From NCBI GenBank assembly GCA_002786495.1, contig PCSZ01000050.1, positions 16,390 to 55,283 of the forward strand: a DNA stretch of 38,894 bases, written 5' to 3'. The translations under genes were made by a program, and so were the position numbers. The stretch is from Candidatus Uhrbacteria bacterium CG22_combo_CG10-13_8_21_14_all_47_17 (GTDB lineage: Bacteria > Patescibacteriota > Patescibacteriia > 2-12-FULL-60-25). The notes under the pieces were generated by a model, which searched no databases, was not told the DNA's origin, and saw only the letters and a program-made list of their open reading frames with translations. This document shows positions 1 through 38,894 of this stretch, piece after piece (the stretch's first letter is position 1; every line of letters starts with the position of its first letter).

Positions 1-717
1 AACCCGGCAACAACGTCTTTCAATGCTCTGTCATTAACCAGTGCTTCTAACGCAAATCTGATTCTTGAAGGGCTGGGAGGTGCTCTCCAAGGCGTTGAGG
101 CTACTGGCGGAGGAGTTGTTCATGATGAGTCGTATTCAGGCTTGGATGACCTTTTTCAGCAATATGCTCCCTGCGCAGGTGTTGATTGGCGTGTCTTAAA
201 AGCAATTGCCACGATAGAATCAGGTCTGAATCCGGCCGTGGTAAACAGATTCGGCTGCGTAGGACTTTTTCAATTCTGTATACGCAATCACCCGGAGAAT
301 TGTCCTTTTACCGGAACGTCGCGTGCGGCTGATTGTCAAAACCTTACGGATCCTCGTATTAATATAGAAGCGGCTGTTACCGGACAAATTAAAACAGCTG
401 TAAATCGCATACGTACTACCTGTCCGCAGGTGACAGATGCAACACGCCTTCTTCAGTTTATCTATTTTGGCCATAATAGCGGTTCAGGACTTTTACGCCT
501 AGTTCTCAACAGAGTGGGCTGCAATGGAACCGTGGAGCAATATGATCAAGCAGCCGCGCGGTATTGGGAGAAGCAAGTTGCAGATGGCCATAGGCCGAGC
601 CCGCCTCCAAATTATGATCGCCGCATGGCAGAGGCTGCATCACGGGTTGCACGGGTTGCGTTAGGTTTGGGTGTGACAAATCCTTTTGACACAAGTGGCT
701 CTTGCCCGCTTAGATAG
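1..717 (+). CDS. Lytic transglycosylase / VirB1-like lysozyme-fold protein, 5' truncated by window edge
   Basis: Frame 1 is open from base 1; motif AIATIESGLNPAVVNRFGCVGLFQF resembles an SLT domain (catalytic Glu, GLFQ). The listed start at 142 is TTG and the frame continues upstream. Confidence 0.75.
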   Translation, partial: NPATTSFNALSLTSASNANLILEGLGGALQGVEATGGGVVHDESYSGLDDLFQQYAPCAGVDWRVLKAIATIESGLNPAVVNRFGCVGLFQFCIRNHPENCPFTGTSRAADCQNLTDPRINIEAAVTGQIKTAVNRIRTTCPQVTDATRLLQFIYFGHNSGSGLLRLVLNRVGCNGTVEQYDQAAARYWEKQVADGHRPSPPPNYDRRMAEAASRVARVALGLGVTNPFDTSGSCPLR

Positions 718-721
718 GTTC

Positions 722-2095
722 ATGAAAAACGAGCAGATTTACGCCTGCGCAAAATGCGGTGCGCAATTTCAAAAATGGTCGGGACGCTGTACCGGTTGCG
801 GCGCCTGGGGAACGATTGGAGAAGATGCTCTTGAAACGGAAGAAGCCGCTCCATCAAGAGCGCTCTCAAAGAAACCCGGAAAAACAAATGCCTTTTCTGA
901 TTTAACAAAGGAAAACGGCTCAGCGGAACGCGTGAAAACACTACACGCTCCTTTTGATGAATTACTCGGCGGAGGGCTTGTCCCCGGTTCCGTAACGCTT
1001 TTTGGCGGAGAGCCGGGCATTGGAAAATCAACGCTCCTCTCGCAAATCGCTCTTACATTAAGCCAAGCGGGACAATCTGTTTTGTATGTCACGGGAGAAG
1101 AATCCCCTTCTCAGGTGCGTTTACGTCTTGAGCGCCTTGCGCCAGCCATTCCCCCATCTCTCCGATTTTTGGATAGAAATGACGCGGAAGTTATTGCGGC
1201 GACCATATTGAAAGAAAAACCCGCGCTCGTCATCGCGGACTCCGTTCAAACATTGCGCGTGGAGAGCGTCTCCGGTGAACCGGGAAATATTTCTCAGATA
1301 AAAGCGGGAGCAAGTATTCTTATAGAAGCGGCAAAGAAAAGCGGCGTTCCGCTTGTTCTTGTTGGACAAGTCACAAAAGACGGCGATCTCGCCGGCCCGC
1401 GCCTTCTTGAGCATCTTGTGGATACCGTTCTTATGCTTGAGGGCGATCGCAGCCACACGTTCCGTATGTTGCGCGTATTAAAGCATCGTTTTGGAAATAC
1501 GGAAGAATGCAGCGTTTTCAGTATGACGGAACGCGGACTTGAAATTGTTTCCGATCCAAGTTCGGCTCTTCTTGCGGATCGTCCCGTGCAGGCCTCCGGT
1601 ACAATCGTCTCTTGCTTACTGGAAGGCGGCCATCCGCTTGCATGCGAGCTACAGGCATTAATCGCTCCTGCGGGGTATGGAACGCCACTTCGTCGCGTAA
1701 GCGGCTTTGATAGCAATCGTGTGAGTCTCCTTCTTGCCGTTCTAGGACGTCGTGCAGGCGTTCCTTGTGCGGATATGGACGTCTTTTTCAATGTTGTAGG
1801 AGGTATTCGCGTTTCGGAGCCAGGACTGGATCTTGCGGTCGCGCTTGCACTTGCATCCGCAAAATATGATTGTGCGGTTCCCGATTCCGTTATGGCTTGG
1901 GGAGAAGTGGGCTTGGCGGGAGAATTGCGCCCCGTATCGCGTCCGGAAGCGCGCTTAAAAGAAGCAAAGCGCCTCGGGTTCAAAACGGTTATTGTTCCAA
2001 AGCAGAAAAAACAAGTTACATTGGATGGACTTGAGATCCGCGCTTGCTCGACATTGCGAGAAGCGATTCAAGCGGCTGGATTGAAAAAGTCGTAA
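722..2095 (+). CDS. radA: DNA repair protein RadA
   Basis: CAKCGAQFQKWSGRCTGC zinc finger, GGEPGIGKST Walker A, Lon-like C-terminal domain. ATG at 722 is preferred over 686. Confidence 0.96.
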   Translation: MKNEQIYACAKCGAQFQKWSGRCTGCGAWGTIGEDALETEEAAPSRALSKKPGKTNAFSDLTKENGSAERVKTLHAPFDELLGGGLVPGSVTLFGGEPGIGKSTLLSQIALTLSQAGQSVLYVTGEESPSQVRLRLERLAPAIPPSLRFLDRNDAEVIAATILKEKPALVIADSVQTLRVESVSGEPGNISQIKAGASILIEAAKKSGVPLVLVGQVTKDGDLAGPRLLEHLVDTVLMLEGDRSHTFRMLRVLKHRFGNTEECSVFSMTERGLEIVSDPSSALLADRPVQASGTIVSCLLEGGHPLACELQALIAPAGYGTPLRRVSGFDSNRVSLLLAVLGRRAGVPCADMDVFFNVVGGIRVSEPGLDLAVALALASAKYDCAVPDSVMAWGEVGLAGELRPVSRPEARLKEAKRLGFKTVIVPKQKKQVTLDGLEIRACSTLREAIQAAGLKKS

Positions 2096-2101
2096 TAAAC
2101 T

Positions 2102-4174
2102 TTATTCTAAGTGATTGGTCGCGTCTCTAAACTCGCGATACATGGGCCAGGTTTCTTCATGAACTGGCTCTTTTGTTTCAAGTAGGGCCTGTGCTTCTTC
2201 ACATGCGGCAGCCATAAGATCAATATCTGAAAATCTTGCGGCGCGAAAACCCAGCCAGCCGGTTTGCGATGTTCCAGAAAGTTCCCCTGCTCCGCGCATG
2301 CGAAGATCGGCTTCCGCAAGACGGAAACCATCTTGTGTTGCTTCAAGCAATTTTAATCGCTTCAGCGCATGTTCATCGCCCTGTGTAATCAAGAAACAAG
2401 AACTTGCCTTTGTAGATCTTCCAACGCGGCCACGAAGTTGGTGAAGTTGCGCCAGTCCAAAACGCTCGGCTCCTTCAATAATCATGACAGTCGCATCGGG
2501 AACATCAACACCAACTTCTATAACCGTTGTTGAAACCAGCACAGGCGTTTTACCGGATATAAAATCCTTTAGAGCCTCTTCTTTTTCTTCTTTTTTCATT
2601 CTGCCATGTAAAAGGCCGACGGTGATCCCCTCGAAATCTGTTTTTTGCAATCGCTTACATTCATCGGTCACCGCGCGAAAGCCAAGAACATCCGATGGAT
2701 CAATAAGCGGGCAAACCACAAAAACACGCTCATCTCGTTCAACGGCTTTTTTGGCGTATACAAATGCTTTTTCTTGATCCTTTTCTAAAAGAACTTGTGT
2801 TTTTATAGGTAAACGTCCCGCGGGCTTTTCTTTCAACGTCGAAACATGCAAATCGCCGAAAATCGTAAGAGCGAGTGATCGCGGAATAGGTGTTGCCGTC
2901 ATGGAAAGTAAATGCGGCGTTTTTTTGTCCGCACGTAAATCACGAATCAGTCCTTCCCGCTGTTGCACGCCAAAACGATGCTGTTCATCAATAATCGCGA
3001 GCGCAAGATCTTTCGGAAGTCGTCCGGGTTGAAGGAGGGCATGCGTACCGACCAAAACAATATTTCCCTGTTCGATGCAAGAAGTGAGTTGGCTTTCACT
3101 CAAATCTTCTTCGGTGTGACCATCAAAAAGACGTTTTGTTGTTCTTGTGACAAGAAGAACCGGAATATGCCAGTGCTGAAAGAGCCGCCGAAATGTATCC
3201 GCGTGTTGTTTTGCAAGAACTTCCGTTGGAGCAATCATGGCGGCGGATTGACCTACGCGCTTAATAATGGCGGACAAAAGTGCGGCGACAACGGTCTTTC
3301 CCGATCCAACATCTCCCTGTAGAAGGCGAAGCATTGGATGTTCTTCCTGCATATCTTTCATGGCGGCCCAGGCAGCCTTTCGTTGATCATCCGTCAATTC
3401 AAAAGGAAGTTCTTTTACAAAAGATTTTACGAAATCAATATCCGCCTCAATACGCGGCGCTCCAAGAACATTCGCTTCTTTTCGCGTTCGCCCAAGATTT
3501 AGCTGAAGCATCAAGAGTTCATCAAATGCGAGCCGGCGTCTCCCCTGCTCAATCGCTTCATGCGTTTGCGGAACATGTAATGAACGAATCGCTTCTTCAA
3601 AAGCGGGAAGTTTGTGGCGCACGAGCATGTTCGGAGAGAATGGATCCTTCGGCCACACAAGCTGATCAATAGCGCTTTGAATAAGTCTTCGATAGGTCTT
3701 TTGAACCAAGCTTCCGGAGAGTCCATATACCGGCGTTATTTTCGCAGCGGCAAGCGTTGTAGAATCCGCTGCTTCAAGAAGCGGGCTTTGCATTTGCTTG
3801 CCATAGGTCGGATGCGTTTTTATTTTTCCGGAAAGATAAATCTCTTGATCAAGTTGAATATCATCCAAAATCCAAGGTTGATTAAAAAAGTTTGCGCTCA
3901 TCGTTCCTGTTTCATCTTGGATCTTCACCCGAACAATAACAAAACGTTTCCGAAAGCTCGGAAGCTTTCGACATTCGACTACTTTTCCCTTCAAAGTAAC
4001 AACATCCCCATTTTGGCAGTCCCTTATCGTGCAGATCCGAGAGAAATCGTCATAACGTCTTGGAATCGTTAAAAAAAGGTCGCCAATTGTTTCTATTCCA
4101 AGCGTTCGCCAGGCTTTTCTGACGGAAGCGGTAGCCCCCTTGATAAAGGTTGCCGGTTCCTCCCATTTCAACAT
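2102..4174 (-). CDS. recG: ATP-dependent DNA helicase RecG
   Basis: 690 aa; wedge/OB region, LLQGDVGSGKTVVA, DEQHRFGVQQREGL, QLRGRVGR helicase motifs. Confidence 0.97.
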   Translation of the reverse strand: MLKWEEPATFIKGATASVRKAWRTLGIETIGDLFLTIPRRYDDFSRICTIRDCQNGDVVTLKGKVVECRKLPSFRKRFVIVRVKIQDETGTMSANFFNQPWILDDIQLDQEIYLSGKIKTHPTYGKQMQSPLLEAADSTTLAAAKITPVYGLSGSLVQKTYRRLIQSAIDQLVWPKDPFSPNMLVRHKLPAFEEAIRSLHVPQTHEAIEQGRRRLAFDELLMLQLNLGRTRKEANVLGAPRIEADIDFVKSFVKELPFELTDDQRKAAWAAMKDMQEEHPMLRLLQGDVGSGKTVVAALLSAIIKRVGQSAAMIAPTEVLAKQHADTFRRLFQHWHIPVLLVTRTTKRLFDGHTEEDLSESQLTSCIEQGNIVLVGTHALLQPGRLPKDLALAIIDEQHRFGVQQREGLIRDLRADKKTPHLLSMTATPIPRSLALTIFGDLHVSTLKEKPAGRLPIKTQVLLEKDQEKAFVYAKKAVERDERVFVVCPLIDPSDVLGFRAVTDECKRLQKTDFEGITVGLLHGRMKKEEKEEALKDFISGKTPVLVSTTVIEVGVDVPDATVMIIEGAERFGLAQLHQLRGRVGRSTKASSCFLITQGDEHALKRLKLLEATQDGFRLAEADLRMRGAGELSGTSQTGWLGFRAARFSDIDLMAAACEEAQALLETKEPVHEETWPMYREFRDATNHLE

Positions 4175-4219
4175 AAGCCTATCCTATGCAGATAAACGCA
4201 CTTCGTCGAGGTTTTGTGG

Positions 4220-4225
4220 TATACT
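4220..4225 (+). promoter_or_regulatory. -10 element TATACT, 8 nt before ATG of the 4234 gene
   Basis: gtggTATACTagccttatATG; predicted start site within ~2 nt of the ATG. Confidence 0.5.
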
Positions 4226-4233
4226 AGCCTTAT

Positions 4234-4743
4234 ATGCAGACGTTCTCGCCCGATGTGCGGGAGGCCATCATTCAAAGTCAGGATGCTTTCGTATGGGAGG
4301 CTCCAAATTTTGAAAGGCGCTTTCGCGGATCGCAATGGTATTTCATGATGGCCGTTGTGGCGGTATTTTTAATCGCCTATGCGGTATGGACGGCTAATTT
4401 TCTCTTTGCCTTCATCATTCTCTTGTCCGCTATTTTGCTTCTTCTTGTAGGAAATCAGGAACCGCGATCCGTTCTCGTTCAAATCGGAGAAAACGGCATT
4501 GTCTACAATGGAAAACTACATCTCTACCAAGATATTCAGAATTTCGCTATTGCCTATGAACCGCCTTTGGCAAAAGTGCTGTACTTAGAACTGCGTAGTG
4601 CGCTCGCTCCGAGGCTCACGATTCAACTGGAAGACGAAGATCCTCTCCCTTTGCGGGCCTTTTTACGGGAATATATTGCAGAGGATTTAGACTTGCAGGG
4701 CGAGCATTTCTCTGATACGATGGCGCGGCTGTTAAAACTGTAG
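4234..4743 (+). CDS. Hypothetical protein with two transmembrane segments
   Basis: 169 aa; hydrophobic stretches WYFMMAVVAVFLIAYAVW and FLFAFIILLSAILLLLV. Confidence 0.75.
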   Translation: MQTFSPDVREAIIQSQDAFVWEAPNFERRFRGSQWYFMMAVVAVFLIAYAVWTANFLFAFIILLSAILLLLVGNQEPRSVLVQIGENGIVYNGKLHLYQDIQNFAIAYEPPLAKVLYLELRSALAPRLTIQLEDEDPLPLRAFLREYIAEDLDLQGEHFSDTMARLLKL

Positions 4744-4764
4744 AAAAGCTTCAAAATCGGATAC

Positions 4765-4841
4765 GCAGCCGTAGCTCAGCTGGATAGAGCGCTTCCCTGC
4801 GGAGGAAGAGGTCAGACGTTCGAATCGTCTCGGCTGCACCA
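4765..4841 (+). tRNA. tRNA-Arg (anticodon GCG), CCA encoded
   Basis: Acceptor GCAGCCG/CGGCTGC, anticodon arm CTTCC-CTGCGGA-GGAAG, T-arm AGACG-TTCGAAT-CGTCT, ACCA end. Confidence 0.95.
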
Positions 4842-4842
4842 T

Positions 4843-4875
4843 AAAAAACACCTCGATTTTATCGAGGTGTTTTTT
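4843..4875. terminator. Bidirectional intrinsic terminator between tRNA-Arg and bcp
   Basis: AAAAAACACCTCGAT-TTT-ATCGAGGTGTTTTTT. Confidence 0.85.
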
Positions 4876-5348
4876 TATTTTGTTTGAAGCGTTTTCAAAT
4901 CTCCCAAGACTTCTTCCGCATGCTGTGCCGGTTTCACCTTCTCATAGATCTTCACGATCTTCCCTTTTGGATCTATGAGAAAACTTTCGCGTGAGATTCC
5001 CATGTACTCGCGTCCCATAAACTTCTTTTTTCCCCAGACGCCATAGGCTTCGAGCGTTTCCTTTTCTTCATCGGAAAGAAGTGTGAATGGAAGATCGTAT
5101 TTCTCAGAAAACTTTTCATGCTTTTTCACCGGATCCGCGCTCATGCCAAAAACCGTAATACCGAGTTTTTTGAAGGCAGGATAATTGTCCCGAATGGTGC
5201 AAGCTTCAATCGTGCACCCGGGTGTGTCGTCTTTTGGATAGAAATACAAAAGAGTCCATTTCCCCTTCTGGTCTTTCAAACTATGCATCTTTCCTTTCTG
5301 ATCCGGCAAGTTGAATTCCAGAGCTTTGTCGCCAATAGTGAGTTTCAT
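4875..5348 (-). CDS. bcp: Thioredoxin-dependent peroxiredoxin, Bcp type
   Basis: DKALEFNLPDQKGK...YFYPKDDTPGCTIEACTIRDNY. Confidence 0.95.
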   Translation of the reverse strand: MKLTIGDKALEFNLPDQKGKMHSLKDQKGKWTLLYFYPKDDTPGCTIEACTIRDNYPAFKKLGITVFGMSADPVKKHEKFSEKYDLPFTLLSDEEKETLEAYGVWGKKKFMGREYMGISRESFLIDPKGKIVKIYEKVKPAQHAEEVLGDLKTLQTK

Positions 5349-5418
5349 AGAAAGAGGATACCTTAAAAAACGCTTTCTCGCTTTAAGAAGCCGAATTTTT
5401 TTAAAGAACAGTGTTGCC

Positions 5419-5649
5419 TTATGTTAGAAGATCTTCAACGCTGCAGTTAAGGACATGCGAAAGTCCAATAAGTGTTTTTGCGGTTGGATTCTTATTTGCG
5501 CCGGATTCCAACTTTACAATCGTATTATAATTCACTTTCGCCTTCCGTGAGAGCTGATCGCGCGTTAATTCCATGTCTTCACGTCTGGTTTGAACATTTT
5601 TCGCTATCTTGGAAAGGGCGTATTTTTTCTTTGATGATTTTGATGTCAT
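5419..5649 (-). CDS. XRE-family helix-turn-helix regulator
   Basis: 76 aa; ELTRDQLSRKAKVNYNTIVKLESGANKNPTAKTLIGLSHVLNCSVEDLL is a Cro/CI HTH. Confidence 0.88.
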   Translation of the reverse strand: MTSKSSKKKYALSKIAKNVQTRREDMELTRDQLSRKAKVNYNTIVKLESGANKNPTAKTLIGLSHVLNCSVEDLLT

Positions 5650-5668
5650 AGATAGGTGGGTTTGAGAA

Positions 5669-5710
5669 ATATCGAGCTGATATCGTATTATCTCGCTTTC
5701 TGAACGTCAA
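5669..5710 (-). promoter_or_regulatory. Promoter of the XRE gene with overlapping inverted repeat
   Basis: Minus strand TTGACG-N17-TACGAT; inverted repeat ATATC-gagct-GATAT at 5669-5683 overlaps the -10/start region. Confidence 0.5.
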
Positions 5711-5746
5711 GCTGTTGATAAATGATGAATACATCGGAAAAGAGCT

Positions 5747-6607
5747 TTATTTATTAAAAAATCTCTCGCAGGGATTTGCTGTTGGCAAATATGCGAGAGA
5801 TGAGGTTTCGGGAAGCGGTGCTAGGTTCGTACCGTTCCGTAAATGCGGTTGACCTCCTCGTCCAGCTGAATGTTTGTGAGGAGTTTTTCGGTTTCGAAGG
5901 CTTGAATCACTTCGGGAAGGAATTTGGTTTTTTACCTCATGCCTCCAGGAATCTCGTTCAGCATTGCTGAGCGTGCGAGACTCAAGATCAGTAATCGTTG
6001 GTTGCAGCGTCTCGCGTGTCCATCGCTCGATATCGAAGAAGCTTTTCATGGCTTGATTGTTGAGACGAAGAAATTCCTCTTTGGTAAACATCCTCCGAGT
6101 AATTTCATCCATAGCCTCTTCGAGCTCGAGAAGCACGACCGGTGGCATACCGCGCTCGGTGGCAAGTTCAACTACGGTCGCAATCCAGCGCCAGTATTCG
6201 TCAGAAGGATCCCAGCCGAATCGAACGATCGTCCGCATCATCTTGAAAACGGTTTCGAATCGTGCGTTCCAGATGGCCTTGAAGTTTTCCAGATCCTTGC
6301 CCTCGGGCTTGTGGCCCACAAGCTTCGTTACTTGCTCGAGGACAAGCGGAAGATATCGGACAAGATCCCCTTCTGAGAGCAAGGGCCCGTTCCGCTCGCC
6401 ATTTTTGAGACGACGAGCAAGGAGTGCAGAGATCCACTCATGAAAGGTTTCGATGATTGGGTTGTTTTCCAGCTCCTTGTCGAGCTCATAGCCAAGCGCT
6501 TGCTGGAGGCGTGCGTGCAATTTCCGTTCTTTCGCGTAGTATATTCTGAACCGCGCGGCAAACAGAGCCTGAAGCTCACAGAGGCTTAAGTTCTTTTTAT
6601 CGAACAT
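5747..6607 (-). CDS. Hypothetical protein; last ~62 residues probably frameshifted (corrected end 5821)
   Basis: 286 aa as called. Removing one A from the A6 run at 5928-5933 gives ...EVKTKFLPEVIQAFETEKLLTNIQLDEEVNRIYGTVRT* just before the terminator. Confidence 0.65.
   Translation of the reverse strand: MFDKKNLSLCELQALFAARFRIYYAKERKLHARLQQALGYELDKELENNPIIETFHEWISALLARRLKNGERNGPLLSEGDLVRYLPLVLEQVTKLVGHKPEGKDLENFKAIWNARFETVFKMMRTIVRFGWDPSDEYWRWIATVVELATERGMPPVVLLELEEAMDEITRRMFTKEEFLRLNNQAMKSFFDIERWTRETLQPTITDLESRTLSNAERDSWRHEVKNQIPSRSDSSLRNRKTPHKHSAGRGGQPHLRNGTNLAPLPETSSLAYLPTANPCERFFNK
5756..5801 (-). terminator. Intrinsic terminator downstream of the 286 aa ORF's probable true end
   Basis: Minus strand ATCTCTCGCA-TATTTGCCAACAGCAAATCCC-TGCGAGAGATTTTTT; inner ATTTGC/GCAAAT stem. 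Confidence 0.75.
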
Positions 6608-6754
6608 CCTGCCCTTCTTTCACCTGTTGTCGAAGTACAAAACTCCTACAAAATAACTAGCATTTTTCAGATAAGAGGTCAATAAAAATACAAGCATAGG
6701 AAAAATGTCGTAATCAAGCTATAAATCTAAAATAAGAGTGATGCTATAGACAAT

Positions 6755-7321
6755 ATGGAGAAGCAAATCCAAAAACAGAATACACAAAAGAACATCTCAA
6801 CTCACTTAATGACAAGCGTAGCAGTAATTGCTTTTCTCGGGGTTGGTTGTACGGTTCCCGCGGAGAACGGTCTGCGGCCGCAATTAACGCAACTCGAGCA
6901 CGATCAGATGTCATTCACGGCTACGGTGGAACGCGGAGATTCGCATGTCACGATCACGGTCCAAAGGACTGGCCCTCGCGCGTCCGACTTTATCCGCGAT
7001 CCTGAGATCGACAGCCCATACGAGTCAGACGCCGTCGTTCGTAACCGATACGACTTCCCCTTCCTCCGAAGCTTTGGCGGCGACGCGCCGTCCGGCATGC
7101 TGGAGGGTTCGGAGTCAACAGATCCCCCGAGGAATATCAACCAGCAACATCAGCTGGAAGACCTTCAGCTTGTTGTGGACGCTGCAGATATGTTGCGTGA
7201 CGATGCGGAAATCGGAGAGAGCTTTCGATGGGAGCTACGAGAAGTTCGGAGTATGGCGGCGGGCGCGCTCGAGCATGCCAATGACGGTCTGAACGGCCTC
7301 ATCCATCCCAAGGTCGACTAA
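6755..7321 (+). CDS. Hypothetical exported or lipoprotein-like protein
   Basis: 188 aa; N-terminal hydrophobic segment MTSVAVIAFLGVGC (imperfect lipobox). Confidence 0.55.
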   Translation: MEKQIQKQNTQKNISTHLMTSVAVIAFLGVGCTVPAENGLRPQLTQLEHDQMSFTATVERGDSHVTITVQRTGPRASDFIRDPEIDSPYESDAVVRNRYDFPFLRSFGGDAPSGMLEGSESTDPPRNINQQHQLEDLQLVVDAADMLRDDAEIGESFRWELREVRSMAAGALEHANDGLNGLIHPKVD

Positions 7322-7528
7322 CTGGTCTCATTTAATTTTCAATAATCTCTCATTTAAAACTTAAATAAGAAAAACCCGACGGAATCTCATCGAATTTCTT
7401 CTGGTGGTGTCCGTTTTAAAAATATCTGAACGGAGCTAGTTGGGCTTGGTGAGCGACCTCTTCCTCGCTCGCCTCGAACCGAAACTGAGAGGACGAATCC
7501 AAGTTTTTCTTTGGCGGCACTTAAGAAC

Positions 7529-7681
7529 CTAACCTTTTTTGATATCCGCCCAGAGAGACAACACACCTAAGGCTAAGAAAAGTGTCGCTTCCAACCAGTT
7601 CTGTTTTTGAAGAGCTTCAATCAAGGCAATTCCGAAAAATATTATAAATACCGCGACGTTTGTGAATTTTGGAGTTTTCAT
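7529..7681 (-). CDS. Small membrane protein, 50 aa (absent from ORF track)
   Basis: MKTPKFTNVAVFIIFFGIALIEALQKQNWLEATLFLALGVLSLWADIKKG; two hydrophobic segments. Confidence 0.5.
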   Translation of the reverse strand: MKTPKFTNVAVFIIFFGIALIEALQKQNWLEATLFLALGVLSLWADIKKG

Positions 7682-7691
7682 AAATTATAGA

Positions 7692-7865
7692 TTAACAATT
7701 CTTTTTCTTCCTCCACAAAGCGAATGCGATAATCGCCCCTGAAACAACGGACGAGAAAAGAATTTGTGACAAATTATACGGTACGCTCAAAACCCAATAT
7801 CCTATCGATCCAATGACGAAAATGATTATAAACTCAAGAAGAAAATACTGTAGAAATTTTTTCAT
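7692..7865 (-). CDS. Small membrane protein, 57 aa (absent from ORF track)
   Basis: MKKFLQYFLLEFIIIFVIGSIGYWVLSVPYNLSQILFSSVVSGAIIAFALWRKKKNC; two hydrophobic segments; TATACT 6 nt upstream of ATG. Confidence 0.55.
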   Translation of the reverse strand: MKKFLQYFLLEFIIIFVIGSIGYWVLSVPYNLSQILFSSVVSGAIIAFALWRKKKNC

Positions 7866-7967
7866 ATTATCAGTATAACACCGCCTTGATCACGGCCTCA
7901 AGTCGTCCGGAAACCTTTATTCCTACACGCTATGGCCCTGTGTTTTGTATAATCAGTTCAACCATAC

Positions 7968-8008
7968 AAAAAAGCCGCAGTTGTCGTGAAACAGACTGCA
8001 GCTTTTTT
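7968..8008. terminator. Bidirectional intrinsic terminator
   Basis: AAAAAAGC-c-GCAGT ... ACTGC-a-GCTTTTTT. Confidence 0.7.
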
Positions 8009-8039
8009 GGTGGCGGAGAGAGAAAGGGTTTTGGCATTA

Positions 8040-8629
8040 CTACTTTTTGTAAGTCACCGAACCGCCGCCAGCCTTAATTAATTGGAGCATACGACTCAAT
8101 TCGCTATGTGCCGGTGTGATAGTCAACTTATCCTGTAATGGAATGAGCATTTCTTCCATATTCATTATCTTTATATCACAGTCGGTCAAATTGCTGGAAA
8201 AGAGTTTACTGTTTTCCCATGGTGGTTTTTCCCCTTTGAATTTAGTCACCATTAAATAGAAAGTAAAGTTTTCTGCACCTGTCAGTTCTTTTACTTTTGC
8301 TTTTCAAGCTTGCGACCAGTTCTTATCCATGACTTCTCTAAAAAGTTTCCAAGCCTCTTTGTTGGCCATTTGCGGTTCGGCGTTTTTTGCAGAGCCTTCA
8401 GGGTACCAGGGATATCCAACCCGCCCTGCCAGCTCTTGCAGCTCGCTACAGCAACCCTTGCTCGGTCCCTCGCCTTCTTGAGCGGATTGTAGGCAAGAAT
8501 GTCTATGTCAGAATGGACAGCGTATTTTGGCTCTTTGATTGCAGGGCGGTATTTAATATTGTGCTGTGTGAAATATCCCTGGCTTCTGAAATAGTCTTCG
8601 ACCACCTGCTCTAAGATGTCGTTTGTCAT
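8040..8629 (-). pseudogene. Degraded endonuclease-like gene (restriction-endonuclease-like fold suspected)
   Basis: ORFs 8291-8629 and 8040-8252 join into one protein if the A6 run at 8383-8388 gains one A, with a TGA left at 8304-8306: ...GTLKALQKNAEPQMANKEAWKLFREVMDKNWSQA(TGA)KAKVKELTGAENFTFYLMVTKFKGEK... SDIDILAYNP...VASCKSW resembles a PD-(D/E)XK core. Confidence 0.7.
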
Positions 8630-8696
8630 AGTTTGAATTCTCTATTATTTTATTATAGTCTTTCAATTTAACTCGCCAAAGCAACTTCATAATCGT

Positions 8697-9541
8697 CTAC
8701 CCACCGTCACTATTCTGCTCCAACTCTTTAATGGTTTTCCCGTCCTGCGCCTTCCATTCGATTAAACCGTTCCTTGATGTTCCACGAACGATTGCAGCCG
8801 CTGCACTCGGAGACGAAAAAAGATAGTCTTGGGCGAAGGAATAATGACGATCATCGAAAGACGACAGAATGCCGCTTTCGATCATCTGCGTGCGCTTTTT
8901 GAAGTAGTTGTGAACTTCAAAAGCCGGTGCGTGCTTTTTTCTGGCGAGGCTTCCCTTGAGCACTAGCAAACCGCTTTCACCGTAAACACCTTGTGCATTC
9001 GCGTCAGGACCAACGCAGGTCACTAATACGCCCGATTGTTTCGCTTCAGCTGTAACTTCATGACTAGCACCAAGCAACGAGTAGCCCAAACTTAAAAGGA
9101 TATCAGAGGCGCGGTCAACAAATTTTTCCATGACATCCTGATCCTCAGTGGAGATCGTTGGGCTCTTTGGTGATGTACCGTTTTCTAAAACTACTAATCC
9201 GTCGGATGCGAGCCGTTTCGTAAAAGCATGCTCCAAGTATTTCACCTCGGTTTTTGTAAGCTTTGGCGATGTGAATGCGATCAAATCGCTCCAATTCGGT
9301 TTTGTAATCGCATGATGAGCAAGTCTCTGCCCGAGTGAGTCTGTTTCGCCTACGTAGACATGGTTCTCATCGCCTAGCAAAAAATACACAGCTGGCATTT
9401 CTGCTTCGGGTAGTTCTTTTAGTTTTTTAGCCCCGCTCTTGGCGTGATGATCGCCTTTCCGTTCCAGTTCGAAAGCTCGGCGGTTTTAACGCCATAAGGA
9501 GTGCCGTCGAGCAAGACGACTTTGAGAGATTTTGATCGCAT
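8697..9541 (-). CDS. GIY-YIG nuclease family protein with DUF4357-like C-terminus; split by a frameshift
   Basis: 5' part MRSKSLKVVLLDGTPYGVKTAELSNWNGKAIITPRAGLKN* (start 9541) joins after a -1 shift at 9422-9428 to LKELPEAEMPAVYFLLGDENHVYVGET...; C-terminal YLFSSPSAAAAIVRGTSRNGLIEWK is DUF4357-like. Confidence 0.75.
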
Positions 9542-9581
9542 ATTTTGCCTATAGCTTAGCTCCTTCTCTCGTCTATGACAA

Positions 9582-9601
9582 AACCGCCCTTTCGGGCGGT
9601 T
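9582..9601 (-). terminator. Probable terminator after tRNA-Ser(GCT)
   Basis: AACCGCCC-GAAA-GGGCGGTT followed by TTG on the minus strand. Confidence 0.55.
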
Positions 9602-9663
9602 AATTGTAATGCACAGATCGCAAACACCTTGGGGCACTCGGGTCTGCCGATACTTAATTGTCA

Positions 9664-9754
9664 TGGCGGAGAGGGAGGGATTCGAACCCTCGCGGGCTTT
9701 TACACCCCTAGGAGATTAGCAATCTCCCCCCTTCAGCCTCTTGGGTACCTCTCC
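9664..9754 (-). tRNA. tRNA-Ser (anticodon GCT), CCA encoded
   Basis: GGAGAGG...GGAGA-TTGCTAA-TCTCC...long variable arm...GAGGG-TTCGAAT-CCCTC-CCTCTCC-G-CCA. Confidence 0.95.
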
Positions 9755-9775
9755 TTGAATCCGTAAGGCGGCTGT

Positions 9776-9804
9776 ATCTTACAAATAAGATGTGATTTGA
9801 GCAA
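9776..9804 (-). promoter_or_regulatory. Promoter for tRNA-Ser(GCT)
   Basis: Minus strand TTGCTC-N17-TAAGAT. Confidence 0.5.
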
Positions 9805-9809
9805 GGCTC

Positions 9810-9838
9810 TCGACAGAATCCTTTTTTTCGCATATTCT
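9810..9838 (+). promoter_or_regulatory. Promoter for tRNA-Ser(UGA)
   Basis: TCGACA-N17-TATTCT, 24 nt before the tRNA. Confidence 0.5.
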
Positions 9839-9862
9839 CAGGCATACAAGAATAGACCATGT

Positions 9863-9952
<90 letters not shown>

Positions 9953-9958
9953 TATATA

Positions 9959-9982
9959 AAAACCGCTCGAAAGAGCGGTTTT
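9959..9982 (+). terminator. Terminator after tRNA-Ser(UGA)
   Basis: AAAACCGCTC-GAAA-GAGCGGTTTT. Confidence 0.75.
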
Positions 9983-10173
9983 GTTTTCCAGGAATATTCG
10001 AGCTTCGTCCAACAGACGCTGTTAGGAAAAGTTCTTATCGACAGACTCACGATAAGGAGAAAAAACGTATACAAAATACCCAAGATAAACAAAAAAATAC
10101 TTGACAAAAATCCTGGATTTGTTACAGCTAAGCCTCAAATCGGTTCCTTTACAGAGAGAAGAAGGAGACAAGG

Positions 10174-10896
10174 ATGTCAGGACTCGCAGGGTTGGCTAGA
10201 CATGAGCAGTACTTCAACGAGGAAGTCAGCTCCGACTTTCGCTACGCGAAAAGGTACAAAATCAAGCCCATCGAACATCAGGTAACTATTCTGCAACAGA
10301 TCTTTCCGGAGATCAGACAGGCGACATTCGATGGAGGCATCGCGAAGTAGCGACTTCCTTTCGGTGCCGAGGGATGGTTCGCCGTTCCGAGGTACGAAGT
10401 GCTCGCACCGGCCTACGGTGCGGCTGTCGAAAAGGTGCTCGAGACGCTCTCGCGCAAGCGTGATTTTTCCAATGATCGTGAGGGGAAGTTCGGTTCGGCG
10501 CATCTCAGACAGCGTGTCGAGGCTGTGGAAGGCTTCCAGGAGCTCGCTCATGAGCAGAAGGGCCACGACATTCTGATTGTCGCCGCTCAGCTCGGTCTGC
10601 GGCACTCCGGACGAAGCGTCCGTCGTGCGCGTGAAGTTTTCAAGCATAATGAGTTCGGCCTTGGGACATTCGCCGCCGGCTGCATGCTCTTGGTCCATCC
10701 GAAGCGTTTCGTTCGTCGGAGGAAGCTGAACCTGGACTGCTCGGGTGACGAGTTCTCCGAGCTGGGTGATGAAGTCTTCTCATGCGCTCCCCTCTTCTTC
10801 CTCGAAAAAGGTGTCCTTCACTTCAGCGCCAGCCGAAGGGAGTTCGCCAGTTCATATCATGCCCCTGCTTCCGCGCTGCTTCTCAGCGACGACTGA
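10174..10896 (+). pseudogene. 240-codon gene interrupted by one in-frame TAG (10348-10350); hypothetical, possibly a CPR-restricted family
   Basis: RBS aagaaggagacaaggATG. MSGLAGLARHEQYFNEEVSSDFRYAKRYKIKPIEHQVTILQQIFPEIRQATFDGGIAK(TAG)RLPFGAEGWFAVPRYEVLAPAYG... continues in the same frame to TGA; strong terminator follows. Confidence 0.75.
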
Positions 10897-10904
10897 AGCT
10901 CTCC

Positions 10905-10944
10905 AAGAGGCCATCCGCTATGACAAGCGGATGGCCTCTTTTTT
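10905..10944 (+). terminator. Intrinsic terminator of the amber-interrupted gene
   Basis: AAGAGGCCATCCGCT-ATGACA-AGCGGATGGCCTCTTTTTT, 15-bp stem. Confidence 0.9.
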
Positions 10945-10968
10945 GATATTTCTTTTTTGTGGTATTCC

Positions 10969-11601
10969 TTAGCCGATAAACTCAACAACGTCCTCAAAAC
11001 TGCGGCGAACTTTTTTGCGCGTAGCCCCCAGGTCCTCTCCTCGAAAACCGACCGGTAACATTGAAACGGTGGCAAGATTCTTTTCAGAAAGGCCAAGTAT
11101 TTCGTTTACGGCTGTCGCGTCAAAGCCCTCCATCGGACAAGCGTCAATCTTCAAAAGCGCGGCTGTTTCCACCATCATTCCAAGAGCAATATAGGTTTGT
11201 TTTGCGCTCCAGAGTGTGTATTGTTCCGGAGAAAAACGTCCTATTGCTCCGGAAATATTTTGCTTCAAGCTATTTAAATCTTCCAAAGAAGCACCTTCAA
11301 TCGTTGAAGCGCGTTGTACAAACTCATCAACAAGCGCTGAAGCGTCGGTGCGTCGCGTAAGAATAATGAGATGCGAAGCATCTGTTACTTTTGATTGATC
11401 ATAGCTTACCTTACGAATCTTCTCGCGTAGTTCAGGATTCGTAACAACAAGAAATTTCCATGGTTCAATACCGAATGAACTTGGTGCGAGACGAGCGCTT
11501 TCTAAAATCGTTTTCAAATCATCGTCAGAAACCTTTTTTTGCGTATCAAATTCTTTTGTCGCATAGCGCCAATTCAGCGCCTCAGTAATGGTGTTTTTCA
11601 T
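10969..11601 (-). CDS. Nitroreductase family NAD(P)H-dependent oxidoreductase
   Basis: ALNWRYATKEFD...ARLAPSSFGIEPWKFLVV...SAKQTYIALGMMVETAALLKIDACPMEGFD. Confidence 0.92.
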   Translation of the reverse strand: MKNTITEALNWRYATKEFDTQKKVSDDDLKTILESARLAPSSFGIEPWKFLVVTNPELREKIRKVSYDQSKVTDASHLIILTRRTDASALVDEFVQRASTIEGASLEDLNSLKQNISGAIGRFSPEQYTLWSAKQTYIALGMMVETAALLKIDACPMEGFDATAVNEILGLSEKNLATVSMLPVGFRGEDLGATRKKVRRSFEDVVEFIG

Positions 11602-11654
11602 AGAAATAGTGTGCCTAAAAATCCTATAGGACGCAAGAAGTAACAGAAAATAGA

Positions 11655-11685
11655 AAACCGCCTCTCCAGAGTGGGAGGGCGGTTT
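11655..11685. terminator. Intrinsic terminator downstream of the 46 aa gene
   Basis: AAACCGCCTCTCC-agagt-GGGAGGGCGGTTT stem (with wobbles), T-tract on the minus strand. Confidence 0.65.
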
Positions 11686-11713
11686 CGGTTAGGGGTTTTT
11701 GGGAATGTTCGTT

Positions 11714-11854
11714 CTACGAGCGCTTCTTGGTGGAGTCCTTCTTTCCGCTGTGCTGCTTGCAGGTCTTGCGACCCTTCTTGCTGTGACGCCGCGTGCCGAA
11801 GCAGTAGGGACATCCGGAATCGCGCGCGTCGAAGTTGTCGGTATTCTTCGCCAT
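11714..11854 (-). CDS. 46 aa basic CX2C...CX2H mini-protein (absent from ORF track)
   Basis: MAKNTDNFDARDSGCPYCFGTRRHSKKGRKTCKQHSGKKDSTKKRS*; CGAGG 5 nt before ATG, consensus-like promoter upstream, terminator downstream. Confidence 0.65.
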   Translation of the reverse strand: MAKNTDNFDARDSGCPYCFGTRRHSKKGRKTCKQHSGKKDSTKKRS

Positions 11855-11922
11855 GTAAACCTCGTAAAGGTGCTTGCAACAACGTGTTGCGAGGTTCTCC
11901 GTATAAAAACTGAGAACGTTGT

Positions 11923-11951
11923 AAGATAGCAGAAAAAGAGGCTTTTGTCAA
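11923..11951 (-). promoter_or_regulatory. Promoter of the 46 aa gene
   Basis: Minus strand TTGACA-N17-TATCTT. Confidence 0.65.
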
Positions 11952-11977
11952 GCCATTTCCCATCCAAAGGCTTAGAA

Positions 11978-12607
11978 TCACCCCTTCGCAAATACCAATA
12001 AATCAACGTTTTCCGCACCGGCTTCTATAAAAAGATTGGCGCAAGCCTGAGCCGTTGCGCCCGTTGTACAAACATCATCAACAAGAAGTACGCGCTTTCC
12101 CGATAAATCTTGAATACAGGAAAACGCGTTTTTTATATTCCCCTCTCGAGCTTCATTATCCGGTAGAGTTGCATTTGGAAGCGCCGATGCACTGCGTAGT
12201 AAAAGAGCGTCCGCTTGAAGTCCATGTCCGAGCGCGTTTGCAACAAGTTCCGCTAAACGTTTTCCGTGATCTATTCCCCTATCTCGCGCACGATCCGGAT
12301 CTCCGGGGACCCAGGTCACAATATCTAAATCCGTCGGATGATTGAGCATGCGTGATAGAAGTCGTTGAAAAACCGGCTCCAAACAAGTTGCCGCACGATA
12401 TTTGTAGGATTTGATTAAACGCTGAATGCGTCGATCTTTATACGCGCTCAGCGCCCAAGCGCGTCGAAAGGGAGAAAGTGTTAAAGCATCTCCGGGAGCA
12501 ATGTCTGTAAAACAGGATTCACAAAGCCAAGAATCCGCGGAAGCACATTCAATACAGGTTGGAGGATAAATGGCATTCAATATTCGCTCCTGCGCTCGAG
12601 CGAACAT
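11978..12607 (-). CDS. comF: ComF family protein (phosphoribosyltransferase-like)
   Basis: CIECASADSWLCESC zinc-binding N-terminus, RVLLVDDVCTTGAT PRPP motif. Confidence 0.92.
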   Translation of the reverse strand: MFARAQERILNAIYPPTCIECASADSWLCESCFTDIAPGDALTLSPFRRAWALSAYKDRRIQRLIKSYKYRAATCLEPVFQRLLSRMLNHPTDLDIVTWVPGDPDRARDRGIDHGKRLAELVANALGHGLQADALLLRSASALPNATLPDNEAREGNIKNAFSCIQDLSGKRVLLVDDVCTTGATAQACANLFIEAGAENVDLLVFAKG

Positions 12608-12609
12608 GT

Positions 12610-13233
12610 TTAGAGATTCAATGGTTCAACGGTGATATCCGAAACAAGCCAGACACCCGCTTCTTTTTTTAAGTTCAGTCCCACAAGTTCATAGGAAACG
12701 GTTTCCTGCGCTTGCACATCATTGAGAATAACTTGCGTCTGAACATCAACATGCGCCTCCGTACCGGAAAGAATAGGCGTTCCGCTCACAATCGTTGCGG
12801 AAAGAGCACGCGTTGTACGGCCATAGGATGGGCCGTAAGAAGGATATTGAGCTATGAGCTTATCAGAGCGCGCTTTCAAGAAGTCCTGCACCGCCTGCGT
12901 GCTCTGATCATAAACCGTTTTTACGGCTGCAAAGCCATCAACGCTGGAATACGTTCCTTGGCGAGCGGCATATTCCGTTGCCTGCCGCTTGAGTGCTTCC
13001 TGAGCTTGTCGTTCAGCCTCTGCGGGATCACTTGCGCTTGGAGGCGTTCCTGTGGCTTCTGGGAGCTTCGGAACAGCTCCTTGAGGATTAAAAACCTGCT
13101 GCTCCGGAACATTCGGCTGTGCCGGCGTTTGGGAACCTTGTTGAAATGGTTTAAAGACAAAAAACAGAATCGCGGCTATAGCGAGAATACCGCCACCGAC
13201 GAGAAGAAAGAGAAGAAGACGCTTATTTTTCAT
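12610..13233 (-). CDS. Hypothetical single-pass membrane protein in T4SS-like operon (VirB8/NTF2-like topology possible)
   Basis: 207 aa; N-terminal TM LLLFLLVGGGILAIAAILFFVF, Pro-rich linker, globular C-terminus. Confidence 0.65.
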   Translation of the reverse strand: MKNKRLLLFLLVGGGILAIAAILFFVFKPFQQGSQTPAQPNVPEQQVFNPQGAVPKLPEATGTPPSASDPAEAERQAQEALKRQATEYAARQGTYSSVDGFAAVKTVYDQSTQAVQDFLKARSDKLIAQYPSYGPSYGRTTRALSATIVSGTPILSGTEAHVDVQTQVILNDVQAQETVSYELVGLNLKKEAGVWLVSDITVEPLNL

Positions 13234-13250
13234 ACAGAATATGTTTTAAA

Positions 13251-15167
13251 TTATATGGTGGCTATTCCGCCTGCACGCGCCTCGCCTTCCGCTTCGAATT
13301 CTTTTTTCTTTTCTTCGATCTTAAGAAGTTGTTGCGGATTTGTTGTAACGATTTGATCTTCCGTATAAGACGCAACGACTTGAATGGCAGCATGTTTTGC
13401 GCCTGCGAAGAAAATACCTTCTCCAACGGCGGATTCCAGTAAAAGATACTTTTCGGATTGCGTAAGAAGAAATGTACGCGCAATAAGATCGATGGAAGCC
13501 GGTGATTGTTTCAAAAGCATCTGAATGGAGCTGTTTGTTACAATCGCCTGCCCATACGGAGAGGTTAAGAAGTCATTCACATCCTGTGTAATGGTTGTGA
13601 TACCGAGATAGTATTTACGACAACGTTTTACGAGAGCAAAAATGAACTTCGCCGAATCTTCCGATTGCATCAACCACCAAGCTTCATCAATAACGAGAAT
13701 ACGTTTTTTGCGTTCGCTACGCACAACATTCCAAATGTAGTTAATGATGGTGTAAATCGCCATCGGGCGAAGCTCGTCTTCAAGATCGCGAACGGAAAAG
13801 GTAACGAGCTGATTATTCATCTGCACCGTTGTCTGCGAGTTAAACAAACCCGAAAATGTTCCTTCCGTAAATTTCTTTAACTTCACAATTAATTCCGCCG
13901 TTCCTTCCATGCCTTCAAGAATGTCTTGAAAATCCTTCAGCGTAGGCACTTCGACGTTCAAAAGATCAGAACCTGGGACGATATCCTTTTTTGCGTAGGT
14001 TTCCAGCAAAGCTCGGTCAAGAATAGAATCTTCCGTAGTTGTAATCTTGCCCAGCATGAGCCTCAAAAGCCCCTTCAGAGTGATAACAGCGCTTCGAATG
14101 ATATCTTCTACGCTAAACGTTTCTCCAACAGGTCTTGGCAAGTCGAATGGATTGATTTTGGAGCGGCTCGAAAGCGAAATGTTAATGTATGTTCCTCCAA
14201 CGGCATCGGAAAGATGTTTGTATTCCATTTCCGGATCAATGACGATGACATCGGTGCCAAGCATCATGGAACGAATAATTTCGAGTTTCACCGTATAGCT
14301 TTTTCCGGCACCGGAGGTAGCAAAGATAACCGCATTCGCATTTTGAAGGCTAAAACGATCAAAGATAATCAAGGAGTTATTATGACGATTCACGCCATAC
14401 AAAATACCGTTGTCGCTTGTAAGTTCCGCCGAAGTGAATGGAAAAGAAGAAGCAATTGGCGACGTGCTCATGTTAAACGTAATCTGAAGCTCGTCATTTC
14501 CAACCGGCAAGGTCGAATTAAAACCCTGCTCTGCTTGAAAATACGCGCGGCGCGTGTAAATCAACTGCGAAGCAAATGTTCCTTCCACTTGTGACGTTAC
14601 GCGTTCCAACTCTTCTTTATCCGTGGAATAGAATGTGCAATAAAAAGCGAATTGAAAGAAATGCTCAACGCCTTGCGTGAGATCATCACGAAGCTGTTCA
14701 ACATCGCGTAAAGCGGTTTCTGAAATAGGATCGCGCGGCTTTCCGGATTCCGCATCTGAAGAAATCTGTGCTTCAAGATAACCGACTTTCTTTTTAAGCT
14801 GCTTCAAAACGATTTCCGCTTTCACCGGATAAAAGAACATGGCGATATCAAGCTGTGCGGAAAGATTGATAATCGGCGAAGCCCAGCCAACGGAAACATA
14901 GCGCGGATACGTGACGACAAATAATGATCGGCAAAAGACATTACCAAGGCGCACAAAAGACGGCTCAACAAGCATGGCAGAAGGAGCAATCAAATCTTTA
15001 ATCGAAGCAACACCGCGGCGATAAATACGTTCTTCTTCAAGCGCAATATGCTCTTCCTCCTGGACGCGTTTTTGCTCGGCCTTGGATGGGCCTCTTTTTA
15101 GCTTTACGCCCCCTTTTGTGAGTGCGGAGACCTCAAGTTTTTTCTCCGAATGTGTTTCAAATGCCAT
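13251..15167 (-). CDS. VirB4/TraC-like type IV secretion ATPase
   Basis: Walker A ATSGAGKSYTVK, Walker B RILVIDEAWWLM, TTITQDVNDFL. ATG at 15167 (MAFETHS) fits better than 15182. Confidence 0.93.
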   Translation of the reverse strand: MAFETHSEKKLEVSALTKGGVKLKRGPSKAEQKRVQEEEHIALEEERIYRRGVASIKDLIAPSAMLVEPSFVRLGNVFCRSLFVVTYPRYVSVGWASPIINLSAQLDIAMFFYPVKAEIVLKQLKKKVGYLEAQISSDAESGKPRDPISETALRDVEQLRDDLTQGVEHFFQFAFYCTFYSTDKEELERVTSQVEGTFASQLIYTRRAYFQAEQGFNSTLPVGNDELQITFNMSTSPIASSFPFTSAELTSDNGILYGVNRHNNSLIIFDRFSLQNANAVIFATSGAGKSYTVKLEIIRSMMLGTDVIVIDPEMEYKHLSDAVGGTYINISLSSRSKINPFDLPRPVGETFSVEDIIRSAVITLKGLLRLMLGKITTTEDSILDRALLETYAKKDIVPGSDLLNVEVPTLKDFQDILEGMEGTAELIVKLKKFTEGTFSGLFNSQTTVQMNNQLVTFSVRDLEDELRPMAIYTIINYIWNVVRSERKKRILVIDEAWWLMQSEDSAKFIFALVKRCRKYYLGITTITQDVNDFLTSPYGQAIVTNSSIQMLLKQSPASIDLIARTFLLTQSEKYLLLESAVGEGIFFAGAKHAAIQVVASYTEDQIVTTNPQQLLKIEEKKKEFEAEGEARAGGIATI

Positions 15168-15171
15168 AAGA

Positions 15172-15861
15172 TTAGCCTTCAAGTTGAAGTTCGTTTACAT
15201 CCTGAAGCCGTTGGGTTTCATACAAATCCGGATTATAAACAGTGTAAAAAAGCTCAATAAGACTCTGCGTATCAAGCTGAATAGCGTTGAGCGACATGGA
15301 AGAAAGCCCGCCGATAATCTGATTCACGCGTAAGCTGAGATCAAACTTCTGTTTTTCAAATTTCTTCTCAGAAAGTTTTCCGGCAACCGTCGGAGAGAGA
15401 ATTTCACCCAGGCGCTGAAAAAAGCCTTTTTGTGTTGTCCCCTGATCCGTTGCGGGGTCAAGCGGTACAACCACATAAAAACGCTTCTGCATAATGTCAC
15501 CCAGTTTCACAAGCTGCTTAATGAAATCCTGATAATCGTTGATCTGTCGTTTCAAAAGATCGTTCTCAATCGTTTTTCTCTGCTCATCCAATTGCGCCAT
15601 ATAATTATCGATATTCATCCGGCGCGATTGAATAACAATTTGAATTGGAAAATCAAGGCTATTAAGAAACTGCATGTATGCCTGAACAATGGCATTCTGT
15701 TCATCAAGCGATTTCAGAGAAAAGTTGATGCTGGAAACAAGCAAGACGGAACGTAAGGTTCCATCTTTCAGAATGACAAGATTCTCACGGATTTCCGCGA
15801 TATCCAGAAATTTTTGCGCAGGAACGCCGGGTTTTTTTCCCGTAAGCTTTTTGCTTTGCAT
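15172..15861 (-). CDS. TraC/VirB4 N-terminal-domain-like protein
   Basis: 229 aa; IRENLVILKDGTLRSVLLVSSINFSLKS...; directly upstream of VirB4. Confidence 0.75.
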   Translation of the reverse strand: MQSKKLTGKKPGVPAQKFLDIAEIRENLVILKDGTLRSVLLVSSINFSLKSLDEQNAIVQAYMQFLNSLDFPIQIVIQSRRMNIDNYMAQLDEQRKTIENDLLKRQINDYQDFIKQLVKLGDIMQKRFYVVVPLDPATDQGTTQKGFFQRLGEILSPTVAGKLSEKKFEKQKFDLSLRVNQIIGGLSSMSLNAIQLDTQSLIELFYTVYNPDLYETQRLQDVNELQLEG

Positions 15862-15863
15862 AC

Positions 15864-16310
15864 TTAGAGTGAATCGTCGTCATTATCGGGATTGAAGACC
15901 CCTCCGGTGTTTACGGTAAGAGCAAGATCGCGAAGCCTGGTTGATTCCGGACGAGCTTTGCTTTTCGCCGGTGCGGCTGGTGGCGCAGGAGGCTTCGCGA
16001 TGAGAACTTTTAGCTCCGCATCTGACAATCCCTTTTGCCAAACGCGCAGCTTCGGACGCGTTGTTGTCTGTAAAAAGTTAATGAAAAAAATATGAAAGGG
16101 CTGTCCATTAACCTTTAGGAAAGCGAAGACGCCTGCAAGACCGGCTGTTGGGATGGCGAAAAGAATGAAATACGGGAGAGTCAACAGGCGGAATTCGATG
16201 AAGAGAACAAAAGTTGCTCCGAGCGTAATGAGAAACTGTCGGACTGTGATCGGTCCGAGAATCTTGTCTTCTTTATCAATGAATTGGGGAACGACAAACT
16301 TCTCCGGCAT
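15864..16310 (-). CDS. PrgI family (VirB3-like) membrane protein
   Basis: VPQFIDKEDKILGPITVRQFLITLGATFVLFIEF...FLKVNGQPFHIFFINF typical of PrgI family. Confidence 0.9.
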   Translation of the reverse strand: MPEKFVVPQFIDKEDKILGPITVRQFLITLGATFVLFIEFRLLTLPYFILFAIPTAGLAGVFAFLKVNGQPFHIFFINFLQTTTRPKLRVWQKGLSDAELKVLIAKPPAPPAAPAKSKARPESTRLRDLALTVNTGGVFNPDNDDDSL

Positions 16311-16316
16311 GTCCTC

Positions 16317-16322
16317 AGTATA
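16317..16322 (-). promoter_or_regulatory. -10 element TATACT, 6 nt before ATG of the PrgI gene
   Basis: Minus strand ctgtgaTATACTgaggacATG. Confidence 0.45.
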
Positions 16323-16394
16323 TCACAGATAGGAAAAAGCAGTCAGTGTATTCTGTGTATTCTTTTTTCGAAGCCAAGATAACGATCTCCCCTG

Positions 16395-17981
16395 CTAAAG
16401 TTGTAATTTACTGTTAAGCGCAACAATGGCACCCAGTTCTTCTGAGGTCGGTAAAGCAGTGGAGGGATCTTGCGCGCGTTTCTTTTCCACAAGCTCCGCA
16501 ACGGGAAGACCTTGCTTAAAACTTTCCGTTACAAGATTCAAATATTGCTGTTGCAAAGGAGAGCGACGCCAAGCCTGTATGCCCTCTGTCCAACCTTCGA
16601 AAGATTCCTTTTTTAGAAGGTCTAATTTTTGCAGAATAGTATTTGCCGCTTGATTTGGATCTTTAGACTGTCTACGGAATGCTTCGATAGTCATGGTTCC
16701 AAGTTCTTCACTTAATCCCGTGAGACGCAAAGGAGAGCGCACGTCTTGCATGCTTGTGCTTGGAGCCGATGTTACACCCCCCGCGGATTTTGCGGACGCC
16801 ATCATACTGCGAAGCTGCGCGGATAAATCATCGGAAGAACCGGTCTGCACTTTCTCGCGATACCATTCGGCATGTTCTTCGCTATCGCGTTGTTTTCGCG
16901 TAGCGATTTTCTGTTTTTGTTCATCAACTGTCTGTTGAATGCGTTGACGTTGAAAATCTTCAATCGCAACATGATGTGTTTTATACGCTTCTTCAATAAT
17001 CCCCGAAATGCGTTCCGCTTCTTCTGTAAGCAGCCCAAGGCCACCAACTTTTTCATCGCGCAGAAGCGCCTCTTTTGTCTGAGCGGAATTACGAACATCG
17101 CGCAGTCGCGTAGAAATGAGATTGTGCAGACGTTTCAGAAGATATCCGTCTCCTTTCAGTTCCCCAATGCGGGTAATGGCGGCATCGATAGCTTCTTCGA
17201 GTGCTGTATTATTACTCCGACGAACCCGCATGCCAGCAACATCGAAATCTGCTCCTCCGGATTGTTCCCCTGTTTTTTTCACAGCCGTTTCCTCCGCGCC
17301 TGCTTGCGAGGCGCTCTCTGCATCCAGTAGATATTCTTGATACCATCTCGCATAGTCTTCTTCGGACATGACCTGTGTTGAAACGAGGAAATCCGTCATG
17401 GTTTGAAGATAGCGTTCCGCTTGCGAGTTTTCGAGTCCAAGGCCGCCGCCTTCTTGTGATCGCTGTAAAATTTCAAGAACCTGCGCGTCCGTTCTCACGC
17501 CTTTTATATAAGAAACAAGAATTTCTCGAAGTTTTCGAATCGTTTCCTCTGAAAGAATGCTGATTTTTGCTTCCGAAGCGATTCGTCTCACGGCTGCACC
17601 ATAAGAAACCGGCCGCAGTGACACCCTGTGAATGCTTTGTATTAAGGAGAGAGACGTTCCGAGCTCTTGTAAGCGCACCTCAACATCCCAAGGAATGAGA
17701 TCCGCTAGTGGAAGAACAATATACAAAAGCAATTCGCGTTCAACTTCTTCCGGCTTGCGGTCCCCTGCTACTTTTTTAAGCTCCTCTTCAAATGTCTGTA
17801 TGTCCTGCTTTTGAGCAAGGAGTTCCCATACAATATCCATGACACGTTCCCAAGCATCATTATCATAAGCAAGATTTGTCTCTGCCGTGTCTTCATTAAC
17901 ACCCGAAGACGGATCAAGAAGATAGTCCTGTGCCGCAGGAGGCAACTGGTTGAAAAATTCAAGCCACTTTTCACGCGTCAT
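16395..17981 (-). CDS. Hypothetical helical protein in T4SS-like operon
   Basis: 528 aa, charged and helix-rich, no recognised motif; starts 4 nt after the VirB6-like ORF stop. Confidence 0.75.
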   Translation of the reverse strand: MTREKWLEFFNQLPPAAQDYLLDPSSGVNEDTAETNLAYDNDAWERVMDIVWELLAQKQDIQTFEEELKKVAGDRKPEEVERELLLYIVLPLADLIPWDVEVRLQELGTSLSLIQSIHRVSLRPVSYGAAVRRIASEAKISILSEETIRKLREILVSYIKGVRTDAQVLEILQRSQEGGGLGLENSQAERYLQTMTDFLVSTQVMSEEDYARWYQEYLLDAESASQAGAEETAVKKTGEQSGGADFDVAGMRVRRSNNTALEEAIDAAITRIGELKGDGYLLKRLHNLISTRLRDVRNSAQTKEALLRDEKVGGLGLLTEEAERISGIIEEAYKTHHVAIEDFQRQRIQQTVDEQKQKIATRKQRDSEEHAEWYREKVQTGSSDDLSAQLRSMMASAKSAGGVTSAPSTSMQDVRSPLRLTGLSEELGTMTIEAFRRQSKDPNQAANTILQKLDLLKKESFEGWTEGIQAWRRSPLQQQYLNLVTESFKQGLPVAELVEKKRAQDPSTALPTSEELGAIVALNSKLQL

Positions 17982-17984
17982 AGA

Positions 17985-20897
17985 CTATGCCTTTCTGATC
18001 ATGGTGCGTACCGCTGCTGGAAGTTCAGATTCTTTTCGTTTCTTTTCCGCTTCACTTGAAAGCGTGTCAATCATACCGATCAAGGCCTTGTCTGTCGGAG
18101 TTTGTTCTGCCGGGGCTTTGTTTACTTTAATGTGGTTCACGCGATCCATGGCAACTTCAAGCGCTTTCAGAACCTTCGGCCTTAGATCTTTTGCGAGCTT
18201 ATCGTAATTTGAAATAATTTCTGCTCCACCATTTTGTGCGAACGAAGACAGAATTTGCGTTTGGAAATGAGCGTCAACGCCTGACTGATCCAAGTTCGAA
18301 AATACGCGTGCAACAGTCGACATCTTCTTGTTGAACTGTGACGAATCGCCCTGCTTTATGGCTTCTGCTGCATCTCCGCTATCAACGCCAACAACTTGTT
18401 TCGCAAAATCATCAAGCGGAACTCGATCCAACTTTGCATTTACAAGATCCGGAAGATCGCTAAGCGAACCGCCACTGTCGACAAAGTTCTTCATCTGGAG
18501 TGCATCAACCGTTCCTCCTGAGGCGCGTTGTTCTCCAGCTGTCTTCAAACTCTCAAACGAGTTTCGCTGCGTATCATTACGGAAGCGGCTTCCGCGCCCA
18601 ATCTCTTTCTGAATAGCATTCCCCTGAGCATCTTTTCCGGTTGTGATTTTCGTAGCCTTAAGCGTAAAAGCTTGCATGCTTCCGTCTTTTGGATTTTTGC
18701 GATGCTCCACATTTTTAAAAGTATCCGCGGCTTGGCTCGGCGATGACAAGATAAGCTGTTCATGTGCCTCCATGCCATTAAGAAGTGTATTGTTACCTGC
18801 TTGTTTTACGCTGCGTTTCGCACGATCCCAAGCCGCGTCATCTTTTAGTTCCATGGCGCCGGTGGCTTTATTTTCTTCCCAACCATTGTTTTCCATGAGA
18901 CCGCTCAAAACTTCTCCGTTATTGGCGTTAAAATCATCCACGCCTTTAATGGCGTCTGGATCAAGATATGAAAGTTTCTTAATAGCCTCCTCACGCTGAG
19001 CTCCCGGAGCGGCTAACTGCGGATTTGAGGTGAGAAGCTGATCAAGACGTTCGATTTCCTGCTTGTCGCCCCGATTCTTTGCCAGATCATATTGCTTTTG
19101 CTGGAAATCGCGCTGTTGAGCAAGAGCGTCTTGATTTGCGAGAATACCGCTCGACGCCTTTGCATCTTCATCGTTAAGACCTTGTTTTTTAAGTTCCGGA
19201 ACATGATCTGATTTATGTGTTTTTGCGATTTCCTTACGCACGTCCTCCGAGGCGGCTAAACCGGTGATCATTTCAGAAGCACGCCGCTCTCCAAGCGTTC
19301 GAAGCGGACCAGTGTCAGAGTTGTAAGTCTTCGCCACTTGCTGCGCGAGTTCCGCTCCTCCGTATTTGCGGAGTTCGCTAAATTGTTCCGCTGCTGCCTT
19401 CCCCTGCGTCTCTGCTTCGCGTTTACGCAAAGTCGCTCCTCGTACAAGAGTAGGTCGAGCAAAACGTCCTGCAGCACCAGCGGCGGCGCCAATAACGCCT
19501 CCTCTTTGTTGAGCTTGAGTGATTTTCTGAAGCGCACCACGAGAAAGGGTTCCGGTAACATCAAGCCGTCGATCAACCGCCCCGGCACCGGCACGACCAG
19601 CTCGATAGGCTCCATATCCGGCAGCACCAGCTGCAAGAAAAGGAGATGTGGCGACCGCTTTTCCGGCGCTCTTTGCCAGTCCGGCGATCTTACCTCCAAA
19701 AGCTCCTAATGTACTCGAAATGGCTCCCGCTTGAGAAACGGCAGCTTCCAAACCCATAAGCAAGATAGCCGTAGCAACAATAAAGGATGCAATTTGATCA
19801 CTTGTAAAGAAAGCCGTTAGTCCTTGAGGAACGCTTGATGTACCAAAGTTCATTGCCGGCGCAAGGCCTCCGCTTGCCGCGCTTGATTGAACCGTTGCCA
19901 ATGTCAACCAAAGAAAGAAGGCTAAAATCGGTCCTCCGGCAAGCAAGGATGTAAGCCGCGTCCAATACTGATCAGCAAAAACAGCTAAGGATTTTTTAAT
20001 GCGACCCGGAAGAGCAGATGCAAAAAGAGCAAATGGGCTGAAAATCAAAGCGAGCCAAAGACCAACGATGCGGAAAGCAAGATAGGCCGTCAGAATAATC
20101 ATGAGGCCGAGAATGATGGCCATCATGAAGTTAGCTAACATATAAGATACAATGATCTGCACCAGTGACATGCTTGATGCCTGCCCGCCTTCCGCTAAAT
20201 GCGTTAATTCCGTCAGTCGGAATGCATTAATGAAGTTTCCTGCGGCTGCAGCTTGAAACGCGTTCACAAAGGTCAGCATGACGACCTGGGAAAAGTCGAT
20301 CAATAACTGAATAAGCGTTTTTGAAAAGTTAATCAAAACCGCCATTAAAAGGAGCTTCGGAAGAACGTTTTTATAATTAAAACTACTGGAATCGTATCCA
20401 ATGATAGTTGCAAATGCCGATACCAAAAGAACGACAATAAAAAACATGTTCACGAGATCACGTATAATCTTCCATCCCGTCTCAACGATGGTTGCATGCG
20501 CAAAACCATTGTAGCTCGCAAAAGCAACCAAGACCTGCGTCACAATTGTGAACACAATCGTCATGAACCACAACGTAATCTGAAGAATGGTTACAATGGA
20601 TTGAAAAATAATACACTTCGCATAGTCGCCAATGCTACTAGACGAAAAGCTAACATTGTTACAAACGATGTTAGTCGTTGGCGCTGTTGCTGCAGGTGCG
20701 GCCGCGGACGGAGTTGCGCCTGCAGGCAGAGTTGTGGGGGTGGACGGGACCGGCGCCGACTCGGGGGGAGTAAACTGAGCCAGCGTTGGAAGTGGCGCGA
20801 GAAAACTAATGCCTAAAAACAATAAAAAAATCACGGCAAAGCTTTTCTTCAGCCATGGACGATGAAGGACCGGACGTGTGTCTTTAGGTTCAGACAT
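17985..20897 (-). CDS. VirB6/TrbL-like polytopic membrane protein with long soluble C-terminus
   Basis: Start MSEPKDTRP at 20897 preferred over 21029; multiple TM segments then ~500 residues of charged sequence. Confidence 0.85.
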   Translation of the reverse strand: MSEPKDTRPVLHRPWLKKSFAVIFLLFLGISFLAPLPTLAQFTPPESAPVPSTPTTLPAGATPSAAAPAATAPTTNIVCNNVSFSSSSIGDYAKCIIFQSIVTILQITLWFMTIVFTIVTQVLVAFASYNGFAHATIVETGWKIIRDLVNMFFIVVLLVSAFATIIGYDSSSFNYKNVLPKLLLMAVLINFSKTLIQLLIDFSQVVMLTFVNAFQAAAAGNFINAFRLTELTHLAEGGQASSMSLVQIIVSYMLANFMMAIILGLMIILTAYLAFRIVGLWLALIFSPFALFASALPGRIKKSLAVFADQYWTRLTSLLAGGPILAFFLWLTLATVQSSAASGGLAPAMNFGTSSVPQGLTAFFTSDQIASFIVATAILLMGLEAAVSQAGAISSTLGAFGGKIAGLAKSAGKAVATSPFLAAGAAGYGAYRAGRAGAGAVDRRLDVTGTLSRGALQKITQAQQRGGVIGAAAGAAGRFARPTLVRGATLRKREAETQGKAAAEQFSELRKYGGAELAQQVAKTYNSDTGPLRTLGERRASEMITGLAASEDVRKEIAKTHKSDHVPELKKQGLNDEDAKASSGILANQDALAQQRDFQQKQYDLAKNRGDKQEIERLDQLLTSNPQLAAPGAQREEAIKKLSYLDPDAIKGVDDFNANNGEVLSGLMENNGWEENKATGAMELKDDAAWDRAKRSVKQAGNNTLLNGMEAHEQLILSSPSQAADTFKNVEHRKNPKDGSMQAFTLKATKITTGKDAQGNAIQKEIGRGSRFRNDTQRNSFESLKTAGEQRASGGTVDALQMKNFVDSGGSLSDLPDLVNAKLDRVPLDDFAKQVVGVDSGDAAEAIKQGDSSQFNKKMSTVARVFSNLDQSGVDAHFQTQILSSFAQNGGAEIISNYDKLAKDLRPKVLKALEVAMDRVNHIKVNKAPAEQTPTDKALIGMIDTLSSEAEKKRKESELPAAVRTMIRKA

Positions 20898-21056
20898 ACT
20901 TACGAAATTCAGTATACCACAAAATAAGGAAACGAACCTTTCCTTATTTTGAAAAAACATCCACAGGAAATCGGAAAATAAGCCTCCCCTTCTGCGATTG
21001 CGAAGTACGAAAAAAAATGCTAGAGTCACAACTGATTTGAGCCGATACCCGACCCC

Positions 21057-22520
21057 ATGTTGAGCGTAAACTTTTTAAAGTCAGACCACGATACACAAGC
21101 GCGGCGGAAAACAGTAGTTCTCGCCGCTGTTTTTGCTTTATGTGTCGCCTTAATCGCCACAGCCGGCGCAGCCGCTTCCTATCGATCGGTTCAGCATGGA
21201 ACGAGTTTGATTTCAGAATTTGAACAATTACCGGTAATCGCCGACATGCGTCGCATGGTTTTTGGAGAAGACGCGGTTGCGGCAGGATTGTCTACAAGTA
21301 AGAACGATCAATACTTAAACATCCTTATTCTCGGCATTGGTGGCGCCGGTCATGACGGGTCGCTTCTCACAGATACAATCATTCTCGCGTCCGTGGACAT
21401 GAAAGAAAAGAAAGTCGGCATGCTTTCCATCCCGCGCGATCTTGCATATCCGATCGGAAATAATCAGTACGAAAAGATTAATGTAGTGCATGCTTATGAA
21501 GAACAAGATCATCCGGGAGAAGGTTCCATCCGAACCGCGGAAAAACTGTCTGCATTCCTTGATGTTCCAATCGACCATGTTATTCGCATCGACTTTCGAG
21601 GATTCGAAGCGCTTGTTGACACGATCGGAGGTATCAAAGTTAACGTCGAGAATTCTTTCACGGACAGTTCTTATCCCGCCGGTGACAATGAATGGCAGGT
21701 TGTTTCTTTTAAAAAAGGATTGCAACAAATCGATGGTGCACGCGCTCTTAAATATACGCGTTCGCGACACGGAAATAACGGCGAAGGTTCTGACTTTGCG
21801 CGCAGCCGCCGTCAGCAGCTCGTGATTGAAGCCATTCGCGATAAACTCATTTCTCTCAACACGCTCGCGGATCCGGGAAAGCTTGCAAAGCTCTACAGCA
21901 CCATTACAAATAATATCCAAAGCGACATGTCTCCGTGGGATGTTATCCGACTTGCACCGCTCGCAGAACAATTCTCTTCAAAAAATATTACGAATCATGT
22001 TTTAACAACCGGTAATAATGGACAGCTGAACTCGGCACTTATTAATGGTGCGTACATGCTTTTTCCAAAAAACAATGACTGGTCCACTATTAAGTCGCTT
22101 GCGCAAAATCCATTCCAAAGTTCCGCCGATGTAAAGGCTGAAGTCGCAGCCGCAACACAGCCGATGGCACATGTGGAGCTCAGAAACGGCACCTTTCGCA
22201 CCGGGCTCGCTTCCCTTGTAAGTGATAAGCTCGAATTCTCCGGTTTTGAAACGGTGAAGCTTGGGAATGCTGTGAGACGAGGCTATGCCGACTCTATTAT
22301 TTTTGATTTAACGAATGGCGCGAAACCGGAAGAACTTGCGAAATTAAAGGCGTTATTGAAGGCAAATGTCTCTCTTTCGGTTGCAACGCTTCAAGATGAC
22401 GGCGCTAAAATCGTCTATGGCGAAGAAATGAGCGTCGAAAAGGTCACCTCAGATATTGACTTTTTGGTGATTTTAGGAGAAACATCCTATTCATTCGCCA
22501 CAACGGCCTATGTCCATTAA
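21057..22520 (+). CDS. LytR-CpsA-Psr (LCP) family protein with LytR_C-like C-terminus
   Basis: NILILGIGGAGHDGSLLTDTIILASVDMKEKKVGMLSIPRDL...ALKYTRSRHGNNGEGSDFARSRRQQ. Confidence 0.93.
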   Translation: MLSVNFLKSDHDTQARRKTVVLAAVFALCVALIATAGAAASYRSVQHGTSLISEFEQLPVIADMRRMVFGEDAVAAGLSTSKNDQYLNILILGIGGAGHDGSLLTDTIILASVDMKEKKVGMLSIPRDLAYPIGNNQYEKINVVHAYEEQDHPGEGSIRTAEKLSAFLDVPIDHVIRIDFRGFEALVDTIGGIKVNVENSFTDSSYPAGDNEWQVVSFKKGLQQIDGARALKYTRSRHGNNGEGSDFARSRRQQLVIEAIRDKLISLNTLADPGKLAKLYSTITNNIQSDMSPWDVIRLAPLAEQFSSKNITNHVLTTGNNGQLNSALINGAYMLFPKNNDWSTIKSLAQNPFQSSADVKAEVAAATQPMAHVELRNGTFRTGLASLVSDKLEFSGFETVKLGNAVRRGYADSIIFDLTNGAKPEELAKLKALLKANVSLSVATLQDDGAKIVYGEEMSVEKVTSDIDFLVILGETSYSFATTAYVH

Positions 22521-23991
22521 GCGAGAATCCTCCCTTCCGCGCGTAGCACTCATTGGAAGAACCAATGTTGGAAAGTCCACTCTCTGGAATCGCCTGACAG
22601 AACTCGGTCAAGCATTAGTCAGTGAAAAACCACATACGACGCGAGATAGAAAATACGGACCCGTCCTCTGGAAGGGGTCTCTTTTTGAAATCATTGATAC
22701 CGGCGGAATGGATACGGAGAAAGATGTTATTGGAGAAGGTATTAAGGCGCAGGCGGAAAATGCTATCCGTGATGCAGACATTGTTCTGTTTGTTGTTGAT
22801 ACAAGAACCGGTATTCTTCCGCAGGACTTGGAACTCGCTCAAAAAGTACGCAGCATTGCAAAACATGTTTGGCTTGTCGCGAACAAAGTGGACACGGCCA
22901 GAGTTCTTCCTCTCGCATTGGAAAAAGATTTTTTTAAGCTCGGTCTTGGAGAAGCCTATCCCGTCAGCGCGAACACGAGCTTGGGTATCGGCGATCTTCT
23001 TGACGCCATCCACGTAGAACTTGAGCGCATCGGAAAGCCTCCCGCTCCTTTGAATGAAAAGCATCCGCTCCGCATTGTTCTTATTGGACGTCCGAATGTT
23101 GGAAAGTCTTCCATTGTAAACTCTATGTTGGGAGAAGATCGCGTGATCGTTTCTCCAAAGGCACATACGACACGCGAACCGCAGGACACGCTCATTCAAT
23201 ACAAAGGTCACGATATTGTGATTGTTGATACCGCGGGAATGCGTCGCCGCGCCAAAGTGGAGAAGGGATTGGAAGAAGACGCGGTTGCGCGCAACCAAGC
23301 AGCTCTGAGACAGTCAGATATCGCTCTGCTTGTATTTGATGCAACGGAAGATCCGCGCGCACAGGATAAACGCCTTGCCGGTCTCGTTGAAGAAACAAAT
23401 AAAGGTGTTCTTCTTGTGGCGAATAAATGGGACCTTGTTAAAGACAAAAATACCGTAACCTCAAAACGCTACGAAGATACGCTTCGACGTTCCTTTCCTT
23501 TTATTACATGGGCGCCAATGATGTTCGTGAGCGCAAAAAAGGGACAGCGTACAACGAAGCTTCTTGATGAGGCGCTAAAAATCCAAGAAGAACGCATGCG
23601 CCACATTGATTACAATGCGGTGAACAGAGTTTTGAAGGCAACTATTCAAACGAAACGGCCGTTACAAAGTTATGGCCCAAAGTCGCCAAGAATCTACGAT
23701 GTGGCTCAACTCGGTCATGCGCCACCGACTTTTCTTATTACCGTTCATGGAGATAAACAAAATCTTCATCCAAACTGGTTGAAATTCTTCACAAAACGTC
23801 TTCGTGAAAAATTTGGATTTGAAGGAACGCCAATTAGTGTTCGTGTTCGCCATCTTCCTTCATCCAAATCAAATAGATCCAAAACGACCATGGGACCCGG
23901 AATGGAAGCCGTGGCCGGATCAGCAAAAGAAAAGAAACCTCGCGTTAACCAAACGCGCCGACGTCAGAAACAAGGCGGACGCAGATATTAA
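22510..23991 (+). CDS. der: Ribosome-associated double GTPase Der
   Basis: Two GTPase domains (GRTNVGKSTLWN and GRPNVGKSSIVN) plus KH-like C-terminus; overlaps the LCP gene end by 11 nt. Confidence 0.97.
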   Translation: MSIKRESSLPRVALIGRTNVGKSTLWNRLTELGQALVSEKPHTTRDRKYGPVLWKGSLFEIIDTGGMDTEKDVIGEGIKAQAENAIRDADIVLFVVDTRTGILPQDLELAQKVRSIAKHVWLVANKVDTARVLPLALEKDFFKLGLGEAYPVSANTSLGIGDLLDAIHVELERIGKPPAPLNEKHPLRIVLIGRPNVGKSSIVNSMLGEDRVIVSPKAHTTREPQDTLIQYKGHDIVIVDTAGMRRRAKVEKGLEEDAVARNQAALRQSDIALLVFDATEDPRAQDKRLAGLVEETNKGVLLVANKWDLVKDKNTVTSKRYEDTLRRSFPFITWAPMMFVSAKKGQRTTKLLDEALKIQEERMRHIDYNAVNRVLKATIQTKRPLQSYGPKSPRIYDVAQLGHAPPTFLITVHGDKQNLHPNWLKFFTKRLREKFGFEGTPISVRVRHLPSSKSNRSKTTMGPGMEAVAGSAKEKKPRVNQTRRRQKQGGRRY

Positions 23992-24034
23992 TATTGTCAT
24001 TCCCGCGGAGGCGGAAATCCAGTACGATACGTCT

Positions 24035-24604
24035 ATGAAACTCATTGTTGGCTTAGGTAATCCAGGTAAAAAACATGAAAACACACGCCACAATATTGGC
24101 TGGCGCGTCGTTGAGCATCTTTCCCTGCATCTTGACGCGGGAGAGCTTGTGAAGAATGAGAAATTTTCCGCAGCGATCAGCGAAGCAAAGCTTGGCGGAG
24201 AAAAGATTTTGTTTGCGGAGCCGCTTACATTTATGAACGCTTCAGGAAAAGCGGTGGCTGCATTGAAACATTTTTACAAGATTGAACTTGAAGATGTTCT
24301 CGTTGTTCACGATGAAATGGATTTTGCGGTCGGAAAATTTGCCTTTGCGAAAGATGGCGGCGATGCGGGTCATAACGGTATTCGCTCTATTATTGACGCG
24401 CTCGGTTCCGACGTTTTTGCGCGTTTGCGCGTTGGCATCGATAGACCAAAGCCGCCTTTAAAGAAAGAAGATTACGTTTTACAACCTTTTGATATGGAAG
24501 AAGTTCCTACAATGGAGCTTGTGAAGGAACGCACTTCCGAAGCGGCCTATGATTGGGCGAAACAAGGCTTGACAAAGGCCATGAATATGTGGAACGGGGT
24601 ATAG
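24035..24604 (+). CDS. pth: Peptidyl-tRNA hydrolase
   Basis: MKLIVGLGNPGKKHENTRHNIGW...FMNASGKAV...VVHDEMDFAVGKFAFAKDGGDAGHNGIRSI. ATG 24035 chosen. Confidence 0.96.
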   Translation: MKLIVGLGNPGKKHENTRHNIGWRVVEHLSLHLDAGELVKNEKFSAAISEAKLGGEKILFAEPLTFMNASGKAVAALKHFYKIELEDVLVVHDEMDFAVGKFAFAKDGGDAGHNGIRSIIDALGSDVFARLRVGIDRPKPPLKKEDYVLQPFDMEEVPTMELVKERTSEAAYDWAKQGLTKAMNMWNGV

Positions 24605-24606
24605 GG

Positions 24607-25728
24607 ATGCAATCCCTTCCTCAAAATGATATCGACTTACAGCGCCTCGCTGTTATCCACTTCCCCGGTTTCGGCTCACGATCTTTAAAAAAGATCCGTG
24701 AAACATTTGGCGACATAGGTTGCGCCTGGTCTGCAAGCACAAAAAAGCTCTCATACATAGGTTTAAGCGAAAAGAAACAAGCGTCTTTTCAGCTTTGGAA
24801 AAAAACATTTGATTTACAAAAAGCGATTTATCGCCTTGCGAGCAATCAAATCGCTCCCCTGTTTCTTCATGATTTAGATTACCCGCCTCTCCTTGGGCAA
24901 ATTTCCGATCCGCCGGAAGTCCTTTTTATTCGAGGTAATTTAAGCGCCGCGCCAGCCATTGCTCTTATCGGAAGTCGAAAACATACATTGTACGGAAAAA
25001 GTGTTGTTGAACGATTAGTGCAAGACTTGGGCGCACAAGGTCTAACAATCGTCTCCGGTCTTGCGCTTGGCATTGATGGACTCGCTCATCGCGCAGCGCT
25101 TCAATCGAAAGCAAATACCATCGCGGTTCTTGGCTCGGGTGTAGATGCGGAATCCATTTATCCGCGCGAACACACACACTTAGCTGCCGACATTGTTGAA
25201 GCAGGCGGTGTTCTTATGAGTGAATTTCCTCCGGGGACGCGTACACGTAAAGAATACTTTCCTATGCGGAATCGCATCATCGCCGGACTCTCTCTTGCGA
25301 CGGTCGTTATTGAAGCGCGCAAAAAAAGTGGTTCTTTAATCACAGCGAGGCTGGCTCTCGACTCAAACCGCGAGGTTCTGGCCGTTCCCGGATCTATATG
25401 GAGTCGAAGCTCTGAGGGCTGTCATCATCTTATCGAGTCAGGAGCACGGCCTTGCGTTTCCGCACAATCTGTGTTAGACGCCATAGCACTGGACCACCCA
25501 ACTCTCGCCGCGGAAGCACGAGCCGCTCTTCCGCTTGGGCCGCTAGAACGGCGTATTTTAGACCTATTATCCGCCCCAATGCATATTGATGACCTTACTC
25601 GAACCGAGCAAATGAGCCCGGCAGAAGCGGCCACCGCCTTAAGCCTTCTTGAGCTAAAAGGCTATGTCTCTCAGACGGGCGGACAGCACTGGGTTTCTTG
25701 CAGTGGTTTGCGATCTGCTCCAGCTTGA
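24607..25728 (+). CDS. dprA: DNA processing protein DprA
   Basis: PALALIGSRKHTLYGK...IVSGLALGIDGLAHRAALQ...GSGVDAESIYPREH...EFPPGTRTRKEYFPMRNRIIAGLS. Confidence 0.96.
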   Translation: MQSLPQNDIDLQRLAVIHFPGFGSRSLKKIRETFGDIGCAWSASTKKLSYIGLSEKKQASFQLWKKTFDLQKAIYRLASNQIAPLFLHDLDYPPLLGQISDPPEVLFIRGNLSAAPAIALIGSRKHTLYGKSVVERLVQDLGAQGLTIVSGLALGIDGLAHRAALQSKANTIAVLGSGVDAESIYPREHTHLAADIVEAGGVLMSEFPPGTRTRKEYFPMRNRIIAGLSLATVVIEARKKSGSLITARLALDSNREVLAVPGSIWSRSSEGCHHLIESGARPCVSAQSVLDAIALDHPTLAAEARAALPLGPLERRILDLLSAPMHIDDLTRTEQMSPAEAATALSLLELKGYVSQTGGQHWVSCSGLRSAPA

Positions 25729-25745
25729 TGATATAACCTTAAACT

Positions 25746-28298
25746 ATGGCAAAGCATCTCGTAATTGTAGAGTCTCCAACAAAGGCAAAAACCATCCGAA
25801 AATTTCTCGGGTCGGATTATGATGTCGTCGCATCCATGGGGCATATTCGAGATTTACCGTCTTCCGCAAGTGAAATTCCTGCTGCGGTAAAAGATGAAGC
25901 TTGGGCAAAACTCGGCGTAGACGTTGAACATGATTTTAAACCGCTGTATGTGATCCCAAGCAAAAAAAGCAAAATCATCCGAGAGCTGAAACAAAAGTTA
26001 AAAGACGCGGAAGACATTTATCTGGCAACTGATGAAGACCGCGAGGGAGAAAGCATCAGCGAAGGGCTGTTGGAAATTTTGAAACCCAAAGTTCCGGTGA
26101 AGCGCATGGTTTTTCATGAAATCACCAAAAAGGCTGTAGAGGCCGCTCTTGCGCATCCGCGCGATATTGATGAACGCCTTGTCCGCGCACAAGAAACGCG
26201 ACGCATTTTAGATCGTCTTGTCGGATACAAGGTATCCCCTGTTCTCTGGAAAAAGATCGCCTTTGGACTTTCCGCCGGTCGCGTACAATCGCCTTCGCTG
26301 AAAGCGATTGTTGATCGTGAACGCGAACGCATGCGCTTTATGCGCGCCGCTTACTGGAGCGTAGAAGCTTCCGTTAAGAAAGAGCAGTCTTCTTTTGAAG
26401 CAAAGCTTATTCGAACAGACGGAAAGCGCATCGCAACCAGTAAAGACTTTGACGAAGCTACCGGAAAATTAAAGAAGGAGGATCTTGATTTAATTGATGA
26501 AACGCGGGCAAATAAAATCGCCGAAGAAGTTGTCGGCGCGGACTGGCAAGTTTCTTCCGTTACGGAAAAACCCTTTTCACGAAAAGCGCCGGCACCATTC
26601 ACAACTTCAACACTCCAACAGGAGGCTAACCGTAAACTCAGTCTCTCTTCTCGCGATGCCATGCGCACCGCCCAGTCGCTTTATGAAAAAGGTCACATTA
26701 CGTACATGCGTACGGATTCGACTACGCTTTCCGAAGAAGCGCTCGTAGCGATTCGAAAAGCGGTTCAATTCCGATTTGGAAATGAATATGTTCCCGAGAG
26801 CGCTCGTAAACACACAGCAAAGTCAAAAGGCGCACAGGAAGCGCATGAAGCCATTCGTCCAAGTTTAACCTTTTCCTCTCCCGATGAAATAGGTCTTTCA
26901 GGTGCGGAGCGTGATTTGTATGAACTTATTTGGATGCGAACGCTCGCTTCTCAAATGCCGGACAGTAAGCAGCTTCAAATGACGGTCGTTCTTCAGGTAA
27001 AAAATTACGAGTTCCAAGCCAATGGAATGAAAATCCTCTTCCCTGGATTTTTGCGCGCCTATATTGAAGGAGCGGATGATGTAGAACAAGTCTTGGAAGA
27101 AAAAGAAAATCTTTTACCGGACTTGAAAGCAGATGACGCTCTTGAATGCGATCAGGTAAAACCCTTGTCACATGAGACGAAACCGCCCGCCCGATTCACG
27201 GAAGCCTCGCTGGTTCAATATATGGAAAAAGTTGGTATCGGACGTCCGAGTACCTATGCCAGTACTATCAGTACTCTCCTAGACCGAAAATACGTCTACA
27301 AGGCGGGAAACGCCCTCGTACCAACATTCACAGGTATGGCGGTAACACAGCTCTTAGAACGCCATTTTGACGATCTTGTGGACGCACAATTCACTTCCAA
27401 TATGGAAGAGGCTCTGGATCGCATCGCTTCAGGCGAAGAAGAATGGCTTCCCTATTTAAAACACTTCTATCTTGGAGCAAAAGGTCTTCAAGCGCGTGTC
27501 GACGAAAAAACAGAAAGTATTGAGCCGGAGAATGCAAAAACGGTTGAACTGCCGAACCTGGAAGATTATCGCGTAAAAGTCGGAAAGTTTGGTCCTTATG
27601 TAGAAGCAAAGCTTCCGCGAACCGGCGCAATCGTAAAAACGAATGTTCCAATCGACATGTCGCCATCGGACGCAAATAAAGAAGCCTTCGACGAATTATT
27701 GCAAAAAGCGCAACAAGGTCCGACAAGTTTGGGACAAGATCCGGAAACGGAACAATTCATCTATTTGCGCACGGGAGCTTATGGTCCCTATGTTCAATTA
27801 GGCGAGGAGGAGGAAGGTGCGAAAAAGAAACCAAAACGCGCGAGCATCCCTAAAGACGTTTCAATGGAATCTGTTGATTTAGGAATGGCATTAAAACTTC
27901 TCGCTCTTCCGCGTCTTTTAGGAATGCATCCGGAAACAGGAAAAGAAATTCGTGCTAGCAATGGACGCTTTGGACCTTACATTGTGCATGATGGCGACTT
28001 CCGCAGCTTAAAGAAAGAAGATGATGTTCTCACCGTCACACTTGAACGCGCATTGGAATTGCTCGCTCAGCCAAAACGCGGCCGCGGAGGCTCTACAGGA
28101 AAAGATCTCGGCAAACATCCGGACGATGGGAAGCCCGTTACCCTCCATGATGGAAAATACGGTCCCTACGTCAAACACGGAAAAATAAATGCCACAATTC
28201 CAAAAGAACTCAAACCGGAAGACGTGACTTTGGAAAAAGCGGTTGAACTTATCGCCAACAAAGCTCCAAAAACAAAGACAACAAAAAAGAAGGCTTAA
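25746..28298 (+). CDS. topA: DNA topoisomerase I (type IA)
   Basis: VIVESPTKAKTIRKFLG, TDEDREGE, GHITYMRTDST catalytic Tyr motif, C-terminal FGPYV/YGPYV repeats. Confidence 0.97.
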   Translation: MAKHLVIVESPTKAKTIRKFLGSDYDVVASMGHIRDLPSSASEIPAAVKDEAWAKLGVDVEHDFKPLYVIPSKKSKIIRELKQKLKDAEDIYLATDEDREGESISEGLLEILKPKVPVKRMVFHEITKKAVEAALAHPRDIDERLVRAQETRRILDRLVGYKVSPVLWKKIAFGLSAGRVQSPSLKAIVDRERERMRFMRAAYWSVEASVKKEQSSFEAKLIRTDGKRIATSKDFDEATGKLKKEDLDLIDETRANKIAEEVVGADWQVSSVTEKPFSRKAPAPFTTSTLQQEANRKLSLSSRDAMRTAQSLYEKGHITYMRTDSTTLSEEALVAIRKAVQFRFGNEYVPESARKHTAKSKGAQEAHEAIRPSLTFSSPDEIGLSGAERDLYELIWMRTLASQMPDSKQLQMTVVLQVKNYEFQANGMKILFPGFLRAYIEGADDVEQVLEEKENLLPDLKADDALECDQVKPLSHETKPPARFTEASLVQYMEKVGIGRPSTYASTISTLLDRKYVYKAGNALVPTFTGMAVTQLLERHFDDLVDAQFTSNMEEALDRIASGEEEWLPYLKHFYLGAKGLQARVDEKTESIEPENAKTVELPNLEDYRVKVGKFGPYVEAKLPRTGAIVKTNVPIDMSPSDANKEAFDELLQKAQQGPTSLGQDPETEQFIYLRTGAYGPYVQLGEEEEGAKKKPKRASIPKDVSMESVDLGMALKLLALPRLLGMHPETGKEIRASNGRFGPYIVHDGDFRSLKKEDDVLTVTLERALELLAQPKRGRGGSTGKDLGKHPDDGKPVTLHDGKYGPYVKHGKINATIPKELKPEDVTLEKAVELIANKAPKTKTTKKKA

Positions 28299-28312
28299 AG
28301 CCTTCTTTTTTT
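28283..28312. terminator. Terminator between convergent topA and the 380 aa gene
   Basis: AAAAAAGAAGGCTT-A-AAGCCTTCTTTTTT. Confidence 0.8.
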
Positions 28313-29453
28313 ATTTCTTCACCCAATTCCACCAAGATCCAAATAGACGCTTTGCTAAACCGGGTTTCTGTTTTTTAGATGCCGTTTCTTTTGCTTCCCC
28401 GGTGCCGCTACCGCCAAAGGCATTCAAAAGTTTTTCCACCTTCTTTGGCTTGAACTTTTTCTTATCGGCAGAAGGAACTTCTTTCGAACTTGCTCCAGCC
28501 GTTTTTATCTGTTCGGCATTCGATGAAGCTTTTTCTTCTTCCGGGCTTGTTCCCTTTTCTTTTGCCGAAGCTCCAGGAGCGGTCCGTAAACCTTCGTACG
28601 CCTTCATATAGTCAGCCAACGCCGTATCGTGAGCTGTCTCCGCGGCGAGAAATTCTTCTGCGAACTCTTTCGAGAGCGCGTCTTTTACATTGCGCTGCTC
28701 GATCAATGCATCTACTTGAGAACCCTCCATGTTTTCATCATGTGACAAGATTTCTATTTTCTCATTGACGGCGTATAAATCAATTTGATTTTCCGCATGC
28801 TGTAAAGAGATGTAGTCCATTTCGATCTGCGTTTCCAATGCATTCAGGTACTTTTTTTCAATAGGCGTCATCGCTCCTTGATGAGCATCTTTAAATGCCT
28901 GCAAAGTTTGGTTGACCTGTTCATAGTCCGCTTTTGCCGTTTCCAACTTAGATGCTTCTTCTTCTTTAAGCTCTTTCCAATCAAACTTTTCGGATAAAGC
29001 TTCCTCTGCCGAAGCCTCGATTTCTTCTTGCGGGGCGGGTGTGCTTTCCACGGGCTTCAACTTTACAAGAGGAACAGGCTCCGCTTCTTCCTCCTCAGTA
29101 GGCTCTAAAACCTCCTGAGAAACTTCCATTGTTTCTGCTACCGGTTTCCCACTCGCTTCAAAAGACTGAAGCGCTGTTTGAAGGTCCTGTTTTGCCTTCC
29201 CCGCGGCCTCCGTCAGTTCTGCACTCTCCGCTGGAGCGAAAGTCGCCGCTTCAGGTTCGGGCGTTGAAAGTGCATCAAACTGCCCTAAAAGCGTTTGCGT
29301 CTCTGCAGAGGCCAGCGTCTGTAAACCCTCGAATCCTTTCTCCGTGAAAAGCTTCTCCAGATCATTCTCGGAAGTTCCCTCAAAAAGCTGAGCCGCTTCC
29401 GCCTGCGAAGCAGGTGTCTCAAGATCTGTTGCTGGAGCCATCATATGAGCCAA
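28311..29453 (-). CDS. Hypothetical acidic, helix-rich protein with basic Trp-rich C-terminus
   Basis: 380 aa; Glu/Ala-rich body, C-terminus KKQKPGLAKRLFGSWWNWVKK. Confidence 0.7.
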   Translation of the reverse strand: MAHMMAPATDLETPASQAEAAQLFEGTSENDLEKLFTEKGFEGLQTLASAETQTLLGQFDALSTPEPEAATFAPAESAELTEAAGKAKQDLQTALQSFEASGKPVAETMEVSQEVLEPTEEEEAEPVPLVKLKPVESTPAPQEEIEASAEEALSEKFDWKELKEEEASKLETAKADYEQVNQTLQAFKDAHQGAMTPIEKKYLNALETQIEMDYISLQHAENQIDLYAVNEKIEILSHDENMEGSQVDALIEQRNVKDALSKEFAEEFLAAETAHDTALADYMKAYEGLRTAPGASAKEKGTSPEEEKASSNAEQIKTAGASSKEVPSADKKKFKPKKVEKLLNAFGGSGTGEAKETASKKQKPGLAKRLFGSWWNWVKK

Positions 29454-29506
29454 AGCGTATCACAAAGCCCTGGACGAAGCCAAAATTTCTGTGCTAGAAA
29501 TAAGGA

Positions 29507-31021
29507 ATGCAAACGGTGTCAACGGCCCCTCATTCGATAGAAGCGCTTTGCGCTCTTGTTTTGTCATACGATCCGAATGCAGATGAGGAAAAGATCAAAG
29601 AAGCCTATACATTTGCAAAAGAGGCGCATAGGAGCCAAAAACGCGCAACAGGCGAGCCCTATATCACGCATCCGCTTGCAACGAGCTTTACGCTGGCAGA
29701 AATGAAACTTCCGCCTCCGATTATTATTGCGGGCTTATTGCATGATGTTCCGGAAGACACGGATCGAACTCTGGACGAAATTGAAGAACGGTTTGGCAGT
29801 GACATTGCCGCCATGGTTGCCGGAATTACGAAACTTGGAAAAATTAAATATCGAGGCATGGAAAGATACATAGAGAATCTTCGTAAGATGTTTCTCTCCA
29901 TGGCAGCCGATGTCCGTGTGGTGTTTATCAAATTTGCTGATCGACTCCACAACCTCGAAACACTTGAGGCCATTCCTCCAAAAAAACAATATCGCATCGC
30001 GCTTGAGTCTCTGGAAATTTTTGCGCCTATTGCCAATCGCCTCGGAATGGGTGAAATCAAGGGACGTCTTGAAGACGCATCTTTTAAATACATTTATCCG
30101 AAAGAATTTGAATGGGTAAAAGAGCTTTCCAAATCCAGCCGCGAAGGAAAACAGGACTATCTAGAGCGCGTCATGCGCTTAACAAAAGAAACGCTGCACA
30201 GCGCAGACCTTAATGATGCTCAGGTTCACGGAAGAGCAAAACATCTTTACTCGCTGTATCGAAAATTAGTGCGCCACGATCGTAATATCGCGCGCGTGTA
30301 TGACTTGATCGCTATTCGCGTCATTGTAGATTCGGTCGCTGATTGTTATGGCGCGCTTGGCATCATTCATAATAAATGGACTCCGCTCAAGGGGCGCATC
30401 AAAGACTACATCGCTCAGCCGAAACCAAACGGGTATCGTTCGCTTCATACCACCGTTTTTTGTGAAGATGGCGAAATTGTGGAATTCCAAATTCGAACAA
30501 AAGACATGCACGTGATTGACGAATACGGTATCGCGGCGCATTGGGCGTATGATGAGGATGGAAAAATCAGTACAAATCCAACACAGAAAAATCGTCAACC
30601 GGAATGGATGCATGAGCTTGCCGATATTCATCGAGAGCTCGCGGACAAAAGAACGTATCTGAAATCCCTTGAAGATTTAAAGATTGATATTTTTAAGGAT
30701 CGTATTTTCGTTTTCACGCCAAAAGGCGATGTTATCGATCTTCCGGAAGAAAGTACCATTATCGACTTCGCCTATGCCATTCATACCGACATCGGAAATA
30801 CCTGCACCGCCGCAAAAGTAAATGAAGAAAACAAATCACTTGATCGCGTATTAAAAAATGGAGACATGGTTGAAGTTTTTGTCGACAAAAGCCGAAAAGG
30901 ACCGAACCCAGGCTGGCTCAAGTTTGCAAAAACCCGTCACGCGCGATCAAAAATAAAACAATACGCAAAATCCCGCATCTCCTCTTGGATCAGCGGGATC
31001 ATTCCCGGAACAGGAAAATAA
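29507..31021 (+). CDS. rel: RelA/SpoT (p)ppGpp synthetase/hydrolase, HD + synthetase + TGS
   Basis: GLLHDVPEDT, IKDYIAQPKPNGYRSLHTTV, EFQIRTKDMH...EYGIAAHW, TGS IFVFTPKGDVIDLPE; ends after TGS. Confidence 0.94.
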   Translation: MQTVSTAPHSIEALCALVLSYDPNADEEKIKEAYTFAKEAHRSQKRATGEPYITHPLATSFTLAEMKLPPPIIIAGLLHDVPEDTDRTLDEIEERFGSDIAAMVAGITKLGKIKYRGMERYIENLRKMFLSMAADVRVVFIKFADRLHNLETLEAIPPKKQYRIALESLEIFAPIANRLGMGEIKGRLEDASFKYIYPKEFEWVKELSKSSREGKQDYLERVMRLTKETLHSADLNDAQVHGRAKHLYSLYRKLVRHDRNIARVYDLIAIRVIVDSVADCYGALGIIHNKWTPLKGRIKDYIAQPKPNGYRSLHTTVFCEDGEIVEFQIRTKDMHVIDEYGIAAHWAYDEDGKISTNPTQKNRQPEWMHELADIHRELADKRTYLKSLEDLKIDIFKDRIFVFTPKGDVIDLPEESTIIDFAYAIHTDIGNTCTAAKVNEENKSLDRVLKNGDMVEVFVDKSRKGPNPGWLKFAKTRHARSKIKQYAKSRISSWISGIIPGTGK

Positions 31022-31027
31022 GTTCTT

Positions 31028-31927
31028 CTATTCTTCTTCTTTCTCGGACAATGCCTGAACGAGGTGTTCAAACTCTTCATCCGAATGGAACTTTATTTTA
31101 ATTTCTCCGGCTCCTTGTTGATTACGTTTAATACTCACGCGCGCTTTCAAGAGACCGCGCAGTTTATTTTCTGCAGCAACAATATTTGGATCGGCGGTTA
31201 CCGTTCCGCGCGCTCTTTGAACGCGTTCTTCCGTTTGTCTGACCGTAAAGTTCCCTTGCAACATGGAATGAAACATTGCCAACCGCTCGCTCTCCGTAGG
31301 AAGGCTGAGCAAGGTTCTGGCATTTGACGCGCTAATCTTTTGCTCAACAATCGCCTGTTGAATTTCCTCAGGCAACTGAAGCAAGCGGACGGTATTTGCG
31401 ACCTGCGGTCGACTCTTGCCGACCTTGGTGGAAACCTCGTCTTGCGTGAGATTGAACTCATCCATGAGCCGGATATATGCCTTGGCTTCCTCAATGGCAT
31501 TCAAATCCTGTCGCTGAACATTTTCAATGATAGCAAGTTCAAGCTTCTCTTGTTCCGTCGCATTACGAAGAATCGCCGGAACTGTTTTTAATCCGGCAAG
31601 CGTAGAAGCGCGAAAGCGACGCTCACCCGCAATAAGCTGATACGTGCCGTCATCTTTTGGAGAAACGACAAGCGGCTGAATAACGCCATGCTCTTTAATG
31701 CTTGAAATAAGATCCTCGAGTTGCGCATGATCAAAATGATGCCTCGGCTGATGCGGGTTTGGTTCAATCTGTTCAATGGGAATCTGAAGAATGCTGTTTT
31801 TATCAGAAGAAACAGCTTCTGTAGGCTGCTCTTCCACCGCATGCTGTGGAACCGGTGTCTGTGCGGGTTTTGGCGGAATAAGAGCTCCGAGTCCGCGTCC
31901 AAGTCCTGATTGTTTTTGAATGATCAT
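31028..31927 (-). CDS. parB: ParB chromosome partitioning protein
   Basis: GLGRGLGALIP; EPNPHQPRHHF; GERRFRASTLAGL; ENVQRQDLNAIEEA. Confidence 0.96.
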   Translation of the reverse strand: MIIQKQSGLGRGLGALIPPKPAQTPVPQHAVEEQPTEAVSSDKNSILQIPIEQIEPNPHQPRHHFDHAQLEDLISSIKEHGVIQPLVVSPKDDGTYQLIAGERRFRASTLAGLKTVPAILRNATEQEKLELAIIENVQRQDLNAIEEAKAYIRLMDEFNLTQDEVSTKVGKSRPQVANTVRLLQLPEEIQQAIVEQKISASNARTLLSLPTESERLAMFHSMLQGNFTVRQTEERVQRARGTVTADPNIVAAENKLRGLLKARVSIKRNQQGAGEIKIKFHSDEEFEHLVQALSEKEEE

Positions 31928-31948
31928 AGTAAAGCGCCGTCGTGAATA

Positions 31949-32737
31949 TTAAACCGTTCGAATGTGATAATCGTGACTCTCTCGTTCCAGAACTTCCTGC
32001 GCGAGTCGTTCATACGCCTTCGCCCCTTTTGAAGAAGCGTCGAAATGCGCAATACTGCGTCCGAATGAAGGTGCTTCGGCCAAGCGCACGTTCCGCGGAA
32101 TAACAGAGCGGAAAATATTATTCGGAAAATATTTATACAATTCATGTAAAACATCATCAGAAAGTTTTGTGCGAGAATCGTACATCGTGATAACCGCACC
32201 AAGAACATCCACTTCCGGACGAATGCGCTCTTTCACCAGCTGAACCGTTTCAAGAAGCTGTCCGAGGCCTTCCAGCGCATAATATTCCGCCTGAACCGGA
32301 ATCAAAATCTCATCAGCCGCGACGATACCGTTTAGCGTAATCAAGCCAAGTGTTGGCGGACAGTCGATAAGAATAAAATCATAATCATTCCGAATCTCCA
32401 TCATGGATTCACGAAGCTTGAATTCCCTATTCTCCATTTCAACCAATTCGATATTTAATCCCGCCAGCGCCGTTGTTGCGGGCGCGAGATGCAGCCCTTG
32501 ATGCGCCGTTGGCTGTACGATGTCACGCATGGCTACCGTGCCCAGTACTGCTTCATATACGCCATGCTCAAGATTTTGATGGTCAACTCCGATACCCGAG
32601 GTCGCATTTGCTTGCGGATCAAGGTCGACAATCAAAACAAATTTTCCTTTTTCGGCCAGATAAGCGCCTAAATTAACGGCTGTCGTCGTTTTTCCAACAC
32701 CGCCTTTTTGATTCACAATAGAGATGATTCGCGCCAT
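31949..32737 (-). CDS. parA: ParA/Soj ATPase
   Basis: MARIISIVNQKGGVGKTTTAVNLGAYLA; DLDPQANATSGIG. ATG at 32737. Confidence 0.96.
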   Translation of the reverse strand: MARIISIVNQKGGVGKTTTAVNLGAYLAEKGKFVLIVDLDPQANATSGIGVDHQNLEHGVYEAVLGTVAMRDIVQPTAHQGLHLAPATTALAGLNIELVEMENREFKLRESMMEIRNDYDFILIDCPPTLGLITLNGIVAADEILIPVQAEYYALEGLGQLLETVQLVKERIRPEVDVLGAVITMYDSRTKLSDDVLHELYKYFPNNIFRSVIPRNVRLAEAPSFGRSIAHFDASSKGAKAYERLAQEVLERESHDYHIRTV

Positions 32738-32793
32738 AGGGTTCCTGTCCAGTATAGGCAGTTTTAGCGTAACTGACAAGGTCAAAGCATTTG

Positions 32794-34503
32794 CTAAACA
32801 GTGCCATTTCTGAGCGCTTTTTTGAGGTCTAGTGGAAGATGCCGTTCTTGAAGGTGTTTAAGATGTTTCTCGCGTTCTCGCTTGAAGAGACTGCTCTTGA
32901 GGCCATATTTACTCACAAGAAGAGACGCGTAATTTCCTCCGAGATAATGCGGCATGATGACATAGTCGGCTTTAATTCCATACAGGTACAGCGCACGCTC
33001 CACGCTCTGTGCCGTTACAACCACAACACATTTTGAATTTGCTTTCTTTATTTTATGCAGCAAAAACTCATTCGTTGCTTCATCCGGCAACGTGGAAACG
33101 ACAAGTTTTAATTTTTTCAAATTAAAATCATCAATAAACTCATTATCTTCGGCATCGCCGTAGCGACAAGCATAGCCTCGCGTTTCAAGCGCATCAATCA
33201 CAGCCGGATCAAAGTCGATAACAAGATAGCGGTTTTTTGATTTGCGTAAGTAAGGGAGAAAATCTTGTCCGAGCCTATGACAGCCGAATAGCAACACATC
33301 GTAAATTTCTTTGCGCCCCCGTTCCGGATGCGTTTTTTTCTTCTCAAAAATTCCAAGAACATCTTTCAAGGGCGCATAGAGAGCATCCGCGCCTATCATC
33401 ATATAACTTGAAATGGAAATCGTGATCAGACCGACGAATATAACAAGCGAAACAACATCTGGGCCAACATGCCCGAGCTCGCCCGCAAGAATGATAAGCA
33501 CAAGAGAGAACTCGCTGATTTGCGCCACTGTCAATCCCGCCATGAACGCCGTACGTCGACTGTATCCAAGGCGTCCGAGAATAAAGAGAAGGATAAGCGG
33601 GTTTCCAATAAGAACAAAAAGCGAAAGAACGATCGTTGGAAGGAGGAGATGTGAAATGTTTACAAAAGAAAGTCTTGCGCCCAGCAAGATAAAGAAAATC
33701 ACAATAAAAAAATCGCGCAGCAATTTCATCTTTGCGCTAATTTCATAATGATACGGAGAGGAAGCGAGTGTCACGCCGGCAGCAAGTGCGCCAACTTCGA
33801 TCGAAAAACCAAACCACTGAAAGAGCGCGGCTAAACCCATGCCCCAAGCGATCGAAAACAATAAAAGGAATTCCTGAGACTGTGCGAAGCTTTTTGTGAG
33901 CGCGGGAAGAACATAGCGAGCAACGACATACAGAATCGCGATGATAATAGTTCCCTTTTCGAGCGTCCACATGACTTCAACACCGGCATTCGTCCCCTTT
34001 CCCATGGTTGCAATTCCGATCAAAATGGCCGTAGCGATAAGATCTTGTACGAGCAGAAATCCGACTGAAATCTTTCCATAGAGCTTCCCAAGATCGCCTC
34101 GATCCGAGAGAAGCTTCATGACAATAATCGTACTGCTAAAGGTAAGCGCAACCGCGATATATAACGAAGCAACCCAGCTAAATCCAAAACTATAGGTAAT
34201 GAGAAAACCAAATAAAACCGTAAACACAACTTGGCCGATACCCGCATATACAGAAACTTTTCCGACTTCCCGAAGCATTCTTGGGTTCAAGCTAAGTCCA
34301 ACAATAAACAAAAGCGCCGTGATGCCGATTTTTGAAAAAATATCCAGAAGGTCCGAAGACTTCACAACATTAAACAAAAGCGGCCCGGCGATAATGCCCG
34401 TGAGAATATGACCAAGGATAAGCGGCTGACGCAGAAGTTGCATGACCCATGCAATAAGCGTTGCGATACCAAGGATGACGCTAACTTCAATGAACGTTTC
34501 CAT
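32794..34503 (-). CDS. Kef-type cation:proton antiporter with TrkA-N domain
   Basis: CPA2-type membrane domain plus DVLLFGCHRLGQDFLPYL...ATNEFLLHKIKKAN; ATG at 34503. Confidence 0.9.
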   Translation of the reverse strand: METFIEVSVILGIATLIAWVMQLLRQPLILGHILTGIIAGPLLFNVVKSSDLLDIFSKIGITALLFIVGLSLNPRMLREVGKVSVYAGIGQVVFTVLFGFLITYSFGFSWVASLYIAVALTFSSTIIVMKLLSDRGDLGKLYGKISVGFLLVQDLIATAILIGIATMGKGTNAGVEVMWTLEKGTIIIAILYVVARYVLPALTKSFAQSQEFLLLFSIAWGMGLAALFQWFGFSIEVGALAAGVTLASSPYHYEISAKMKLLRDFFIVIFFILLGARLSFVNISHLLLPTIVLSLFVLIGNPLILLFILGRLGYSRRTAFMAGLTVAQISEFSLVLIILAGELGHVGPDVVSLVIFVGLITISISSYMMIGADALYAPLKDVLGIFEKKKTHPERGRKEIYDVLLFGCHRLGQDFLPYLRKSKNRYLVIDFDPAVIDALETRGYACRYGDAEDNEFIDDFNLKKLKLVVSTLPDEATNEFLLHKIKKANSKCVVVVTAQSVERALYLYGIKADYVIMPHYLGGNYASLLVSKYGLKSSLFKREREKHLKHLQERHLPLDLKKALRNGTV

Positions 34504-34539
34504 TTTTTTATTTTTGATTCCAACGAACGTATGATACCA

Positions 34540-34568
34540 AAAATCCGCTTTACGATAAAGCGGATTTT
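34540..34568 (-). terminator. Terminator of tRNA-Leu
   Basis: AAAATCCGCTTTA-CGA-TAAAGCGGATTTT perfect 13-bp stem. Confidence 0.8.
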
Positions 34569-34589
34569 CCCTGTTGCGATATGTGCAGG

Positions 34590-34676
34590 TGGTGGGCAAG
34601 GAGGGAATCGAACCCTCATGGGATTGCTCCCGCAGGATTTTGAGTCCTGTGCGTCTACCAATTCCGCCACTCGCCC
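34590..34676 (-). tRNA. tRNA-Leu (anticodon CAA), CCA encoded
   Basis: GGGCGAG...CAGGA-CTCAAAA-TCCTG...variable arm...GAGGG-TTCGATT-CCCTC-CTTGCCC-ACCA. Confidence 0.94.
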
Positions 34677-34756
34677 ATCACCTACGCATATTGCATCTAA
34701 GGTTTTGCCTGCCTACAATACGGATGACCCGATCAAACGTCAAGCGCTCTGCAGGT

Positions 34757-34785
34757 TTGACGATTTAATGAAAAACTGGTAGCAT
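34757..34785 (+). promoter_or_regulatory. Promoter of the initiator tRNA
   Basis: TTGACG-N17-TAGCAT. Confidence 0.55.
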
Positions 34786-34803
34786 CATCGTTACAAATTT
34801 CAT

Positions 34804-34878
34804 CGCGGGGTAGAGCAGCGGCAGCTCGCCAGGCCCATAACCTGGAGGTCGTGGGTTCGAATCCCACCCCCGCAACCA
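34804..34878 (+). tRNA. Initiator tRNA-fMet (anticodon CAT), CCA encoded
   Basis: C1:A72 mismatch (CGCGGGG/CCCCGCA), anticodon arm CCAGG-CCCATAA-CCTGG, T-arm GTGGG-TTCGAAT-CCCAC. Confidence 0.92.
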
Positions 34879-34880
34879 AC

Positions 34881-34910
34881 AAAAAACCTTCGTTCAAACG
34901 AAGGTTTTTT
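34881..34910 (+). terminator. Terminator after tRNA-fMet
   Basis: AAAAAACCTTCG-TTCAAA-CGAAGGTTTTTT. Confidence 0.85.
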
Positions 34911-34925
34911 GTTTTCTGAAGTTTT

Positions 34926-35390
34926 TTACGTTAAAAAAGAAAGAAGAACAGCGAGAAATACAAGCTGCATACCGAGACCGGAAGCAAAAGAAATGTCCCG
35001 CGTATCGCTAATCATATTATGAAAAAAGAAATGCAATCGGTGAAACCATTTGAGCCAAGTCACGCGAGAAACTTCATACACGCCAACGATAAGGTCCGGT
35101 AAAATACTTCCGACAATGCCCATGGTTACGGCAAACTTTGCATCCGATGTAACCGTGTTGAGAAAAAACAAAATAAGAAAAATAGCCAAAACCGCATCAA
35201 TCACCGTGTAGGCTATACTGCTTCGAACCTTTTTTCCGGCCGTGTAATCCTTGTAGAGCTGCGTATCGCCATGAGGGATAATATCAACAAGAAAATGGGA
35301 GATAGCGCCAAAAGCAAACGCAATATAGGGATGCGTCGGTAATTGTTCGCCAATGAACGCGCCAATGGCTGCATGAGTGGTAATAAACAT
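34926..35390 (-). CDS. Multi-pass membrane protein, DUF457/YdjM-like metal-dependent hydrolase suspected
   Basis: MFITTHAAIGAFIGEQL...FGAISHFLVDIIPHGD; ATG 35390 preferred. Confidence 0.65.
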   Translation of the reverse strand: MFITTHAAIGAFIGEQLPTHPYIAFAFGAISHFLVDIIPHGDTQLYKDYTAGKKVRSSIAYTVIDAVLAIFLILFFLNTVTSDAKFAVTMGIVGSILPDLIVGVYEVSRVTWLKWFHRLHFFFHNMISDTRDISFASGLGMQLVFLAVLLSFLT

Positions 35391-35468
35391 AACTGTTCCA
35401 CGAGGCTGCGTCCCATTATAGCATATGAGACACAATCCCGTGGATGCGGATTACGCATCCTACGGACA

Positions 35469-35545
35469 TGGTAGCGGGGGTGGGATTCGAACCCACGACC
35501 TCGGGCTTATGAGTCCCACGCTCTAACCAACTGAGCTACCCCGCC
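35469..35545 (-). tRNA. tRNA with CAT anticodon (elongator Met, or Ile2), CCA encoded
   Basis: GGCGGGG...TGGGA-CTCATAA-GCCCG...GTGGG-TTCGAAT-CCCAC-CCCCGCT-ACCA. Confidence 0.88.
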
Positions 35546-35580
35546 ACGTTTTTTTCGGCGACGGCATCCTAGCAAGATAC

Positions 35581-36621
35581 CTAGATACTGGCAAGAATCG
35601 TCTCAGCAACCCGTTCCCAGTCAAATGAATTCGCCCGAATCTTCGCCCGAGCTCGTTCCGCCTCGAAAGCACCTTTGCGCTCCCATACGGACCGAAGAGC
35701 CTGTTTCCAGGCTGCAGAATCACTTGGTGCCAGCAAAATCCCCTGCTCACCAAGGACCTCCGGAATGGCGCCAACGCGGGAAGCGACAACCGGCGTTCCT
35801 ACTGCCATGGCTTCAAGCGCTGTTCGCCCGAAGCCCTCATGTAGTGAAGGAAGGAGTAAAGCGTCTGCATCGCGAAGCAGCGCCCATTTTTTCACCTCGC
35901 TTACCCCTTCTATACGAATAATGCGCGGATCCTGCGGCAGGACAACATTTCCCCAGCCGGTTTTTCCGGCGATCACATACTTTGCCTCAATCCCCGCTTC
36001 CAGAAAAACATTCGCGGCGAAGGTAATATTTTTTCTTGGTTCCAAGGTACCAAGCGATAAGAAAAAACGTTGATCCGGCTCCAAAATCCTTGGAAGAGAT
36101 TTTATATTCTCCGGAACAGAAACGCCTTCATACGTAACAATAATCTTTTCTTCGGGAATCCCAAGCTGTTGAACAAGAGAACGTTTTGTATCCTCGCTTA
36201 CGGAAAAAATACGTGGGGCTTTTCGAAGACCTCGAATGAAAGCGCGCGTCGTAAAAAAACGCTTGAGTGTACTTTGAGAAAAACATTCCGGATGCGTAAA
36301 AATCGCAAGATCATGAACCCAGGGAATGGAAGGAATTGAGAGAAAAGGCGCGATAGAACCGCCGGGAACAAAAAGCTGATCAAGGGAATGTTTTTTTAAC
36401 GCACTTCGTAAACTCTTACCCGAAGCGTCTTCGAGCTCGATGGTATTTTCTTCTGAAAAAGAAGTTTGCGCTCCTTTGGGCGTAAGCGCGTAAAGATCTG
36501 TATCAAATTTTCCTGCGCGTAGAAAAAGCACTTCCGTAAGCTCGCGCGCGGCATGCGCTACACCCGCTCCGAGGCTTCCATCCGTCGGTAAAATTCTTAA
36601 ATCGATACCAAGCGTTTTCAT
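35581..36621 (-). CDS. Glycosyltransferase, GT4-like
   Basis: FFLSLGTLEPRKNITFAANVF...ADALLLPSLHEGFGRTALEAMAVGTPVVASRVGAIPEV; ATG 36621. Confidence 0.92.
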   Translation of the reverse strand: MKTLGIDLRILPTDGSLGAGVAHAARELTEVLFLRAGKFDTDLYALTPKGAQTSFSEENTIELEDASGKSLRSALKKHSLDQLFVPGGSIAPFLSIPSIPWVHDLAIFTHPECFSQSTLKRFFTTRAFIRGLRKAPRIFSVSEDTKRSLVQQLGIPEEKIIVTYEGVSVPENIKSLPRILEPDQRFFLSLGTLEPRKNITFAANVFLEAGIEAKYVIAGKTGWGNVVLPQDPRIIRIEGVSEVKKWALLRDADALLLPSLHEGFGRTALEAMAVGTPVVASRVGAIPEVLGEQGILLAPSDSAAWKQALRSVWERKGAFEAERARAKIRANSFDWERVAETILASI

Positions 36622-37565
36622 GGACGATCCGCGGCTTTCACGATGCTCTTTGGCCACTCAAAATTTGAAAAAGCCCAATATGTAAGCGCCTTCACATCTT
36701 GAAAGCGCGCGAAATGATTATTTGAATTTAAAACAACCGCAATCACTTCATTGCCATCTTGATTAATAGTTCCCTGCGCGAAACAGAACCCAGCCTCATC
36801 AAGCGACCCAGTCTTTCCGGCGATGACATGATATGGTTCCTTGTTCAAGCTGCTCGCGAGCAACAGATTCGTGCTATGCAAGAGATAACTTCTGCCCGTT
36901 GCCTCTCCCGTTGCCTCTACACGCGACATTTCCGTTATCTTGCGTATTTCCGGATACGAAAGAGCAGCTCGAAGCGCAATAGCAACATCCTTCGCAGAAG
37001 CTTCATTATTTGGATTCAAACCGGAGGGATCATAAAAAACCGCATGCGTCATACCGAGCGTTTTTGCTTTTGCATTCATCGCCGCAATAAAATCATCACC
37101 ACCATACGTGCGCGCCAGAGCATGCGCAGATTCATTTGAAGATCCAACCAACATAAGCTCAAGTGCTTTTTGTGTTGTAAAACGATCATTCAAATCCACG
37201 TAAACGCGTCCGACACGGCCACGATCCGCGGGACTATATTGAACGTCCGATTGAAGGTCCGGATGCATATCCAGCAAGGTCATGGCAGTAATAAGCTTTG
37301 TGAGGCTTGCAATCGGCATTGCTTGATCTGCGTTTTTTTCAAAAAGAACTTGCCCGCTCTGCACGTCCATGACTACAGCCGCTTTCGCAGAAACTTCCAC
37401 GCCAAAGGTTTCTGCATTTTTCTTCTTTGGCGCATAACGCGCAGGACCAACATATTTTGCAACGGGAAGATGATTGCGCAAAACAGGCTGCTCCGGCTGC
37501 TGAGCAACGCTCAGAGCCTGTAAACCAAAGATGCTAATGAGAGCAATGAGAGTTTGTGCAAACAT
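36618..37565 (-). CDS. Serine-type D-Ala-D-Ala carboxypeptidase (peptidase S11)
   Basis: AMPIASLTKLITAMT (SxxK), SSNESAHALA (SxN), KTGSLDEAGFC (KTG). Confidence 0.94.
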   Translation of the reverse strand: MFAQTLIALISIFGLQALSVAQQPEQPVLRNHLPVAKYVGPARYAPKKKNAETFGVEVSAKAAVVMDVQSGQVLFEKNADQAMPIASLTKLITAMTLLDMHPDLQSDVQYSPADRGRVGRVYVDLNDRFTTQKALELMLVGSSNESAHALARTYGGDDFIAAMNAKAKTLGMTHAVFYDPSGLNPNNEASAKDVAIALRAALSYPEIRKITEMSRVEATGEATGRSYLLHSTNLLLASSLNKEPYHVIAGKTGSLDEAGFCFAQGTINQDGNEVIAVVLNSNNHFARFQDVKALTYWAFSNFEWPKSIVKAADRP

Positions 37566-37566
37566 A

Positions 37567-38154
37567 TTAGATGTCTAATGGAGCAGATTCCGTATCCTCC
37601 GCGGCCGGATTTTTCGGTTGGAGTTCATTTAAAACCTGAACAACGGCGTTCTGAGATCGCAAGGTTTCATAATCCGGAAGCTCGCTTGGATCCGTTGCGC
37701 CCAAAAACTTCAAGAAATCAATGGTAACAGCATAAATCGGTTGTCCAAGGCGCGTTTCTTCATGCATTTCAACAAGTCCGCGCAACATCAAATTCCGCAA
37801 AATCATCGAAGACTGCACTCCGCGAATTTGTTCAAGTTCAGGACGCGTGAGCGGACCGCGATAAGCCAAAATAGATAAAGCTTCAAGCTGCGGTTTTGTG
37901 AGCTCGCCTTGCACTTCTTGGCTCACCGTTTTTTGTACAAAGTCAGCCGCATCCGGGCTTGTTACCAGCTCCGCGTTTTCTCCTTGAAAGACGAGCCTGA
38001 CACCAGAAGCGCCTACATTAAGACGCTCATGAAGGACCTGAAGCGCTTCAGAGATGGCTGTTTTGTCCTGCTCCGTAATAGAAACGAGCTTCTTTATTGA
38101 AAGAGGCTGTGCGGCCGCAAAAAGAACGGCTTCAAGTATGGCGTCGAGATTCAT
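37567..38154 (-). CDS. scpB: Segregation and condensation protein ScpB
   Basis: NLDAILEAVLFAAAQPLSIKKL...LTKPQLEALSILAYRGPLTRPELEQIRGVQS. ATG 38154 (GTG 38160 possible). Confidence 0.95.
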   Translation of the reverse strand: MNLDAILEAVLFAAAQPLSIKKLVSITEQDKTAISEALQVLHERLNVGASGVRLVFQGENAELVTSPDAADFVQKTVSQEVQGELTKPQLEALSILAYRGPLTRPELEQIRGVQSSMILRNLMLRGLVEMHEETRLGQPIYAVTIDFLKFLGATDPSELPDYETLRSQNAVVQVLNELQPKNPAAEDTESAPLDI

Positions 38155-38156
38155 AA

Positions 38157-38867
38157 TCACTCTTTTGTATGCTGAAGGGTTATCTCCTTAAATAATTCAG
38201 GCTGGTCATATTGCACAATGCGTTGTTTTACCAACTCAAGAAGAGCCAGGAAGGATACAACCATTTCATATCGATCTTTCGACTCCGCCAGGATTTTGTG
38301 AAAACTGACGCGCATCATTGAGCGCACGCGCTGCGTAAGCTGATCTATTTTATCTTCAATGGTAATACTGCGCGCAACGGCAACCTTCGGCAGTCTAAGA
38401 ATCGGCTCAAGCCGTTTCGCGACGCGTAAAAAGGCAATGCGCAAATCATCACTCGTAATTCCTTCCGGCGGAGAAAAAAGAGGTTCTCGTTTTACAAGGC
38501 GCCTCTTGCTTCGGCTGAAAGAAACTCTCCCATTTTTTACAAGCGCGTCAATGCGTTCCGCGGCCTTGGCAAACACTCTGTATAAGCGTAGCTGTTCTTC
38601 AAGATCCGGACCTTCTTCCAGCTCTTCATCATAGAGATCCGGCATCAGCGCCTTTGATTTCAGATAAACAAGCTTCGCAGCAACGATAAGGAAGTCCGCC
38701 AAGTCCTGCGGAGGAATCTGGCCTTGATGCTCGCGTACATGTGTTAAAAAAGGTTCTGTTACTTCCAAAAGAGACACTTGAGTAATTTCAAGCTTTTCTG
38801 ATTCAACTAATTTTAAGAGAAGGTCTAACGGGCCTTCAAATTGTTCAATCTTAACCGAATAGGCCAT
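38157..38867 (-). CDS. scpA: Segregation and condensation protein ScpA
   Basis: EQFEGPLDLLLKLVESEKLEITQVSLLEVTEPFL...DLADFLIVAAKLVYLKSKALMP. Confidence 0.96.
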   Translation of the reverse strand: MAYSVKIEQFEGPLDLLLKLVESEKLEITQVSLLEVTEPFLTHVREHQGQIPPQDLADFLIVAAKLVYLKSKALMPDLYDEELEEGPDLEEQLRLYRVFAKAAERIDALVKNGRVSFSRSKRRLVKREPLFSPPEGITSDDLRIAFLRVAKRLEPILRLPKVAVARSITIEDKIDQLTQRVRSMMRVSFHKILAESKDRYEMVVSFLALLELVKQRIVQYDQPELFKEITLQHTKE

Positions 38868-38894
38868 GAGAGGATTGTGCCAGTATTCAGGCTT

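Follow-up and report, generated by a model that had tools for sequence, protein, structure and literature searches.

A stop-interrupted gene of a Candidatus Uhrbacteria genome: probably an orphan DGR target that was inactivated recently

The interrupted gene at 10174–10896 on the forward strand of the 38,894-nucleotide stretch of DNA analysed here (the window) is, with a probability of roughly 0.78, a recently inactivated orphan DGR target and most likely a young pseudogene, acquired horizontally and disabled by an ordinary nonsense mutation. In a diversity-generating retroelement (DGR), an error-prone reverse transcriptase (RT) copies a template RNA with changes at adenines, and the resulting cDNA replaces the variable region of a target gene. 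Translation of 10174–10896 gives one frame of 240 codons closed by TGA (10894–10896), with TAG at 10348–10350 (codon 59) as its sole interruption; the 5′ part (10174–10347) opens with ATG, has 58 codons before the TAG and matches the middle of full-length relatives, and the 3′ part (10351–10896) comprises 181 codons and the TGA and holds the conserved body of the family. The gene is followed by a hairpin on the same strand (10905–10940), a 15-bp perfect inverted repeat and a T run resembling an intrinsic terminator. The initial annotation had placed the start, the stop, the two sets of sense codons and a 15-bp terminator in just this way, and in describing an otherwise intact 240-codon gene it was right about the single split frame; the gene is not otherwise intact, as it lacks the N-terminal ∼60–100 residues that most relatives carry and has an eroded variable C-terminus.

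Homology to relatives continues without a break across the TAG, which was read as a placeholder residue in homology searches. Of the 285 other genomes searched, 33 carry a homologue of the downstream half (34/286 with the window's own genome), at up to 53% identity and mostly in frames of 230–360 residues, and translation upstream within these frames reveals that in nearly all of them the same protein runs on past the position of the TAG. Conversely, tblastn of full-length relatives against the window recovers one frame, from ∼10150–10190 to 10881 and crossing the TAG, with identities of at most 47% and E-values down to 2e-65. The window sequence EEVSSDFRYAKRYK...GIAK[stop]RLPFGAEGWFAVPRYE aligns with EEVTSSYGYLSGYK...KLAEQPLPPNAEGWFAIPKWQ of one such relative (L002), and the column occupied by the TAG belongs to a linker at which the residues of relatives vary; none of the downstream-half matches contains an internal stop, and the TAG of the window copy is shared by no relative. 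Taking both halves as one query and inspecting codon 59 in homologues, as had been proposed, returned an unbroken protein with a varying residue and no stop, from which it follows that the two halves are one gene rather than a chance abutment. A natural end at codon 58 is ruled out, with relatives continuing and no homologue ending there; relative to its homologues the stop is premature, as in a nonsense pseudogene.

The identity of the family emerges from its relatives rather than from profile libraries. Of 28 family members none matches a Pfam model, NCBIfam and PHROGs return weak matches only, and no library names the family; a search of solved structures for relatives likewise gave weak matches only, without bearing on the question, and an AlphaFold2 model of one relative, considered for a C-type lectin fold, had a mean pLDDT of 38 and was too poor to use. 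The suggestion in the initial annotation of an uncharacterised family common in CPR genomes is borne out by this lack of Pfam matches and by the number of genomes that carry the family; the annotation missed its identity as a DGR target, the orphan status of the window copy and the further decay. A variable region was suspected from a C-terminus alternating regularly between fixed and free positions, and was then tested. At ten loci with an RT (L074, L076, L079, L084, L085, L091 and the IMG/VR contigs L098–L101), the C-terminal coding end of the target matches a second site with zero non-adenine mismatches over 60 nt and 7–16 changes at template adenines; control scans that used segments from the body of these genes gave 11–14 mismatches at best, with the exception of L091, which has two paralogous targets. 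The RT at each of the ten loci is a relative of the two encoded by the window's genome; bAvd homologues are additionally present in L079 and L098–L101. The family of these relatives is a DGR target family with a diversified C-terminus. Two of the contigs, L098 and L099 (IMGVR_UViG_3300024999_000712 and IMGVR_UViG_3300025012_001675), are 99.74% identical over a common 8,459 bp, and the 22 bases at which they differ (L098:3349–3492) all fall in the final 171 bases of the target; judged from the sequences, this is the footprint of recent diversification, a natural record of hypermutation.

By descent, through full-length homology, the window gene belongs to this CPR family of DGR target proteins, being 39–46% identical to four targets with a proven template/variable pair and colinear with them through the TAG. 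A CPR-restricted DGR clade whose targets have no recognisable domain has been described (Roux et al. 2021, PMC8144416), with which both the template/variable pairs of the family and its missing domains agree. The family is multicopy in some genomes, with four copies in one (G028: C29, C36, C55, C74) and three in another (G172: contigs C18, C20), only some of which adjoin an RT.

The window copy itself stands apart from any DGR machinery. The window contains no RT or Avd (one match, at chance level, E 0.75) and no template repeat for the gene, the best candidate having 12 mismatches in 60; an adenine-tolerant 55-nt pattern allowing up to 3 mismatches found only the gene itself in the whole genome, in a search that would miss a template more than 3 non-adenine changes away. 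By Pfam RVT_1 search the genome encodes only two RTs, both on other contigs, and their neighbourhoods hold no template for the interrupted gene; the genome's two DGRs are accordingly rejected as a source of diversification in trans, no template within 3 non-adenine changes having been found. Neither the matching template nor the cognate RT and Avd expected of a functional DGR target were found for the gene in an assembly of 95% completeness (890,978 bases, an 81-contig draft); the unassembled remainder could contain a template or an RT, which counts against the orphan reading.

The two RTs of the genome belong to DGR-like loci with candidate targets of their own. The first (L071, G000:C49:8000–18089) has an RT at 6047–7027 and a candidate target at 8020–8838, and the second (L072, G000:C56:1–12000) an RT at 3778–4824, bAvd at 4811–5158 and a candidate target at 5594–7435; both candidate targets have near-perfect adenine-only template matches, with one non-adenine mismatch each. 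BLASTP detects no resemblance between the C49 target and the window protein.

Decay is apparent at both ends of the window copy. Codon-by-codon alignment to the L074 template repeat places the eroded counterpart of the relatives' DGR variable region at 10774–10887, where the window retains 43 of 85 non-adenine positions against 60–62 of 85 in two relatives linked to an RT. Losses at non-adenine framework positions are not expected from template copying, so the framework has drifted as well. Expressed as framework columns, 6 of 11 are kept in the variable region, a low value that still falls inside the spread of intact distant relatives, compared with 53 of 64 in the conserved body. The N-terminal ∼60–100 residues of most relatives are absent, and no remnant of them was found upstream of 10174. 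Several RT-linked relatives have a CTTG/TTGA-rich hairpin 3′ of the stop, a putative retrohoming signal, in place of which the window copy has its ordinary terminator. Other copies of the family are broken too, L077 and L090 being frameshifted, with no RT in the stretch examined, and L087 lacking the N-terminal two thirds beside an RT, which counts in favour of decay. The well-conserved body, the single disabling change and the framework count of the variable region weigh against inactivation; any loss of function is at most recent, or incomplete.

The interrupted gene sits between tRNA-Ser(UGA) (9863–9952, plus strand), a landmark of a variable segment, and a phosphoribosyltransferase gene that is ComF-like by domain content. 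The surrounding block, RecG – DUF5673-like – tRNA-Arg – tRNA-Ser(GCU) – tRNA-Ser(UGA) – ComF-like, is recognisable, though rearranged, in eight genomes of the same family, and neither a DGR RT nor a target was seen at this place in any of them. L079 comes from a different family of the class; its corresponding neighbourhood contains a full DGR (RT, Avd, template and target) that begins next to the same tRNA-Ser(UGA). From RecG to the ComF-like gene (2102–12607 of the window), the content between genes is highly variable across the same-family genomes, and the block is likely to be an insertion hotspot. The two halves of the gene have GC contents of 50% and 59% against 47% for the window, and GC3 values of 0.64–0.66 against 0.36–0.61 in the window's major genes; in most loci the targets of relatives also exceed their surroundings in GC. 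Atypical composition and setting together fit gain at a hotspot better than inheritance, and the window copy was probably acquired horizontally in the variable segment beside tRNA-Ser(UGA). Insertion at tRNA genes as a family-wide rule is unsupported, few loci having a tRNA near the target; it holds for the window and L079.

A history consistent with these observations would begin with the horizontal arrival of an orphan target copy next to tRNA-Ser(UGA), without RT, Avd or template repeat. Once overwriting had ceased, the variable region would have drifted, the N-terminal part having been lost or never present, and a single nonsense substitution would have produced the TAG at codon 59; acquisition, decay and stop are the presumed order of events. 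Translation is predicted to end after 58 residues and to leave the variable domain unmade, which makes the gene most likely a young pseudogene.

An unlikely alternative, although the one that deserves most weight, is that the TAG is a consensus error or a strain polymorphism, in which case most cells would have a sense codon and encode a 240-residue family member whose diversification has ended. Only one base is at issue, both halves are well conserved, and the sequence comes from an 81-contig draft with one genome of the genus compared; the sequence itself has no sign of error, however, and constraint seems to be relaxed in any case, to judge by the missing N-terminal part and the erosion of the variable region. 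It is improbable that the downstream part is translated alone, as a shortened protein, from an internal GTG at 10399: a 165-codon ORF does begin there and the body is conserved, but the upstream part is in frame in nearly all relatives, the exceptions being damaged or truncated copies, a start at this GTG would forfeit the conserved AEGWFAIP motif, and by eye no strong ribosome-binding site precedes it.

The initial annotation had offered two options, a fresh nonsense mutation or site-specific readthrough, and had pointed to a suppressor tRNA(CUA) for the latter; no CUA anticodon is found among the 36 tRNA genes scanned, and RF1 is present above its curated cut-off, so that both a suppressor tRNA and RF1 loss are ruled out. 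Its statement that TAG terminates core genes holds: 8 of the 31 major ORFs of the window end in TAG, including peptidyl-tRNA hydrolase (23804–24604), where the TAG directly follows a complete Pfam domain (profile positions 1–183 of 183, ending at residue 264 of 266). These results give no support to recoding or to general suppression, and TAG is an ordinary stop in this genome. Site-specific readthrough to a full-length protein, for which the open frame and its conservation on either side of the TAG might speak, is accordingly very improbable, given in addition that no relative shares the stop; of the two options, the nonsense mutation stands. Very little probability likewise attaches to a domesticated, frozen variable protein that has lost its retroelement and is made in full-length form at a low level across the UAG. 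Elsewhere in the window, on the minus strand (16395–21029), two large genes of 1014 and 528 aa without Pfam matches lie in the same frame. Past the TAG that ends the first gene, this frame remains open for 529 codons, and the second gene's ATG comes one codon after that TAG; the arrangement could be tight coupling.

A stop-split 'hypothetical' family scattered across Patescibacteria is thereby identified as one of DGR targets, some of whose copies are orphaned or in decay. Surveys of RT-adjacent targets overlook such copies, and remote targets escape the search of the published survey, as its authors note (PMC8144416). In the variable segment of the conserved RecG–tRNA-Ser–ComF block, one relative has a full DGR, the window an orphan and the eight same-family genomes neither, a contrast through which gain and loss of these cassettes can be traced.

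Among known systems, the window gene resembles CPR DGR targets such as those described for DGR clade 2 (Roux et al. 2021, PMC8144416), a comparison made on the targets: it has full-length homology to the RT- and template-linked targets of the ten loci, the variable region lies at the C-terminus, and no domain is recognisable, as the paper reports for CPR targets; it differs from them in having no RT, Avd or template, an eroded variable region, no N-terminal part and a stop at codon 59. UAG recoding and readthrough genes share with it an in-frame UAG flanked by conserved coding sequence, whereas here there is no suppressor tRNA, RF1 is present, the stop is not conserved and UAG is an ordinary stop. 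Nonsense pseudogenes share with it a single in-frame stop at a position open in relatives, together with decay at both ends, although the body of the window gene is well conserved and a single change disables it.
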